Below, one piece after another: positions 1-64,000 of a stretch of DNA of 64,000 nt. Origin of the DNA: Candidatus Iainarchaeum sp. (GTDB taxonomy: Archaea > Iainarchaeota > Iainarchaeia > Iainarchaeales > UBA10191); contig JAUSFL010000008.1 of assembly GCA_030649735.1 (NCBI GenBank), positions 85,141-149,140 of the forward strand, written 5' to 3'. Each line of letters begins with the position of its first letter. Within the stretch, counting starts at the first letter, position 1. The notes beneath the pieces are model-generated. The model made no database searches and was not told the origin of the DNA. It saw only the letters and a program-made list of their open reading frames with translations. Both the position numbers and the translations under genes were made by a program.

Positions 1-594
1 CAATAAATCCATTGTTTTTGTTGTGACTATTTCTTTTTGCGGGTAATACAATAAGTGCGCTTCAGTGTCGCTTCTCAAGTTATAATTGATTGCTCCAAGC
101 CCGAGCGCTTGCTTTGCCATTTTTGCCCCGTGCAATGACCTTCCTGAAAGATTGTGCTCTACGTAAGGAATCATTGAACTGATGATTGAGAGTGCTGCAA
201 TTCCTGAAATTTCCAAGTGAGTGTGCTCTTTGGTCAATTCTTTTTCTTCTGCAGCAACCAATGCGTTTTCTTCCTCTTCAGAATCCAAGTATTCGACAAA
301 TCCCTTGTTTACCAAGTCTTGCCAGACGATTTTTCCGTCCTTGATTTGCTTTACAATGTCTTCTGTTATTTTTGGCGCTGCGCCTTCAACAACAATCAAT
401 GGCCTTTGGACCCTGCCTGAATCAGTGTTGATGTAAATTTCATTGGTGTCTTCGTGGAGTGCAATGTTTACTTGCTGGTCGATTTTTCCCTGCCTTCTTT
501 TTTTGACCAAGTCTTTGACCAAGTCCTGGGGCTCTCTGTGGAAGCCAATCAATCTTCCGTTGATGAAAACTTTTGCTTTTTCTCCAATTGCCAT
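1..594 (-). CDS. rpoB1: DNA-directed RNA polymerase subunit B' (C-terminal half of split B), partial at window edge
   Basis: Open minus-strand frame from ATG at 594 (MAIGEKAKVFINGRLIGFH...) to the window start; lies directly downstream of rpoB''. Confidence 0.85.
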   Translation of the reverse strand, partial: MAIGEKAKVFINGRLIGFHREPQDLVKDLVKKRRQGKIDQQVNIALHEDTNEIYINTDSGRVQRPLIVVEGAAPKITEDIVKQIKDGKIVWQDLVNKGFVEYLDSEEEENALVAAEEKELTKEHTHLEISGIAALSIISSMIPYVEHNLSGRSLHGAKMAKQALGLGAINYNLRSDTEAHLLYYPQKEIVTTKTMDLL

Positions 595-611
595 AAGCGC
601 ACCTTAAAAAA

Positions 612-2078
612 TTATTTTAATTTCACTCCCATTTCCCTGAGCATTTTTTCAACTGGCTCTTCGCTTGATTCAGTGGTCACTTCAGCCATTAACGCCAAGT
701 TTTTTACCAGGCCGCATTGCGGTCCGTCTGGAGTTTCTATTGGGCAGAGTCTTCCAAAGTGAGTTCCGTGGACATCTCTTGCCTCGTAAAGTTCGCGGTT
801 TTTGTCCAATGGGCTTTTTACTTTTCTCAAATCAGTCAATGGCGCCAAGTAGTTTACGCGATCCATGAATTTTGAGACTCCTGTAGCTCTTCCAATCCAA
901 TTGCCTGTGCTCATTGCAAACTTTATTCTTTCAGTTACTGCTCCAGGCCTTACGATTGTTGAAATATTCAATTTTCTCCTTCTAGTAATAGTCCTATCAA
1001 TTTGGAACTTCAGGTCTTTCACAAAGTACTTGAAAGAATACCTGAACAAGTGCTCCATTAATTTTCCTGAAAGCTCGAGCCTTTTGTTCGCGTAATGGTC
1101 CTTGTCGTCCTGTCCTCTGAGCTTGTAAGAGCGTTCAACGGCTTTTGTCGCCATCATTGTCAGATAGTATGCTTTTGCCAATCTGTCTTCTGGCTTTTGC
1201 CCAATGTGCGGCAATAGGAAAGCATCAATTACTTCCTGCGCCCTGCGCAATCTATAATCTATTACTTGCCCTGGAGCAACATATTTTCCAATCCGGTCCA
1301 AGGCTTCTTCCTGGTCTTTGACCATTAATTGCTCAAGGTTTAATGCAACATCATTCTTGATTTCAATTCTTTCATCAAAAGCGTCAGTGATTTCCTTGTC
1401 TGAATTCAATCCCAAAGCCTTCAAAAGCGTGAACAGCCTTAGTTTGCGCGGTGATGCTGGAAAAGAAACTGCAAGCATTCCGTCAGGGCTTCTTTGAATC
1501 CTGACCCTGCCTTTGAAAGCGCCTTTTGTGGAAATTACTTCCGCAATGATTTTTTCCTGCGCTTGCTCGCTGACCAAAACCCTGTCTGAAGCCAGGACTT
1601 CCTGAGTCATAAGGGCCTTTTCAGAGCCGTTAATGATAAAGTATCCGCCGAAATCTTTCGGGTCTTCGCCGACTTCAATCAATTCTTCTTCTGTCTTGTT
1701 TTCAAGCCAGCACCTGTTTGATTTCAGCATTATTGGCAGTTCGCCAATGTAAGTTTTTTTCACGTCTTGCTCGACGTCTCTTCTTGAAAGCCTCATTGTC
1801 AAATAGATTGGAGCGCTGTAAGTCCTGTTTCTCATTCTGGCTTCCATTGGGGAAATTACCCTTGGAGAGCCGTCTGCTTCAGTGAGCTTTGGCTTTTGGA
1901 TTTCAATGTCTGAAAGCTCGATTTTTACTTCTTCAATTTTTGGAATGATTTGCTTGTTCTCTTCAACAATGTCTTTCAGCTTCCAGTCCACGAACTGGTT
2001 GAAGGAGTTTATTTCCATTTGCGCAAAATTCCTGTTTTTAAAGTATGCCTGGATTATTGGCCAAGTTTTTAGTGCCAT
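612..2078 (-). CDS. rpoB2: DNA-directed RNA polymerase subunit B'' (N-terminal half)
   Basis: MALKTWPIIQAYF...GGYFIINGSEKALMTQE...HFGRLCPIETPDGPQCGLVKNL motifs. Confidence 0.95.
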   Translation of the reverse strand: MALKTWPIIQAYFKNRNFAQMEINSFNQFVDWKLKDIVEENKQIIPKIEEVKIELSDIEIQKPKLTEADGSPRVISPMEARMRNRTYSAPIYLTMRLSRRDVEQDVKKTYIGELPIMLKSNRCWLENKTEEELIEVGEDPKDFGGYFIINGSEKALMTQEVLASDRVLVSEQAQEKIIAEVISTKGAFKGRVRIQRSPDGMLAVSFPASPRKLRLFTLLKALGLNSDKEITDAFDERIEIKNDVALNLEQLMVKDQEEALDRIGKYVAPGQVIDYRLRRAQEVIDAFLLPHIGQKPEDRLAKAYYLTMMATKAVERSYKLRGQDDKDHYANKRLELSGKLMEHLFRYSFKYFVKDLKFQIDRTITRRRKLNISTIVRPGAVTERIKFAMSTGNWIGRATGVSKFMDRVNYLAPLTDLRKVKSPLDKNRELYEARDVHGTHFGRLCPIETPDGPQCGLVKNLALMAEVTTESSEEPVEKMLREMGVKLK

Positions 2079-2079
2079 T

Positions 2080-2313
2080 TTAGACCACAATCCTGAAGTA
2101 TGTCGCTTTTCCAGCAGTCCTGCTGTTTCGGATTATTTTGATCAAGTCGCCTTTTTTTGCGCCGATTTCTTCAATCATTGGATCGTCGCGCAGAATTTGA
2201 GGGAATTTTTTAGCGTCAGCGCCGTATTTTGCAAGTATTTCTTGGGCTTTTTCCGCGGGAATTATCTCGTGCCTTGGAACAAGTAGATTTTCTGAAAGTG
2301 TTTTCAAACCCAA
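2080..2313 (-). CDS. rpoH: DNA-directed RNA polymerase subunit H (Rpb5-like)
   Basis: LVPRHEII...LRDDPMIEEIGAKKGDLIKIIR...ATYFRIVV; gene order rpoH-rpoB''-rpoB'. Confidence 0.93.
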   Translation of the reverse strand: MGLKTLSENLLVPRHEIIPAEKAQEILAKYGADAKKFPQILRDDPMIEEIGAKKGDLIKIIRNSRTAGKATYFRIVV

Positions 2314-2575
2314 AATTTCACCTGCTTAGTGAAAAACCACTCTGGTGCTGGGGATTGTTTCTCAATTGCCAAATCTTTGGTGCTGATAGCTGTCTTGAGC
2401 GCGGATTACAATTCAAGGCTTAGGCTTAACATTAAATTTACACCGTTTCTTTGGCTGAGAAATCGATAAGGGTGGTTTTTAGTTAATTAACATAAGAAAA
2501 CGTTTTAAAACTATTGTCGAAGCCTGCAAAAAGCCTTGAAAACCATTGGTTATTGAAAAAACTTATTAAACTGCC

Positions 2576-4042
2576 TTGCCTGATTTTCTAATGCCTTTCA
2601 AGGAAAAGCTTGGCTTGTTTGACACCACTAATTTGGTGATTGGGGCAGTAATAGGTTCTGACATTTATGTAGCAACTTATTTTGGCATGAATCAATTAGG
2701 GCCTTCAAGCATTTTGGTCTGGATTGTTGCGGGAATTTTTGCAATCATTACCGCATTGGCTTTTGCGCAGTGCGCGCGTTCTGTAAAAAAAGTCGGCGGG
2801 CCTTACGCCTTTGTAAAGCAGGCCTTTGGGCATTTTCCTGCATTCATTTCGGGCTGGCTTTTGTGGCTTGCAGAGCTTGCCGGGCTTTGCGTCTTTCCCC
2901 TTGCTTTTGTGACTTACTTGCAATTCTTCATTCCTTTGGATTTTATTGCGCGAACTGCAGTGATTGGGTTGTTCATTTGCTTTCTTTTCTTCACGAACTA
3001 TTTTGGAATCAAAAAGGCTGCGCACACCAATGACATTTTCACTATTGTAAAGCTTTTTCCATTGCTTTTGATAATGCTTTTGGGGCTTTTTTTGGTTTTC
3101 TTCCGGCCTTCGCAAGTTTTCGCAAATTTCATGCCTTTCATGCCTTTCGGGTTTTCTGGATTTGGAGAATCATTAGTCTTGATTTTTTGGGCTTTTGTTG
3201 GATTTGAAATTGCAACAATTCCCGCGGGGGAAATAAGAAATCCTGGAAAAACAATCCCAAAGGCAATAATGATTGGAATGATCATAGTCACTGTCTTTTA
3301 CTTGCTGACTAATCTTTCCTTGATTGCCATTGCTGGAATGCAATTGGCGGAGCATGATGCTCCATTGGCTTTTGCGGCTTCTTTAATGCTTGGAAGCATT
3401 GGCGCTTTAGTCATTGCAGTCGGGGCCTTGGTTTCTGTCTCTGGAAGCGATGAAAGCAATTTGATTGGGACTGTTCGCTTGGGATATGCCTTGGCTGCTG
3501 ATGGCTATTTTCCAAAGCAAATGGCAAAATTGCATCCAAAATACGCAAGCCCTTATGTTTCTCTAATTGTCCACAGTATTTTGGCTTTCATTCTCACTGC
3601 GTTTTTTTCAATAAAGCAGTTCATTATTTTTTCAACATTCAATTTTGCATTGGTGTATTTGCTGGTGACTTTTTCTGCCTTCAGGATTGGCGGAGCCAAA
3701 AACCTTTTCGAGAAGGCAGTGCTTTATGCCAGTTCCTTGATTTGCCTTTATTTGCTCGCCAACATTGGAATCAATGAATTCCTTGCGGGAATAGCGTGCA
3801 TTGCGTTTGCAGTCGTGATTTATCCTTTCTTTTCAAAGCAAGAGTTAAAGGACGAGAAAAAGTTCTTTTTCAGGGAAGAGCACGTGCTTTACAGGATGGT
3901 AAGGCATGAAGAGTCTTTTTTGGCAAATGCTTTCAAGCATTTTAAAATTCTCGCGCGAAAGCTCCTTGGCTTGAAGCATGCGCATTCCTTGAGGGAAAGG
4001 CCTCACTCGCATTCTGGCAGAAAGTTTGCGGTAAAATTCTGA
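2576..4042 (+). CDS. APC-family amino acid permease
   Basis: Multi-TM ORF with FDTTNLVIGAVIGSDIYVA and GFEIATIPAGEIRNPGKTIPKAI motifs. Confidence 0.85.
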   Translation: MPDFLMPFKEKLGLFDTTNLVIGAVIGSDIYVATYFGMNQLGPSSILVWIVAGIFAIITALAFAQCARSVKKVGGPYAFVKQAFGHFPAFISGWLLWLAELAGLCVFPLAFVTYLQFFIPLDFIARTAVIGLFICFLFFTNYFGIKKAAHTNDIFTIVKLFPLLLIMLLGLFLVFFRPSQVFANFMPFMPFGFSGFGESLVLIFWAFVGFEIATIPAGEIRNPGKTIPKAIMIGMIIVTVFYLLTNLSLIAIAGMQLAEHDAPLAFAASLMLGSIGALVIAVGALVSVSGSDESNLIGTVRLGYALAADGYFPKQMAKLHPKYASPYVSLIVHSILAFILTAFFSIKQFIIFSTFNFALVYLLVTFSAFRIGGAKNLFEKAVLYASSLICLYLLANIGINEFLAGIACIAFAVVIYPFFSKQELKDEKKFFFREEHVLYRMVRHEESFLANAFKHFKILARKLLGLKHAHSLRERPHSHSGRKFAVKF

Positions 4043-4084
4043 ATTTCTAAAAAGCTTTAAAACGACTTTAGACATTGATTAATC

Positions 4085-4570
4085 ATGCATAGGCCTTTTA
4101 GGAAGACTCCTTTGAAAAAGAGAGTCTTGAAATACACCATTAAAGTCCAGAAAGAATGGCCTGACAAGACAGCGCATCTTCCGGGCCGCTTGGCGCTTTC
4201 AGAAAGAGCGGGCTATTTTCGCGGCTTGACTGGCATGCTTGTCAAGGATGAAGTTCTTGCTTATCTCTTGCTTGACTACCATAATTCTCCAGAAAAAATA
4301 GTCCAGGACATTCAAAAGCACGTTGCCAATGTCACGAAAGGCAATATTCCGCGCGCTATCCATTACATTGATGATACAATCCGCAGAGTGCGTGACGCCA
4401 GCGTTCAAAATCCCACTTCATTGGTTTTGCAAAGAATGGCGCGAATTAAGGGCTTGAGCGAGAAGGATTCTGAAAAGTACGCTCAGCAAATTGGCCATTT
4501 GATAAACTACCAGACAAGCGAAATAATCTCGACTTTAGAAATTTGCAAAATGCGCCTTCAAAGAAAATAA
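4085..4570 (+). CDS. hypothetical protein
   Basis: 161-aa ORF between annotated genes, followed by a terminator hairpin. Confidence 0.65.
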   Translation: MHRPFRKTPLKKRVLKYTIKVQKEWPDKTAHLPGRLALSERAGYFRGLTGMLVKDEVLAYLLLDYHNSPEKIVQDIQKHVANVTKGNIPRAIHYIDDTIRRVRDASVQNPTSLVLQRMARIKGLSEKDSEKYAQQIGHLINYQTSEIISTLEICKMRLQRK

Positions 4571-4582
4571 AGAAAGAAAAAG

Positions 4583-4612
4583 AAAAAACCCAGGTTTGCT
4601 GGGTTTTTTTTT
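4583..4612. terminator. hairpin with A/T tracts between convergent genes
   Basis: AAAACCCAG-gtttg-CTGGGTTTTTTTT between stops at 4570 (+) and 4615 (-). Confidence 0.7.
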
Positions 4613-4614
4613 AA

Positions 4615-5619
4615 TTATTGATCTGTTCGAACTATTCTAATTGAATACAGTCCTTTTTCGTTAATTCCCAATTCCAATCTTTGAGAGCCGGTATCAACGC
4701 CATTAGGCAAGTATTGGAAATTTCCGCTTTCCCGCAGAGTGAACTTTCCTGAGCTTCCATCACTTGAAATTGCAGTCAGCCCTAAGTATAGGCTTTTTCC
4801 AGCATATGCTCCTGCGCCTCTAACACCGAAAGACCCTCCATTTGTATTTAACTCAACCAATTCATTAGAGTCTGAATTTTGGAGATTGATTTTTGCATAT
4901 CCTGAAGTTGATCCTGTTGCGACAATGTCAATTACAGTTACTGTAGTCTCCATTAAATCAGTTCCATTGTCTGCTGTAAAATCCAGGTCTCCTTTTCCTT
5001 GGACAACTGTAGATATTAGAAAGTTACAGTGGCCTTCTCCAGAAACTGTTATTGAGTTTGATGTTATTTCGCACAAAGTAAGTGCCCTTTGATTATCAAT
5101 GAAGTATTGCTCATCGTCTTCTCCAGTGTCCTTGAACAGTTTTATTTCTGGATTGAAGTTCCATCTTTGTTCTTTTTCAGCATAAGCTGTAGATTGTGTT
5201 ACATCGTAATAGTCATTGTCCAGTTTTTCACTCAAGACTTTGTTTTTGATTAATACTATTTTTATTGTTTGCGAGCTTGTCAGCATTACTTCTGCCCCGT
5301 TGTAAAAGTAATTGTTTTTGTATGCATTAATTGCATATTTTGACTGAGGCAATGTGAAGCTAACTGTTCCGTCAGCGCCTGTTTTTTGGCCTGCGTCAAG
5401 GTTTCCGCTCAAATTTGCCCACCTAAGACTTTCTCCAAGCTGGTTAATGTTAGAGCTTAGCGTGTAGTTTGTGTAAACATTCACTGTTGCGCCGTCAATT
5501 GGGACTCCTGCCTCGTCAACGACGTTAATTGTCAAAGTGTTCAGGCTTTGGTTTGTGCAACCGAACAAGAACAATCCCGCAAGCAAAAGCAGCGGAAGTA
5601 TCAAAATTTTTTTCTGCAT
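4615..5619 (-). CDS. lipoprotein with carboxypeptidase-regulatory-like (Ig-fold) domain
   Basis: Lipobox LFLFGC; LTINVVDEAGVPIDGATVNVY. Confidence 0.7.
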   Translation of the reverse strand: MQKKILILPLLLLAGLFLFGCTNQSLNTLTINVVDEAGVPIDGATVNVYTNYTLSSNINQLGESLRWANLSGNLDAGQKTGADGTVSFTLPQSKYAINAYKNNYFYNGAEVMLTSSQTIKIVLIKNKVLSEKLDNDYYDVTQSTAYAEKEQRWNFNPEIKLFKDTGEDDEQYFIDNQRALTLCEITSNSITVSGEGHCNFLISTVVQGKGDLDFTADNGTDLMETTVTVIDIVATGSTSGYAKINLQNSDSNELVELNTNGGSFGVRGAGAYAGKSLYLGLTAISSDGSSGKFTLRESGNFQYLPNGVDTGSQRLELGINEKGLYSIRIVRTDQ

Positions 5620-5782
5620 TTAAAAAAACCTCCAAAATAGAATTTTGTATTGCATTGAAGGCGTTTCCTGGATTTAAAGCTTTGGCTTGGCTTTAAAATA
5701 AAAAGAAAGAAGGAAAAAAAGCCTTGAAAAGAGATTGTTTCTTTTCTTATACAATCTTTTCCACGGCTTTTTTTTGAACAAG

Positions 5783-8431
5783 TCACTTTTTCTTGTCTTT
5801 CAATGCAGCGTGCGCTGCCGCAAGCCTTGCGATTGGCACGCGGAATGGAGAACAGCTCACATAGCTCAAGCCGACATTGTGGCAGAACTCGACTGATTTT
5901 GGGTCTCCGCCTTGCTCTCCGCAAATTCCGACCTTTAATTCAGGCTTTGTTTTGCGGCCTTTTGAAACGCTCATTTTGATGAGCTCTCCAACGCCTTCCT
6001 GGTCTACTGATTCGAAAGGGTCGTCCTTGAAGATTTTCTTGTCCAAGTAGTGCTTGATGAAAGTTCCTGCATCATCCCTTGAAAACCCGAAGGTTGTTTG
6101 CGTCAAGTCGTTTGTTCCAAAGCTGAAGAATTCCGCATGCTCTGCAATCTTGTCTGCTATAATGCATGCCCTTGGCAGTTCCATCATCACTCCAACTTTG
6201 TACTTGACTTTTTCGCCCTTGGTTTGCATTATTGCTTTTGCAGTGTTGTCAATGAGCTCTTTCATGAATTTCATTTCATTTTCCAAGCAAAGCACTGGAA
6301 CCATGATTTCTGCTTTTGCGTCAATGCCCTTGCGCTTTGAGTCAATTGCCGCCTCAATTATTGCCTGCACTTGCATTTCAGCAATTTCAGGATAAACTAT
6401 TGCAAGCCTGCAGCCCCTGAAGCCAAGCATTGGGTTGAACTCGTGCAGTGCGTGAATTGTTGACTTGACTTTTTCAACGCTTATTTTCATTTCAGTCGCC
6501 AAGTCCTTGATGTCTTTTTCTTCCCTTGGCAAAAACTCGTGCAATGGAGGATCCAAAAGCCTGATTGTTACATCAAGCCCGTTCATTGCCTCGAACAGTC
6601 CCAAAAAGTCTGCTTTTTGGTAAGGCAATAATTTTGTCAATGCTTTTTTCCTGCCTTCTAAAGTGTCTGCCAGAATCATTTCACGCATTGCCTTGATTCT
6701 TTCGCCTTCAAAAAACATGTGCTCTGTCCTGCAAAGCCCGATTCCTTCAGCGCCAAAATTGCGCGCAACTTGCGCGTCGTGCGGAGTGTCGGCGTTTGTT
6801 CTAACGCCCAGCTTTTTGAAACTGTCGGCCCATTTCATTAATTCCCCGAATTCTCCCTTCATTTGCGGTTCAACTAATGGAATTTCTCCCTGGTATACTT
6901 CTCCAGTTGCTCCGTCAAGGCTTACTATTTCGAATTCCTTGATTTTGATGCCTTTTGAAGGAACTTCAAAATATCCTTCCTTTTCATGCACTGTTATTTC
7001 TCCGCAGCCTGAAACGCAAGGCTTTCCCATTCCTCTGGCTACAACCGCAGCATGAGATGTGATTCCGCCCCTTGCCGTCAAAAATCCCTGGCTTACGTGC
7101 ATTCCTTCAATGTCTTCAGGGCTTGTTTCAGTCCTGATGAGCACGATTTTTTCTTTAGGGTTTTTTTCAAACATGTCTTTTGCTTTTTCTGCGTTAAAGA
7201 CTGCCTTTCCCACTGCTGCTCCAGGGGATGCCGCGAGTCCTTTTGCAATGACTTCATGCTTTTCCCTGGCAATTGGATCAAGCTGTTTGTGCAGCAATTG
7301 GTTCAATTGGTTCGGGTCAACGCGCAATACTGCCTCTTCTTTGGAAATTATTCCTTCCTTTTCCATGTCCACTGCGATTTTCACTGCGGCGTGCGCTGTC
7401 CTTTTTCCTTTTCTTGTCTGCAATAAATAGAGCTTGTTTTTTTCTATTGTGAATTCAAAGTCTTGCATTTCCTTGTAATTCTTTTCAAGGATTTCATAAG
7501 TTTCAATTAATTCCTCGTAGGCCTTTGGCAGGTATTTTTTCAAGGCGTCAATTGGCTCTGGAGTCCTGATGCCTGCAACAACGTCTTCTCCTTGCGCGTT
7601 AATCAGGAATTCTCCATAGTGTTCCTTGTTTCCGTTTGCCGGATTGCGCGTGAATGCAACCCCGGTTCCAGAGTCATTTCCCATGTTCCCAAAAACCATT
7701 GACTGTACATTGACTCCGGTTCCAGCATCGTCGCGGAGCTTGTTGATTCTTCTGTACGCGAGGGCGCGGGTGCAGTTCCAAGAGCTGAACACTGCGTCAA
7801 TTGACAACGTTAATTGTTCCCAAGGGTTTTGCGGGAATTCTTTCCCTTTTTCCTGCTTTACTATTGCCTTGTATTCTGAAACTATTTTTTTCAAGTCTTC
7901 AGCGTCAAGCTCTGTGTCGAAAGAAACTCCTTTGGTCTCTTTTGCCTTTTCAAGCACGTGCTCGAATTTTGGCATGTCAATTTCCAGCACGACATCACCG
8001 AACATTTGGATGAACCGCCTGTAAGAGTCCCATGCTGCGCGTTCATTTTTTGTTTGTGAGCCAAAGGCAACAACGCTTTTGTCATTCATTCCTAAATTAA
8101 GGATTGTTTCCATCATTCCAGGCATTGAAACATAGCTTCCGCTCCTGACTGACACAAACAGCGGGTTTTTGTCGTCGCCAAGCTTTTTTCCCATTTTTTT
8201 TTCCAAGGCCTCAAGCTTTTTCTTTACCTGTTCATTAAGCCCGACTGGCCATTTTTTTCCCAAATCGTAAAATTCCCTGCAGCCTTCAGTGGTTATTGTG
8301 AATCCTGGAGGCACTGGCAGGCCTTTGCTTGTCATTTCGCACAATTGCGCTCCCTTATTTCCAAGCAAAAACTGCGCTTCTTCAGTATTTCCTTCTTTTA
8401 TCTCTTCAAAGCTGAAAACATAATCTTTCAT
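5783..8431 (-). CDS. ppdK: pyruvate, phosphate dikinase
   Basis: 882 aa; GGITSHAAVVARGMGKPCVSGC active-site motif and GICGEQGGDPKSVEFC. Confidence 0.95.
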   Translation of the reverse strand: MKDYVFSFEEIKEGNTEEAQFLLGNKGAQLCEMTSKGLPVPPGFTITTEGCREFYDLGKKWPVGLNEQVKKKLEALEKKMGKKLGDDKNPLFVSVRSGSYVSMPGMMETILNLGMNDKSVVAFGSQTKNERAAWDSYRRFIQMFGDVVLEIDMPKFEHVLEKAKETKGVSFDTELDAEDLKKIVSEYKAIVKQEKGKEFPQNPWEQLTLSIDAVFSSWNCTRALAYRRINKLRDDAGTGVNVQSMVFGNMGNDSGTGVAFTRNPANGNKEHYGEFLINAQGEDVVAGIRTPEPIDALKKYLPKAYEELIETYEILEKNYKEMQDFEFTIEKNKLYLLQTRKGKRTAHAAVKIAVDMEKEGIISKEEAVLRVDPNQLNQLLHKQLDPIAREKHEVIAKGLAASPGAAVGKAVFNAEKAKDMFEKNPKEKIVLIRTETSPEDIEGMHVSQGFLTARGGITSHAAVVARGMGKPCVSGCGEITVHEKEGYFEVPSKGIKIKEFEIVSLDGATGEVYQGEIPLVEPQMKGEFGELMKWADSFKKLGVRTNADTPHDAQVARNFGAEGIGLCRTEHMFFEGERIKAMREMILADTLEGRKKALTKLLPYQKADFLGLFEAMNGLDVTIRLLDPPLHEFLPREEKDIKDLATEMKISVEKVKSTIHALHEFNPMLGFRGCRLAIVYPEIAEMQVQAIIEAAIDSKRKGIDAKAEIMVPVLCLENEMKFMKELIDNTAKAIMQTKGEKVKYKVGVMMELPRACIIADKIAEHAEFFSFGTNDLTQTTFGFSRDDAGTFIKHYLDKKIFKDDPFESVDQEGVGELIKMSVSKGRKTKPELKVGICGEQGGDPKSVEFCHNVGLSYVSCSPFRVPIARLAAAHAALKDKKK

Positions 8432-8520
8432 TAAAACTCACCTGCTTTTTTTCCGTGAAAACTCAAAGAAATTTGCTGTTAATCTTGAAAGTAGAAGTCA
8501 ATAAAAAAGGAATCTTTTTT

Positions 8521-9759
8521 TTACAAGATTCCGACTTGCTGCAAAACCAGTGTAATGCTTAAAGCGCTTAGCGCTATTGCAGAAACCCACGCGATTATGT
8601 TGAACCATTTTCCGTTGGTGTACTCGCCCATTATTTTCTTGTCATTGATTATCAAAAGCATCATTATCAGGATTATGGGCAGCATTATGCCGTTAATCAC
8701 TTGCGAAATGTACATTATTGGAATTAATGGAATGTTTGGCAGCATTATAATCAACGCTCCAACCGCAATGAGTATTGTAATAAGCCCGTAAAATTGCGGC
8801 GCTTCCTTGAATTTCTTGTTCACTCCGGAATTCCACCCGAATGCCTCGCAAACAAAGTATGCAGTGGCCAATGGCAAAATTGCGGCCGCGAACAATGACG
8901 CAATGAACAGTCCAATCCCGAATAATACTGTTGCGTAAGCGCCTGCAAAAGGGCCTAAAGCCATTGCGGCGTCTTTTGCGCTGTCAACTGCAATTCCACG
9001 AGAGAACAAAGTCGCCGCGGTCGCGACAATTATGAAAAACATTATCACTACTGTCACAATGCTTCCCAAAATCACGTCAATTCTTGAATATTTTAGGCTT
9101 TCTTTCTGCAATCCTTTTTCAACCACGGCGCTTTGCAGGTAGAATTGCATCCAAGGCGCTATTGTTGTTCCAACCAATGCAACAAGCATCATCAAATACC
9201 CGGCTTCAAAACTTATTACCGGGTTTACAAGGCTGGTTCCGATTGTTCCCCAGTCAGGATTTGACATCAGGCCCGCAATCACGTAAGAAATGTAAAACAG
9301 GCACGCAATCAAGAATGCCTTTTCCATGCTTTTGTAATTGCTTTTCACAATCAACACCCACACGAAAATCGCGCAAGCAGGAACCAAGAGCAGTTTGCTG
9401 ATTCCAAACAATTCCCCAGAGGCCGCAATGCCTGCAAATTCTGCAATCACGTTCCCCAAGTTTGTAATCAGCAATCCAACCATTAATGCAAAAGTTATTT
9501 TCACGCGAAAGTTTTCCCTTATCAGGTCGCTCAGGCCTTTTCCAGTCGCGATTGCCATCCTGACTCCCATTTCCTGGATTATGATGAGGACTATTGCGAT
9601 TGGAATCATTACCCAAAGGAATGCATATCCAAAGTGCGAGCCTGCAATGGAGTATGTTGCAATTCCGCCGGCGTCATTGTCCACTGCGCTAGTGATTAGT
9701 CCAGGCCCGATTGTCATCAAGAACAATAAGAATATTTTTTTGTCAAACTTTAATTCCAT
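8521..9759 (-). CDS. Nramp-family divalent metal ion transporter
   Basis: MTIGPGLITSAVDNDAGGIATYSIAG; multi-TM; start chosen at MELKFDKK. Confidence 0.88.
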   Translation of the reverse strand: MELKFDKKIFLLFLMTIGPGLITSAVDNDAGGIATYSIAGSHFGYAFLWVMIPIAIVLIIIQEMGVRMAIATGKGLSDLIRENFRVKITFALMVGLLITNLGNVIAEFAGIAASGELFGISKLLLVPACAIFVWVLIVKSNYKSMEKAFLIACLFYISYVIAGLMSNPDWGTIGTSLVNPVISFEAGYLMMLVALVGTTIAPWMQFYLQSAVVEKGLQKESLKYSRIDVILGSIVTVVIMFFIIVATAATLFSRGIAVDSAKDAAMALGPFAGAYATVLFGIGLFIASLFAAAILPLATAYFVCEAFGWNSGVNKKFKEAPQFYGLITILIAVGALIIMLPNIPLIPIMYISQVINGIMLPIILIMMLLIINDKKIMGEYTNGKWFNIIAWVSAIALSALSITLVLQQVGIL

Positions 9760-9764
9760 GAAAA

Positions 9765-11102
9765 TCACTCGTGATTTTTCCTGACTCTCACTGGCTTTGT
9801 CCTGACTGGCTCTGTCTGCCATGCTTTCGGCAATACTTCGTCAAACACGTCGCTCATTTGGATTGTTCCAATTAGCGTTGAATTGTCGTCAATCACTGGA
9901 AGCGCCAAAAAATGGTATTTGAAGAAAGTTTTTGCGGCTTTTTTCAAATTGTCATTGGCGTGCAAAAATACCAGGTTTTGCTCCGCAAGGCTTTTCACCC
10001 GGCTTTTAGGGTTTGGGAATACAAGGTCCCTTATTGAAACAACTCCTGAAAGCTTGTTTTCTTCATTGATCAAGTAAAAATAGTACGGGCTTTCCGGAGT
10101 CTTTTGCTTCCTTAAGAAAGCCAGAGTCTGTCCCACAGTATAATTTTCAGGGATTGAAATCAATTCCGCCTTCATCAGTCCCCCGACTGAAATTTTTGGG
10201 TATTTCAGGATTTGCGAAACTTGCTCTGCCTTTTTGCCGTCAACATGCCTTGCAATGTGCTGCATTTTTTCCCCGCTTAAAGCAGTGCTCAAGTCCGCGA
10301 TTTCGTCAGGCGAAAGGTTTTTCACAAGCCTTTTGATTTTTTGCGCGTGCAAGTGCTCCATCAAAGAGCGCTGGACATTAGGGTTGGATTCTGCAAACGT
10401 ATCCGCGGCCTTTTCGTCATTCAATGCATTGAATAAAATGTTTCTTTCAGAATGGCTTAATTCTTCAAGCAAGTCCGCAATGTCTGCAGGATGGACCTTG
10501 TTTATTTTTGTTTTTGAAAGATTCAGGCTCAAGTGCGCCGGGCTTAATGACAATGCCTGCACGTAAGCCCATGGAATAAGCACTGGCTTTAGGCCTGGCT
10601 TTAACGCGAGGACTATTTTTTCCACGCCAAGCCTTTTCAAAAGGCTTGTTATTCCGACAGCAACGCTTGAGATGAAGAACTTTTCCCCGATTTTTGAAAG
10701 CAAGACATCATTCACCCTGACGACCTTCAATCCATTAGTGTCAACCAATTGCCTGTCAAGCAGAATGTCGTTGATTAAAAGGTCAGAGTCTTCAAGTTCT
10801 TCGCGCTTTAGCTTTTCTTTAGGGCAGTAAAGGAACACAGCATTGCTTATGCTTGCAATGCATTTCCATTCAATCCTGAATTTCTTGCTGTTTTTCACGA
10901 CCGCGTGCGTTATTTCGGCAAGGTTTTCCCCGTCCTTGAATGCAAGGTCAGCCAGTACTCCAATTTTTTCTCCCTTGTAGTCAAAGACTGGCTTTCCAAT
11001 AAGCTCGCTGAAGTATGCTGAATTTGCCATTTGCAGTCCCAAAAAAATTAATTGCAAAATAACTAAAGGAAAAATAGTATAAATAACTTTCTTGCTTCCC
11101 AA
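9765..11102 (-). CDS. PRC-barrel / MgtE N-terminal / CBS-domain protein (probable transporter regulator)
   Basis: PRC-barrel-like N-terminus, HPADIADLLEELSHSERNILFNAL (MgtE_N), tandem CBS; next to Nramp. Confidence 0.8.
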   Translation of the reverse strand: MGSKKVIYTIFPLVILQLIFLGLQMANSAYFSELIGKPVFDYKGEKIGVLADLAFKDGENLAEITHAVVKNSKKFRIEWKCIASISNAVFLYCPKEKLKREELEDSDLLINDILLDRQLVDTNGLKVVRVNDVLLSKIGEKFFISSVAVGITSLLKRLGVEKIVLALKPGLKPVLIPWAYVQALSLSPAHLSLNLSKTKINKVHPADIADLLEELSHSERNILFNALNDEKAADTFAESNPNVQRSLMEHLHAQKIKRLVKNLSPDEIADLSTALSGEKMQHIARHVDGKKAEQVSQILKYPKISVGGLMKAELISIPENYTVGQTLAFLRKQKTPESPYYFYLINEENKLSGVVSIRDLVFPNPKSRVKSLAEQNLVFLHANDNLKKAAKTFFKYHFLALPVIDDNSTLIGTIQMSDVFDEVLPKAWQTEPVRTKPVRVRKNHE

Positions 11103-11126
11103 ATTTCCAGAATTGCCAAAACTTGG

Positions 11127-11411
11127 CTACTTTTTTACAACGCCAAGCCTAGTGAGCACTCGCCTTGCATGTTCAATGTCATAGCAGCCAAAGCTGCCTT
11201 TAAAATCCCCGTTCTTTTCAAACACTCTCACCCAATATTTGAAATGCCCCGCGCCTTGTGATTTTTCCAAGCGAATGTTTTTTCCAGGAGCTGAATGCTT
11301 TTCAATTACAATGTTCGCAAAAGCCGGAGGATTCAATGAATTTTGCGGTTGCCTGATTCCTGTTTGCTCTTTTTTGATTTCCATCGGCTTGAATGGCTTT
11401 TTTGGAGGCAT
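11127..11411 (-). CDS. hypothetical protein
   Basis: 94-aa ORF in an operon-like context. Confidence 0.55.
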   Translation of the reverse strand: MPPKKPFKPMEIKKEQTGIRQPQNSLNPPAFANIVIEKHSAPGKNIRLEKSQGAGHFKYWVRVFEKNGDFKGSFGCYDIEHARRVLTRLGVVKK

Positions 11412-11439
11412 GAAAAATTGACTCTCCGCAAGAATTTAA

Positions 11440-12432
11440 TTATTGCGTCAAAAAGGCCTTTTCGTAATTGAATTTTTTGTCAACCAGCTCTTCAAGCCTT
11501 ATTCCATAAAGCTTGTCAAACCATTCAATGCATTCTTCATTGTAATTCTTCAAGAGCGCCTGGTAGTATGATTCCCAATTCCTTTCAGTGCAGGTTATTC
11601 TTTGCACAATCCGCTTGAATGCCGGGGTGTTTTCAAAAAATGCTGCCTTGTCAGCGAATTCTGGAATAAAGTCGATTATCCTTCCAATGTCAATTTCCTT
11701 GAGCAGCATTTCAATGTCTTTTCTGCCCTTGATTTTGTTGGCCAGCACAAAAATCTTTTCCTTGCTTTGGGACTTTTCAAAAAAAGTGCAGTAATGCATT
11801 ATGCTTTCCCTTGAAGGCTCAACGACAAAGATTTTCAAGTCAAGGCAGAATGAAGACTCTGTCAGGAAATAATCGTTGAATGAGCTTGAATCCAAAATCA
11901 CGAATTCTATTGGATTGTCCAGAATCCTGTTCAGCACAAATGAAAGAGAGGAAACGTCCATGTACTCTTGGCCGGCAGTTTTGGAAAATTCCTTGCCTTC
12001 AATTTCGCCCAGCATCAAGTCCATTGCCTTTTGCTCAAAGTCTTTCTGGCTTTCTGGATTGCTTCCAATAGAAAGCAGTGAAATGTTCTCTTTTTGCAGC
12101 GCAAAGCTTGAAAGGAAAGAGTCTTTTTTTGAAACCTTGATGAATTTTGAATTGGTTCCCGGGGGAAAGCTTCCAATCGGCGGCAAAAACCCGAGCTCTT
12201 TCACTTCTTGCCTTTCGCCTTCAAGGAATTGGAAAACCCTGCCAAAATTTTTTCCCAATAAGACTTGAATTCCGCGGATTTCCAATGCATCCTGCAATTC
12301 AATGCCGTTATTGTCTGAAATTGCAATCACATGGCCTGCTCTTTTTTTCAAAAAGTTCACGAAAGCCGCGCTTGCAAGAGTTTTTCCGCTGCCTTTGCTC
12401 CCAAAAAATGCAATCCTCAATTCAATCGCCAA
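11440..12432 (-). CDS. ParA/MinD/CooC-like P-loop ATPase
   Basis: N-terminal IAFFGSKGSGKTLASAAFVNFL with HVIAISDNNGIELQ. Confidence 0.7.
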   Translation of the reverse strand: MAIELRIAFFGSKGSGKTLASAAFVNFLKKRAGHVIAISDNNGIELQDALEIRGIQVLLGKNFGRVFQFLEGERQEVKELGFLPPIGSFPPGTNSKFIKVSKKDSFLSSFALQKENISLLSIGSNPESQKDFEQKAMDLMLGEIEGKEFSKTAGQEYMDVSSLSFVLNRILDNPIEFVILDSSSFNDYFLTESSFCLDLKIFVVEPSRESIMHYCTFFEKSQSKEKIFVLANKIKGRKDIEMLLKEIDIGRIIDFIPEFADKAAFFENTPAFKRIVQRITCTERNWESYYQALLKNYNEECIEWFDKLYGIRLEELVDKKFNYEKAFLTQ

Positions 12433-12557
12433 AAAATCGAACGTACTAAGGATGATTGAAAAGTTAAAAAACCTTTTGAATTAGGATTGCGAACGGAGAT
12501 TCACGACCGGAAGTTTGGCAACCAAAGAATGTAATGTTGAAATTCATTGAATAAATC

Positions 12558-13505
12558 ATGAATTCTTTTTTGGATTTGGATTTTGATGAACGCTTGGCAG
12601 TTTTTGAAAAAGCAATGGAGTTAAGGAAGTCGGGGCTTGGCTACAAGCGCATAACAAAAGCAGTATTTAATGAATTGAACATCCAAATCCCGTATAGCAC
12701 TCTTGCTTACTGGTGCAAAAATAAGATCCAATTGCTCGGCGGAGAAAACCAATTTACTCCAGAACCATCACCAGAACTCAGTTATGTTCTGGGAGTTTGC
12801 TTTGGGGATGCTGGCCTGGTTTTGGATTCTCGGAAAAGCGATTACAAACTCGTGCTTGAGACAATAGATAATGATTTTGCCGAAAAATTCTCCCAATGCG
12901 GTTCAAAAGTTTTGAAGAAAACAAGGAATTATTCTATAAATTATAGTGCAAAAAGGCAAATATATGCTACAAAGGCAAGAAGCAAGCAATTGTACTATTT
13001 TGTTAAATCAGTAAAGGAAAATTTTGAACTTGTTAAACCAATTGCTGAAAAGTTCCCGGCAGAGTTTATTCAAGGGGTGGCTGACTCTGAAGGATGCCCA
13101 GCAATTTCTGCGGCAAAAAACTTCAAGGTTGCTGTTTGTGTAGCGTATAGTGCAAATTATGAATTATTGGAATATATCCAGCAACTCTTGCTGCACGAAT
13201 TCAGCATTGTTTCAGCTTTACGATTATTCAAGCTTCCTGGAATGGCTGACTCAATAATAAACGGCAGAATAATTGTCAGGACGAAAAAATTGTACTGCTT
13301 GAGCATTACTTCCAAACTAAACGTGGAAAATTATTTTTCCAAAGTTGGATTTTCAATTGCAAGAAAACAATCTAAATTTTCAGATGCGATTAGTATTTTG
13401 TCATTGGGCGAAAATGAAGCTCTTAATTGGTGGCATTTGCATTATGTTAAAATAGGAAAACAGTGGAAAAAAATTGACGAAAATAATATTCGTCAATTGT
13501 CTTAA
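12558..13505 (+). CDS. LAGLIDADG homing endonuclease
   Basis: Two LAGLIDADG-type motifs (LSYVLGVCFGDAG, AEFIQGVADSEGC) after an HTH-like N-terminus; ends 4 nt before tRNA-Asp. Confidence 0.85.
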   Translation: MNSFLDLDFDERLAVFEKAMELRKSGLGYKRITKAVFNELNIQIPYSTLAYWCKNKIQLLGGENQFTPEPSPELSYVLGVCFGDAGLVLDSRKSDYKLVLETIDNDFAEKFSQCGSKVLKKTRNYSINYSAKRQIYATKARSKQLYYFVKSVKENFELVKPIAEKFPAEFIQGVADSEGCPAISAAKNFKVAVCVAYSANYELLEYIQQLLLHEFSIVSALRLFKLPGMADSIINGRIIVRTKKLYCLSITSKLNVENYFSKVGFSIARKQSKFSDAISILSLGENEALNWWHLHYVKIGKQWKKIDENNIRQLS

Positions 13506-13509
13506 AATC

Positions 13510-13633
13510 GCCCTGACCGGGAATTGCACCCGAGTCTCAACCGCACCGCAACCGCGAAATTTTCCGCCAACGCTTTTTTCGAAGAAAAAAGGGTTGTGAC
13601 AGGGTTGAATCCTAACTACTAGACTATCAGGGC
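13510..13633 (-). tRNA. tRNA-Asp(GTC) with a 53-nt intron at 37/38 (13544-13596)
   Basis: GCCCTGA/TCAGGGC acceptor; CAACC-CTGTCA|intron|C-GGTTG anticodon arm; T-arm TCGGG-TGCAATT-CCCGG. Confidence 0.9.
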
Positions 13634-13762
13634 TTTTGTTGATTGCCTGTTAATTAATTTTTCAACTGAAGTTTTTTTAAAGCAGACCAGTCAATGCCCC
13701 GGTTATGTTGCCTGTGGGTAAGCTTTAAATAATTCGCTGGCATTACTTTAGAGGGCTTTGGA

Positions 13763-15469
13763 GTGGTTGAAAAAAAAGTTTTGAAGGCAATTTCTTCAAA
13801 GTCCAGCGACGAATTTTATTCTCCAGTGCCGAAAAATTTTGTGAAAGGAAAGACAAAATTCATTTTTGTCACTGGCTCTGTAATGAGCGGTTTAGGAAAG
13901 GGGATTTTCACTGCCTCTTTAGGCCGCCTGCTTGTGGACAGGGGATTGAAAGTCCGGCCAATGAAGCTTGAGGCTTACTTGAATGTTGATTCCGGGACAA
14001 TAAACCCTTACAGGCATGGCGAGGTTTTTGTGCTTGATGACGGGACAGAGACTGACATGGACTTGGGGACTTACGAGCGTTTTTTGGACATTACTTTGGA
14101 CAAGAACAGCTTTGTGACTTCCGGAAGGATTTACAAGAATGTCATTGAGAAGGAACGGCGCGGCGAATACTTGGGCCGTGACGTGCAGTTCATTCCTCAC
14201 GTTACTGGAGAGGCAAAGCTTGCTGTCTTGAATCTTGCGGCTTCTTCAAAGGCAGACGTTGTGCTTGTTGAGATTGGGGGGACTGTCGGCGATTATGAAA
14301 ACCTTTTTGCAATTGAGGCAATGCGCGAGCTTGCTTTCCAATTGGGCAAGGAAAACGTTTGCTTTGTCAACTTGACTTTTGTTTTAGAGCCAAAGCATGC
14401 CGGAGAATTCAAGAGCAAGGCCGCGCAATTGGGATTAAGAAAGCTTTTGGAACTTGGCATTACTCCGGACGTGATTGTCTGCCGTTCGCAAAACCAAATT
14501 CCTGAAAAAATCAAGGAAAAAATCAGCATGAATTCCGGAGTTCAAATGAACAGGGTTTTTGCATTGCCTGACATTGACAACATTTACAAGATCCCTTTGT
14601 TCTTGCGCAAGCAAGGCGTTGACGAGAAAATCCTTGAAGTTTTGGAATTGAGCAAAAAATTCAAGGCCAATGGAAGCAAGAGCCTGAAGTCTTGGACTGC
14701 AAAGAACTTGATTCCTGAAAGAAAGCCAGTTACTATTGGAATTGTCGGAAAGTACACTGGCTTGCATGACGCTTACATCAGCATTTTGAAGGCCTTGGAG
14801 CATTGTGCAGCAAAGTCAAAAACTCCTTTCAGGCTTGAATGGATTGAGTCTGCGAATTTGGAAAAGCCGGGCGGGGAAAATGCCTTGAAAAGAATTGACG
14901 GCATGATAATTCCCGGGGGCTTTGGAAGCCGCGGCGTTGAAGGAAAAATTAGCGCAGTAAAATTCGCGCGAGAGAAAAAAATCCCTTTTTTGGGATTGTG
15001 CTATGGCTTTCAAATGGCGGTCATTGAGCATGCAAGGAATGCCTGTGGCTTGAAGAACGCCAACACCACTGAGGTTGATGCAAAAACCCCAAGCCCTGTG
15101 ATTTGCATTCTTCCAGAGCAGGACGAGATTGAAGACTTGGGCGGAACAATGCGCCTTGGCGGCTTTGATGTTTTGATAAGCCCTAAAACAATCGCGCATT
15201 CGCTTTACGGCTCTTTGAAGGCGCGCGAGCGCTTCAGGCACAGGTTTAACGTGAACACTGAATTCATTGGCGCTTTGGAAAAGAATGGAATGGTTTTTTC
15301 AGGCAAGGCTCCGAAAAAGCGGATAATGCAAATTTTAGAGCTTTCTAAAGAAGCCCATCCTTTTTTTGTGGCTTCGCAGTTCCATCCGGAATTGACTTCA
15401 AGGCCTTTGAAGCCAAACCCGCTGTTCCTTGGGTTTTACAGCGCGTGCAGGAAAAAGGCCGGGCTTTAG
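13763..15469 (+). CDS. pyrG: CTP synthase
   Basis: FVTGSVMSGLGKGIFTASLGRLL...; GATase domain with PFLGLCYGFQMAVIE. Confidence 0.96.
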   Translation: MVEKKVLKAISSKSSDEFYSPVPKNFVKGKTKFIFVTGSVMSGLGKGIFTASLGRLLVDRGLKVRPMKLEAYLNVDSGTINPYRHGEVFVLDDGTETDMDLGTYERFLDITLDKNSFVTSGRIYKNVIEKERRGEYLGRDVQFIPHVTGEAKLAVLNLAASSKADVVLVEIGGTVGDYENLFAIEAMRELAFQLGKENVCFVNLTFVLEPKHAGEFKSKAAQLGLRKLLELGITPDVIVCRSQNQIPEKIKEKISMNSGVQMNRVFALPDIDNIYKIPLFLRKQGVDEKILEVLELSKKFKANGSKSLKSWTAKNLIPERKPVTIGIVGKYTGLHDAYISILKALEHCAAKSKTPFRLEWIESANLEKPGGENALKRIDGMIIPGGFGSRGVEGKISAVKFAREKKIPFLGLCYGFQMAVIEHARNACGLKNANTTEVDAKTPSPVICILPEQDEIEDLGGTMRLGGFDVLISPKTIAHSLYGSLKARERFRHRFNVNTEFIGALEKNGMVFSGKAPKKRIMQILELSKEAHPFFVASQFHPELTSRPLKPNPLFLGFYSACRKKAGL

Positions 15470-15475
15470 TTTTTT

Positions 15476-16003
15476 TCAGAAATTCTTGTTTATTCGGTTT
15501 ATTTTCTCAAGGAATTCCCCGAATGCCTTTTTTGCTTCAGCGCGTTTTTCTTTTGAAACTTTTCCAGTCCTTGCAAGCATTGCAAACTCCAGCAGCGTTC
15601 CCTTGTATTCTGAAAGGTCTTTCATGGCGTTGTGTATTAAATTGAACAAAAACAGCGAGTCTTCCTGCGAGTACTTGCTTAATTTCGGGTCTTTCATCAA
15701 TTTTTCAAAATTTTCCTTCATTTCCCTAAAGTTTTCTGAAAGTTCCTTGAATTTTTTCCTTCCTGCTTTTGTGATTGCGTAGACTTTCTTTTTCCTTCCT
15801 GTTTTTGCTTCAGTCTTGATTTGAACCAGTTTTTCTTTTTTCAATTCTTCCAGTGCCGGATATAATGCCCCAGCGGTTGGCTTCCACAAGTTCATGCTGT
15901 TTTCGCTGATTTTTTGCATCAGGAGATAGCCGTGCACTGGCTGCTCGTTCAATACTTTAAGGATGAAAAATTTTAATTGTCCTTTGAAAAAGTTGATGTT
16001 CAT
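15476..16003 (-). CDS. PadR-family transcriptional regulator
   Basis: LKFFILKVLNEQPVHGYLLMQKISE...GALYPALEELKKEKLV. Confidence 0.85.
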   Translation of the reverse strand: MNINFFKGQLKFFILKVLNEQPVHGYLLMQKISENSMNLWKPTAGALYPALEELKKEKLVQIKTEAKTGRKKKVYAITKAGRKKFKELSENFREMKENFEKLMKDPKLSKYSQEDSLFLFNLIHNAMKDLSEYKGTLLEFAMLARTGKVSKEKRAEAKKAFGEFLEKINRINKNF

Positions 16004-16004
16004 T

Positions 16005-17234
16005 TCATTCAGACCCCCTTAGCGCTTCAACCGGGTCAAGCTTTGCTGCCCTGCTTGCAGGATATGCCCCGGAGGCCATTCCGACAATCAATGAAAAGGC
16101 CATTGCCCCGATTACTAGCATTATGTCAAATTGCACGTCAAGCGCAAATCCGCTTGCGTTTGCTATTATTCCGACAAGGAACGCGAGCGCATACCCGATT
16201 ATTATTCCAATTATTCCGCCCACCAGCCCGATGAATCCGGCCTCAAGCACAAAAATGCTCAGCACCAGCCCGTCGGTTGCCCCGATTGCCTTCATTACGC
16301 CGATTTCCTTTGTTCTTTCCATGACTGCCATTATCATAGTGTTCATTATTCCAATGCATCCTACAAGCAGTGAAATCGCGGCAATTCCTACAAGGAATAA
16401 TTGGATGATTCCCAAAATGTTGTTTATGCTTTCCAAAACCTGCTCGCTGGAAATTACAGTGAATTCTTTCTGGTTTTTTCCGTAATCGCGCTCAAAAATT
16501 TTCTGGATTTTTTCCTGCACTGCATTGATGTCTTCCTTGCTTTCTGCCCTGATCATTGCGAAGACAGGCTTTGTGTTCGGGTAAATTTGCTCGTAGCCTT
16601 TCTTAGTCATGAAAATTGCGGTGTTTGTGTTTGGCCCGCCGCCAAAGGAAGTGCTGGATTTTTTTGTTATTCCGACAACCCTGAAGGACTTTCCTTTAAT
16701 TATTATCTTGTCCCTTACCCTGACTTCTTTTGGAAACATTGTCTTGCCGTGGGCAATGTTGTATCCTATCATTACTGCAAAAGTATCGCTTGGCTGAAGG
16801 CCTCGTCCATCGCCAACTTCCGCAAAGCCTGTTGCCTGGAATGCCTTGGCTTCTTTGGCGTCAACTGCATAGATTGAAATTCTCGCGTTTTCCCTTGCAA
16901 AACTGACTATTGCTGAATTCGTCAAGGGTGCGAGCACGTCAGAGACTTGGGGGATGCCTTTGATTTGTGAAAGCTCAGAGTCTGTCAATTGGGTTGTTGT
17001 TGTTGCGGCTGAATTTGAGCCGCCAAGGCTTGAAGATCCAGGCGCAATGAAAATAGTGTTTGCCCCCAATTTTTCAAACTGCTGGGTCACTGCATTGTTT
17101 AAGCCGCTGCCAAGGGAAATCAAGGTGACTATTGCAGCCACTCCAATGACAACGCCAATCAGCGTCAAATAGCTTCTTAGGCCTTGCCTTGAGAGATTCC
17201 TTAAGGCAACGCTGAATACTTCAAAATCCAGCAT
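16005..17234 (-). CDS. ABC transporter permease (MacB/FtsX-like)
   Basis: SYLTLIGVVIGVAAIVTLISLGSGL; C-terminal ASGAYPASRAAKLDPVEALR. Confidence 0.9.
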   Translation of the reverse strand: MLDFEVFSVALRNLSRQGLRSYLTLIGVVIGVAAIVTLISLGSGLNNAVTQQFEKLGANTIFIAPGSSSLGGSNSAATTTTQLTDSELSQIKGIPQVSDVLAPLTNSAIVSFARENARISIYAVDAKEAKAFQATGFAEVGDGRGLQPSDTFAVMIGYNIAHGKTMFPKEVRVRDKIIIKGKSFRVVGITKKSSTSFGGGPNTNTAIFMTKKGYEQIYPNTKPVFAMIRAESKEDINAVQEKIQKIFERDYGKNQKEFTVISSEQVLESINNILGIIQLFLVGIAAISLLVGCIGIMNTMIMAVMERTKEIGVMKAIGATDGLVLSIFVLEAGFIGLVGGIIGIIIGYALAFLVGIIANASGFALDVQFDIMLVIGAMAFSLIVGMASGAYPASRAAKLDPVEALRGSE

Positions 17235-17240
17235 TCAATT

Positions 17241-18467
17241 TCACTTTTTCTTTTTCCTTCCAAAAATCAAGTACGCGATTCCAACAATCGCCAGGATGGC
17301 TATTAGATAAAGCGTCCATGGAGTTTGCTGGCTTGTTTGGCTTGCAATTTCTGCTGGAGTGTAAAGCATTACTGGAATTTTTTGCACTATTTCCTGCTCT
17401 TCGCCGAATTCGTTCTTGAATTTCATTGTGATTTCCAAGGTGTGCAGTCCAGCGTTTTCAGTGATTGGGACAGTCGCATTTAATGTCAGGTTGTCTGAAT
17501 CGTCAGAGTTCAAGGTTCCAATGAAGAAATTGCCTTGCTTGAATGTTGCAAAGTCTGCCTTTGCGCTTAAAGTCAAGTACTTTGCTGTTCCAGTGCCTGT
17601 ATTGAAAATGTCCACTGTTATTGCGGACTTTTGGCCTGCAGCAAGCAATGGCGTAATGTCTGAAATGCTTGCGCCAAGCTCTGCATTGTCCAAGACCTTG
17701 ATTCCTACATATTCTGTCTGGGTGTATTTTGTCCTGTTTTCATCATAGAATGTCAAAGTCAATGGAATATAGTATGCTTTGGCAGTGGCGCTTGGGTTTA
17801 TCATTAATGGAATTTGCGCGCTTGCTGTCTCGTCAATTTTCAATGACTTGATGTTGGAAAATGCCGCGCCTAAAGGCACAATGTCTCTTTCAACAATAAT
17901 TCCTGTTGTTGTGACAGTCCTGTCTTCCGCCAATCCAATGCTGATGTTCAATGCATTGCTGTTTCCAGTGTTTTGCAGAATGAGCTGAAGGCTTGCTGTC
18001 TTTCCAATTTCAGCGCTTGTTGGGCTTGAGGAAACAACCATCAAGGCCGGCTTTCTTTTCAAGACGATTATTGAAATTGGAGTTGATTTTTCAATATTGC
18101 TGTTTTCTCCGGTTTCAATGTATAAAGTGTAGCTTCCGTCAGGAGTTTTTGGGTCTACAAGTATTTTATAGCTTACAAGGGCTGTTTGGTTTGCCAGCAC
18201 ATTCCCAAGGTTTTTTTGCGCTGCCTCCCCAATTGCTAACGAGAATGGAAATTCAGAGCCGCCCGCGCTTTTAAATTTCAAGTTGACAATTCCTTTCTCT
18301 GAGATTCCGTTCGAATTGTTGAAAACATGCGCCCAAAGAATTATTGTTCCCCCAGGGCTTGCCGGCGCAACATCATAGTTTGTTGAGGAAACCTCCAAGT
18401 TTCCTGCAACTGCAAGCGCCGCAAAAAACAGCACTCCCAAAATTACTGCAAAATTCTTGCTTATCAC
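17241..18467 (-). CDS. secreted, membrane-anchored CARDB/NEW3-like domain protein
   Basis: Signal peptide, repeated Ig-like NTGNSNALNISIGL segments, C-terminal TM; inside ABC operon. Confidence 0.65.
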   Translation of the reverse strand: MISKNFAVILGVLFFAALAVAGNLEVSSTNYDVAPASPGGTIILWAHVFNNSNGISEKGIVNLKFKSAGGSEFPFSLAIGEAAQKNLGNVLANQTALVSYKILVDPKTPDGSYTLYIETGENSNIEKSTPISIIVLKRKPALMVVSSSPTSAEIGKTASLQLILQNTGNSNALNISIGLAEDRTVTTTGIIVERDIVPLGAAFSNIKSLKIDETASAQIPLMINPSATAKAYYIPLTLTFYDENRTKYTQTEYVGIKVLDNAELGASISDITPLLAAGQKSAITVDIFNTGTGTAKYLTLSAKADFATFKQGNFFIGTLNSDDSDNLTLNATVPITENAGLHTLEITMKFKNEFGEEQEIVQKIPVMLYTPAEIASQTSQQTPWTLYLIAILAIVGIAYLIFGRKKKK

Positions 18468-19204
18468 TTGTAATCCCTCCTGATTTTGGCTTCCTTGTGA
18501 TTTCGGCCGCTCTCGCTTTTTTCAATTTGGCCGTCTTTAATATGAATTATCCTTTCCGCGCGCTCTGCAACGTAACGCTCGTGCGTTACAATAATTATTG
18601 TCTTGCCGTGCTTTTGATGCAAGTCATCAATCAATTCAAGGATTTTCGCGCCTGACTGCGAATCCAAATTTCCAGTCGGCTCGTCAGCCACTATGATGTC
18701 CGGGTTTGTCGCAAGCGCCCTTGCAATCGCGACTCTTTGCTTCTGTCCGCCTGAAAGCTCGTCAGGCCTGTGCTCCATCCTGTCGCCTAGTCCGACTTCC
18801 CTCAATATTTTTTCCGCTATTTTTTTCCTTTCTGAAATCGGGATTCCTTGAAACCATAATGGCAGCATGACATTTTCCAATGCTGAAAGCCTTTTCACAA
18901 GCTCAAAATTCTGGAAAATGAATCCAATTGTCCTTCCCCTTAAGACCGCTAGCTCTGAATCGTTCATTTCAGAAATTGGCTTTCCATTAATCAGGATTTC
19001 TCCAGTTGTCGGCCTTAAAAGCGCGCTTAATATGTCAAGCAGTGTTGTCTTTCCGCTTCCTGAATGGCCTGTTATTGAAATGAACTCTCCTTTCTTGATT
19101 TTCAAGTTGACTCCGCGCAATGCCGCGACTTCAGAGTCCCCCATCTTGTAAATTTTGAAGACATCCCTTGCCTCAATTGCCGGGAGCCCAATTTCTTTCC
19201 CCAT
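18464..19204 (-). CDS. ABC transporter ATP-binding protein (LolD/MacB-like)
   Basis: GHSGSGKTTLL Walker A, LSGGQKQRVAIARAL signature, DIIVADEPTGNLD Walker B. Confidence 0.95.
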   Translation of the reverse strand: MGKEIGLPAIEARDVFKIYKMGDSEVAALRGVNLKIKKGEFISITGHSGSGKTTLLDILSALLRPTTGEILINGKPISEMNDSELAVLRGRTIGFIFQNFELVKRLSALENVMLPLWFQGIPISERKKIAEKILREVGLGDRMEHRPDELSGGQKQRVAIARALATNPDIIVADEPTGNLDSQSGAKILELIDDLHQKHGKTIIIVTHERYVAERAERIIHIKDGQIEKSESGRNHKEAKIRRDYK

Positions 19205-19328
19205 TAAAACCAGCCGTTATGATGTATTGGTACTGATATATGCTTAAAAGCCTTCTCACGCAATCCTGAAAAAAACTAATTGCGTGAAAAACTGGTTTTA
19301 AAAAACTTTTCAAGCCTTAATTTCCTTC

Positions 19329-20255
19329 ATGATTGACATTTTCTTGATTGGCCTGACTATTGTCGGCCTGATGGTTTTTGAGACTGTCTCTTCAATCGAC
19401 AATGCAGTCGTGAATGCCGACGTGCTTAGGACAATGTCGCAAAAGGCCCGCAAGTGGTTTTTGCTTTGGGGCCTTTTGTTCGCGGTTTTTGTTGTTCGCG
19501 GAATACTGCCTTGGATTATTGTCTGGCTTTCAAACCCTTCATTGGGACCTGTTGGCGCATTGACTGCAACATTCAGCTCTGACCCTGTTGTTTTGGAGGC
19601 AATTGAACAGTCAAAGCCAGTTCTTTTGATGGCTGGCGGAGTCTTCCTGGTTTTTTTGTTCTTTCACTGGCTTTTCCTGGAGGACAAAAATTTTGGCCTG
19701 CCTCACGAAAGGCATGTGCAAAAATACAGCATTTGGTTCTTTGCAGTGGTTTCAGTGCTGCTTGCATTGATTGTGTGGTTTTCAATACAGCAGAATCCAA
19801 TGATGGCTTTTGGCGCTGTTGTTGGAAGCACTGCCTTTTTCATAACTCACGGCTTTAAGGAAAATGCAGAACAGCAGGAAAAGAATTTGGTAAAGGGAAG
19901 CGCGCACTTGAGTGACTTCAGCAAAATAATGTATTTGGAAGTCATTGACACCACTTTTTCAATTGACGGGGTTGTCGGCGCTTTTGCCTTCACAATGTCT
20001 GTTCCTTTGATAATAGTTGGAAACGGCCTTGGGGCATTGGTTGTAAGGCATTTTACAATAAGCAACATTGAAAACGTGAAAAAGTACAAGTTTTTGAAAA
20101 ATGGGGCAATGTACTCTATTTTCTTTTTGGGAACCATAATGCTTTTGGAAAGCTTTGGCGCGCACATTCCGTCATTCATTTCTCCAGTATTGACTTTTGG
20201 AATCATTGGATACTTTTTCTGGAAGTCAAAGAAAGAGCTTGACAAGAAAGACTGA
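19329..20255 (+). CDS. TerC/DUF475-like integral membrane protein
   Basis: LMVFETVSSIDNAVVNADVL and LEVIDTTFSIDGVVGAFAFT repeats. Confidence 0.75.
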   Translation: MIDIFLIGLTIVGLMVFETVSSIDNAVVNADVLRTMSQKARKWFLLWGLLFAVFVVRGILPWIIVWLSNPSLGPVGALTATFSSDPVVLEAIEQSKPVLLMAGGVFLVFLFFHWLFLEDKNFGLPHERHVQKYSIWFFAVVSVLLALIVWFSIQQNPMMAFGAVVGSTAFFITHGFKENAEQQEKNLVKGSAHLSDFSKIMYLEVIDTTFSIDGVVGAFAFTMSVPLIIVGNGLGALVVRHFTISNIENVKKYKFLKNGAMYSIFFLGTIMLLESFGAHIPSFISPVLTFGIIGYFFWKSKKELDKKD

Positions 20256-20257
20256 TT

Positions 20258-21283
20258 TTATTCCTTGAATTTTTCAAGGAAATTCCAGGCGAGAATTTTG
20301 TAAGCCAGCAAAGCTGCCTTTTGCTCGCTTTGCGTGCTTCCTGTAATCGGAGAGACTTCGTTGATGTCAAATCCCAGAAGTTTAATTTTGTTCTTTTTGC
20401 AATAGCTTATGACTGTGTAAAGCATTTCTTCCGCGCTTTGCAGGCTCAAGCCGTGCGGCAGTGGAGTTCCAGTGCCTGGCATTTCTGAAGCATCCAATGC
20501 GTCAACGTCAAAAGTAATGTACAAGTATGGGGTTTGGATTTGCTTGCAAATCTTTCCAAGCTGGTGCTTGCTTGGCCTGCATTTCCATAAAACATTCTCT
20601 TCATTTATCCACGCGCAGTCTTTCAATTCATTCTCATAATACTGCTCTGGCATTGTCGGGCAGTAGTAAATCCAGTTCTCAATGCTTGCTTCCTTGATGT
20701 ACTCTATTTCTTCAGCCCCGATGTGGTCCCTGATTCCAACTTGAATTGCATTAAATCCCAGTTCTCTTGCATTGCGCATTATTGAAGCATGCGAAAACCT
20801 TTGGCAATCATATTCCTTGCGCAAATCCAAGTGCGCGTCAAACTGCAATACAGTTACGGTTTTCGGACTGTAAATTTCACTCATTGCCTTGAAAGCCCCG
20901 TTAGGTATTGAATGCTCTCCGCCAAAAAGCGCGAGCAATTTTCCATGCTCTAATGCATTCTTTGAAAAGTTTTGCACATCAGCAACCATTCCATCCATTG
21001 CCTTGCAGACTTTCTTTCCAGAAACTTTAGGATATGCCAAAATTCCTGCATTGTGAATTTTAACAAATTCAGTCAGGCTTTTTCCAAAAACAGGCAGTTC
21101 ATACTCGATTTGATATGAAGCATCAATCAATGCCTTTGGGCCATTGCAGGTTCCCTTGCAGTAAGAAGCAGTCAAGTCAACGGCCACGCCCAATAATGCA
21201 ACTTGCGCCTCATTGAATGACGGGTTTTTTTCATTGTCCAGGAAAGTCGCTTTTGCTTTTTTCAAAGTTCCGGAAAATTTCAT
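20258..21283 (-). CDS. arginase/agmatinase-family ureohydrolase
   Basis: GGEHSIPNGAF, FDAHLDLRKEYD, ITFDVDALDASEMPGTGTPLPHG metal-binding motifs. Confidence 0.9.
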   Translation of the reverse strand: MKFSGTLKKAKATFLDNEKNPSFNEAQVALLGVAVDLTASYCKGTCNGPKALIDASYQIEYELPVFGKSLTEFVKIHNAGILAYPKVSGKKVCKAMDGMVADVQNFSKNALEHGKLLALFGGEHSIPNGAFKAMSEIYSPKTVTVLQFDAHLDLRKEYDCQRFSHASIMRNARELGFNAIQVGIRDHIGAEEIEYIKEASIENWIYYCPTMPEQYYENELKDCAWINEENVLWKCRPSKHQLGKICKQIQTPYLYITFDVDALDASEMPGTGTPLPHGLSLQSAEEMLYTVISYCKKNKIKLLGFDINEVSPITGSTQSEQKAALLAYKILAWNFLEKFKE

Positions 21284-22374
21284 TACTTTTCCTTCTTTTT
21301 CTCGGCTTGCCTTTTCTTCATTAAAGTGTCATAGAATTCGTTCTTCTTGTCAAACAGTCTCTTGTGCTCGCGTGGCTTGCATTCTTCAAGCACATAGCCC
21401 ACAAGCAATGGAGCAATTACGCTGTATTCCCCCCAAATTTGCACAAGGCCTTTAGTGGCGTCCTTGTATTTTCCCCAAGTGACTGCCTCGGAAAAAGTGC
21501 AGCCGCTTAAGCCGCCGTCTCTCTCAAATGCAGTGGTAACTTGAATTCCGCGGTCTGCTCCTTCAAAATTCACTCCTAAAATCTGGTTTAGTGTTGGAGC
21601 AAGGGTCTGGATCCAGTTCTTTGGGCCTCCGCCGCCCAATTCAAAAAACCCTAATTGCGGGCTGTTGAAAACAATTGACGCGCCTTCAAGCATGCTTCTT
21701 GAAGGGCTCATGTCAACATTAAAGCCGTCGGCAAACAAGTCTGCATTGTTCATTCCAATCGAATGGTTTGATTCAGAATCCAAAAACAATGGAACTCCAT
21801 GTTTTGCCGCTGCAGCAACCCAGGAATTCTCTGGCTTTGGCGCATTCTCCAAAATGTACTTTCCCCACGCATTGCAGTAATCAGCGCTGGAGCGGATTTG
21901 GTCAGGCTTTAAGGTTTTTGCAAACTTCCTGAAAATCTCGTCTTGGTCCATTAAAGTCTCTTCCATTCGAATGTTAATGTCATAAATTCTAGTGGTTCCG
22001 TCAGCGTCCATTGCATTATCGTCAACTTTTGGACTGCCTTGCACTACTGGCAGGTCAAAGGCAAAATGCCCGTCATGGTACACTTGCGCTCCAGTAGAGC
22101 AAATTGCGTCAACAAATCCTGCATTAATCAAGTCAATAATGTAGCCGCCCATGCCGCCTACAGGCCCTGCGCCTGAAACTCCAAGCCATACAGTGTCTCC
22201 AGAATCAACCATGTACTTGAACAGTTTTGCGCCTGCAAAAACATTCCTTGCTTCAAAGCAAGTAGCGCCAAAGTTTTCAATAATGTCTGCAATTCCTGCC
22301 TTTGGCTTCCAATGCACTGGCTCTATCTTCCTGCCTTGCATGAACTTGCTGTGCTTCCAGTCAGAGTGCTTCAT
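21283..22374 (-). CDS. dys: deoxyhypusine synthase
   Basis: VWLGVSGAGPVGGMGGYIIDLI..., GGGGPKNWIQTL; start set at MKHSDWK. Confidence 0.88.
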   Translation of the reverse strand: MKHSDWKHSKFMQGRKIEPVHWKPKAGIADIIENFGATCFEARNVFAGAKLFKYMVDSGDTVWLGVSGAGPVGGMGGYIIDLINAGFVDAICSTGAQVYHDGHFAFDLPVVQGSPKVDDNAMDADGTTRIYDINIRMEETLMDQDEIFRKFAKTLKPDQIRSSADYCNAWGKYILENAPKPENSWVAAAAKHGVPLFLDSESNHSIGMNNADLFADGFNVDMSPSRSMLEGASIVFNSPQLGFFELGGGGPKNWIQTLAPTLNQILGVNFEGADRGIQVTTAFERDGGLSGCTFSEAVTWGKYKDATKGLVQIWGEYSVIAPLLVGYVLEECKPREHKRLFDKKNEFYDTLMKKRQAEKKKEK

Positions 22375-22472
22375 AAAGCATTCTAGAAGCATAAAGCCTT
22401 TAAAACTTACAATTAGCAAGCCTGCTTTGGAAACCAATAGTCTTTATTACCAGCTTGAACTAATTCTTTCAA

Positions 22473-23243
22473 ATGACAAACCTTGTCTTAAGCGCTTGCC
22501 TTCTTTTGTTTTTGGCATTGCTGGCCACCGGCTGTATTGAAAGCAATGAAAGCGGCAAGTATTTTGAAATAGTCCTGCAAGACCCTTACTGTAATGGCTC
22601 TGCCTGCTTTGACGAACTGCTTTTTTTGGAAGACGGGCTTGTTTTGAAAAAGCAGCAAATCCAAGGCAATGATTACACAGTTTCCTTCTGCCAAACCACG
22701 CCGTCAGAATTCAATTCATTGCTTTCTGAAATCGCCAAAGGCTTGAAAGCAAGCAGGTTTGAAGAATGCAATTCTTGTGCAAAATACCATTTGTTCTACA
22801 ATGACGGCAAAGAATCAAAATACTCTAGCGTTAAGGCCGAGTCAGCGGCTTTTGAAAAGCAAGTCTTTGCAAAAGCGCAAAAGCTTTGCGCAATGCCATC
22901 AAATGCAGAATTATTTCATGTTATCTCCGGCAAAGGCAATTCTTTCAAAGACTATCACGTTTTCTCCAATGGAATTGTTGTTTTTGAAAAGTTCGGAATG
23001 AAAGACGGCGAACTCTTGGAGTCAAAGGTTTCAATGCTCAAGGCAGGAGAATTTGAAGAATTGAAAAAGCAAATTCCTGCAAAATCTTTCGAGACCGAAA
23101 CTTTAGACAATTGCCCTGCCAATGGATTCTTTTACGGTTTTGTTGAAGCAAAGCTTAGCGATAATTATGATTATGCTTTCACTTGCGGGGACAGCACGCC
23201 TAAAGGAATCGCATTCCAGAATCTTGCGGGGCGGTTTTCTTGA
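22473..23243 (+). CDS. putative lipoprotein
   Basis: Signal sequence with LLATGC lipobox. Confidence 0.6.
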   Translation: MTNLVLSACLLLFLALLATGCIESNESGKYFEIVLQDPYCNGSACFDELLFLEDGLVLKKQQIQGNDYTVSFCQTTPSEFNSLLSEIAKGLKASRFEECNSCAKYHLFYNDGKESKYSSVKAESAAFEKQVFAKAQKLCAMPSNAELFHVISGKGNSFKDYHVFSNGIVVFEKFGMKDGELLESKVSMLKAGEFEELKKQIPAKSFETETLDNCPANGFFYGFVEAKLSDNYDYAFTCGDSTPKGIAFQNLAGRFS

Positions 23244-24106
23244 AAGAAAAATTTTTCACTGCATTGGCATTGATTTTTGCAGCGGGCTTTGCAAGCGCGA
23301 TAGTGATAATTCCGCCAGTTGTTTATGTTGCGACAATTTCAATTCTTTCAATAATATTCAACATGATTGCCGGGTTTTTCTGCTGGCTGGCAATTCAAGG
23401 AATTGCCTCGAAAACAGTTTTTGGCAAAAAGCTTGACTCTGTCTTGGAAACAGCAATTCCAGTTTTTGGAAAAATTCTTTTTGCACTCTTGCTTACTGTA
23501 GTCTTTTCCTTCTTTTTTTCGCCTTCAGGCATTCAAGAAATCCTGCTTGCTTCAGCAGCAATTACTCTAGTGTTTTTTCTGGCATTACTTTTGTCAAACT
23601 ATAGGCAAATCAGAAACTCTCCAGAAAAAGGCAGGAAGCAATTCCCCAGCATTGCTGTTTCAAGCATTCTGGTTTTTGCAATAGTTTCAGCGTCAATTTT
23701 CTTCTCAGTCACTTTTGCTCCAATAAGCCAAGCCCAAAGGCCATTGCTTGATGATTCTGCATTTGGAGTTTCAAAATCACAATCAGCTCCTGCTGAATCA
23801 ATCTCTAGGCCTTCAACAGATTCAGAAAAAAATTATTTAACGAATGAATTGTGGCTTGTTCCTTCAAGCATTGAAGCCTGCAAGCTTTCAGTCAATGGCA
23901 TAGAACAATTCTCTTTTACTCCTTCAAAGAATTGCTTTGAAAGAACCGCGAGCGGATTTGAAAAGACATTTTGCCCAATAAAAATCACTCCAGCGCTTTT
24001 CGAAAGCCTTGGCGAAACCATGGAGCTTTCTGCTTCTGGAAGCTGTTCTGGAAAGCTTTCAGCAAAAATCTCCAACAACCAGTTTGAGGTTTTGGGTAAT
24101 GAATGA
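23240..24106 (+). CDS. hypothetical membrane protein
   Basis: Several TM segments; overlaps neighbours on both sides (operon). Confidence 0.55.
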   Translation: MKEKFFTALALIFAAGFASAIVIIPPVVYVATISILSIIFNMIAGFFCWLAIQGIASKTVFGKKLDSVLETAIPVFGKILFALLLTVVFSFFFSPSGIQEILLASAAITLVFFLALLLSNYRQIRNSPEKGRKQFPSIAVSSILVFAIVSASIFFSVTFAPISQAQRPLLDDSAFGVSKSQSAPAESISRPSTDSEKNYLTNELWLVPSSIEACKLSVNGIEQFSFTPSKNCFERTASGFEKTFCPIKITPALFESLGETMELSASGSCSGKLSAKISNNQFEVLGNE

Positions 24107-25568
24107 AAAAGCCACACCAGATGCAATTATGGCCCGCGAAGAGCGAAGAGTTTTTGCAGGGAATTGGAAGCCTTGGGCAATGAATGAAAGTATAATGGCG
24201 GAGATTTTTCAAGCAGCCAAAGCGCAGGAGCTTTTTGCAGGAAAAACAATTGTTTTTGAAAAGAACGAAAACTCTACTTTAGGCCAGAAAGTGAAGCCTT
24301 GCAGCACTGAATTCTTTGAACTGCTTTTCAACAGGGATTACTGGCAATTCCATGCAAGCCTTGGGCTTTCAGGAATTCCGTTCAAAAGCAATTACGCAAG
24401 CTTTGTTTCCAGCGAGCTCTTGTTCTGCAAAAACACTGAAAGAAGATTTCTTGACATTGTTGGATTTGAAAAAGAGTTCAGAATTTCCAAGGCGGGGCAA
24501 ATCATTGAGGCAACGCCAATCAGCTTGGCAAATATGATGTTTGCAATTGCAATGCCTTTCGAGCTCGCGCGCAATTCAGCAAGCGTTTCAATTTCCGCAT
24601 TCAAGATTAATTCAATGCTTGATTCTTTCGAAAGGCATTTCCAGGATTCAATGCACTTTTGGGAGCAAAACCAGGTTCCGCAAAACCCTGCAGAAATTGC
24701 AAAGCAAGCCATTGAAGGCGCGTTGCAGTCAATGAATTATTCCCTTGCATCCTCTATTGCGGCTTCCCTTAAAATTGGCTTGAAGAACTGCTTTGCGACA
24801 AAAAACAGCATTTTGGAAAACGCGATCGCTTCAGCGAATTCAAAATCTTTTGAAGAAACCTCAAGCGAGTTCGGGTTTTTCTCGCTGACTCCTTACGATG
24901 TTTCAATGCCTTTTCTTTCAGAAAGCAAGGAAGTTTTTGGGCTCTTGAAACAACTTCCAGCCCCTAAAGGAAAGCATTACCTCCTGCGCGAAAACTCAAG
25001 GCTTTGCGCTGCAATGCACTTGTCAGTTCTCCGCAATTGCTTTCTGCAAACAGCAAAGCGCACAATAATTGACGACCTTGCATTTTACCTAAAGCCTTCA
25101 GAGCTTTCGCTTGCTTTCTCCAATACCGCAAGCGCGAGAAAGCTTTGCCTTGAAAGGAAAGAAAAGCACTTGCTGGATTCTAAAGAGCTATTACCGAAAA
25201 GAATCGCATTCTTTGAAGGCAAGGCATTCTTTGAAGGAATTAAGGAAAGCAGCGAAATTTCCGGGTTGGGTGTTGGCGCGCAAAAGACAGCAAAAGGCAG
25301 GCTTGTTTTTGTCAAAGGCCCTGAAGACTTTGAGAAAGTCAAAAAAGGAGACATTATTTTCAGCAAAAACTTTTCCCCAGAGCTTGTAGTGTTCTACAGC
25401 AAATGCTCTGCTGTATTGAGCGAGAATGGAAGCATGCTTTCGCATAGCGCGATTGTCGCGCGCGAGCAAGACTTGCCGTGCATTGTGCAATTGAAAGGCT
25501 TGCAGTTATTGAAGGAAAACTCAATTGTGGAAATTAACGGAAAAACAGGAAAAGTCAAAACCCAGTAG
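24099..25568 (+). CDS. PEP-utilising-enzyme mobile (swivel) domain protein with unrecognised N-terminal region
   Basis: C-terminal AKGRLVFVKGPEDFEKVKKGDII...GSMLSHSAIVAREQDLPCIV; start at MNEKATP. Confidence 0.65.
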   Translation: MNEKATPDAIMAREERRVFAGNWKPWAMNESIMAEIFQAAKAQELFAGKTIVFEKNENSTLGQKVKPCSTEFFELLFNRDYWQFHASLGLSGIPFKSNYASFVSSELLFCKNTERRFLDIVGFEKEFRISKAGQIIEATPISLANMMFAIAMPFELARNSASVSISAFKINSMLDSFERHFQDSMHFWEQNQVPQNPAEIAKQAIEGALQSMNYSLASSIAASLKIGLKNCFATKNSILENAIASANSKSFEETSSEFGFFSLTPYDVSMPFLSESKEVFGLLKQLPAPKGKHYLLRENSRLCAAMHLSVLRNCFLQTAKRTIIDDLAFYLKPSELSLAFSNTASARKLCLERKEKHLLDSKELLPKRIAFFEGKAFFEGIKESSEISGLGVGAQKTAKGRLVFVKGPEDFEKVKKGDIIFSKNFSPELVVFYSKCSAVLSENGSMLSHSAIVAREQDLPCIVQLKGLQLLKENSIVEINGKTGKVKTQ

Positions 25569-25617
25569 GCGCTTTAAGCTGCAAAAAGCTTATTTATCTG
25601 GAAAACTTAATTCTTTC

Positions 25618-25794
25618 ATGGAATTGCTCACAAAGCTTTTTGAAATAAGGCTTGCTAAAAGCGCAAGCCTTCAAGACTTGATTGAAACTTATTTTTCAAA
25701 AAATCTCGCGCGTAATGAAACAAGGCTTCGCTATTTCATTGTCTCGTCAGGAAAGAAAAGCCTGAAAGTCGAGGCAACATTTTTGAGGGAGTGA
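25618..25794 (+). CDS. small hypothetical protein
   Basis: ATG at 25618, fits tightly between neighbouring genes. Confidence 0.4.
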   Translation: MELLTKLFEIRLAKSASLQDLIETYFSKNLARNETRLRYFIVSSGKKSLKVEATFLRE

Positions 25795-25800
25795 AATTCT

Positions 25801-26868
25801 TTGGAAGAAAAATTCATTGCAGTCCACGTTGTTCCCACCGGAATTGGAGCAAGCATTGGCGGTTTTGTCGGAGACGCTGTTCCAGCAAACAACTTATTGG
25901 CAAGCGTTTGCGACAATTTGATAATGCACCCTAATGTCGTGAATGGCGTTGCATTGAATCTCATGCGCGAAAACTGTTATTACGTTGAAGGGTTTTTCCT
26001 TGATTCTTTCTTTCTAGAAAAAATCGCATTAAGGCAGGTATTCTCCAACAAAATTGGAATAGTCCTGGATTCTGGCTGCAAGGACAAGGAAGCATTGGAC
26101 TTGGCAATGAACACTATTGACGCAATCCGCACAAACAAGGGAATTCAAGTCATTGACATTTTGGAAACTGAAAAAGCCGTTGGCGGAAAATCACTCCGCA
26201 CTAAATCCGGCGCCTTTTTGGGAACAGTCGCAAATGCAGAAGCATTCATCAAGCCAGCGCTAAAGCTTAAAGAGAAAGGCGCTTCAGCAATTGCTTTGGC
26301 AACTTACATTACAGTTGAAGAAAAATACCTTTCGCTTTACTTTAAGGGAAAAGGCCCAAACCCTTACGGCGGCCTTGAAGCATTGATTTCTCACGCGACT
26401 TCATTCAAAACGCGCCTGCCTTGCGCTCACGCTCCGTTGGTTTCAACAAAGGAAATAAAGCGTTTCATGTTTGCAGGAATCGTGGACCCGCGTGCCGCGG
26501 CAGAAGCAATAGGTCCTGCATACTTGGGCTGTGTTCTTCAAGGCCTTAGGAAAGCCCCGCAGGCAATTCCAAAATTCAAGGCAGAAGACACTGACATAAA
26601 GCTTGAGAACATCAGTGCTTTAGTGTGCCCTGCAGAAGCAATGGGCGGAATTCCAATGCTCGCGTGCGAAAAAAAAGGCATTCCAATAATTGGCGTGAAA
26701 GAAAACAAGACAGTGCTTAAAGTCTCGGCAAAATCGCTTGGCTTGAAGAACGCAGTAATAGTCGACAATTACTTGGAAGCAGCAGGAGTTCTTGCTGCAT
26801 TAAAGGAAGGCATTGACATAAAGTCAGTCCGCAGGCCTTTCCCGAAACTCGCATTCCACAAAAAATGA
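25801..26868 (+). CDS. DUF3326-like protein
   Basis: AVHVVPTGIGASIGGFVGDAVPANNLLASVCDNLIMHPNVVNG. Confidence 0.65.
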   Translation: MEEKFIAVHVVPTGIGASIGGFVGDAVPANNLLASVCDNLIMHPNVVNGVALNLMRENCYYVEGFFLDSFFLEKIALRQVFSNKIGIVLDSGCKDKEALDLAMNTIDAIRTNKGIQVIDILETEKAVGGKSLRTKSGAFLGTVANAEAFIKPALKLKEKGASAIALATYITVEEKYLSLYFKGKGPNPYGGLEALISHATSFKTRLPCAHAPLVSTKEIKRFMFAGIVDPRAAAEAIGPAYLGCVLQGLRKAPQAIPKFKAEDTDIKLENISALVCPAEAMGGIPMLACEKKGIPIIGVKENKTVLKVSAKSLGLKNAVIVDNYLEAAGVLAALKEGIDIKSVRRPFPKLAFHKK

Positions 26869-26915
26869 AATTCTCGTCTCCCAACTCTCAAGAGCGGGTG
26901 TGAAGCCATAATTGA

Positions 26916-27785
26916 CTATTTTTTTGTCGGGAGCGGCAAAGAGATTTTCATTTGTTTTTCAGTCACCACTTTGCCAAAAAAGTCATAGCCCGCAATGCTC
27001 AAAACTTGTTCTCCTGCCACAAATACGTTTGAATAGCCATAAACGCAAAATGTTCCAGTGCCGTGTTCAATCCAGCTCTTTGCAGGATTTCCTTCCAAGT
27101 TCACTATTCCAACTCCATCCGTGACTTCTTTGCCGCCTACATTGATTGGGAGCTTTTGTAGATTTGCTGGCAAATTTCCATCGTTCACAAAGTTTACGCA
27201 TGCATTTTGCAGCGCATTTCCCCAGTATTCAGAATAGAACCATTTAGGTCCTATTTTTTCAATCCTGACATTGGCGTCTGATACTATCAAGTCTTTTTCA
27301 AATATCACGACATCATCATCTTTCATAATTATTTTGTATGTTCCGGCTGGCGGAATAGCATACTTGCCATCAGTCATAGTCATTGAACTATAATCGCAAG
27401 AACCTGCAGAAGTGCTAGATTCATCCATTATGTTCCCTTCAGGATCTATCAAACTTACCCCAAATCTTTCAAAATTCTGTTTGGATGTTTTAGTCGAGCA
27501 ATACTTAATTATCATAAGGACATAGCTATCGCCACCAATAATATTCCAGCTAGTGAGTTCAACTGTGGGCCTTGGTTCTTCTATGGGCTTGGAAGGCTCA
27601 ACAGATCCGTCGGGCAAGGCTGCAGGCTCAAGCCCTGATGTAGGTTGGTTAGTTGTTTCAGGCCCTGTCTGATTGGCTTTGTTGCCCGCATTTTGCGATG
27701 CGCAGCCGCTGATAAAAAGAATGCCAATAAATAGAATCAGCAATGAAAAATGGTTCGCTTTGTTTTGAACGAATTCTAATTTCAT
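26916..27785 (-). CDS. putative lipoprotein
   Basis: Signal peptide with FISGC lipobox, Pro/Thr-rich linker. Confidence 0.6.
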   Translation of the reverse strand: MKLEFVQNKANHFSLLILFIGILFISGCASQNAGNKANQTGPETTNQPTSGLEPAALPDGSVEPSKPIEEPRPTVELTSWNIIGGDSYVLMIIKYCSTKTSKQNFERFGVSLIDPEGNIMDESSTSAGSCDYSSMTMTDGKYAIPPAGTYKIIMKDDDVVIFEKDLIVSDANVRIEKIGPKWFYSEYWGNALQNACVNFVNDGNLPANLQKLPINVGGKEVTDGVGIVNLEGNPAKSWIEHGTGTFCVYGYSNVFVAGEQVLSIAGYDFFGKVVTEKQMKISLPLPTKK

Positions 27786-27913
27786 ACTGGTATAATCATT
27801 CGAGAGTATATTAATTTTGGCTTTTCCTGTTTGAATTATCGCTCAAATGAGTTTGCTTGTTTAATCTAGCGATAACCATTAGCCATTAGAACAGATTTGT
27901 AATTGCTGGTGTA

Positions 27914-27926
27914 TTCCCGCCGCCCA
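27914..27926 (+). repeat. direct-repeat copy of the tRNA-Tyr 3' end (12/13 match to 28624-28636)
   Basis: ttcccgccgccca vs ttcccgcctccca; followed by a 5-7-5 T-arm-like cccaa-cttccgg-ctggg. Confidence 0.5.
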
Positions 27927-27985
27927 ACTTCCGGCTGGGAGTGTAAATCTGGGGGGTATTTAAATTATTTGAAGTTATTTTTTTT

Positions 27986-28615
27986 GTGCCTAAAAGAATT
28001 TTCAAGAAACCAACAAAATTGCGCGGCGAAAGAGCCATTAAGAAAAGCCATCTGAGGATTCTTGCCGACTTGGATCGGGCCAAAGGCAAGCAGGACATTA
28101 AACAAATTGTTTCCAACTGGATGCGCAACAAGACTGCTGAGCAAAGGCAATTGCTGCAAAAATTAGAGCGGGAAAGAGTCGCAAAGGGCAAACGTTCTCG
28201 TGAAGAAGGAGCAAGGCTTGCTAAAGAAATTGACCAATTATACACTTTAGGAAAACAAGCAGGGCTCATGGTTTTTGGAATTGGCGGCACACTAAGCAGA
28301 ATCCATTACGGCAACAGGCTTAATGCCTTAATAAGCTACAGGAACAATTGTGCAACCTTAATTTCAGCGTTAGAACTAATTAAAGAGAAAAAACTGGCTT
28401 ACTCTGGCATGCTTTCCAAGGAAGAAAGAATACGATATTTTAGAGACTTGCCAATGCCGCCGCAAGCCGAACTTGAAATGCTTGAAGAGTATTTGGGAGC
28501 AGTTCAAAAAATAGTTGAAATGACTGAAAGAGAACCAGAATCCAAACAATGGGATCAACTGACTATTGCTTTGAATACTTGCCTATTAGCATTGTCAAAA
28601 AAACACGGGGTCTGA
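27986..28615 (+). CDS. hypothetical basic protein abutting the tRNA-Tyr 3' end
   Basis: GTG start about 25 bp after a TATTTAAAT TATA-like box; stop 10 nt before tRNA. Confidence 0.6.
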   Translation: MPKRIFKKPTKLRGERAIKKSHLRILADLDRAKGKQDIKQIVSNWMRNKTAEQRQLLQKLERERVAKGKRSREEGARLAKEIDQLYTLGKQAGLMVFGIGGTLSRIHYGNRLNALISYRNNCATLISALELIKEKKLAYSGMLSKEERIRYFRDLPMPPQAELEMLEEYLGAVQKIVEMTEREPESKQWDQLTIALNTCLLALSKKHGV

Positions 28616-28625
28616 TAATAAGTTT

Positions 28626-28761
28626 CCCGCCTCCCAGATTTGCACTGGGGACCTTCCGGTTCCCGCGCCCAGTCCATTTTGGAAAGGGCCAAAGGCATCA
28701 GAAAAATTTCTGACGTTCTAATTCTACAGCCGGACGCTCTAACTAACTGAGCTAAGGCAGG
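28626..28761 (-). tRNA. tRNA-Tyr(GTA) with a 63-nt intron at 37/38 (28661-28723)
   Basis: CCTGCCT/AGGCGGG acceptor with C1-G72; TCCGG-CTGTAG|intron|A-CCGGA. Confidence 0.88.
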
Positions 28762-28807
28762 GTTTTCAAATTGAAAACTGCTGACAAAAGAGTGTGAAGA
28801 ATTGCTT

Positions 28808-29677
28808 TTAATTCTTGGCTTTTTTCAAGTGATGCTTGAATGACTCAAACATTAAAGGGAACAGGAAACTCACCCAAAAGCCCATTATTGCCAGGACAAT
28901 GAATTTTTGGTCAGGGCTTCCTTGCCTGCTGGCAAAGTACAAGACTCCAATTCCAACAAACCCCAAAAACTTTCTTTTCAGGCTTTTGCCAGACTGTTCA
29001 AACCGCAATTCCTTCCACAGGCTATATCCCGCAAAATAGCCTATCACTACTGCCGCAAGGACAAACTCCTGCAAAAACAGCACAATAAGGAAAGACGCTG
29101 CAATGAAAGAGAAAAGCAAGAGCTCTTCCCTAATCTTTGAAAGCCGGAAGTGCATGTGCTCGGTTTTTTTCCTGAACCACAAGTTGAATTTTCCCACTAA
29201 AAGGCCCAAAACCAGTCCTGCAATGACATCGCTCAAGAAATGCGCGCCCAAGTAAATTCTTGAAAAAGCAACCGCTAAAGCGCCAGTGAAAACCAGGATT
29301 TTCCAGTTTTTTTCAAGGCCGTTTTCCAAGTAAGCGAAAACAGCGCCCGCTAGGGTTGAATGGCCTGAAGGAAAAGAATAGTCTGTGCGAACATGGCTCT
29401 CGAGGCCATTAATGCCCGCGTTGTAAAAGCTTGGCCTTAATCTTTTGAAAGCGTTCTTTAATCCTTCAGAAACAACCGCGGCAAAGACAATCAGGCTGAT
29501 GAAGTAAAAGCTTTCCTTTTCCTTTTTGCTCCAGTAAAGCCATGCCGCAATGAACATTATTCCGGCAGAGCTGAAGACAAAGCTCGCGCCTTTCATTAGC
29601 AAAGTGAATGCTGGATTAATCCAGGACTGGACTGCCAGAGAGAACGCAATGTCAAATGGAAGAATGCTTTCAAACAA
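28808..29677 (-). CDS. PAP2-family phosphatase (membrane)
   Basis: KNAFKRLRPSF...YSFPSGHSTLAGAVF...SRIYLGAHFLSDVIAG. Confidence 0.88.
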   Translation of the reverse strand: MFESILPFDIAFSLAVQSWINPAFTLLMKGASFVFSSAGIMFIAAWLYWSKKEKESFYFISLIVFAAVVSEGLKNAFKRLRPSFYNAGINGLESHVRTDYSFPSGHSTLAGAVFAYLENGLEKNWKILVFTGALAVAFSRIYLGAHFLSDVIAGLVLGLLVGKFNLWFRKKTEHMHFRLSKIREELLLFSFIAASFLIVLFLQEFVLAAVVIGYFAGYSLWKELRFEQSGKSLKRKFLGFVGIGVLYFASRQGSPDQKFIVLAIMGFWVSFLFPLMFESFKHHLKKAKN

Positions 29678-29687
29678 TATAATTCAC

Positions 29688-30257
29688 CTAATTGGCGCTC
29701 CAGTATTTTTGGAATTCTTCCTCAAATTTTCCGGCAAGCGCTGAGTCATTGACAATCAATAAATTCTCTGCGTTTCCAGAATCAGCGTTTTGCGTGTAAT
29801 TAAAGCTTCCGGTGCTGAATTCAACCCCGTCAATTATTGAGACCTTGTTGTGCAATATGTGGTTGCCTGGAAGATTGACTCGCTTCAGGATTATTCCATT
29901 TTCAAGCAAAAACTCGTCCTTTGCGTCCTTTAATCCGGCCTGTGAATTGTCTATCAAGACTTTCACTTCAATTCCGCGGTTTTTCGCGTCAATTAATGCC
30001 TGCGCGATTTCTTCTTTGGTGAAAGAGTAAATCATCACGTGAATGCTTTTCTTTGAAGCAGCGTAAAAATCAACCAGCTTTTGCGAACAGTCATCTTGCG
30101 GGCAAAAATAAACTTTTGCATTTTTTGAGTCAATTGTTCCCGCGGACGATTGGACCGCAAATGCTGTTGGGGAATAAATGTCCGGCAAAAGAAAAGGAAT
30201 GATTGCCCCAATCGCAAAGCCCAAAATAACCAAGAGAATTATTGCGTTGAATTTCAT
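29688..30257 (-). CDS. phospholipase D-like (single HKD) protein
   Basis: LHNKVSIIDGVEFSTGSFNYTQNAD; N-terminal TM. Confidence 0.85.
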   Translation of the reverse strand: MKFNAIILLVILGFAIGAIIPFLLPDIYSPTAFAVQSSAGTIDSKNAKVYFCPQDDCSQKLVDFYAASKKSIHVMIYSFTKEEIAQALIDAKNRGIEVKVLIDNSQAGLKDAKDEFLLENGIILKRVNLPGNHILHNKVSIIDGVEFSTGSFNYTQNADSGNAENLLIVNDSALAGKFEEEFQKYWSAN

Positions 30258-31036
30258 TTTTTGACACCGTGAATTATTGTTCCCGGGTTTTTCCCGCAAG
30301 TTATTTCCCTAATGATTCCTTTCCTTCCCTTGCAGATAATGCAGTCAATTCCTTCAAGCGCCACTTTTTTCGCGGCTGAAACCTTTGTCAGGAAGCCTCC
30401 ACGGCCCCTGGCTGAAGCGCCGCCGGCATTAATTCCCTTTAAGTCTTCAATGTTTTTAACTTCTTTCACAAACTTTGCGTCCTTGTTGGCTTTCGGGTTT
30501 TCCAAAAAAATGCCTTCAACGTCAGTAGCCAAAACCAGCATGCTTGCCTTGCAGTGGCTTGCAACCAATGCCGATAGGGAGTCATTGTCTGAAAATTCCT
30601 TTTTCACTTTCAATTCCCTGGTGCTTACTGAATCATTCTCGTTGATTATTGGGAGAACATTCAGGCTGAAAAGCTTTTCCAAAGTGCTTTTCAAGTTTTG
30701 CAGCTGTTCCTTGTTTGAAAAGTTTTCCTGCGTCAAGAGCAATTGCGCGATTGTTTGATTGTATTTTGAGAATTCCCTTTCATAATTTTTCATCAGGATG
30801 CTTTGGCCAATTGCAGCGCACGCCTGCTGTTCTTCCAGCTTCAGGCCATTATTGTCAAGCCCCAGCTTTTCCAGGCCCAATCCAATCGAGCCGCTTGTCA
30901 CAATCGCGAACTCAAATCCTTTCTTCTTGAATTCCATGATGTCTTTCGCAAAATCAGCAATCAGGCTTTTGTCGAGCCTGCCGTTTTTCATTATGGCATT
31001 GGTGCCAATCTTGACAATAATTCTCTTTCCCATCAA
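30254..31036 (-). CDS. proB: glutamate 5-kinase (amino acid kinase family)
   Basis: RIIVKIGTNAIMKNG...VTSGSIGLG...INENDSVSTRE...LATDVEGIF. Confidence 0.85.
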   Translation of the reverse strand: MMGKRIIVKIGTNAIMKNGRLDKSLIADFAKDIMEFKKKGFEFAIVTSGSIGLGLEKLGLDNNGLKLEEQQACAAIGQSILMKNYEREFSKYNQTIAQLLLTQENFSNKEQLQNLKSTLEKLFSLNVLPIINENDSVSTRELKVKKEFSDNDSLSALVASHCKASMLVLATDVEGIFLENPKANKDAKFVKEVKNIEDLKGINAGGASARGRGGFLTKVSAAKKVALEGIDCIICKGRKGIIREITCGKNPGTIIHGVKK

Positions 31037-31159
31037 AAAGCCTTATTTTAGAATTAGAAGCAAAAGGCTTAAATCATTGTTTTAAATTCTGCGGGTTTTA
31101 ATTGCATTCAATCATTCGCCAGAAAGCTTAATTCAATGTTTTTTTCAACAGCATTGTTT

Positions 31160-34100
31160 TCAGCAAGTTTGCCCTAAGTATTTTGCGACTTCCTGCAGGT
31201 CTTGAATGTTCACGCCATTATTTCCAGCAACGTCTGCAGGATCGCCTGCAGGGTTTCCTAAGCGTATTGCGACAAAAACCAAGTCAAAAACATTGACTTT
31301 CTTGTCTCCAGTCAAGTCATAGCAGTTTGCAATCTGGATCTCATAAGTTATGTAAAGGGCAGGCCGCTTTGAGGCGTTTGCATATTCTTTGGTTGCCGTG
31401 CTGTCCTTGCGTGTTCCAGTGGTTGCAGAGTACATTTCAAGCACAAAGCCCTCATACTTTCCATTTTGTGCGCGTATATCAGTTATGGCTTGGGCAATGT
31501 TTGTTGAATTGTAATCGCCCGCGGCTTTTGCGAAATGAATTTTTCCCACGGCTGTTCCTGAATAAGTCGAGGCAAGGTCTCCTGAAGAAAACCTGCCCGG
31601 AAGGCCTGACCATGCATATCTTGGCTTTGACCCGGCAATGTTGTCTTTTCTTGCCCATGATGTTCCATGGTACTGGTCGTAATAGTTTACGCCAGAGCCT
31701 TCCACCCAAATGATTCCATCATTTGGGGGCAGAGTTTTCGCCAGATAAATTGGAATGTCTCCTGCTTGGTCAAAATCTGACGAGATTGAATAAAGGCTTA
31801 TGCGCGAGTCAATTATTTTTGCGCCTGAAGGAATTCCTGAAAGGTCAAACCAGTAAAGCCCTGTGTCGTCCTTGTACCTGTACTGCATGTTTGTTGCTGA
31901 ACCTCTCTCGTAATAAGAGGCGTTTTCACTGTTGTCAAAAAGGCTCGTGTCCTTGGCGCCAGTGTAATTGATTATTCCTAATTTGGGGACTGGCTGGCCG
32001 TACTGCAGCTTTACTCTTGCAAGATTCAATTCGTTCACTGCCTTGACTGTAATTGTTATGTTTTGGGAAGCAGTGCCGCCCTTGCCGTCGCTTGCTGAAA
32101 AAACTAAATTGTATGCTCCTGCTGCAGAGTAGGATGGCGTCCAGGAAAAAGCGCCAGTGTTCTCGTCAAAAATCGAGCCTTGCGTGGCTCCGGAAACCGA
32201 GTAATGGATTGCATCATCAATGTCCGGGTCTAAAGCAGAAAGTTGCAAGTCCAGGGTTTGGCCTTCGTAAATGTTTTGGTCCAAAATTGCTTCAAGTGTT
32301 GGCGAAGTGTTTGCTTTTGTGGAAGCGCTTGCGGACGAAGATTTTGATGATTCATTGCCGCTTGTGTCATAAGCCGAAATACTGTAATTATACCTTGTGG
32401 AAGAGTTCAACCCAGTGTCAAGATAATAATCCATTGTCGTGAATGCTACCGGACTGCTGTTCCTGTAAACAGTGTAGCCCAAAATGCCTTCAGTCGCATT
32501 ATCTGCCGTGGGACTCCATTTCAAGGCTATTCTAGTGGAGGCAATTGTCATTGCATTAAGGCCTGCCGGAATGCTTGGCGCCTGCAAGTCATAGCCTACT
32601 TCAAAGGCTCCAATGTCAGGCCCGCTTCCAGAATAATTGTCATTGATTCCCAAAAGCCTTGACGCCGCATTAATGGCAGGCGAGCTTGAGTTTGGAACAG
32701 CAAAGTAAGTCCCGTTTGTTTGGCCAGGGATTGCCGGATTGTCAGTTGCGGTTAGGCCATTTATGCGGCGAATGTCCCATTGCGGGCTTGCGTAAATTCC
32801 GTGCGGTTCTTCAGGAATTGTCAATTGGTCAGGGCAAGTGTAGTTTATGTCAGGGTTTGCTGTCCAGCTTTTGAATGCTTCAAAGCTCGTGAAATACCTG
32901 GAGTCGTCTTCTCCCGGAATTCCATTATGGTTTGTGAAGCCCCACTTGAATATTGTGTCCTGGCCGGGCGTAAGCGTTGAAGACCACATCAAGTCATTGT
33001 CAAAATTGTGGTTTGTGTGAAAATACTCGCATGGGTAATTCGAGGCAATGTCTGTTCCGTAAACCCTGTTGAAAGAATTCACAATGTTGTTCCTTAGCAC
33101 AATGTTCTTGCTTTTTGCAGGAGTCCCCCTGTAAATTGCAGAGTATGTCCAAGAGCCCGGACTGCCCTCCTGGATTGAATTCTGGTAAAGTAAAATGTTC
33201 CTTGTTTGGCCTTCAACGCCAGTGTGGAGCTTTAGGGCATTCTCCAAGTAGCCAGTGATGTAGTTTCTCACGACAAAGTAAGGCCCTGGATAAAGCGGGG
33301 CAAAAGAAAGCGCGTTCTGGCATCTGCCCAGAATATTGCCGAAAATCCTTCCATTAGACATGTGGCCGTCGGTTTCAATGCAGTCGTCCGAAAGCCAGTA
33401 AATCAAGTTGTTGTAAATGTCCAATTCCCTGTTTGGCCAAGTGGCCAGAACATTCGGGTCGTTTTCATTCAGTATTGGCGCCATGCCTTCGTCCCCGCCT
33501 GGCGAAATGCCGTCGGCAACACCAGTAATGACATTGTTCCTTATTGTAGTGTAGCCACCGACCCCATAATTTTGTTTTATGCCGTAATAAGTCTGCCTTT
33601 CTGCCCCGTTAACAATTTCAAACTGGCCGTGATCAAGGTCTGCAATGTAATTTCCTAGCAAGAGGTTTCCTCCAACTGCCTTGCCTAATGGGGATTCTTC
33701 AGAATGCGTAATCGTGATCAAGCCTTCCCCGGCTGGCGCGCCCAAATAATCTGTCAGCCTGTTATTGACTAGGTCAATATAGTTTCCGCCGCGAATGCCA
33801 ATTGGCGACGCGCTCTCGACATTCAAGCCGTAAAATGTGAGGTAAGAAGAGCCGCTCACGTAAATTTGGCCATGAATGGTTGCACGGTCAAGTGAATCAT
33901 AGCTTGTGAATGCAGCTCTTGATGATTCTGAAAAGCGCTTGTTGCTCAAAGAAAACCCGCTGTAAATGCCCGGTTTTAACAGCACGCGGTCGCCGGCCTG
34001 CAGATTGCTTGCTGCAAAATTAAGTTCAGAATCATTTGAAACAATGACTGTCCTGACTGCAGCAGGCAGGCTCCATTCTGGCTTTGTCAAGAATGCGGCA

Positions 34101-34453
34101 GTGCCTTGATCAACCATGTTGCCGCCCGCGTCAAAAATATCAATTCTCACGTCATAACTGGTGTTTTCCGAAAGATTGAAAATGCTTGTCGCAAGGTTTG
34201 ATGCGTCATACCTTACGAGCGGATTCACTTCAATGTAAGAGCCGGAATTGTGCGGCTTTATGTAAGCTCTTCCTGTTTCATTGTTGTTCAGCGTGCCGAG
34301 TGAAACATTGATTCCGCCGGAAATGTAATTGCCGTACGCGTCAATTTTGCTGATTGCCTGCCCTGACGCTAAATTGCCGGCTGCCAGAACAAGAGTTAAA
34401 GCTGTGAGACAGGCAAACATCAAATGATTAAGGCATGGGCGTGATTTTTGCAT
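31160..34453 (-). CDS. large secreted protein: parallel beta-helix, FN3-like, cadherin/Ig-like and C-terminal dockerin
   Basis: Signal peptide; NNVITGV-type beta-helix; TAPSIPAGLNA FN3; terminal NCYDLTGDKKVNVFDLVFVAIRLG...GVNIQDLQEVAKYLGQTC. Confidence 0.8.
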   Translation of the reverse strand: MQKSRPCLNHLMFACLTALTLVLAAGNLASGQAISKIDAYGNYISGGINVSLGTLNNNETGRAYIKPHNSGSYIEVNPLVRYDASNLATSIFNLSENTSYDVRIDIFDAGGNMVDQGTAAFLTKPEWSLPAAVRTVIVSNDSELNFAASNLQAGDRVLLKPGIYSGFSLSNKRFSESSRAAFTSYDSLDRATIHGQIYVSGSSYLTFYGLNVESASPIGIRGGNYIDLVNNRLTDYLGAPAGEGLITITHSEESPLGKAVGGNLLLGNYIADLDHGQFEIVNGAERQTYYGIKQNYGVGGYTTIRNNVITGVADGISPGGDEGMAPILNENDPNVLATWPNRELDIYNNLIYWLSDDCIETDGHMSNGRIFGNILGRCQNALSFAPLYPGPYFVVRNYITGYLENALKLHTGVEGQTRNILLYQNSIQEGSPGSWTYSAIYRGTPAKSKNIVLRNNIVNSFNRVYGTDIASNYPCEYFHTNHNFDNDLMWSSTLTPGQDTIFKWGFTNHNGIPGEDDSRYFTSFEAFKSWTANPDINYTCPDQLTIPEEPHGIYASPQWDIRRINGLTATDNPAIPGQTNGTYFAVPNSSSPAINAASRLLGINDNYSGSGPDIGAFEVGYDLQAPSIPAGLNAMTIASTRIALKWSPTADNATEGILGYTVYRNSSPVAFTTMDYYLDTGLNSSTRYNYSISAYDTSGNESSKSSSASASTKANTSPTLEAILDQNIYEGQTLDLQLSALDPDIDDAIHYSVSGATQGSIFDENTGAFSWTPSYSAAGAYNLVFSASDGKGGTASQNITITVKAVNELNLARVKLQYGQPVPKLGIINYTGAKDTSLFDNSENASYYERGSATNMQYRYKDDTGLYWFDLSGIPSGAKIIDSRISLYSISSDFDQAGDIPIYLAKTLPPNDGIIWVEGSGVNYYDQYHGTSWARKDNIAGSKPRYAWSGLPGRFSSGDLASTYSGTAVGKIHFAKAAGDYNSTNIAQAITDIRAQNGKYEGFVLEMYSATTGTRKDSTATKEYANASKRPALYITYEIQIANCYDLTGDKKVNVFDLVFVAIRLGNPAGDPADVAGNNGVNIQDLQEVAKYLGQTC

Positions 34454-34526
34454 GAGAAACCGATTATAGGAAAAGAATTCTTTTAAATAAAAAGTTATGC
34501 GCTTTAGCGTAATTTTCAGAATAATT

Positions 34527-34599
34527 GGGGCTGCACGGATTTGAACCGTGGTTTTACGCTCCCTAAGCGTAGGTCCTAACCAGGCTAGACTACAGCCCC
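34527..34599 (-). tRNA. tRNA-Pro, anticodon reads AGG
   Basis: GGGGCTG/CAGCCCC acceptor, TACGC-TTAGGGA-GCGTA anticodon arm, CACGG-TTCAAAT-CCGTG T-arm. Confidence 0.85.
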
Positions 34600-34622
34600 A
34601 AAGTTTCCGTCATTTAATAAAA

Positions 34623-34693
34623 ATTGGCCTCAGTTTGCCCATCTCTCTTCATTCCCGAAGGTTGGAGTCATCGTCAGTTCATCATCGGCCAAT
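34623..34693 (-). ncRNA. candidate archaeal C/D-box sRNA
   Basis: ATTGGCC-GATGATGA ... CTGA-GGCCAAT: box C and box D inside a 7-bp terminal stem, then a T-rich tract; upstream of tRNA-Pro on the same strand. Confidence 0.7.
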
Positions 34694-34775
34694 AGATTGA
34701 ATGATGCAAAAGGATTTTAATGTTTTAGAGACAACAGATTGTTTATTGTTTTGGCTCTTGGCTTGTTTTTTTCCA

Positions 34776-36539
34776 TTATTTGTTCTTTTTTTGGCCTTTT
34801 GTTTTTTCGTAATAGAACACGCCAATGCCCACAATTGCAACAATCGCTATGACTGCAATTAAAGGCAGCATTCCGCCAAGAGCGTCTTCCTTGTACAATC
34901 CTGTTATTTTTGCTTCCTCGCAGGTTTTAATGTATTCCTGAGCGTAAGGCAGGCCAGGGCTCAATAAGAGAACCTGCTGCATTGCCTTTTCTGCTGTAGC
35001 GCAGTCTTTTTTGAAGAATGCTTGCACTCCTTCCTGGAATTTTGTTCCGACAATGCTCTGCTCGTTTTTCACGTTTATTTGATTCATGAATTCTTTTGCA
35101 AGGTTTATTGGCATTATGAAGTTGATGTTTTGCACTTTGTCAGAGCCGAAAGTCGCAAGGCCTATCACTTCTCCTTTATCGTTAAAGACTGGTCCGCCGC
35201 TGTTTCCGTGATTGATTGCGGCATCAGTCTGGATGACTTCAACTCCATTGGTCATTGTTCTTCTTGCGCTTACGATTCCTGAAGTGACTGTCGGCTCTAT
35301 TGTCTGCTGGTTGTCGAATAATATGTCAACGTTTGTTCCGGGATATCCTATTACAAAAATCTGTTCTCCTGTTGAAAGCTGGTCTGAATCGCCAAGCTTT
35401 AATGCCGGAAGATTTTTTTGGTTTACTTTAAGGATTGCAATGTCTTTTCCCCAGGAAATTGTTTCTGCCTTTTCGTCAATCATGTTTCCTTTGACTTTAA
35501 TGTCTGCGTTCCAGGCAACATTTACAAGAATTTGCCCTGGCAATAAAATGCCGGGGTTTGCGTAATTGTCTATTTTCAGTCCGGTTATTGAACTGTTTTT
35601 TTCAATATAGCTTATGAATTTTGCCATCAAGGCGTCAATTATTCTCTGCTTTTCTGCAGCGCTGAAATTATACCGCGATGCAACATCCTGGTAAATTTCA
35701 TCCTGTGCCTGCGCAAGCAAGCCGTTGTAAATCTTGTTTGCTGCTTCGCTTTCTGAAACAAAAACAACATGCGCGTTTGTCATGATGTATCCGTCAGGGT
35801 TTATCACAAAGCCGGTTCCTGACATTCCGGTCTTTACTGTTTTGTCAATTCTTTTAGCGCTTGCTCCTTCTTTTGGGACGAATTCCAGGCTTTCAATGAC
35901 TTGCACTGTGCCTTCATTGCCCTGCAATAATGCTTTTGCCGGCTGTTTGCCAGTTTTTTCATTGAGTTGGCTTCCTGTTCTAGTGTATGTTAAAAGAATT
36001 CCAGCCACATTTATGACAAAAGCGTTATTGTTTGAGAATGAAATTGGAAAATTGTCTGTTCTTAGATCTTGGGCAATATTGTTCATTGTTATATTTTTGT
36101 AATTTACTGTCAGCGTTGTTGCAGTTACTGAATAAATTCCAGAATAAACATAAGTTTGCCCGAGGGCCGGATAGTTCTCTCCACCACTAAAAGTTCCATC
36201 ACTATTGTAAGTAATGCTTGCTGAATACGCGCCAAGGTTTTGGATTGTTCCAGAACTCTGCCAGCTGCCTAAAATTAATTGTTGTGGAGTGTACTGTGTT
36301 CCTCCAGTGCCTGGTTGGCTTGGAGTGTTGCCCAGAGGTTGCGCTCCAGGCGCTATGATATCATAATCTGGATAGCTGATTGTTCCTGTTATTTCAGTAG
36401 CCACTATCATTATTCCTGGCTCGTAAAATTGCTTTGTTTGCTGGATGATATTTGGCTCTTTTTCAGGCCATTTCAAGGTATAACCAAAAGCCAGTGCAGA
36501 TAATAGAATGAACAGAATAATGATTGACAATTTTCTCAT
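34776..36539 (-). CDS. HtrA/trypsin-like serine protease, membrane-anchored
   Basis: GTGFVINPDGYIMTNAHVV, DIAILKV, NHGNSGGPVFNDKGEVIGLATFG; C-terminal TM. Confidence 0.9.
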   Translation of the reverse strand: MRKLSIIILFILLSALAFGYTLKWPEKEPNIIQQTKQFYEPGIMIVATEITGTISYPDYDIIAPGAQPLGNTPSQPGTGGTQYTPQQLILGSWQSSGTIQNLGAYSASITYNSDGTFSGGENYPALGQTYVYSGIYSVTATTLTVNYKNITMNNIAQDLRTDNFPISFSNNNAFVINVAGILLTYTRTGSQLNEKTGKQPAKALLQGNEGTVQVIESLEFVPKEGASAKRIDKTVKTGMSGTGFVINPDGYIMTNAHVVFVSESEAANKIYNGLLAQAQDEIYQDVASRYNFSAAEKQRIIDALMAKFISYIEKNSSITGLKIDNYANPGILLPGQILVNVAWNADIKVKGNMIDEKAETISWGKDIAILKVNQKNLPALKLGDSDQLSTGEQIFVIGYPGTNVDILFDNQQTIEPTVTSGIVSARRTMTNGVEVIQTDAAINHGNSGGPVFNDKGEVIGLATFGSDKVQNINFIMPINLAKEFMNQINVKNEQSIVGTKFQEGVQAFFKKDCATAEKAMQQVLLLSPGLPYAQEYIKTCEEAKITGLYKEDALGGMLPLIAVIAIVAIVGIGVFYYEKTKGQKKNK

Positions 36540-36697
36540 GAAATGCCCCCTTGTTGTTTTTAAATAGGATTGGGTTATTTTTAAACATATCTGTTAATTT
36601 TAAGCGCTTGCAATAAGCTGGCAGAATTATGTGCATTTTGTCGGCCAATATTTTTTGGCTTTCTTCAAAAGGCTTTTGAGACTGGAGGAGAGTTTTG

Positions 36698-37174
36698 CTA
36701 CTCTTCCTTTTTGGCCTTTGCTTTTTTCATGCCTGGAATTTTCAAGTTGATTGTGGAATAATCAACGTACAAGCCGGCTTCTTTCATGGTTTTCTTTAAC
36801 GCGTAGACTTTGCAGAATTCAATGAGCTCATTCTTTTCCTTGGGCTGCATTCCTTCAATTTCGCAAATTTCTTTTATTACGCGGTTTATTTTGCCCGAAT
36901 TCACTGTTTCAATCAATAATGCAATGTTTTCTGCCTTTTTGCCGGCTTCAATTTCCTTTAATGCCTCGTCAAGCTTTTTCAAATCAGCAATCTTGCGCAA
37001 GTTGTCCTCGATTTTCTTGTCGAGCGAAATCCCAAGCGATGCAAGGAATTGCATTACAGTGCGCGAGTCAGTCGTTGGCTCTATCTTCAGTTTTTTTATC
37101 GCGACCCAGTCTTCATAGTTTGCAATCAATTGAATATATTTTTCGTCAGGCATTTCTCTACTCACCTTTTCCAT
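36698..37174 (-). CDS. hypothetical protein, possibly DUF2666-like
   Basis: YEDWVAIKKLKIEPTTDSRTVMQFLASLGISLDKKIE. Confidence 0.5.
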   Translation of the reverse strand: MEKVSREMPDEKYIQLIANYEDWVAIKKLKIEPTTDSRTVMQFLASLGISLDKKIEDNLRKIADLKKLDEALKEIEAGKKAENIALLIETVNSGKINRVIKEICEIEGMQPKEKNELIEFCKVYALKKTMKEAGLYVDYSTINLKIPGMKKAKAKKEE

Positions 37175-37458
37175 TAAATGTTGAAAGTGTTTTTTAAAAG
37201 CTCGCTATAGTTGATGCTTTCAGCGCTTAAGACTTTTGCCTTGAATTTTTTTGGAATTTTTCCAACTATTTCTTTAGCTTGGGTGTTTGACTTTGCAATC
37301 ACAATGGCTTTTCCATCGTCTGCCACGTGAGCCCTTAAAACTTCCTCCAATGCCATCAAATCATACTGGAGCTTTCTTTTTTCCAAATCCTTAATTCCTT
37401 TCATGCCTATCTTGAATTTTTTCAATTCCTTGAAAGTGATTTCCTGGCTTTTGTTCAT
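37174..37458 (-). CDS. hypothetical protein
   Basis: 94-aa ORF overlapping both neighbours by a few nt (operon). Confidence 0.5.
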   Translation of the reverse strand: MNKSQEITFKELKKFKIGMKGIKDLEKRKLQYDLMALEEVLRAHVADDGKAIVIAKSNTQAKEIVGKIPKKFKAKVLSAESINYSELLKNTFNI

Positions 37459-39089
37459 TTGATTCCCTCAAAGTAATTTGTCGGGACTGGATAGTACTTT
37501 TTGTAGACTGGACTGCTTTCAAGAGCCTGGACATTGCGCTTGTATTTTGCGTTAGGGTCTTTTCCCTCATTTGCCTTGGACCATTCTTTCCAAGGCGTGC
37601 TGTACTGCTTTTGGATTTTGTCGCGGTAAATTTCAGGCAGCACATTAAAGCTGCAGAATGGGACAATGCGGCCGTCAGGCATTGAATAATGAATGTCGCA
37701 CCTTTGGACTCTTTCAATGTCGTAATTGTAAGGGTCCATGAAGTGCATCATTCCAATAAGCATGCTTTTCTCATGGATTCTGCCCAAAGTGTCAAAATTG
37801 TGCTTTATCAGCATGTCAAAAAGCATTTTTCCAAAGTCCAGATAGCTTGGCTGCTTGCTTTTGTCAATGAATTTTCCGACATTCAAAAGCAGTTTTCCCG
37901 CAACCACGGTCTTCAACCCGCCTCTTTCCAATTCTTCGCTTAATTCGTCCAATAATTCCATGAATCCTTCAACGTCAATGAACTTGGTTACTGGAATCAC
38001 TTTCTTTCCGTCCAAAAAAACATAGGTTGCGGCTCCGCATGCAAAATGCACTGACAAGTCGTATTGCTTTGTGCCAGTGAATGCCTCGACAAACCTTGTT
38101 ATTGAGTGAATGCAGGGAACAGTGTAAAAGTCGTCCTTGGTTATTTTTCCATTGGTTTGCTCTTCAATTAATTCAATCGCTTTCGGAATTGTAATCCTTC
38201 CTTTGTCTCTCTCTTTTTTTGGGATTCTTCCGACAAAACTGACTGGCTGAAAATTAATTCCCCTCACTGTCTTGATGTTGTTCAGCCCGAAATTGATTAT
38301 TTGCCCGATTTCTTGGTCGTTGATTCCTTTGATTAGCGTTGGCACTAGGACAACGCCCAATCTTGCCTTGCGGCATTCTTCCAAAGCATACGGGACTTCC
38401 CAATGGTTTTTTGGGTTTGTTTTCTTGGAAACCCCGTCAAAGCTCATGTAAACTGTTGAACAGCCAGCTTTTGCAACTTCTTTCGCAAGGCCTTTCTTGA
38501 ATCCAAGATTCATTCCAGTAGTGTTCAATTGCACTTGCTCAAAACCGTGCTTTTTGCAAAGCTTGATGATGTCAACCAAGTCATTGCGCAATGTAGGCTC
38601 GCCGCCAGTAAGCTGGACCGCGTTTGGGGAAATTGGCGCTTCCTTCCGCAAGTTTGCAAGCATTCTATCAATCAAGTCCAATGAAGGCTCGTAAATTGGC
38701 TCTCCTTCTTTTGCAAAGTAAAAGCAATACCAGCATGCAAGGTCGCACCTGTTTGTCAATGCAATGTTTGCCAGTCCAGTGTGGCTTTTGTGCGTTGAGC
38801 AAAGCCCGCAGTCAAAAGGGCAGCTGCTTCCGTCCTCTCCCACAAACTTTGCGTTAGGGTTTGAAATTTTTTTTGCAGGAGCCGCAAACTCTTTCATTCG
38901 CCTATAGTATTTCGCGTCTTCCCAGTAAACTTCCTTGAAAGTTCCATGCTTTGGGCATTTTCTTTGAATGAAGACTTTTCCATGGTCTTCAAAAACCACT
39001 GCTTTCAATACTCTCTTGCATTCTGGGCAAATGCTTAAAGTTTCATGCGGCAGTTCTGCGCCGTACTCTTTGCTTTCTTTTTCCGCCAT
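37455..39089 (-). CDS. radical SAM protein of the archaeal tetraether-synthase (Tes/MJ0619-like) type
   Basis: CPECKRVLKAVVFEDHGKVFIQRKCPKHGTF, NRCDLACWYCFYF CxxxCxxC cluster, LTGGEPTLR. Confidence 0.75.
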   Translation of the reverse strand: MAEKESKEYGAELPHETLSICPECKRVLKAVVFEDHGKVFIQRKCPKHGTFKEVYWEDAKYYRRMKEFAAPAKKISNPNAKFVGEDGSSCPFDCGLCSTHKSHTGLANIALTNRCDLACWYCFYFAKEGEPIYEPSLDLIDRMLANLRKEAPISPNAVQLTGGEPTLRNDLVDIIKLCKKHGFEQVQLNTTGMNLGFKKGLAKEVAKAGCSTVYMSFDGVSKKTNPKNHWEVPYALEECRKARLGVVLVPTLIKGINDQEIGQIINFGLNNIKTVRGINFQPVSFVGRIPKKERDKGRITIPKAIELIEEQTNGKITKDDFYTVPCIHSITRFVEAFTGTKQYDLSVHFACGAATYVFLDGKKVIPVTKFIDVEGFMELLDELSEELERGGLKTVVAGKLLLNVGKFIDKSKQPSYLDFGKMLFDMLIKHNFDTLGRIHEKSMLIGMMHFMDPYNYDIERVQRCDIHYSMPDGRIVPFCSFNVLPEIYRDKIQKQYSTPWKEWSKANEGKDPNAKYKRNVQALESSPVYKKYYPVPTNYFEGIK

Positions 39090-39166
39090 TTAAAACCCGC
39101 AGCCAAAATTCAATTAGAAAAAGCTTAAAAAGCAAATTAATTATGTAGTGTTAATTTTGTTTTAGA

Positions 39167-39239
39167 GCCCTTGGAGGGATTTGAACCCTCAACCTACGGT
39201 TTACAAAACCGTTGCTCCACCAGGTTGAGCTACAAGGGC
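39167..39239 (-). tRNA. tRNA-Thr(TGT)
   Basis: GCCCTTG/CAAGGGC acceptor; ACGGT-TTTGTAA-ACCGT. Confidence 0.92.
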
Positions 39240-39294
39240 GTTGCTTAAAATGATTTTCTTAAATAATCATTTTAAACCAAAAGGGTTCTTTAAA

Positions 39295-39924
39295 ATGAGT
39301 GAAAGCTTTAAATGCGCGCGTTGTGCAAAATGCTGCCAGACTTACTGGATTACCTTGCTTCCTGAAGAAGCCAAAGGCCTTTCCAAATTCTTGAAAGTTC
39401 CTTCAGGAAAGTTCTTGAAAGAATACTGCGTTTTGTTCCTGCAGGCTTTTCCAATGCAAAAGCGGGATTTCTCAAACCCGCTGGTAATTTCAAGGAAAAA
39501 ATTTTCGGGAAAGATTGGCGCAAGGCTTTCAAGAAAGTCTTCAGCCGGTTTTTTCCTTTGCCTTCCAAGCATTGCGTTAAGGCGGGAAAAGAAAAACTGC
39601 ATAATGCTTTCCAGGCGCCTTGACTGCAAAGTCCATTCGAAAAGGCCGGGCCAGTGCCGCTTGTTTCCTTTAATCAGCTTGGATTCAAAAACAGACTTGA
39701 AGAAAGCATACTCTTTCTGCAAGGGCCTTAAAGGCCTTGAAAGCATTGACTTGCGCGAAAACTTGAAGCATTACAAGAAAGTGAAGGCGTATTTTGAAAG
39801 CGTGAAAAAAAAAGGCTTTCAGAAAGCCTGGAAGCAATTTCCAGAAAAGGGAGTATTGCTTTTGGATAAGGAAAAAATTTGCGGAATTTCACAAAAGGAA
39901 TTCTTCAGGCTTTTCGGGCCTTGA
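39295..39924 (+). CDS. YkgJ-type cysteine cluster protein
   Basis: FKCARCAKCCQTYWITLLPEEA (CxxCxxCC). Confidence 0.7.
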   Translation: MSESFKCARCAKCCQTYWITLLPEEAKGLSKFLKVPSGKFLKEYCVLFLQAFPMQKRDFSNPLVISRKKFSGKIGARLSRKSSAGFFLCLPSIALRREKKNCIMLSRRLDCKVHSKRPGQCRLFPLISLDSKTDLKKAYSFCKGLKGLESIDLRENLKHYKKVKAYFESVKKKGFQKAWKQFPEKGVLLLDKEKICGISQKEFFRLFGP

Positions 39925-40519
39925 ATTCTTTAATGGCTTCCAAAAGCTCTGGGTCTATTAATTCCAGCTTTTCCTTGATTTCCGGAATGTTTGCTTCAGT
40001 GTCCTTGCACCCGTCCTTGAGCAATAAGACCGCCTGGTTTGGAATGCCCGCCATTGAAAGCTTGTCCATTCCCAAATGCACTTCAGCATTGCACGCGACT
40101 CCCACGACTGCCTTTGGCTTGTATTTTAAAACCAGTTTTTCAAGCATTGAGCCTCCAGGCACGCAAGCCACTCTCAAATAGCCCAAATCTTCCGCAAGTT
40201 TCTTGATTTTAGGCAGTTGGCAGCTGTTGCATTGCGAACATCCCTTAAAGTCTAGCCCGTCATCTGAATAATTGGACTTGCATTTGGTGCTGCTTCGCAG
40301 GCAATGCGGCAAAAAAAGCATTCTTTGGCTGTAAGGCACTTGCCTGAACCTGCTTTCATTCAATTTGTTCCTTAACTCAACGTGAGTGAACTCCACCATT
40401 CTTCCAGAAAGCCCTAAGTCTTTCGCGATTTTTGTGGCTATTGAGGCTGCGTTCTGGTGGCCTGTAACGTCAATCAGTGAAGCAATTTCTTGCCTGATTT
40501 TTTGGATTATTGAAGGCAT
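39905..40519 (-). CDS. DUF116-like protein
   Basis: LFLPHCLRSSTKC...GCSQCNSCQLPKIKKLAEDLGY...VPGGSMLEKLV. Confidence 0.75.
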   Translation of the reverse strand: MPSIIQKIRQEIASLIDVTGHQNAASIATKIAKDLGLSGRMVEFTHVELRNKLNESRFRQVPYSQRMLFLPHCLRSSTKCKSNYSDDGLDFKGCSQCNSCQLPKIKKLAEDLGYLRVACVPGGSMLEKLVLKYKPKAVVGVACNAEVHLGMDKLSMAGIPNQAVLLLKDGCKDTEANIPEIKEKLELIDPELLEAIKEFKARKA

Positions 40520-40559
40520 GCTTTAACATACAATTTAATGAAGGCAAAAAATTAAAAAA

Positions 40560-40570
40560 TGCCCTCGTCG
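40560..40570 (+). repeat. direct-repeat copy of the tRNA-Glu 3' end (candidate attL)
   Basis: tgccctcgtcg identical to 47401-47411, the terminus of tRNA-Glu. Confidence 0.5.
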
Positions 40571-40640
40571 AACCTATCCCTAAAAAGGTAATATGCCCTA
40601 CTTTTACTGGGTTTAAAGGTAAGCAAGTTGTGTTAGAAAG

Positions 40641-40666
40641 AGAAAAAATGGGGCGTTTTAAGCCCC
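40641..40666 (-). terminator. intrinsic terminator-like hairpin downstream of the LamG gene
   Basis: Minus strand GGGGC-TTAAAAC-GCCCC-ATTTTTTCT. Confidence 0.65.
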
Positions 40667-40703
40667 TGACTGTTTAGTTTTGAATTTCTTGCTGTCAAAC
40701 TGC

Positions 40704-41717
40704 TTAATTTGGGAAGAATTCTCCGGGCATAACTATTCCTTTAGCTACTTGGATTTCATCAACTGCTCCATTAATTGATGGTACTACGTCGCATCCATAA
40801 CCGCTTGCTAAAAACTTCATTGAATTGTTTCCGCTAGTTCCGCCCAAGGGAGCGACAATACTTTCTTGGCTTACTCCATTTTGAAAGATTTCCCAAGTAT
40901 TTGAAGACTTAGTGAATTGAATTGTTAATTGAGTCCAAACATCTAAATCTGGTCTATTCCAAGTAATTGATGTAGAATCATTATCATTAACATAAAATTT
41001 CAGTTTGGCTGTATCGGCTGGTATTTTAATGTAAGCTCCATAATAGCCTGCGCCGCATTTAAAATCTCCAAATAAGTAAGTTTCTGACGTTGCATTGTGA
41101 AGTTTAAACCAGAAATTAATTGTAAAATCATCTGATTTTAAAGTGTCAAATCCTACTGGCGCACTAACGTAATAGCCAGAGCCTGCATTGTCATAACTTC
41201 CGTTGTATATTCCATTAGGATTCCATCCAGCTGAAGTAGTAACAAGCCCGTCATAAATTGAGGTTCCTTCTTGATTATCTGCAGTAGTTCCTTCTGTTTC
41301 ATTAAGCCCATACCAGTAAATGTAATTTATATTCGCGTCGATATTGGTACTGCAATCCCCGCCTTTCAACTTCAAAGCGCCATTAGCCACTGTAATGCAA
41401 TATGGTTGTCCAGTGACTTTATCAGCAATTGTTAAACCGTTTGCGATTGTAGCATAGCCGCTAACATTCAGGTTACTGATGCTTGCGTTGCCGCTAACGC
41501 TTGAATCTCCACTAACAGTAATCTGGTTTGTTGAAACAGTATTTGGGCTAATGTCTTTGCCGTCTACATTGTAGTCTTGAACGGGTAAGTTTGTTAAGCC
41601 AGAACCGTCACCATAGAATTTATTTGCAAAAACATTTCCGAAAACAGTAATATTGTCAGCAATCAAGTTTTTGAAAAAGTTGAATCCACTCCAGTTTAAA
41701 TCTCTTGTCAAAAAGTG
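40704..41717 (-). pseudogene. 3' fragment of a secreted LamG/ConA-like protein gene interrupted by a transposon
   Basis: LamG-like FTINFWFKLHNATSETYLFG...WTQLTIQFTKSSNTWEIFQNG; no signal peptide; in-frame N-terminus is at 47128-47281. Confidence 0.8.
41708..41717. repeat. target-site duplication, left copy
   Basis: tcaaaaagtg, identical to 47128-47137. Confidence 0.8.
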
Positions 41718-41781
41718 GGCTTTGCCCAACAAGTCTGCCCATAAACCGACTTAATGGGCAGAATGAGGACTTTATGTGCAG

Positions 41782-42351
41782 TTAATCATCTACTACTTTT
41801 TTTACTTCTGAATTTATTTTGCTTTTTGTTGATTCTCTGAATTTATCTATCTCAGATTCCCAACTCTTCCAGAAACGCTCATAATCGTCTAATGACTTAT
41901 ATTCTTGCTCTTCAAACTCTGCTTGTTGTTTAGCAAGCTCTTCCCAGTAATCATCAGAATAATGTGGTTCACTTGGGTCTTGGTCTTCTAATTTATGTAA
42001 TTCAATAATTTGATTTTTCAGGTGTTCTTTAATGATTTGAGGAATATATTGCCCATTAACTGAATTAAGAAAACTATTTAATTCAGTCTCAAAACGCCGT
42101 AATCCATCATTATTTAATGTGGCAAAAATATTTTCTAATTCTTGCAGTGCTTGTTTTCTATCCGCATAAGTTATTTGAAGCCTAACATTCCTTTCAGATT
42201 GGTTTAATGCCTTTTTATTTAAATAATAAGAGAATAGTAAAGATAACAAGGCGATGAAAAGACCAGAAATTATGCTAAATATGCTTATCCAATTTTCAGG
42301 TGTGAACTCTACCATACTTACTTTTTGTGTGGTATTATTTAAAAGCCTCAA
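41782..42351 (-). CDS. hypothetical single-TM coiled-coil protein
   Basis: ISIFSIISGLFIALLSLLFSYYL TM, then an acidic helical region; overlaps the transposase start side. Confidence 0.55.
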   Translation of the reverse strand: MRLLNNTTQKVSMVEFTPENWISIFSIISGLFIALLSLLFSYYLNKKALNQSERNVRLQITYADRKQALQELENIFATLNNDGLRRFETELNSFLNSVNGQYIPQIIKEHLKNQIIELHKLEDQDPSEPHYSDDYWEELAKQQAEFEEQEYKSLDDYERFWKSWESEIDKFRESTKSKINSEVKKVVDD

Positions 42352-43529
42352 CTTCTGAAATCCAAGCTAATGCCTAATTCATTAACTTCGTGAATCAGGC
42401 AGACTATGTTGTAGCATAGGACTTTGAGTAATAGCTCGTTTTTCTGGGCTATTGGCTTTCTGCTTTTCAGGCAATCATTGAACTTTGCTTTTAGTGAGTA
42501 AAAGCTTGTTTCAATGTTTGACCTTTTGTGATAGAATTGTCCAAATTCTTCCTTGTTGAATTGGAAGTAGTGGAACATTTTTTTCCAAGTTTGGCTTCCT
42601 TTAGAGTTTCCGCTTGCGTTGCTTCTGAATGGAATGTATGCTTTACCGCCTAATTCTTTGACAGTATCATAATTTGCTCTTGAACTGTAAGCTTTGTCTG
42701 CGCTTACTTCTTGCAGGCTAAATCCGTTGTCTGCGGTTTGTTGGATTAACGGAGCAAAATAAAGACTGTCGCCAGAGTTGTTTTCTGAAACTTGACAGGA
42801 TGTTATAGTGTTGGTTTTTGTTCCACAGACTGCATGAAGCTTAACCCATTGATGCGCTTTTTTAGTGTCATGCTTTTCTTTGCAGTAGTCGTTGAATTTT
42901 GTAGTGCGAAAGCCAGTGCTATCTACTGCAAAACTGGTTTCAACGCTTTTTAATGGAGCAGAACTTTCTGCAATCAAGCTTTCAAGCAAGGGCGTGAGTT
43001 CTGGCTCGTTAAAGTATTTGATTATAGTATTGTAGTGGTGGGTTTTGCTGATTAAGCCTTTTTCAAAAGCTTCCTTAATGTCAGTGTTAGCTCTCCGTGT
43101 GGAAAATTGAGTATAAACCTTCAAAGCGCAGCAGAAAGCCATTTCTCCAATGTTGGCTTTAGGTCTGCCAAAATTCGCTTCTTGCTCCGTATTTGTTAAG
43201 TCTTTCAAGAGCTTCAAAAATTGTTCTTTCTCTGAAGTTTGGCTTTTGTTGTAGGCAGACCATGCTTGAGGGTATGTCAATCGCTTGTTTTCCACTTTAA
43301 CCGAACCGTCCCTTTGTGTCGTAATCTTTTGCAGATAGTATTGGACTGCGAAAGCGTGCTTGCACTTATCAGTTGAACCTTTCTGGCAATCTGGACAAGT
43401 GCAAACGCCTTGCTTGTCCACAAAGTAAAATCTCTCGCTGTTTTGGGATTGAACCGCATAACCATCATCCATTTTCTTTATTGTTCTCGTTTGAGCAATT
43501 ACTCGCCCTTTCTGTTCTCGCAAATCCAT
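42348..43529 (-). CDS. SWIM zinc-finger DDE transposase (IS4/IS5-like)
   Basis: CTCPDCQKGSTDKCKHAFAV SWIM; FAVDSTGF / VSADKAYSS / RSNIETSFYSLK DDE residues; start set at MDLREQ. Confidence 0.85.
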   Translation of the reverse strand: MDLREQKGRVIAQTRTIKKMDDGYAVQSQNSERFYFVDKQGVCTCPDCQKGSTDKCKHAFAVQYYLQKITTQRDGSVKVENKRLTYPQAWSAYNKSQTSEKEQFLKLLKDLTNTEQEANFGRPKANIGEMAFCCALKVYTQFSTRRANTDIKEAFEKGLISKTHHYNTIIKYFNEPELTPLLESLIAESSAPLKSVETSFAVDSTGFRTTKFNDYCKEKHDTKKAHQWVKLHAVCGTKTNTITSCQVSENNSGDSLYFAPLIQQTADNGFSLQEVSADKAYSSRANYDTVKELGGKAYIPFRSNASGNSKGSQTWKKMFHYFQFNKEEFGQFYHKRSNIETSFYSLKAKFNDCLKSRKPIAQKNELLLKVLCYNIVCLIHEVNELGISLDFRS

Positions 43530-43559
43530 ACAACCACCCACCAAACCATTCAAAGTATT

Positions 43560-43579
43560 ATAGTATTACATAATACTAT
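43560..43579. promoter_or_regulatory. palindromic operator-like site between divergent transposase and RHH genes
   Basis: ATAGTATTA-ca-TAATACTAT perfect 9-bp inverted repeat. Confidence 0.6.
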
Positions 43580-43597
43580 AAAGCAATAGTCTTTTAA

Positions 43598-43626
43598 ATA
43601 CTACTGTAATTCTATACTACTGTAAT
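43598..43626. repeat. tandem direct repeats ATACTACTGTAAT x2, 16-bp spacing
   Basis: 43598-43610 and 43614-43626 identical. Confidence 0.7.
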
Positions 43627-43629
43627 ACT

Positions 43630-43776
43630 ATGAAGCGTAAAACAACCAGTATTAAAGTAGACCCAGAATTCTGGAAACAAGTCAAGTCATATACTGCACT
43701 TAAAGGAATTGACATAAGCGACCTGCTTGAAGACTTGTTGAAAAAAGAGTTAGAAAAGGAGAAAAAAAAGCAATAA
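43630..43776 (+). CDS. 48-aa ribbon-helix-helix (CopG-like) DNA-binding protein, absent from the supplied ORF track
   Basis: MKRKTTSIKVDPEFWKQVKSYTALKGIDISDLLEDLLKKELEKEKKKQ; TTTAAATA box upstream. Confidence 0.75.
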   Translation: MKRKTTSIKVDPEFWKQVKSYTALKGIDISDLLEDLLKKELEKEKKKQ

Positions 43777-43819
43777 CGAGCGGAAATGTCGCATAACACA
43801 TGTTTTAAAACCCAAAAAA

Positions 43820-45730
43820 TTGATTTTGAGTGAAAAAATGCCCAGAGCAAGAAATTCAGAAGTTGATGCTTATGCCTTCATAAAAGAACACTTGGCAATA
43901 CATGGGTGGGTTGTAAAGAATCCAAATAGAACAATGAATGGGCAAGTTTATACTCAAAACGAGTGTTTGGATAATCCCGAGATTGCTCGCTGCTTAGTGC
44001 GAGATAGACCAGAAAATATAGTCAAATTATCTGAAACTGAATATTATGTCATTGAGGCAAAAAGAAACAAAGAACAAATAACTCAAGCATTAACTGAAGC
44101 TGAAGATTACGCAAAAGCAGTAAATACAAGTAGGGCAATAAAAGCAAAAGTTATTTCTGGCGTAGCTGGTAATTCAACAGATGGTTTCTTAGTAAAAAGC
44201 AAATATTTTAAGAACGGCAGATTTAATCCAATTAAAATTAATGGTAAAGAAATTACAAGTTTTGTTTCTCCAGCAATAGCTAAATTACTATTAGAAAATG
44301 ATTCTAGTGAAATAGCCGACTTGCCAGTTGATGAGGTAGTATTTCTAAAGTCTGCTGAAGACATAAACAAAATATTGCATTTGGGGGCAATTAATAAAAA
44401 TTATCGTGCAAGAGTTATGGCTGCATTACTCTTAGCATTAATTGATGACACCCGTCCAAATGTAGATGCTTCCCCGAGAGTTTTAATAAATGAAATAAAT
44501 TCACGAGCCGAAAACATACTAATTAGGAATGGAAAGCCAGAATTTTTTGATTGCATAAAAATAGCACTTCCACCAAGCCAAGACAACCACATAAAATTCA
44601 AAAACTCACTAGTCCAAACAATTCAAGAGTTAGAAAATTTAAACATTCGCTCCGCAATGAATTCTGGAACAGATGTTCTTGGAAAGTTCTATGAAGTATT
44701 TCTAAAATACGGAAACGGAGCAAAAGAAATAGGAATAGTCCTCACACCAAGACATATCACTAGGTTCGCAGCAGACATATTTAACATAAAAAGTAGCGAC
44801 ATAGTTTTAGACCCTGCTTGTGGAACTGGCGGATTTTTGGTCGCTGCTTTTGACCAAGCTAAAAAAACAGCAACTCAATCAGAATTAGATTGGTTCAAAA
44901 ATAATGGATTATATGGGGTTGAACAAGAGCCTGAAGTTGCAGCATTGGCAATAGTAAACATGATTTTTAGAGGGGATGGAAAAAATAACATTATTGAAGG
45001 AAACTGTTTCCAAAAAACTTTGATAGCAAGAAATTTAAGTGGTAGATTAAGTGCAAAGTTTTACAATAATCCCGAACTTCCAGAAGTAAGAACTTCTGCT
45101 GCAACCAAAATTTTAATGAATCCACCATTTGCTCTTAAAAAAAGCGATGAAAAAGAGTACAAGTTTGTTCAACATGCATTAGACCAAATGCAAAATAATG
45201 GCTTACTTTTTTGTATTCTTCCCATTTCCACAATGGTAATTAGTGGGGAAGAAAAAAATTGGCGTTTGAATAAACTTCTACAAGAAAATACAATAATTTC
45301 AGTAATTTCTTTCCCACCAGAATTATTTTATCCGATAGGAGTTTATACATTAGGAATAATAATAAAAAAGGGGAATCCACACCCACCGAGCCAAAATGTT
45401 CTGTGGTTAAGAATAATGAAAGATGGATTTGTAAAGAAAAAAGGCAAAAGAGTTTTATCTGATTCAGAATCAAATGATTTTGTTAAATATAATAAGTTAA
45501 TTAAAGAATTTATTGCAAACCAAAATATAGAAGTAAAAACAATTCCAAGAGAATGTAAGGCAACACCAATAAATTTTGAAAGTGAAACTTTTGAGTTAGT
45601 TCCTGAAGTCTATATTGATGATGAAAAATTATCTTGCAGAAAGTTTGAGAAAGAATTAGAAGTGCGTTTAAGAGATTACCTCGCATATTTAATGAGAATT
45701 GATGCTGGTGAATTGAATGAAAATAATTGA
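43820..45730 (+). CDS. fused PD-(D/E)XK-like nuclease / N6-adenine DNA methylase
   Basis: N-terminal PENIVKLSETEYYVIEAKRNKEQ; MTase motifs DPACGTGGFLVAAF and ILMNPPFAL. Confidence 0.8.
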   Translation: MILSEKMPRARNSEVDAYAFIKEHLAIHGWVVKNPNRTMNGQVYTQNECLDNPEIARCLVRDRPENIVKLSETEYYVIEAKRNKEQITQALTEAEDYAKAVNTSRAIKAKVISGVAGNSTDGFLVKSKYFKNGRFNPIKINGKEITSFVSPAIAKLLLENDSSEIADLPVDEVVFLKSAEDINKILHLGAINKNYRARVMAALLLALIDDTRPNVDASPRVLINEINSRAENILIRNGKPEFFDCIKIALPPSQDNHIKFKNSLVQTIQELENLNIRSAMNSGTDVLGKFYEVFLKYGNGAKEIGIVLTPRHITRFAADIFNIKSSDIVLDPACGTGGFLVAAFDQAKKTATQSELDWFKNNGLYGVEQEPEVAALAIVNMIFRGDGKNNIIEGNCFQKTLIARNLSGRLSAKFYNNPELPEVRTSAATKILMNPPFALKKSDEKEYKFVQHALDQMQNNGLLFCILPISTMVISGEEKNWRLNKLLQENTIISVISFPPELFYPIGVYTLGIIIKKGNPHPPSQNVLWLRIMKDGFVKKKGKRVLSDSESNDFVKYNKLIKEFIANQNIEVKTIPRECKATPINFESETFELVPEVYIDDEKLSCRKFEKELEVRLRDYLAYLMRIDAGELNENN

Positions 45731-46181
45731 CAAATTTAATATAGAGAAGGCAAAATCAAAGGCATTTGGAAATCACAAAATAGGAAACATTCCTTTTATT
45801 TCAAATGGTTTTGACAATAATGGTTTTGTAGGCTTTGTTAAACCACTCCAAAGTGAAAGAATATTTAATCAAGATGGAATTTGCATATCTGCTTTTTGCG
45901 AGGCAACAGTACAAAAAGCCCCATTTTTACCAAGAGGAAACGGTGGCAGTGGATTAACTGTATTAATTCCAAAAGAGAAAATGAATCAAGAGCAATTACA
46001 CGTTTATGCGGGTTTAATAAATACTCAAAGATGGAGATTTTCCTTTGGAAGAATGGTAATATCAGATAGATTATCTGAATTAGACCTTCCAAATATACCG
46101 AGAGAATTTGAGAATAATACTGTAAAGAAAATAGTAAATAAAATACTAAATTCCGCAATGAAACAAATAACTAAAATATAA
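45717..46181 (+). CDS. short restriction-modification specificity-like protein
   Basis: IPFISNGFDNNGFVGFVKPL...LPRGNGGSGLTVLIPK...RMVISDRLSELDLPNIP; overlaps the methylase gene. Confidence 0.55.
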   Translation: MKIIDKFNIEKAKSKAFGNHKIGNIPFISNGFDNNGFVGFVKPLQSERIFNQDGICISAFCEATVQKAPFLPRGNGGSGLTVLIPKEKMNQEQLHVYAGLINTQRWRFSFGRMVISDRLSELDLPNIPREFENNTVKKIVNKILNSAMKQITKI

Positions 46182-46187
46182 CTAATT

Positions 46188-46583
46188 TTGAGAGAAATTA
46201 TGTTTTGGCTTGTTAATCATTCTTGGGAGTCTTTTAAGAGAACTCAAGAATATTGCGGTTTTATTTCTGAAAATGAGCGAAACAAAATAGCAATCGGCGA
46301 TAGCGTTGTTTATTTTGGTCAGGGCTTGGTTTTTGGATTGTTTGAAGCTATAAGCTTGCCAGAGAATGAGTTTAAAGGCTGGCAGAAACAGTATCCTTTT
46401 CAAGTCAAGCTAAAACCAATTTTACTGGCTAAAGGCGGTTTGAAAGCCAAAGTTTTAGAAAGTAAGATTTTATTGCAAAAAAGCGCAGGCAGTTCAGGAA
46501 ACCTTATTGAACTCTCCGAAAGCGAGTTCAACCAAATAACGCAAGCAATAGAAACAGGACGAAAAGAGCTGGTGTTTGAATGA
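46188..46583 (+). CDS. EVE/PUA-like domain protein
   Basis: MFWLVNHSWESFKRTQEYCGF...IAIGDSVVYFGQGLVFGLFEAISL...WQKQYPFQVKL. Confidence 0.55.
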   Translation: MREIMFWLVNHSWESFKRTQEYCGFISENERNKIAIGDSVVYFGQGLVFGLFEAISLPENEFKGWQKQYPFQVKLKPILLAKGGLKAKVLESKILLQKSAGSSGNLIELSESEFNQITQAIETGRKELVFE

Positions 46584-47074
46584 ATGATTTTATGCGGCAC
46601 AAATCTATTTATGAAAAAAAAGTTAGATTTATTGATGATTTTGTAGATAAATATATTAGAATCAGGCATAGCAAAAATTTTCCACATACAGCAATAGGTA
46701 TTGTAATAAAATTGCTTTTTCCAAAGTCATACAAAATTAACAAAGGGTGGTATAAAACTGCTTTTTATATCTCATCAAGAAAAAAAGATTTAGTGATAAA
46801 AATAGGCAGAACAAAAAACTTGAAACAAGATTGGAAAGCTTACCAAAAATTCCCTAAAGGAATTAGAAATAAATATTTCGCCAAAATTTATTGGCACTCT
46901 AAATATTGCTTACTTCAAAAATGGGGTAAAGCCGCAAAAATTAGCAATAAAGACCCCCGAATAATTAAATTAAAGGAAAAAGCGAGCTATTATGGCTTAA
47001 ATGATATAAAACCCGCAAATACGGCTTTCTTTGATGGAAAATTAAAAATTATAGACGCAAGCATAAAAAAATGA
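46580..47074 (+). CDS. minimal protein kinase-like protein
   Basis: DLVIKIGRTKN (beta3-Lys-like); GLNDIKPANTAFFDGKLKIIDAS resembling HxDxKPxN...KIxDFG. Confidence 0.5.
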   Translation: MNDFMRHKSIYEKKVRFIDDFVDKYIRIRHSKNFPHTAIGIVIKLLFPKSYKINKGWYKTAFYISSRKKDLVIKIGRTKNLKQDWKAYQKFPKGIRNKYFAKIYWHSKYCLLQKWGKAAKISNKDPRIIKLKEKASYYGLNDIKPANTAFFDGKLKIIDASIKK

Positions 47075-47113
47075 CTTTATGGGCAGACTTCTGACTTTGT
47101 GGGCAAAAACGAC

Positions 47114-47281
47114 TTAATAGGCAAAGCTCAAAAAGTGTTCTCTTGCTTCTTGATTTGTATCGAGTGTTTCATCTATTACAACCGGCTTTTCTGGCTTGCC
47201 ACCTGCAGCAGCAATGACTGAAACAGACAAAACGAAAAGACTAAAGATTATTGCTAATATAACTAAAATTCTCCCATTCAA
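47114..47281 (-). pseudogene. 5' fragment of the disrupted LamG gene, encoding its signal peptide
   Basis: TTG start after gagggg: (M)NGRILVILAIIFSLFVLSVSVIAAAGGKPEKPVVIDETLDTNQEAREHFL, then runs into the TIR and stops. Confidence 0.75.
47128..47137. repeat. target-site duplication, right copy
   Basis: tcaaaaagtg identical to 41708-41717. Confidence 0.8.
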
Positions 47282-47401
47282 AAAACATCCCCTCGCAAAT
47301 TAGTTGATAACTTCAAAGGGAGAGAAAACTCATTTAAACTCGAAACTGAGCTTTAAAAGCAAGTTCACTAAAAGTGGGGCACAGTACTAAAAGTGTGAAG
47401 T

Positions 47402-47475
47402 GCCCTCGTCGGGATTTGGACCCGAGTTTTCGCCGTGAGAGGGCGAAGTCCTTGACCGGGCTAGACTACGAGGGC
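47402..47475 (-). tRNA. tRNA-Glu(CTC)
   Basis: GCCCTCG/CGAGGGC acceptor; TCGCC-CTCTCAC-GGCGA. Confidence 0.92.
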
Positions 47476-47539
47476 GGCTGCAACAATTCTTGTTGGAACG
47501 TATTTTATTGCTTTTGGGCTTTCAAAGCTTCTGGTTGCA

Positions 47540-48190
47540 TTGATTAAGGCAGTGATTTTTGACTTGGATGGAACTTTAGTGGACACTAATGGAATCCACC
47601 TTGAGAATTTCCGCAAGGACTTTCCAAAGCAATTTGGCTTTCGCCCGAAGGATTCTGAAGTCTTGCCGTTGTTCGGAAAAAGCGCCGTTGAAATCGCGCA
47701 AATCCTTGCGAGAAAGCGCGGCATCAAATTGGATGCTAAAAAGCTTGTGGAGTTCGCGCGCTTGAAAGAAAGCCTTTTTGTAAAGTCAGCCAAGGGAAAG
47801 CACTTTCTCTCAAAAGCAAATTTTTTGTTCTTGAAAAAATTGAAGGCCAGAGGATTGAAGATTGCGATTGCTTCAGGCAGTTCGAGAAAAATGCTTAATG
47901 CTTCCTTGAAGACTTTTGAAAGGAAATTGTTTGACTGCATTGTGTGCGCTGATGATGTTTTGCATTCAAAGCCTAATCCTTTAATGATTTTTAAGGCCTT
48001 GAAATGCCTGCGCGTGAAAAAAGGCAATGCTGTTTTTGTTGGCGATGGATTTTTGGACGCGAAGACAGCAAAGAACGCTAATCTGCGGTTTGTTGCAGTG
48101 CTTTCTGGAATAACTTCAAGAAAGCAGTTTGAAAAATTCAAGCCATTGCTTATTGTGAAAAAAGCCCGGGATTTGGGAAAAGTTTTATAA
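47540..48190 (+). CDS. HAD-superfamily hydrolase
   Basis: KAVIFDLDGTLVDTNGIH; FVGDGFLDAKTAKNA. Confidence 0.88.
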   Translation: MIKAVIFDLDGTLVDTNGIHLENFRKDFPKQFGFRPKDSEVLPLFGKSAVEIAQILARKRGIKLDAKKLVEFARLKESLFVKSAKGKHFLSKANFLFLKKLKARGLKIAIASGSSRKMLNASLKTFERKLFDCIVCADDVLHSKPNPLMIFKALKCLRVKKGNAVFVGDGFLDAKTAKNANLRFVAVLSGITSRKQFEKFKPLLIVKKARDLGKVL

Positions 48191-48808
48191 TCATCTTTTT
48201 TGTAAAAGCTTTTTGTTTGTTTCAAGATTGCTTTTGAGCTCTTTAATGATCCCGTCAAGGTCTGCTTCCGAGACTTTCAAGCGCCCTTCTCTCGTAAAAC
48301 TTTTTTCCAATAATCGGCTTGCCCTAAGTTCATAACGCCGCCTAATCCTATCTGGCAGGTAAGATGAAGCCATTTTAACGCCTACGTGGACTGGAGTGAA
48401 ATAAGGCCCATGCATCCAATACCCAAAATAAAGGACTGCTTTAAGCATTTTGTTGCCGCTTGCAAAAAAGGTTTTGCGTTCAGGCAGGTAAATTCCCATT
48501 TGAAGAAACGTTTGGTCTGGGATTGTTTCGGCCATTACTTCAAGCATTGCGATTGAATGCGACATTTTTTGTAATCTTAATGGGAGCTTTCCTGAAGCAA
48601 GTTCTTTTCTGGCTTCTTGGTTTTCAAGAATTTCAATAATGCGCTCGCAGAAATTAATATTATATTTTATTTTTCTTTGACTGGCTGTTTTTTTCAGTGC
48701 TTTTTCAGCAAATGTTCGCTCTATTGTTTTTCTTTTCTGGAATTCTCTCATTTTCTTTTTTACCGCAATTCTTGCAATCCTTAATGCCCTTGGCCCTTTT
48801 GCAGTCAT
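48191..48808 (-). CDS. hypothetical protein
   Basis: 205-aa basic ORF with archaeal-type spacing. Confidence 0.5.
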   Translation of the reverse strand: MTAKGPRALRIARIAVKKKMREFQKRKTIERTFAEKALKKTASQRKIKYNINFCERIIEILENQEARKELASGKLPLRLQKMSHSIAMLEVMAETIPDQTFLQMGIYLPERKTFFASGNKMLKAVLYFGYWMHGPYFTPVHVGVKMASSYLPDRIRRRYELRASRLLEKSFTREGRLKVSEADLDGIIKELKSNLETNKKLLQKR

Positions 48809-48812
48809 ATAA

Positions 48813-49193
48813 TCAATTTATTTTCTCAAGCTTCCATTCAAGTTTAGTGTCCTTGTCAAGCACGAACTGGTCAATGCCTTTCATTGCGTAAACTCCGTCA
48901 ACGTACAATGCCCAGTAATTGTCAGTGCCTGAATTGATGCCGTTAATTCCATTAATGAAAGGCCCGTAAGCAGTGCTTTTGAAATCGACCTTTAAGTTTT
49001 GCTTCATTACTTCAAAGGCATTGGCGCCCTTGTCTGCAAAAACAGTGACTGTGTCATTCTTGTCGTTTGCTGAAATTGTGAAAGCAACTTTGACTTTTTC
49101 CCCGCTTGGGTTAATCGGATTCTGACTTGTACAGCCTAACACTAGAATGCTTGCCACTATCAAGGCGGCTAACGCTAACAATCTTGAATTCAT
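48813..49193 (-). CDS. DUF4430-like lipoprotein
   Basis: Lipobox VLGC; GANAFEVMKQN...GPFINGINGINSGTDNYWALYVDGVYA. Confidence 0.75.
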   Translation of the reverse strand: MNSRLLALAALIVASILVLGCTSQNPINPSGEKVKVAFTISANDKNDTVTVFADKGANAFEVMKQNLKVDFKSTAYGPFINGINGINSGTDNYWALYVDGVYAMKGIDQFVLDKDTKLEWKLEKIN

Positions 49194-49806
49194 CCTTTTT
49201 CCTCCATTTTTCCAAAAGCGGGCTCAAAAGCTTTGCAAAAGCGGCATTTGTTGCAGTGTGCGCAATGCTGAAAGGCAAAGAAGTCAAAAAATACAATGGC
49301 AAAGTGAAAATGCCAAAAGCCCCTAAAAGCCCAATTCCCATGAAGGCTCCAGAAATGTTCATTAAAGCCTCATAAAATAAGGTTCCTGCAACAGTCAAAA
49401 TAACAAATTCTTTTGTTCCAATTTTCCTGAATTTTGCGTAAAATCCCGCAGCAAGCCCTGGAATTGCAGCTCCGAGTGCCTGGAATATTGTCCAAGGCCC
49501 TTGCAGGCCCCAAACGAAAAAATTGCTTATGAGGTAAGCGCTTCCGCCAAGCATGAATCCTTCCTTCATTCCAAACAAGATTCCGGCCATTACTGCGAAT
49601 GGAATTATTGGCTCGACTGAAGGAACCCATTGCAGGGCCACTCTTCCAATTACTGCGACTGAAAGAAATCCCAAAAAAATCAAGAGATCGCGGGATTCTT
49701 TCTTTAGCTTTGCCTCGCGGACTAATTTTGCGATTTTTTCAAGCAATTCTTCGCGCTTTTGCACTTGAATTGTCTGCGTTCTTTCCTTTTGCTTTTGTGC
49801 TTGCAT
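49111..49806 (-). CDS. ECF transporter S-component-like membrane protein
   Basis: EPIIPFAVMAGILFGMKEGFMLGGSAYLISNFF...GPWTIFQALGAAIPGLAAGF. Confidence 0.7.
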   Translation of the reverse strand: MQAQKQKERTQTIQVQKREELLEKIAKLVREAKLKKESRDLLIFLGFLSVAVIGRVALQWVPSVEPIIPFAVMAGILFGMKEGFMLGGSAYLISNFFVWGLQGPWTIFQALGAAIPGLAAGFYAKFRKIGTKEFVILTVAGTLFYEALMNISGAFMGIGLLGAFGIFTLPLYFLTSLPFSIAHTATNAAFAKLLSPLLEKWRKKDEFKIVSVSRLDSGKHSSVRLYKSESD

Positions 49807-49895
49807 AAAAACCGTTTTTTTGAAAAATTAGGTTGGAAAAGGATTAAAAACAATGTTGGTTTTCTTTTGAGAATTTGGGCTTAAAATAAAAAAAT

Positions 49896-49969
49896 GCCTC
49901 AGGGCAGATTTGAACTGCCGATACCCGGCTTATGAAACCGGTGTTCTAACCAGGCTGAACTACTGAGGC
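49896..49969 (-). tRNA. tRNA with CAT anticodon (Met, or Ile2)
   Basis: GCCTCAG/CTGAGGC acceptor; CCGGT-TTCATAA-GCCGG. Confidence 0.9.
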
Positions 49970-50003
49970 TGGTGTTTTTTAGAATTAGTGAAGGAAAAGG
50001 GTT

Positions 50004-50675
50004 TTATTTTTGCTGGATTACGCTTTTTACTTCGATTTTCTTTTCACCGCACAGCACAATGCGGTCTGCATACCCTATGAAAAGGCCTGTTTCCAAGACT
50101 CCTGCAATAGTGCGGGTCTGGAATTCCAGGTCTTCGAGTGAAAAAATGCTGTCAAAGTCAACGTCAACAAGCAAGTGGCCTGTTTCTGTCTTGAAGTAAT
50201 CGTTCTTTGCAATCCGAATGCTTGCCTTTCCGAGCTTTTGCAACTGCATTAAAGTGCGCTTCCACCCAAAGCTTGAAATTTCAAAAGGGATTGTTCCATG
50301 AACTCTTTCCACAAAGTTTTTTTCATCGCAAAGCACAATGAGCTCTTCAGCGCTTTGGCAGATCATTTTGTCGCGCACTAGGCTGTGCGAGTTTCTTTTC
50401 ACAAAATTGAAGTTTTTGTCCGCCTGGTCTGCAAGCTCGAATGCAATGTCGACTTCCCTGTCATTGATGTTTGCTATCTGCAAGTGCATTTGAGAGCAGA
50501 GCGCTGCAATGCTTGTTGAAGTCGGGACAACATGAATGTTTAATTCCAGCTCGTGGTTTTTCAAGGCAATTTTTTTCAAAAGCTTCTCGCCCAATGAATC
50601 GCTGCCTACTGCGATTACCTTGTCTTTTTTCAGGTATTTTGCGGCAAACTCTTCAAGCCTGTCTTCGTTAATCAT
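50004..50675 (-). CDS. rpiA: ribose-5-phosphate isomerase A
   Basis: AVGSDSLGEKLL...PTSTSIAALC...DIAFELADQAD; C-terminal TGLFIGYADRIVLCGE. Confidence 0.85.
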   Translation of the reverse strand: MINEDRLEEFAAKYLKKDKVIAVGSDSLGEKLLKKIALKNHELELNIHVVPTSTSIAALCSQMHLQIANINDREVDIAFELADQADKNFNFVKRNSHSLVRDKMICQSAEELIVLCDEKNFVERVHGTIPFEISSFGWKRTLMQLQKLGKASIRIAKNDYFKTETGHLLVDVDFDSIFSLEDLEFQTRTIAGVLETGLFIGYADRIVLCGEKKIEVKSVIQQK

Positions 50676-50728
50676 GAGCTAACTTAGGGTTTTCTGGTTT
50701 TTAACCTTTTTCTTGCATTGGTTTTTTC

Positions 50729-51457
50729 ATGAAGGAGCGCTTTTTGGAAATTGACGCCTTTCGCGGCATTGCAGTATGCCTGATGGTTTTGTTCCATTTT
50801 TTGTTTGACCTTAATTATTTTAGGGGATTGTCTTTTGACCTTTCTTTTGGCTTGTGGCTTTTTGTCGGAAGAAGTTCGGCATTGATTTTCCTGCTTTTGG
50901 TTGGAATTTCCCTGACTTTAAGCAATGCAAATGCCTTGCAGGATGGGCTTGGCGGAAAGGAAAGGCGTTGGAAATTCTTGAAAAGGGGTTTTGGAGTCTT
51001 TTGCCTGGGCTTGCTTGTCACTGCAGTCACTTTCTTGCTTTTTCCGCAAGAAACAATCTGGTTTGGGGTTTTGCACTTGATTGGCGTTTCAATAATTATT
51101 GCATTTCCTTTCTTAAAGTTTAAGCGATTGAACATTGCTTTAGGGATTCTGGCAATAATTGCCGGATTGTTATTATGGAATTTAAGTTTTGGCTTTGCTT
51201 GGCTGCTGCCTTTTGGCTTCCAGCCTTACGGCTTTGTAAGTTTTGATTATTTTCCAATCCTTCCGTCCTTTGGGGTGGTTTTGTTGGGAATTGCTTTAGG
51301 AAACTGGCTTTATGCTGGCGGAAAAAGAAACTTTCGGCCTTTAATCCTTGAAAACTCTGATGTTTCAAGGCTTTTGGCTTTTTTGGGCAAGAATTCGCTA
51401 ATAATTTATTTGCTGCACCAACCGGTTATTATTGGAGTTTTGCTATTTCTAGCATGA
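50729..51457 (+). CDS. DUF1624 membrane protein (heparan-alpha-glucosaminide N-acetyltransferase-like)
   Basis: RFLEIDAFRGIAVCLMVLFHFLFDLNYF. Confidence 0.8.
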   Translation: MKERFLEIDAFRGIAVCLMVLFHFLFDLNYFRGLSFDLSFGLWLFVGRSSALIFLLLVGISLTLSNANALQDGLGGKERRWKFLKRGFGVFCLGLLVTAVTFLLFPQETIWFGVLHLIGVSIIIAFPFLKFKRLNIALGILAIIAGLLLWNLSFGFAWLLPFGFQPYGFVSFDYFPILPSFGVVLLGIALGNWLYAGGKRNFRPLILENSDVSRLLAFLGKNSLIIYLLHQPVIIGVLLFLA

Positions 51458-51508
51458 GAAGCCATTAAATACTTTTTTGGAGCTTAATACTTGAAAGGTT
51501 GTTTTTTC

Positions 51509-52435
51509 ATGAGCGAAGTTTTGGACTTGGTTATTATTGGAACTGGCCCTGCTGGTCTTTCTGCTGCAATTTATGCGGGGGTTTACAAGCTGAATTTCAA
51601 GGTTGTTGGGAAAGATTATGGCCTTTTGGCCGGAGCGCATGAAATCTGGAATTATCCCGGAGTTAAGGCAATTGCGGGTTTTGAATTAGTGCAGAGAATG
51701 CGCGATCATGCTGTTGATTCTTTCAAGGCTGAAATAATTGATGATGAAGTGATTGCAGTCAGGAAGAGCGGCGAGCATTTTTCAGTGCAGTTGAAAAGCG
51801 CTGAAACTTTGGAGTGCAAGGCCTTGATTATTGCGACTGGCCTAATGAACAGGAAGTTGGGCATTGGGGAAGAGCGCTTGATTGGAAAGGGAGTCTCTTA
51901 CTGTGCGACTTGCGATGCCGGCTTGTTTTCCGGCAAAACTGTCGGAGTCATTGGCGGTAGTGACAGCACGGCTTCTGCGGCATTGCTTTTGGCAGAGTAT
52001 GCAAAGAAAGTGCTGATTTTTTACAGGCAGGATGCATTGAGATGCCAGCCTGTTTACTTGCCTAAATTGCAGGAGAAAAAAAACATTGAAATAGTCTGCA
52101 ATTCCACTGTCGTTCAAGTTGTTGGCGACAAAATGCTTGAAAAGATTGTTTTAGAGTGCGATGGAAAAAAGACCGAATTAAAGCTTGATGGCTTGTTTCC
52201 TGAAATTGGGGCTGTTCCGCAAAATGTCTTGCTTGACAAATTAGGCGTGAAGTTTGACGCTTCAGGCTTTATTCCAGTGGACTTGAACCAGAAGACAAGC
52301 ACTGAAGGAGTTTATGCTGCTGGAGACATCACTTCAAGCCATCCGAAATTCAAGCAGGTTGTTGTTGCTGCTGGCGAAGGCGCTGTCGCTTCAAATTCAG
52401 TGTACAGGTTTTTGAAAGAAAGCAACAAAATTTAG
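51509..52435 (+). CDS. thioredoxin reductase-like flavoprotein
   Basis: LVIIGTGPAGLSAAIYA, SYCATCDAGLFSGK CxxC, GVYAAGDITS. Confidence 0.88.
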   Translation: MSEVLDLVIIGTGPAGLSAAIYAGVYKLNFKVVGKDYGLLAGAHEIWNYPGVKAIAGFELVQRMRDHAVDSFKAEIIDDEVIAVRKSGEHFSVQLKSAETLECKALIIATGLMNRKLGIGEERLIGKGVSYCATCDAGLFSGKTVGVIGGSDSTASAALLLAEYAKKVLIFYRQDALRCQPVYLPKLQEKKNIEIVCNSTVVQVVGDKMLEKIVLECDGKKTELKLDGLFPEIGAVPQNVLLDKLGVKFDASGFIPVDLNQKTSTEGVYAAGDITSSHPKFKQVVVAAGEGAVASNSVYRFLKESNKI

Positions 52436-52439
52436 AATT

Positions 52440-53381
52440 TTATTTCCTTAGTCTTGGCAGAATTCTTCTTTTGATTGGTTTTGGCCTATTGGCTTTTCCA
52501 ACAAGTCTGGCGTTGGCTTCAAAAAACTTTGTGCTGTCTGGAACTATTCGTTCAATGCCGCTCAATGCTTTTTCATACTCTTGCCTTGCCTGTGCAATAT
52601 TTGCAGCATTCCCATTTTTCAAGGATTCTGTCGCGCCCCTTAATGCATTTTGATAATTTGCGCTTGCTTCTGCGATTCTTTGCAGTGATTTTGCGGCAGG
52701 GCTTCCCTTGAATAATTCCGCATAAACTCGGACAACAGTGCTCTTCCTATAGTCTGTCTTTCCATCGATTTTAGGCAGTGCTTTGCGCATGTCAAGAATG
52801 TGCCTTGCATTATTGATTACTCTGTCGATTGCAAACTGAAGATTTTGGTAATATTCAGGCCTGTCATGGGCTTTGTCAAAAGAGCGCATTATGTTTCCTT
52901 TTCTGGCGGCATTAATGACTGCAGCCAAATGGCTTTCTTTGTCCCTTGCGAGATCCAGTTTTCTGATTCTGACAAGCTTTCTTGGATCTGTTCCTACTGT
53001 TGTTTTCTTTCCAACATCGGATTTCAAAAGTTTGAACATTAACGGCGACAATGAGTGATATCCGCTTCTTGCTTCTTTGCTGTTCATGTGGGTTATTTCA
53101 GGCTTTACTTTCAGGTTTTCAACTGAATTTTTGAAAACTCTTGTGAGGTATTTTTCGACAAGGGCCTGTTTTTCCGGCTTGCTTATGATCAAAACATCCA
53201 AGTCAGAGCCGAGAGAAAATTCTTTCCTTGCGATAGATCCAAAAATTGTTGCGCTTTCAATCCATCCGCGTTCATGCAGTTTTTGCATTAGAGAAATAGC
53301 AATTTTTCTGGCGGTTTCGAGATTTTCTCTTGATGAATAATTTCCTTTCTCTAAATCCTGCCAGGAGTATATTTGAACCAT
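52440..53381 (-). CDS. nucleotidyltransferase-domain protein
   Basis: SATIFGSIARKEFSLGSDLDVLII. Confidence 0.75.
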   Translation of the reverse strand: MVQIYSWQDLEKGNYSSRENLETARKIAISLMQKLHERGWIESATIFGSIARKEFSLGSDLDVLIISKPEKQALVEKYLTRVFKNSVENLKVKPEITHMNSKEARSGYHSLSPLMFKLLKSDVGKKTTVGTDPRKLVRIRKLDLARDKESHLAAVINAARKGNIMRSFDKAHDRPEYYQNLQFAIDRVINNARHILDMRKALPKIDGKTDYRKSTVVRVYAELFKGSPAAKSLQRIAEASANYQNALRGATESLKNGNAANIAQARQEYEKALSGIERIVPDSTKFFEANARLVGKANRPKPIKRRILPRLRK

Positions 53382-53596
53382 GAAAAAACAATACTGTCTT
53401 TTTGTTTAATAATGTTCTTTCAAGTCAACTTTTAAAAAATTTCAGCAGTTTTTGAATTCCATTTCTGTTTTGACTTCTTTCTTGAAGTTTTTCTTGTTTT
53501 CTTTTGCTGCCTTGCTTTCAAGAAACACTAGGTCGGTGCATTTCAATTCTTTCAGCATTTTTTTGACTTTTTTCAAGAAACCAACTCCTTGATTTT

Positions 53597-53827
53597 CTAT
53601 TTTGCAATTGCCTTGTCTATTGCAGGCTTGTCAAAGCCGATGATTATTTTTCCGTCAATGTCAAGCACTGGAACTCCCATTTGCCCTGACTTTTTTATCA
53701 TTTCCTGCGCCTTTGCATGGTCTTTTGACACGTCAATTTCTTCCACTTCAATCCCTTTTCCTTTAAGGTAGTCTTTTGCAATATGGCAGTAAGGGCAGGT
53801 TGGCGTTGAATACACTATTGCCTTCAT
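53597..53827 (-). CDS. glutaredoxin-like protein
   Basis: VYSTPTCPYCHIAKDYLKGKGIEVEEIDV. Confidence 0.88.
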   Translation of the reverse strand: MKAIVYSTPTCPYCHIAKDYLKGKGIEVEEIDVSKDHAKAQEMIKKSGQMGVPVLDIDGKIIIGFDKPAIDKAIAK

Positions 53828-54441
53828 TGTTTCACCTCGCTGATTTTTTGCCGGATTTTTGCCTTTAAGTTTGCAAGAATTTCGCTTAATGCGGTTCCTT
53901 GGACTTTTTCACCGTTCACGAAGAATGTCGGGGTTCCATTAACTCCGAGGCTTGTTCCTTCAGCAATGTCTTGCTGGACTCGCGCTTCTTTTATTCCGCT
54001 GTAAATGCAGCTTGTGAATTTTGCCTGGTCAATTCCAAGGCTTTTTGCAAGTGAAACCAGCGAGTCATTGCCAAGTTTTCCGTTTGCTTTGAAAAGCAGA
54101 TTGTGGTATTCCCAGAATTTTCCATTGTCTTGCGCGCAAAAGCTCGCTTCAGAGGCAGTCAATGCAAAATTGTGGATTTGGGTTAAAGGAAATTGCTTGT
54201 ACTCAAACTTGATTTGGTCCTTGAATTCCTGAAAGATTGCCTCAACGTAAGGCTCTGTTGCAATGCAGGCTGGGCATTGGTAGTCTGAAAATTCTTGGAC
54301 AATTACCTTTGCTTCCAAATTGCCTTTTGCAGGCTGCGGGTTTGCAATGTCCGGATATGCCGGTTTTGCGGCCAAAAGGACTGCAGCGCCCGCAATAACC
54401 GCAATTAGAATTATTGCGGCAATCAAGATTTTAAAGTTCAT
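53824..54441 (-). CDS. DsbA-family thiol-disulfide oxidoreductase
   Basis: VQEFSDYQCPACIATEPYV; LGVNGTPTFFVNGE; N-terminal TM. Confidence 0.88.
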   Translation of the reverse strand: MNFKILIAAIILIAVIAGAAVLLAAKPAYPDIANPQPAKGNLEAKVIVQEFSDYQCPACIATEPYVEAIFQEFKDQIKFEYKQFPLTQIHNFALTASEASFCAQDNGKFWEYHNLLFKANGKLGNDSLVSLAKSLGIDQAKFTSCIYSGIKEARVQQDIAEGTSLGVNGTPTFFVNGEKVQGTALSEILANLKAKIRQKISEVKQ

Positions 54442-54534
54442 AAAACATCTCCTTTCAAATCCTTAACCTTACTTTTTTAAAACTGGCGTGCTGGCTTGAG
54501 TCAAGCTTGAGAAAAAGAAAAAAAGATTGCGTAA

Positions 54535-55608
54535 CTATGGGGTTACGCAACCGCCTGAAGCCGCAGCGGCTCCGGCAGCGCTTAAGGTTTGGCCGCAGGT
54601 TGCAGGCGCTGTATTGAAAGCACCGCACATTCCTGCCTTGTACTCTTCAGCGCTTCTTCCGCCATTGTATGGCCCGTCATTGATTATTAATGTAGGGCTT
54701 CCTGAAACACCGTACTTTGCAGTTGCTGCAATTTCAGCGTCAAGCAACGCTATTTTCTCATCAACAGCGCATTGCTCGATTTTTGCAGTGTCTAGAGAAA
54801 GCTTTGTTGCTTCAGTTTTCCAGCAAGTGCTTATGTTCTGTAAATTGCATGCGGTGTTCACGGCGTTTACATAGTCAATGAATTTGTCAGGCATGTTCTT
54901 TTGAATGCACAATTCCCTGACGTCTTGGGCCAGTTCTTCAGCTCCGTGCAGTGAAGTGTAGTCATTGCCTTGCTTGCTTACAATGTACCTAATTTTGAAG
55001 TCCACGCTGTTTCCCAAAAGCTTTAATGCCGGAATGATTCCAGCCTCTGCCTGGTTTCCGTAAGGGCAGTAGCTCATTACAAACAACTCAACTACTGGCT
55101 TGTCGCTTTTTGCTGTTGTTTGCGCTGGAGGGTTTTGCGGCTGTGTCGCTGGCGGCTGTTGTGGGATTGGAGCGTCCAATTCCAGAACTTGGCCTGCGAT
55201 AAGTTTTTTTCCATCAGCAGTCAAGTATGCTGGAACGTCTTGTGTTTGCCCGTCCTTGGTTAACTTGTAGTTTGCCAGGACAAGCCCGTCGTTGATTCTT
55301 TCAACGCTTGCCAGTTTCACTTCGACGCCTTGGGCGTTAAAAATGTTTGTTTTCAAGTAATTCAGTCCCTTGTTTGCTAATTTATTTGCGTCAAGGTTTG
55401 CGCCAGTTTGCCCTGCATTTCCCGCGATTTTTGGCGTTGAAATTGCCAAGGCTCCGACAGCAATCAATGCAATTGCAAAAACTATTGTGGTAATCATCCA
55501 CACGTTTGGGCCTTTCTTTTCATGATGGCTTTGCGCGTGGTGTTCAGCATGATGCTCAGGATGATGCTCATGGTGTTCGTGATGTTCGTGTTCTGTCAAA
55601 AAAACCAA
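54535..55608 (-). CDS. membrane-anchored DsbA-like protein with His-rich N-terminus
   Basis: HEHHEHHEHHPEHHAEHHAQSHH, TM, LFVMSYCPYGNQAE, GVSGSPTLIIND. Confidence 0.75.
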   Translation of the reverse strand: MVFLTEHEHHEHHEHHPEHHAEHHAQSHHEKKGPNVWMITTIVFAIALIAVGALAISTPKIAGNAGQTGANLDANKLANKGLNYLKTNIFNAQGVEVKLASVERINDGLVLANYKLTKDGQTQDVPAYLTADGKKLIAGQVLELDAPIPQQPPATQPQNPPAQTTAKSDKPVVELFVMSYCPYGNQAEAGIIPALKLLGNSVDFKIRYIVSKQGNDYTSLHGAEELAQDVRELCIQKNMPDKFIDYVNAVNTACNLQNISTCWKTEATKLSLDTAKIEQCAVDEKIALLDAEIAATAKYGVSGSPTLIINDGPYNGGRSAEEYKAGMCGAFNTAPATCGQTLSAAGAAAASGGCVTP

Positions 55609-55715
55609 CCCCTTTCAATGTAGCTTTAAAAAATAAAGTTAACTAGGGAAAAAATCCCGCGAAGTGCTTAAAAAGCTTAGCTTTTTGAAAGCGGTTTGCT
55701 TTTCGAAAAAAAATA

Positions 55716-55742
55716 GGAAGCCTCTGGCGAGATTTGAACTCG
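55716..55742 (-). repeat. tRNA 3'-end (T-arm plus acceptor) remnant, 25/27 identical to 56787-56813
   Basis: ggaagcctctggcgagatttgaactcg vs ggaagcctgtggcgagacttgaactcg. Confidence 0.7.
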
Positions 55743-55800
55743 ATTCGAGCGGAAGTCCGGCTTCAAAAAGACTATTTAAAGCAAAAAGCAAGAATAAGTA

Positions 55801-56808
55801 ATGCAGGATAGACTTGGTTTTGTTGATGCTTTTGTTAGGAAGCAGTTCTTTGAAGCTTTTAGAAGCGCACTTAATTCCAAAAACTGGCGGGAGCTGGCAA
55901 GCTCTTTCGGATTGCATCGGACATTATTCCAAAAGTACCAGTACGGGCAGCTTTTGCTTCCTGAAGAATTGTTTGAGAAAATGCTGTTTTCACTACCTGC
56001 CGAAAGGCAGGACTTTTTTACAGGTAAGTTTTTCAGGAAGGCTGGAAACTGGGGTGCAATAAGAGGTGGAAGAGTATTGTTTGAGAAATATCCTGAAGAG
56101 TTCAAAAAAAGAAGGGAAAACGGGTTGAAAAAGCTGAAAGAACTAGGAAATGCTGGCGGGAAAATTAAATTTAAGATTGACGAAAATATTCCCCTATCTG
56201 AAGAATTCTGTGAATTTGTTGGAGCTTTCATTGGAGATGGCTGGCTTGACTATTCAAACAGCAGTGTTGGAATTGTAGGAAATAGAAGTTTGGATTCTGA
56301 ATATCTTATACGATTGAAGAATAATGCCCAGTCAGTTTTTGGGTTAAATGGAAAGTTAAGCGAGAGAAAGGATTGTCTGGCAACTGTGCTGAGATTAAAC
56401 TCTAAAATGCTTTGTGAGCTTTTTGTCAATCGGTTTGGTTTTCCAAAGGGGGCAAAAACTCATTCTGTAAGAATTCCTGAAGAAATCCTGAATTCTGAAG
56501 AGCAATTCATTTTTGCAGTAATTAGGGGAATATTTGACACTGATGGTTGCGTGTTTTTAGACAAAAGAAAAATTTACAAAAAGCCTTACCCAAGAATTAG
56601 TTTGCAGATTGTAAGTAAAAATCTTGCAGAACAGCTATTTATGATTTTGTCAAAAGAATTTATTGTCTACAAAGGATTTAATGCAAGCCGGCATTCTCAG
56701 TATATTGAAATTTATGGGATTGAACAATTGCAAAAATGGATGCGTCTGATAGGATTCTCTAATGAAAGGAACTTGAGGAAAGTCAGGGAAGCCTGTGGCG
56801 AGACTTGA
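55801..56808 (+). CDS. LAGLIDADG homing endonuclease
   Basis: CEFVGAFIGDGWLDY and AVIRGIFDTDGCVFLD; ATTTAAAG box 25 bp upstream; stop codon lies inside tRNA-Thr. Confidence 0.88.
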   Translation: MQDRLGFVDAFVRKQFFEAFRSALNSKNWRELASSFGLHRTLFQKYQYGQLLLPEELFEKMLFSLPAERQDFFTGKFFRKAGNWGAIRGGRVLFEKYPEEFKKRRENGLKKLKELGNAGGKIKFKIDENIPLSEEFCEFVGAFIGDGWLDYSNSSVGIVGNRSLDSEYLIRLKNNAQSVFGLNGKLSERKDCLATVLRLNSKMLCELFVNRFGFPKGAKTHSVRIPEEILNSEEQFIFAVIRGIFDTDGCVFLDKRKIYKKPYPRISLQIVSKNLAEQLFMILSKEFIVYKGFNASRHSQYIEIYGIEQLQKWMRLIGFSNERNLRKVREACGET

Positions 56809-56861
56809 ACTCGCGACCTATTGATTACCAATCAATTGCGCTACCACTGCGCCACACAGGC
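56791..56861 (-). tRNA. tRNA-Thr(GGT)
   Basis: GCCTGTG/CACAGGC acceptor; ATTGA-TTGGTAA-TCAAT. Confidence 0.92.
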
Positions 56862-56892
56862 ATTGCCAAAGAATTTTTCTGAAAAAACAGTT

Positions 56893-58155
56893 TTAAATGA
56901 GACTCTTTAATTTTGCCAATTCTTTGATTTTTACTTTCTCTTGTTTGCCTGTTTCCAGGTTCTTTAAAGTCAATTCGCCGCTTTTGAGCTCGTTTTCTCC
57001 CACAATCAGAACGTAAGGGATTTTTTTCTTGCTTGCGAACTCCATGTTTTTTGTCAAAGACCTTTGCATCAGGTCGTTTTCCACATTCAATCCCAAGTTT
57101 CTCAAGTCCCTTGCAATCTCAAGGCTTTTTTTTCCTGCCTCAAATCCTATTGGAACAACCATTATTTGCGTTTTTTGGACCCTGACTTCTTTTTCCCTCA
57201 AGTCCAAAAGCCTGTCAATTCCAAAACTTATTCCAACAGCCGGTGTTGGAGAGCCTCCGTAAGTTTCAATCAGCTTGTCATATCTTCCGCCGCCTCCAAC
57301 GCTTGGCGCTCCTTCAACGCTAATTTCAAAAACATTTCCAGTATAATATTCAAGCCCGCGTGCAAGGCTTGCGTCAAATTTCACGAATTCTCCAAGGCCT
57401 GCCTTTTCACAGTACTCGAGCAGTTCTTTCAAGTCATTCAGCCCAGTTTTTTCCTTTATAATTTTTTCAATTCTTTCAATGCTGTTCTCTTTTATGGCGT
57501 TAAGGATTTTTGTGGAAATTTCCTTTCCATCAAGCTCTTTTTTCACACCGTCAATTCCAATCTTGTCAAGCTTGTCCAAAGAACGCATGCAATCTTTCAA
57601 TTGCTCTTTCTTCACTCCGCAAGCCAGGGCTATTTCTTCAAGCAATTGCTTGTTTGAAACTTTAATTGTAAAAGTAAAACTCAAGTCTTTCATTATCTTG
57701 TAAGCCAAGGCAATTATTTCAAAATCTGCCATTATTGAATTGCTGCCAATAATGTCAGCATCTGCTTGGGTGAATTCGCGGTAGCGTTTTGCTCCAGGCC
57801 TGTCATAGCGGTACACTTTTCCAATTTCAAAACGCTTGAAAGGCTTTGAAAGCTGCGGGTTTCCAGCTATGACGCGCGCAAGCGGAACAGTCAAGTCAAA
57901 CCTTAAGCCGAGCTCGCGGTCGCTCTTGTCTTTGAAATAATAAATCTCGTCCTTGATTGCCTCTCCAGCGCTTTCTTTAATTGCAAGGATTTCAAAGCTT
58001 TCAACAACTGGAGTCTCCAATGGCTCAAAGCCGTAGGCTTCGAATTCTTTCCTGACTCTGTCAAGCATTGCCTGTTTTTTTGAAGCTTGCTCTGGCAATA
58101 AATCGCGCATTCCGCGAACTGCCTGAAAGCTCAAACGTTGTGCGGTCTTTTCCAT
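56893..58155 (-). CDS. hisS: histidyl-tRNA synthetase
   Basis: RGMRDLLPE, RYDRPGAKRYREFTQADADIIG, ARGLEYYTGNVFEI, GGGGRYDKLI. Confidence 0.95.
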   Translation of the reverse strand: MEKTAQRLSFQAVRGMRDLLPEQASKKQAMLDRVRKEFEAYGFEPLETPVVESFEILAIKESAGEAIKDEIYYFKDKSDRELGLRFDLTVPLARVIAGNPQLSKPFKRFEIGKVYRYDRPGAKRYREFTQADADIIGSNSIMADFEIIALAYKIMKDLSFTFTIKVSNKQLLEEIALACGVKKEQLKDCMRSLDKLDKIGIDGVKKELDGKEISTKILNAIKENSIERIEKIIKEKTGLNDLKELLEYCEKAGLGEFVKFDASLARGLEYYTGNVFEISVEGAPSVGGGGRYDKLIETYGGSPTPAVGISFGIDRLLDLREKEVRVQKTQIMVVPIGFEAGKKSLEIARDLRNLGLNVENDLMQRSLTKNMEFASKKKIPYVLIVGENELKSGELTLKNLETGKQEKVKIKELAKLKSLI

Positions 58156-58169
58156 TTCATTCAGCTCCT

Positions 58170-59102
58170 TTAATTTTGAATTGCCTTCTTATTAAGTTTT
58201 TTTCCCTTTTCTTCAAAGCCAGCCTCATTTAACACTGTTTTTTCAAGTTCTCTGCGCTTTAGTTCGTTCCAGACTTGCGCGTAATCAACCTGGCTTTCGG
58301 CAAGGCAGACTGTAAGGAAGTAAAGCAAGTCCGCGGCTTCCCAAATTATTTTGCCTTTCTTTCCTTCAATGATTGCCTGGCAAAGCTCGAAGGACTCTTC
58401 ATTGAGTTTTTTCAAGGCCTTTCTTTCACGCACTATTTTTGCAGTGTAGCTTTCTGCGCTTCCTTCCTTGATTCTTTCCTTCACTGTTTGAGAAAGCCTT
58501 TCAAGCTGGCTTTCAGGCTCTCTTTCCCCGATTAAAACCCAATCGCTTTGGAAAAAGACAGAAATTATTTTCAACGCGTTTTCTTTCAATGCCTTTCCAG
58601 TGCAGACTATTTCAACGCAATAGTCAAACAATCCTTCAGAAACCGCGGTTTCCAAACCGCCATTCAGGCATTCGGTCTCATACTCAAAGCCGTCGCGCGA
58701 TAGCTTTTCCAAAAAAGCCTTGCTTAATCCCTCAAACTTGGAATTCAACGCAATGCGCAAGACTTTTCCTTTTTCCAAAGGCCTTGCCCCAATCAGGCAA
58801 AGAGACGGTTTTTTGAGCAAAAAGCTTTCATCATTCCATTCAATGCTTTCAATAATTGAAGTCTTGACCTGTTTTTTGCAGCAGTATTCCTGGAATAAAT
58901 CGTTTCCAGTAAGCCCGAATGCCTTAATTCCTTTAGAGTTGAATTCTTCCACGAGCTTTGGAATGTCTTCTCCTCTAAGGCGCAGGATTTTGATTTTTGG
59001 AAACTTGCTTTTCACGCTTTCCAGCATTGCAAAATCCTGCTTTAGCCCAGTGTTTTTAGGCAGTATTAGGTAAGTGAAGGCAATCGCCTTCTTTTTTTTC
59101 AA
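58170..59102 (-). CDS. fusion of HisG-like ATP phosphoribosyltransferase and HisE-like phosphoribosyl-ATP pyrophosphatase
   Basis: RGEDIPKLVEEFNSKGIKAFGLTGNDLFQE; GLETAVSEGLFDYCVEIVCTGKALKENAL; C-terminal KLNEESFELCQAIIEGKKGKIIWEAADLLYFLTVCLA. Confidence 0.7.
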   Translation of the reverse strand: MKKKKAIAFTYLILPKNTGLKQDFAMLESVKSKFPKIKILRLRGEDIPKLVEEFNSKGIKAFGLTGNDLFQEYCCKKQVKTSIIESIEWNDESFLLKKPSLCLIGARPLEKGKVLRIALNSKFEGLSKAFLEKLSRDGFEYETECLNGGLETAVSEGLFDYCVEIVCTGKALKENALKIISVFFQSDWVLIGEREPESQLERLSQTVKERIKEGSAESYTAKIVRERKALKKLNEESFELCQAIIEGKKGKIIWEAADLLYFLTVCLAESQVDYAQVWNELKRRELEKTVLNEAGFEEKGKKLNKKAIQN

Positions 59103-59215
59103 AATATTCTTTTTCTATGCTTTTCGCTGTATTCATTCAAAAAACCTCCATTTTAGAATTTGAAAAATCCAGGAAGTTAAAGGTGAAGTGAATCACTTTT
59201 TGCCCGGAATTTTAG

Positions 59216-59288
59216 GGCCGCGACCGGGAATTGAACCCGGGTTTCAAGAGCCACAGTCTTGAGTCCTAACCACTGGACGATCGCAGCC
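59216..59288 (-). tRNA. tRNA-His(GTG)
   Basis: G-1:C73 pair encoded; GCTGCGA/TCGCGGC acceptor; CAAGA-CTGTGGC-TCTTG. Confidence 0.92.
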
Positions 59289-59541
59289 ATGCTTGGCTTT
59301 GCCTGCAAGCAAAAGCTAGAGCTTACAGTACAATTTGGTAATAATGCTTTAGAATAAGAGTTCACAGGTGTGAAAAGATTGTTCTCCAATCTGCCAAAAT
59401 CAATTTCATTGGCAGGTTTTTCTAATGTGAAGACACTCACTTTTCATACTTGTCAAACTAATTGTTTTAGAAAAGGCTTTTAAACAAGAGCCGAAAAAAG
59501 CCCTCTTTTCATTGAAATGTGATGAATTAGGAATTGAAATT

Positions 59542-59623
59542 GCAGGAGGGAGGACTTGCACCCCCGAAGGCACTAAGCCACTGGCGCCTAAAGCCAGCCG
59601 AATTGCTGCTATCGGACTCCTGC
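59542..59623 (-). tRNA. tRNA-Leu(TAG), class II
   Basis: GCAGGAG/CTCCTGC acceptor; CTGGC-TTTAGGC-GCCAG; long variable arm. Confidence 0.85.
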
Positions 59624-59628
59624 AGTTT

Positions 59629-59771
59629 GGCCACGCCGGGAGTCGAACCCGGGTCGAAAGCTGTTTGCGGACTTTTCGTTTTTCTTTTTGGGATAACGTA
59701 ACACTTTTTCTTTTTTTAAGAGAAAAAGGGTCCGCCGCAAGCTTTTATGCTATCCACTACACCACGCAGCC
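59629..59771 (-). tRNA. tRNA-Arg(GCG) with a 72-nt intron at 37/38 (59663-59734)
   Basis: GGCTGCG/CGTGGCC acceptor; AAAGC-TTGCGG|intron|A-GCTTT; GCGGAC/GTCCGC central helix. Confidence 0.85.
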
Positions 59772-59806
59772 GTTCTGAAATGATTATTGCTAAAATTTGT
59801 TTTTAA

Positions 59807-60781
59807 TTAGTTTCCTGTTTTTTTGAGAATCAGCAATATTATTGCCGTAAAAAAGCCTGAAAGATTGACTATTATGATGTTTCCGACAAGGAGGAATGCT
59901 GAGGTTATTGAGAATGCTGCAATCAGCCAGTAGAATTCCTCGATTTTTTGAATGAATGGAATTTGCTTTTTTATTGTGTCAAAATCAATGCTTTGCTTCA
60001 AGGAATTCATGTTTTCCTGTGATTTTTGCTTGGCTAATTCTTTTGCTGCCGGGCTGTCAATTTGGGTTTCCAAATTAGTCATCATTTGTACGAAAGACTG
60101 GGCGTCAGGGTCTTGGCTTGCTTTGAGCTTTTCAAACTGCGGGGTAGAGGTTATTTGTTGCAGTGACTGTTTTCCTACCTGAATGCTTGCGTTTGCAGAG
60201 ATTTCAGCAAGGCCTGAATTGTCTCCGCCTTGATTTAATGCAATGCTTATAGCTTCCTGCTCGAATTCTTGAATGAATTTCTGCTGGTTTTCTGAAACAA
60301 TGTAGCAAGTGCTTACAAAAATGCCTACGGCTATAATCAGGACTGCTTTTTGCGTTGCGTTCGCGCTCGTCCTGAAGGAAACGAATTTCTTGAATTCCTG
60401 CTTTTTCAAGAATGCTGTCTCAATCAATGCGATTATTGAAATCAAGAGAAAGATTGAGAGGAAAATTCTTTCAGTGCTTGCGCCAAAAGCCAATAGCGTG
60501 AACGCTATTCCGATTGCCAATCCAATAAAGCTTGCTTCGTAAACTATTTTTTTATTGTCTTCCTTAAGGCAGAGCGCGTTGATTACTGCAAAATCGATTG
60601 CGGCAATTACCAGGAATGCCAAAAAACCGAAGGAAAGCATTTTTGCGGCTGTTTGCTGCAGGCCTGTCAGGGTTGCAAGCTGGATTGCCTCAAAGCCTGA
60701 ATTGCTCAAGAAATAGCCGCATGCTATTGTGAGGATTGCGATTATTGTCCCGTAGATTATGATTTGCCTTGTGTTTTCCAT
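59807..60781 (-). CDS. hypothetical membrane protein
   Basis: At least five predicted TM segments, 324 aa. Confidence 0.6.
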   Translation of the reverse strand: MENTRQIIIYGTIIAILTIACGYFLSNSGFEAIQLATLTGLQQTAAKMLSFGFLAFLVIAAIDFAVINALCLKEDNKKIVYEASFIGLAIGIAFTLLAFGASTERIFLSIFLLISIIALIETAFLKKQEFKKFVSFRTSANATQKAVLIIAVGIFVSTCYIVSENQQKFIQEFEQEAISIALNQGGDNSGLAEISANASIQVGKQSLQQITSTPQFEKLKASQDPDAQSFVQMMTNLETQIDSPAAKELAKQKSQENMNSLKQSIDFDTIKKQIPFIQKIEEFYWLIAAFSITSAFLLVGNIIIVNLSGFFTAIILLILKKTGN

Positions 60782-60793
60782 TTTTGACCAGTT

Positions 60794-61693
60794 TTATTCC
60801 ACAAGAATTTTTACTTCGCCGTTGTTTATAATAATGCTTGTTTCTGCCTGGCTCACGAGCTTTCCTTTCTGCTCGTGAAGGATTGGGTATTGGTGCAGTA
60901 TGCCGCGCTGCATTAATTCTTTCAGCGCGATTTTGCGCTCGAATTCTGAAAGATTTAATTCTTTTTGAATCCATCTTTCGGCGAATGGAAGAGTCCTGTA
61001 TTCTTTTTCCACTAGCGCGAGAATTTTCCTTGCTGTCTGGCCGCGGCAGTTTTGCGGAGCCTGCATTGAAAAAATTTCCACTTCATTTCCTTCCATCACG
61101 TGGCCTTGGCCGTCAGTCGCGAAAGGCTCTATTGCGAAAGCCATTTCATCCTCCAGGACTTTCGAGTCCTTGTTTGCGTGGTTTGGGATTGTCGGGAAAG
61201 CGTGGGTTTCATACTTTGCAAGCCCGTGGCCTGAAAGATTGTAAACTGGATTAAAGCCAAAGCTTTTGATTGTTTTTTCAATCTCTTCGCCAATTTTCCC
61301 AATCTCCAATCCTGGTTTTACCAGCGTTAAGGCATTTTCAAGCGCTTTTTCGCTTGCTTCAACAAGCTTTTGGTTTTTGCCTGAAAAATCAACAGTGCAG
61401 GCGCAGTCTGCAATGAATCCTTCAACGTGCACGCCAATGTCAATTTTTAAAACATCATTTTCCCGGATTTCCAATTCATCATTTATTTTTGGAGTGTAAT
61501 GCGCGGCAACATTGTTTGCTGAAAGGTTTACTGGAAACGCAGGCCTTCCGCCTTCTTCAATGATTTCTTCCTCAATGCCTTCAGCCAAGTCAAAAAGTGT
61601 CATTCCAACTTTAGCGTGCTTGCGCGCATTGGCTTTCACTTTAGTCGCGATTTTTCCAGCCTTAAGGTAGCAATCGAATTCTTCCTTTTCCAT
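60794..61693 (-). CDS. map: methionine aminopeptidase (archaeal type II)
   Basis: GRPAFPVNLSANNVAAHYTP; NLSGHGLAKYETHAFPTIPN; FAIEPFATDGQGHV. Confidence 0.93.
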   Translation of the reverse strand: MEKEEFDCYLKAGKIATKVKANARKHAKVGMTLFDLAEGIEEEIIEEGGRPAFPVNLSANNVAAHYTPKINDELEIRENDVLKIDIGVHVEGFIADCACTVDFSGKNQKLVEASEKALENALTLVKPGLEIGKIGEEIEKTIKSFGFNPVYNLSGHGLAKYETHAFPTIPNHANKDSKVLEDEMAFAIEPFATDGQGHVMEGNEVEIFSMQAPQNCRGQTARKILALVEKEYRTLPFAERWIQKELNLSEFERKIALKELMQRGILHQYPILHEQKGKLVSQAETSIIINNGEVKILVE

Positions 61694-61737
61694 AATTAAA
61701 GATTCCTTGCTTGTTTTTTTAAAATGAGATTTTTTCT

Positions 61738-63891
61738 TTAGCAGTTTGTCCCGATTTCGTCCGCTGCTATGCGCAAGTCTACAATGTCTGTTGCCGTGTC
61801 TGCGTTGAGGTTGTAGGCCAGGTCTTTTTGGTTTATTGCTTTTGCCATTGCGACCAAATCCAAGATGTTTATTGTTCCGTCTTTTTTTGCGTCAGGGCAC
61901 GCGCTTGTTGGGACAATAATGCATTGCCTTTGGATGTTGCATTTTTTTCCTGCTCCGCACAAGACGCCGTTTCCTGTTCCGGCGCTCCAACCGCCATTCC
62001 ATTCGTCGTTTGGCAATTGTGGCTTTGCGTAATAGTTTCCTTTAATTGTGCATTGAGGGACGTTTTGTGCCCACCCACCATTTTCAGCAAGGTCAGGGTT
62101 GTTTGGCTGGTCTTTGTAATGCCAGTGGCTGAATATTTGTCCATTATAGCATAAGAGCCTGTTTGAAGAGTCTCCAGGAATTATTGTATTGGATTGTATT
62201 TTTTGCCCGCTGGAACAGCAGGTTCCTCCTGGCTGGGGTGTTGAGTTATTAGTGCAATCAGTGTCTGTGCAGTCTATTTTTCCGTCGCCGTCATCGTCAA
62301 TGTTATTGGAGCAGTTTTCTGCAGTGAGCGGAATTGCATTATATTCTGTGAAAACCATTATTGAATTAGGCGCAATAGTTTCAGCAATTGGTTGGGTGCT
62401 TGAGAATGGAATTTGGTCGGGGATATAAATAATGTCTCCGGTGGAATTGTCAAATTGGCTTTTTTTAAGACTCTTGATGCTTGACAAACCAGTGCCCGGA
62501 ATGCTGAAGGTTATTGGCTGGCTGTCTGGGTTTACAACCCAAATTGCAATTTTTTGAGGCTCTCCAACTCTTGCGTAATCAATTGCTACAGCGTTTAATT
62601 GAGAGCCTGAACTGACAGTCAATGCCAAGACTCTGAAATCATAGTTTGCTTGGGGAATGCTTTCACTGAGTATTTTCACTGAGTTGAAATTGTATTTTGT
62701 AATGTCGTTGACAGCAACCCCGCGGCCGAGTGTTGCGACAAAACAGCCAGTGCTTCCATTATACCACCATCTTGCTGCGGCGTAAGCGCCTTCCCTAATG
62801 TCTGAGAAAATGTTTTTTGTTGAAATTATTGAATTCTGCAAAACTTTTGCTTTCTTTCTTTCAACTGAAAGATTTTCCCAAGGAATTCCTGAAGATTCTG
62901 CTCCGCAGGACAAATCCCGCGTTTGATCCCCAGCTTCCCCAATTATTATGGGCTTTGTTGTTGAGGCCTTTGCTGAGATTACTTGCTGCGGGCCTGTAGT
63001 GTAATCATGAATTCCAATCGCGTCAATATTGTTTTGAATGTTTTGAAATTCAGCTTGGTTAAAACTCCCGTCAAATCCGATTAATTTAATGCTGCTTAAG
63101 CTTGGATTGCTGTTTAGTTTTGCTTTCATTTGGGAGTAAAGTTCTCTAAAGCTTGCTGGGTATTTTTTTGTCTGGTCTCTTGGGTGGTAAGCCCAATCCC
63201 CATTAGGCTCATTCCATAATGAAATGAATTGGATGTTATTGAATCCTTTGGTGTTCACAATATAGTCCAGGCTGTCGGCAAGCACTCTTGAAAATATGTC
63301 GGCAGAGTAAGGGTGGTCTGATTCAACGCCTTTCGTTGAATTTCGGCTTGTTTTATCTGAGTTACTGCAAGTTCCCGGGTCGCCAGCATACATTCTATGG
63401 CAAAACCTGTTTTGTAAGTTTGTGGGGTCATTGTGGCTTATTTCTGAAAGCCAGAAGTATTGGTCTGGCCAGCAGTTTGTCACTGGCCAAAGGGCAGTGG
63501 TTTGGCATGTCCAATAATTTGTTCCGCTTACGGAAGAATTCAAAAATTTTCCTCCAGTGTCCCAATTTGCAAGCTGTATTGTAATGTTTTTGTCTTTTGC
63601 ATACTGCAAAAAGCCATACAGTCCTTGCATGTCTGTGGCTTCATAAGTTCTTTGCGTTTCTGAAGGCGCATACCATGAAGGACTCCAGCCGAGAACTCTT
63701 GCGAATTGCATGTGCGTACTGTCAAGAAGCGGTCTAAGTTCGCTGTCTGTCCACTGAAAGCTTGTTGAATTAACATTCCATCCAACGCCCTTAAAATTGT
63801 GCGTTGGGCTTGCAAAATTAATGCTTACAGTAACGCCAAATGTGAAAGGCAAAACCAGCAGAAAAGCCAAAAGCAATATTTGTAATTTCAT
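61738..63891 (-). CDS. secreted glycoside hydrolase-like (clan-A-type) protein with C-terminal dockerin-like module
   Basis: Signal peptide; FISLWNEPNGDW and PIIIGEAGDQ catalytic-like motifs; DGTINILDLVAMAKAIN...TDIVDLRIAADEIGTNC. Confidence 0.75.
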   Translation of the reverse strand: MKLQILLLAFLLVLPFTFGVTVSINFASPTHNFKGVGWNVNSTSFQWTDSELRPLLDSTHMQFARVLGWSPSWYAPSETQRTYEATDMQGLYGFLQYAKDKNITIQLANWDTGGKFLNSSVSGTNYWTCQTTALWPVTNCWPDQYFWLSEISHNDPTNLQNRFCHRMYAGDPGTCSNSDKTSRNSTKGVESDHPYSADIFSRVLADSLDYIVNTKGFNNIQFISLWNEPNGDWAYHPRDQTKKYPASFRELYSQMKAKLNSNPSLSSIKLIGFDGSFNQAEFQNIQNNIDAIGIHDYTTGPQQVISAKASTTKPIIIGEAGDQTRDLSCGAESSGIPWENLSVERKKAKVLQNSIISTKNIFSDIREGAYAAARWWYNGSTGCFVATLGRGVAVNDITKYNFNSVKILSESIPQANYDFRVLALTVSSGSQLNAVAIDYARVGEPQKIAIWVVNPDSQPITFSIPGTGLSSIKSLKKSQFDNSTGDIIYIPDQIPFSSTQPIAETIAPNSIMVFTEYNAIPLTAENCSNNIDDDGDGKIDCTDTDCTNNSTPQPGGTCCSSGQKIQSNTIIPGDSSNRLLCYNGQIFSHWHYKDQPNNPDLAENGGWAQNVPQCTIKGNYYAKPQLPNDEWNGGWSAGTGNGVLCGAGKKCNIQRQCIIVPTSACPDAKKDGTINILDLVAMAKAINQKDLAYNLNADTATDIVDLRIAADEIGTNC

Positions 63892-63961
63892 TCTTTTTCA
63901 ATTAGTTTCTTTCAAGATTTATACTTTTCCTTATGGAATTATTCAAGTGGTTTTAAAATGG

Positions 63962-64000
63962 CTAGCAGTTTGTCCCGATTTTGTCCGCGGCTGCGCGCAA
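63962..64000 (-). CDS. C-terminal end of a second dockerin-like paralog (truncated by window)
   Basis: Encodes ...RAAADKIGTNC*; DNA nearly identical to the 3' end of 61738-63891. Confidence 0.6.
   Translation of the reverse strand: MRAAADKIGTNC

What the first reader, a model, noticed from the sequence alone, without database searches (positions are those of the whole stretch)
41718..47127. Cargo transposon carrying a nuclease-methylase / specificity / EVE / kinase-like operon
The ends read as imperfect inverted repeats (GGCTTTGCCCAACAAGTC vs AGCTTTGCCTATTAAGTC) flanked by a perfect tcaaaaagtg duplication (9 or 10 bp, depending on where the TIR starts). Inside are a SWIM/DDE transposase, an RHH protein and a four-gene operon resembling a compact restriction or defence module. 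A defence island mobilised by a single DDE transposase in an archaeon would be unusual. Boundaries and TSD are seen directly; the defence function is inference.
Basis: partly seen in the sequence, partly recalled or inferred. Interest (0 to 1): 0.85.

Follow-up and report, generated by a model that had tools for sequence, protein, structure and literature searches.

The report
Archaeal transposon family carrying restriction-modification systems
A 5.4-kb jumping element in a tiny archaeon carries a DNA-cutting immune module between its ends, and it belongs to a widespread, apparently undescribed family of one-transposase elements, about half of which carry such modules, so it is a likely vehicle by which these archaea exchange immunity genes.

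Summary
The element spans 41718-47128 (5411 bp) with TIRs GGCTTTGCC/AGCTTTGCC and a 9-bp TSD, CAAAAAGTG. Joining the flanks restores one open frame of a secreted Laminin_G protein, so this is an insertion. The core is a SWIM+DDE transposase (IS5 superfamily, IS903-like ends and TSD) with a divergent RHH gene that looks like a regulator, not cargo. The cargo is a BcgI-like nuclease-N6-methylase, a single-TRD specificity subunit, an RM-associated EVE-like protein and a mini-kinase-like protein.

It is not a one-off. A genome scan by transposase gave 80 loci; 43 have both ends with an exact 9-bp TSD (0 of 1578 decoys), 2.3-9.3 kb long, none a bare transposase. 21 of 44 elements carry a DNA methyltransferase (type I-like, IIG, IIB-like, C5+Vsr, EcoRI-type+GmrSD); a scan of 134 flanking genes listed none. 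Cargo is shuffled relative to the transposase tree, and each element has its own terminal iterons. Hosts are mostly DPANN and methanogenic archaea.

Transposition and restriction are inferred, not shown. No description was found in the open library. Verdict: new variant of a known kind (defence-cargo transposon).

The parts
41709..41717 (.). left target-site duplication CAAAAAGTG
   Evidence: 9-bp length fixed by 43 relatives
41718..41780 (.). left end: TIR GGCTTTGCCCAACAAGTC plus two further subterminal iterons (GACTTAATGGGCA, GACTTTATGTGCA)
   Evidence: own-element iteron enrichment
41782..42351 (-). 189-aa ORF, predicted N-terminal membrane helix plus coiled coil (by eye); function unknown
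   Evidence: no family above cut-off; no relative among fetched loci
42348..43529 (-). transposase: N-terminal CxC...CxH (SWIM-like) motif plus DDE domain; D200/D275/E337 of the alignment conserved; ATG start at 43529 (open frame runs to TTG 43553)
   Evidence: PF01609 4.4e-29; NF033579 IS5 139.1 bits vs cut-off 140; alignment A1; hhalign to IS903 96%
43530..43629 (.). divergent promoter region with palindrome AGTATTACATAATACT, probable RHH operator
   Evidence: 4 other RHH-bearing elements have it within 2 mismatches, 0 of 71 loci without RHH
43630..43776 (+). 48-aa ribbon-helix-helix protein, probable regulator of the transposase
   Evidence: RHH_4 4.3e-4; found divergent to the transposase in 10 of 81 loci, always on the opposite strand
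43838..45730 (+). 630-aa fused nuclease-N6-adenine methyltransferase (RM subunit, BcgI-like)
   Evidence: N6_Mtase 5.6e-34; PADLOC REase_MTase_IIG PDLC03602 5.1e-46; N-terminal HsdR-like weak hit NF008521 0.0028; IEAK and NPPF motifs
45717..46181 (+). 154-aa specificity subunit with a single TRD; start overlaps the RM gene by 14 bp
   Evidence: Methylase_S 0.005, PADLOC Specificity_II 5.8e-4
46203..46583 (+). 126-aa EVE-like RM accessory protein
   Evidence: 6 intact homologues (44-74% identical) next to HsdM or HsdR of type I RM systems; weak profile match to EVE structures 1wmm 0.028 and 2p5d 0.095
46580..47074 (+). 164-aa mini-kinase-like protein (K74, D142, N147, D159 kept), ATGA overlap with previous gene
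   Evidence: only clear homologue found lies at the right end of element L110 next to an N6 RM gene, E 2e-8; TCAD9 0.0018
47072..47128 (.). right end: iterons GACTTTATGGGCA, GACTTTGTGGGCA, GACTTAATAGGCA and TIR AGCTTTGCCTATTAAGTC (on - strand)
47129..47137 (.). right target-site duplication CAAAAAGTG
40704..47290 (-). interrupted host gene (secreted Laminin_G_3-domain surface protein), split by the element; start codon near 47277-47290
   Evidence: restored frame; Laminin_G_3 2e-12

Best explanation
This is an autonomous unit transposon, probably cut-and-paste. Its one DDE transposase (IS5 superfamily, IS903-like) binds element-specific iterons at both ends and inserts with a 9-bp TSD. A divergently transcribed RHH protein probably represses the transposase at a palindromic operator. 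The rest is an exchangeable cargo slot holding a BcgI-like restriction-modification operon: fused nuclease-methylase, one-TRD specificity subunit, EVE-like accessory and mini-kinase. The module probably methylates a host site and cuts unmodified incoming DNA, and may make loss of the element costly (addiction). Shown here: insertion, boundaries, intact genes, family, cargo exchange. Inferred: transposition today, the repressor role, restriction activity, addiction.
For: Restored host ORF and 9-bp TSD. 43 relatives with the same end structure, 0 of 1578 decoys. Joined flanks also restore open frames in L080 (220 aa, junction at aa 88), L121, L111 and L073. Own-iteron enrichment, 3.34 copies per element versus 0.92 in other elements' ends. 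21 of 44 elements carry a DNA MTase; PADLOC on 126 cargo proteins gives 374 families dominated by MTase_I/II/IIG, while 134 flanking proteins give none of these among the listed families. BcgI-like RM is in the window, in L084 (51% over 634 aa) and in G032 (70%); window and L084 transposases lie in different halves of the tree. EcoRI-type MTase + GmrSD/HNH sits on two distant transposases, L055 and L118. RHH plus operator. Low GC of the element.
Against: No empty site was found in a relative: the only same-genus genome lacks the host gene, and a Methanothrix test was negative. The specificity subunit and EVE-like protein match their families only weakly. The data are draft MAGs. No experiment was run.
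Confidence: 0.82

Rival explanations
1. The element is an ordinary IS, and the restriction genes were captured once by chance between its ends or beside it (accidental passenger).
For: Cargo differs between relatives, and some elements carry no recognisable defence gene.
Against: No transposase-only copy among 43 complete elements; MTases in 21 of 44 elements of independent types; at least 13 changes of RM state on the transposase tree; PADLOC MTase families absent from the listed families of flanking genes.
Confidence: 0.08
2. The cargo operon mainly works as an addiction (toxin-antitoxin-like) module that keeps the transposon, with phage defence secondary.
For: RM systems behave as toxin-antitoxin pairs, and EVE is proposed to act alongside them in archaea (PMC7641849, read); other elements carry SocA/Panacea antitoxin domains.
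Against: Many cargoes look like plain defence systems (GmrSD/HNH, Vsr, MamI) and others have no MTase; the two roles are not exclusive.
Confidence: 0.3
3. The element is a decayed or non-autonomous remnant, or its boundaries are an assembly artefact.
For: MAG assembly; no second copy of this element in the genome.
Against: All ORFs intact, catalytic residues kept, located inside a 149-kb contig, same architecture in dozens of independent assemblies.
Confidence: 0.04

Closest known systems
IS903 group of the IS5 family
   Same: GGCTTTG termini and 9-bp TSD (IS903-like IS of pSC101: GGCTTTGTTGAATA, 1057 bp; 9-bp DR for IS5/IS903 elements in PMC3281130); homologous DDE domain.
   Different: Multi-gene cargo instead of a ~1.05-kb single gene; extra N-terminal SWIM-like motif; several iterons per end; optional RHH regulator; mostly archaeal; transposase only 23-26% identical to IS903-type transposases on plasmids.
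Tn7-like transposons with defence cargo (PMC8649781)
   Same: Cargo rich in RM genes; arrays of transposase-site-like repeats at both ends.
   Different: One transposase instead of the TnsABC machinery. That survey found no Tn7-like transposase in archaea.
BcgI/BsaXI Type IIB restriction enzymes
   Same: Fused nuclease-methylase plus separate specificity gene (papers listed).
   Different: Specificity protein has about half the length of the matched 341-aa Specificity_II model (one TRD); two extra genes, EVE-like and mini-kinase.
Stand-alone EVE proteins beside archaeal type I RM systems (PMC7641849)
   Same: Homologues of the window protein lie beside HsdM/HsdR in six genomes.
   Different: Here with a Type IIB-like system inside a transposon; sequence too divergent for Pfam EVE.

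Membership tests
IS5 family, IS903 group | DDE_Tnp_1 transposase related to IS903 | tested here: met
   PF01609 4.4e-29; hhalign A1 vs IS903 96%, E 2.5e-9
IS5 family, IS903 group | curated IS5 model cut-off (NF033579, 140 bits) | tested here: inconclusive
   139.1 bits
IS5 family, IS903 group | GGCTTTG-type termini and 9-bp TSD | tested here: met
IS5 family, IS903 group | about 1.05 kb, transposase gene only | tested here: not met
   5411 bp; relatives 2261-9284 bp
Tn7-like transposon | TnsA/TnsB/TnsC/target-selector genes | tested here: not met
   no such gene in the element
BcgI-like Type IIB RM | fused nuclease-N6 methylase subunit | tested here: met
   PDLC03602 5.1e-46, N6_Mtase 5.6e-34; the nuclease part rests on weak HsdR-like hits and an IEAK motif
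BcgI-like Type IIB RM | separate specificity subunit with two TRDs | tested here: inconclusive
   154 aa, one TRD, Methylase_S 0.005 below cut-off
BcgI-like Type IIB RM | cuts both sides of a bipartite methylated site | not testable with these tools
   needs enzymology or methylome
EVE domain proteins | Pfam EVE match or PUA-like fold | tested here: inconclusive
   no Pfam match; profile hits to two EVE structures at 0.028 and 0.095 among chance hits of similar score; single-sequence model unusable, pLDDT 37.5
protein-kinase-like fold | VxK lysine, catalytic D..N and metal-binding D | tested here: inconclusive
   K74, D142, N147, D159 identical in the two homologues; TCAD9 0.0018; model pLDDT 48

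The most novel reading that the evidence does not exclude
A previously undescribed, mainly archaeal family of single-transposase unit transposons with a dedicated, exchangeable cargo slot for restriction-modification and other conflict systems is a major vehicle of defence genes in DPANN and methanogenic archaea, an archaeal functional counterpart of Tn7-like defence cargo carriers.
Probability: 0.6. Interest if true: 0.85.

Novelty: new variant of a known kind. Interest (0 to 1): 0.76.

Why it matters
How genome-reduced DPANN archaea acquire defence genes is poorly known. A 2026 census reports RM as under-represented there, and the word transposon appears in it only in a reference title (PMC12988326); the Tn7-like defence carriers known from bacteria were not found in archaea (PMC8649781). 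A compact element with a single transposase, defined ends and swappable RM cargo gives a concrete mechanism, a way to find new defence genes (read what lies between [GA]GCTTTG ends with 9-bp TSDs), and a possible simple tool for gene delivery.

Tried and rejected
(1) 10-bp TSD reading: rejected, relatives show 9 bp. (2) RHH as antitoxin or cargo (weak CcdA/RelB hits): rejected in favour of a transposase regulator, because it is always divergent to the transposase and several carriers share an operator-like palindrome. (3) Direct empty site: G001 lacks the gene; in the genus of L075 (Methanothrix, 26 genomes) no genome had the two flanks adjoining. (4) AlphaFold models of the EVE-like and kinase-like proteins had pLDDT 37.5 and 48, so no fold search was made. 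(5) Solved-structure search for the kinase-like and S proteins gave chance hits only. (6) viral-contig scan with the transposase failed twice on the server, so carriage by viruses is untested.

Full report
OBSERVATION. The region 41718-47128 is bounded by GGCTTTGCCCAACAAGTC and the complement of AGCTTTGCCTATTAAGTC and by the 9-bp repeat CAAAAAGTG. Removing the element and one repeat copy gives a single open frame running from a signal-peptide-like start, MNGRILVILAIIFSLFVLSVSVIAAAGG (start codon as M), through the junction into a Laminin_G_3 surface protein. This is the most direct evidence of insertion. The element has 34% GC, the rest of the window 42%.

CORE. The transposase (42348-43529, minus) has an N-terminal CxC...CxH motif of SWIM type and a DDE_Tnp_1 domain (4.4e-29). 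NCBIfam's IS5 model scores 139.1 against a cut-off of 140. D, D and E of the catalytic triad are invariant among six homologues. Its DDE domain aligns with the IS903-type transposase of pSC101 (96%, E 2.5e-9), whose ends GGCTTTGTTGAATA match; 9-bp duplications are tabulated for the IS903 group in PMC3281130. It is therefore a distant, cargo-bearing branch near the IS903 group. It is not a plain IS903-type IS, because size and gene content differ.

RELATIVES. In 96 genomes related to the host, full-length SWIM-type copies occur in several families of the same order. A GTDB scan with the transposase alignment gave 111 relatives; the best 80 were fetched, 62 of them archaeal. These were chosen by transposase, not by cargo. 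With a generic end finder (9-bp exact repeat plus inverted ends starting [GA]GC.TTG), 43 of 80 loci gave both ends; 1578 decoys gave none. Many of the remaining loci are on short contigs. Sizes are 2261-9284 bp, so no element is a bare transposase, although a few small ones (for example L100) have no recognisable cargo ORF. Joined flanks also restore open frames in L080, L121, L111 and L073.

ENDS. Each end carries the TIR plus, as a rule, one to three further copies of a 13-bp box that differs between elements. The box of an element's own TIR occurs on average 3.34 times in its subterminal 2 x 92 bp, against 0.92 times in other elements' ends. I read these as transposase binding sites that coevolve with the transposase, comparable to the TnsB-site arrays of Tn7-like elements (PMC8649781). 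This reading is inference.

REGULATOR. The 48-aa RHH gene recurs upstream of and divergent from the transposase in 10 of 81 loci, always in that orientation. The palindrome AGTATTACATAATACT in the shared promoter is present within 2 mismatches in 5 of these 10 (counting the window, from which it was taken) and in 0 of 71 loci without RHH. The RHH protein is best seen as a modular repressor of transposition.

CARGO OF THE WINDOW ELEMENT. The 630-aa protein is a fused nuclease-N6 methylase (N6_Mtase 5.6e-34; PADLOC type IIG model of 637 aa, 5.1e-46) with an IEAK motif in an HsdR-like N-terminus (weak). It is followed by a 154-aa single-TRD specificity protein. The 14-bp and 4-bp gene overlaps indicate an operon. 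The third protein has homologues in nine of 97 genomes. In all six intact cases kept for the alignment it lies beside HsdM or HsdR of a type I RM system (Pfam). This fits the reported association of stand-alone EVE proteins with type I RM in archaea (PMC7641849), but the fold assignment is weak. The fourth is a minimal kinase-like protein with lysine and D..N..D residues kept. Its only clear homologue is at the equivalent place in element L110, again beside an N6 RM gene. The nuclease-methylase itself is found in only one other of 97 relatives, next to the same kind of transposase.

CARGO OF THE FAMILY. Of 126 cargo proteins of at least 120 aa, Pfam finds N6_Mtase in 14, Eco57I in 12, C5 methylase in 3, N6_N4_Mtase in 3, EcoRI methylase in 2, HSDR_N_2 in 7, HSDR_N in 2, Methylase_S in 4, and Vsr, GmrSD_N, NYN and SocA/Panacea in 2 each (some proteins match several models). 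By element, 21 of 44 carry a DNA MTase (Pfam, catalytic motifs and reading of the sequences). PADLOC at 1e-5 lists MTase_I/II/IIG families in up to 14 members (and mad2, a methylase, in 15) for cargo; the 134 flanking proteins give no such family among those listed (only the top 25 families are printed). Other cargo includes a MamI-type REase (5.8e-36), AEP-TOTE primase with a HerA-like ATPase, and an EVE and an ASCH protein. ORFs were called by a simple longest-ORF rule, so small genes may be missed.

EXCHANGE. On the transposase tree, RM presence needs at least 13 changes over 44 tips. Close transposases carry different cargo (L092/L096, L093/L130, L099/L118), and distant ones carry the same type: BcgI-like in window and L084; EcoRI methylase plus GmrSD/HNH in L055 and L118. 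The cargo slot is therefore exchanged often.

MECHANISM AND CONFIDENCE. Shown: insertion, ends, intact genes, family, enrichment, exchange. Inferred: DDE transposition activity now, RHH repression, methylation and restriction, an addiction effect. The EVE-like protein may sense modified bases and the mini-kinase may regulate the enzyme; these two roles are guesses.

NOVELTY. Ten full-text searches in the open library found Tn7-like defence cargo in bacteria, IS-linked movement of an RM system in E. coli (PMC3031569) and thaumarchaeal IS-like transposons described as one or two genes (PMC6563490), but no description of this family. Subscription papers and ISfinder were not searchable, so an existing description cannot be excluded.

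Noticed in passing
L183, L184, L185, L186, L188, L189 (EVE-like gene beside HsdM/HsdR): The EVE-like protein of the window element is an accessory of type I RM systems in six other archaeal genomes of the same order; in some a small zinc-ribbon-like protein follows it (L184, L185, L189).
   Followed up: partly
L102:11258-15915: A transposon of the family in a Parvarchaeum MAG carries a HerA-like ATPase and a TOTE-type primase-polymerase instead of RM genes.
   Followed up: partly
L087:8695-9522, L099:4203-5519, L108:4930-5676: Three elements carry a protein that by eye resembles proteasome-like Ntn hydrolases; Pfam did not confirm it for L099.
   Followed up: no
L066:1791-2879, L071:8003-9148, L080:7987-9141: Similar-looking ~360-384-aa proteins of unknown function, each near a small HTH-like protein, recur as cargo; possible undescribed conflict system.
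   Followed up: no
L081:110-5042: Two tandem copies of one element (Methanothrix) sharing a middle end, giving a composite-like structure with one TSD.
   Followed up: no
L002 (G000:C42:58-984): The host genome holds a second relative of the transposase without the SWIM part matched (43% identity) on a 1.1-kb contig; similar transposases in L039, L043 and L046 also have 9-bp TSDs and 3.0-4.7-kb elements, so the cargo habit may be wider than the SWIM clade.
   Followed up: partly
window 40704-47290: The insertion inactivates a secreted Laminin_G-domain surface protein that has no match in the only same-genus genome held.
   Followed up: partly
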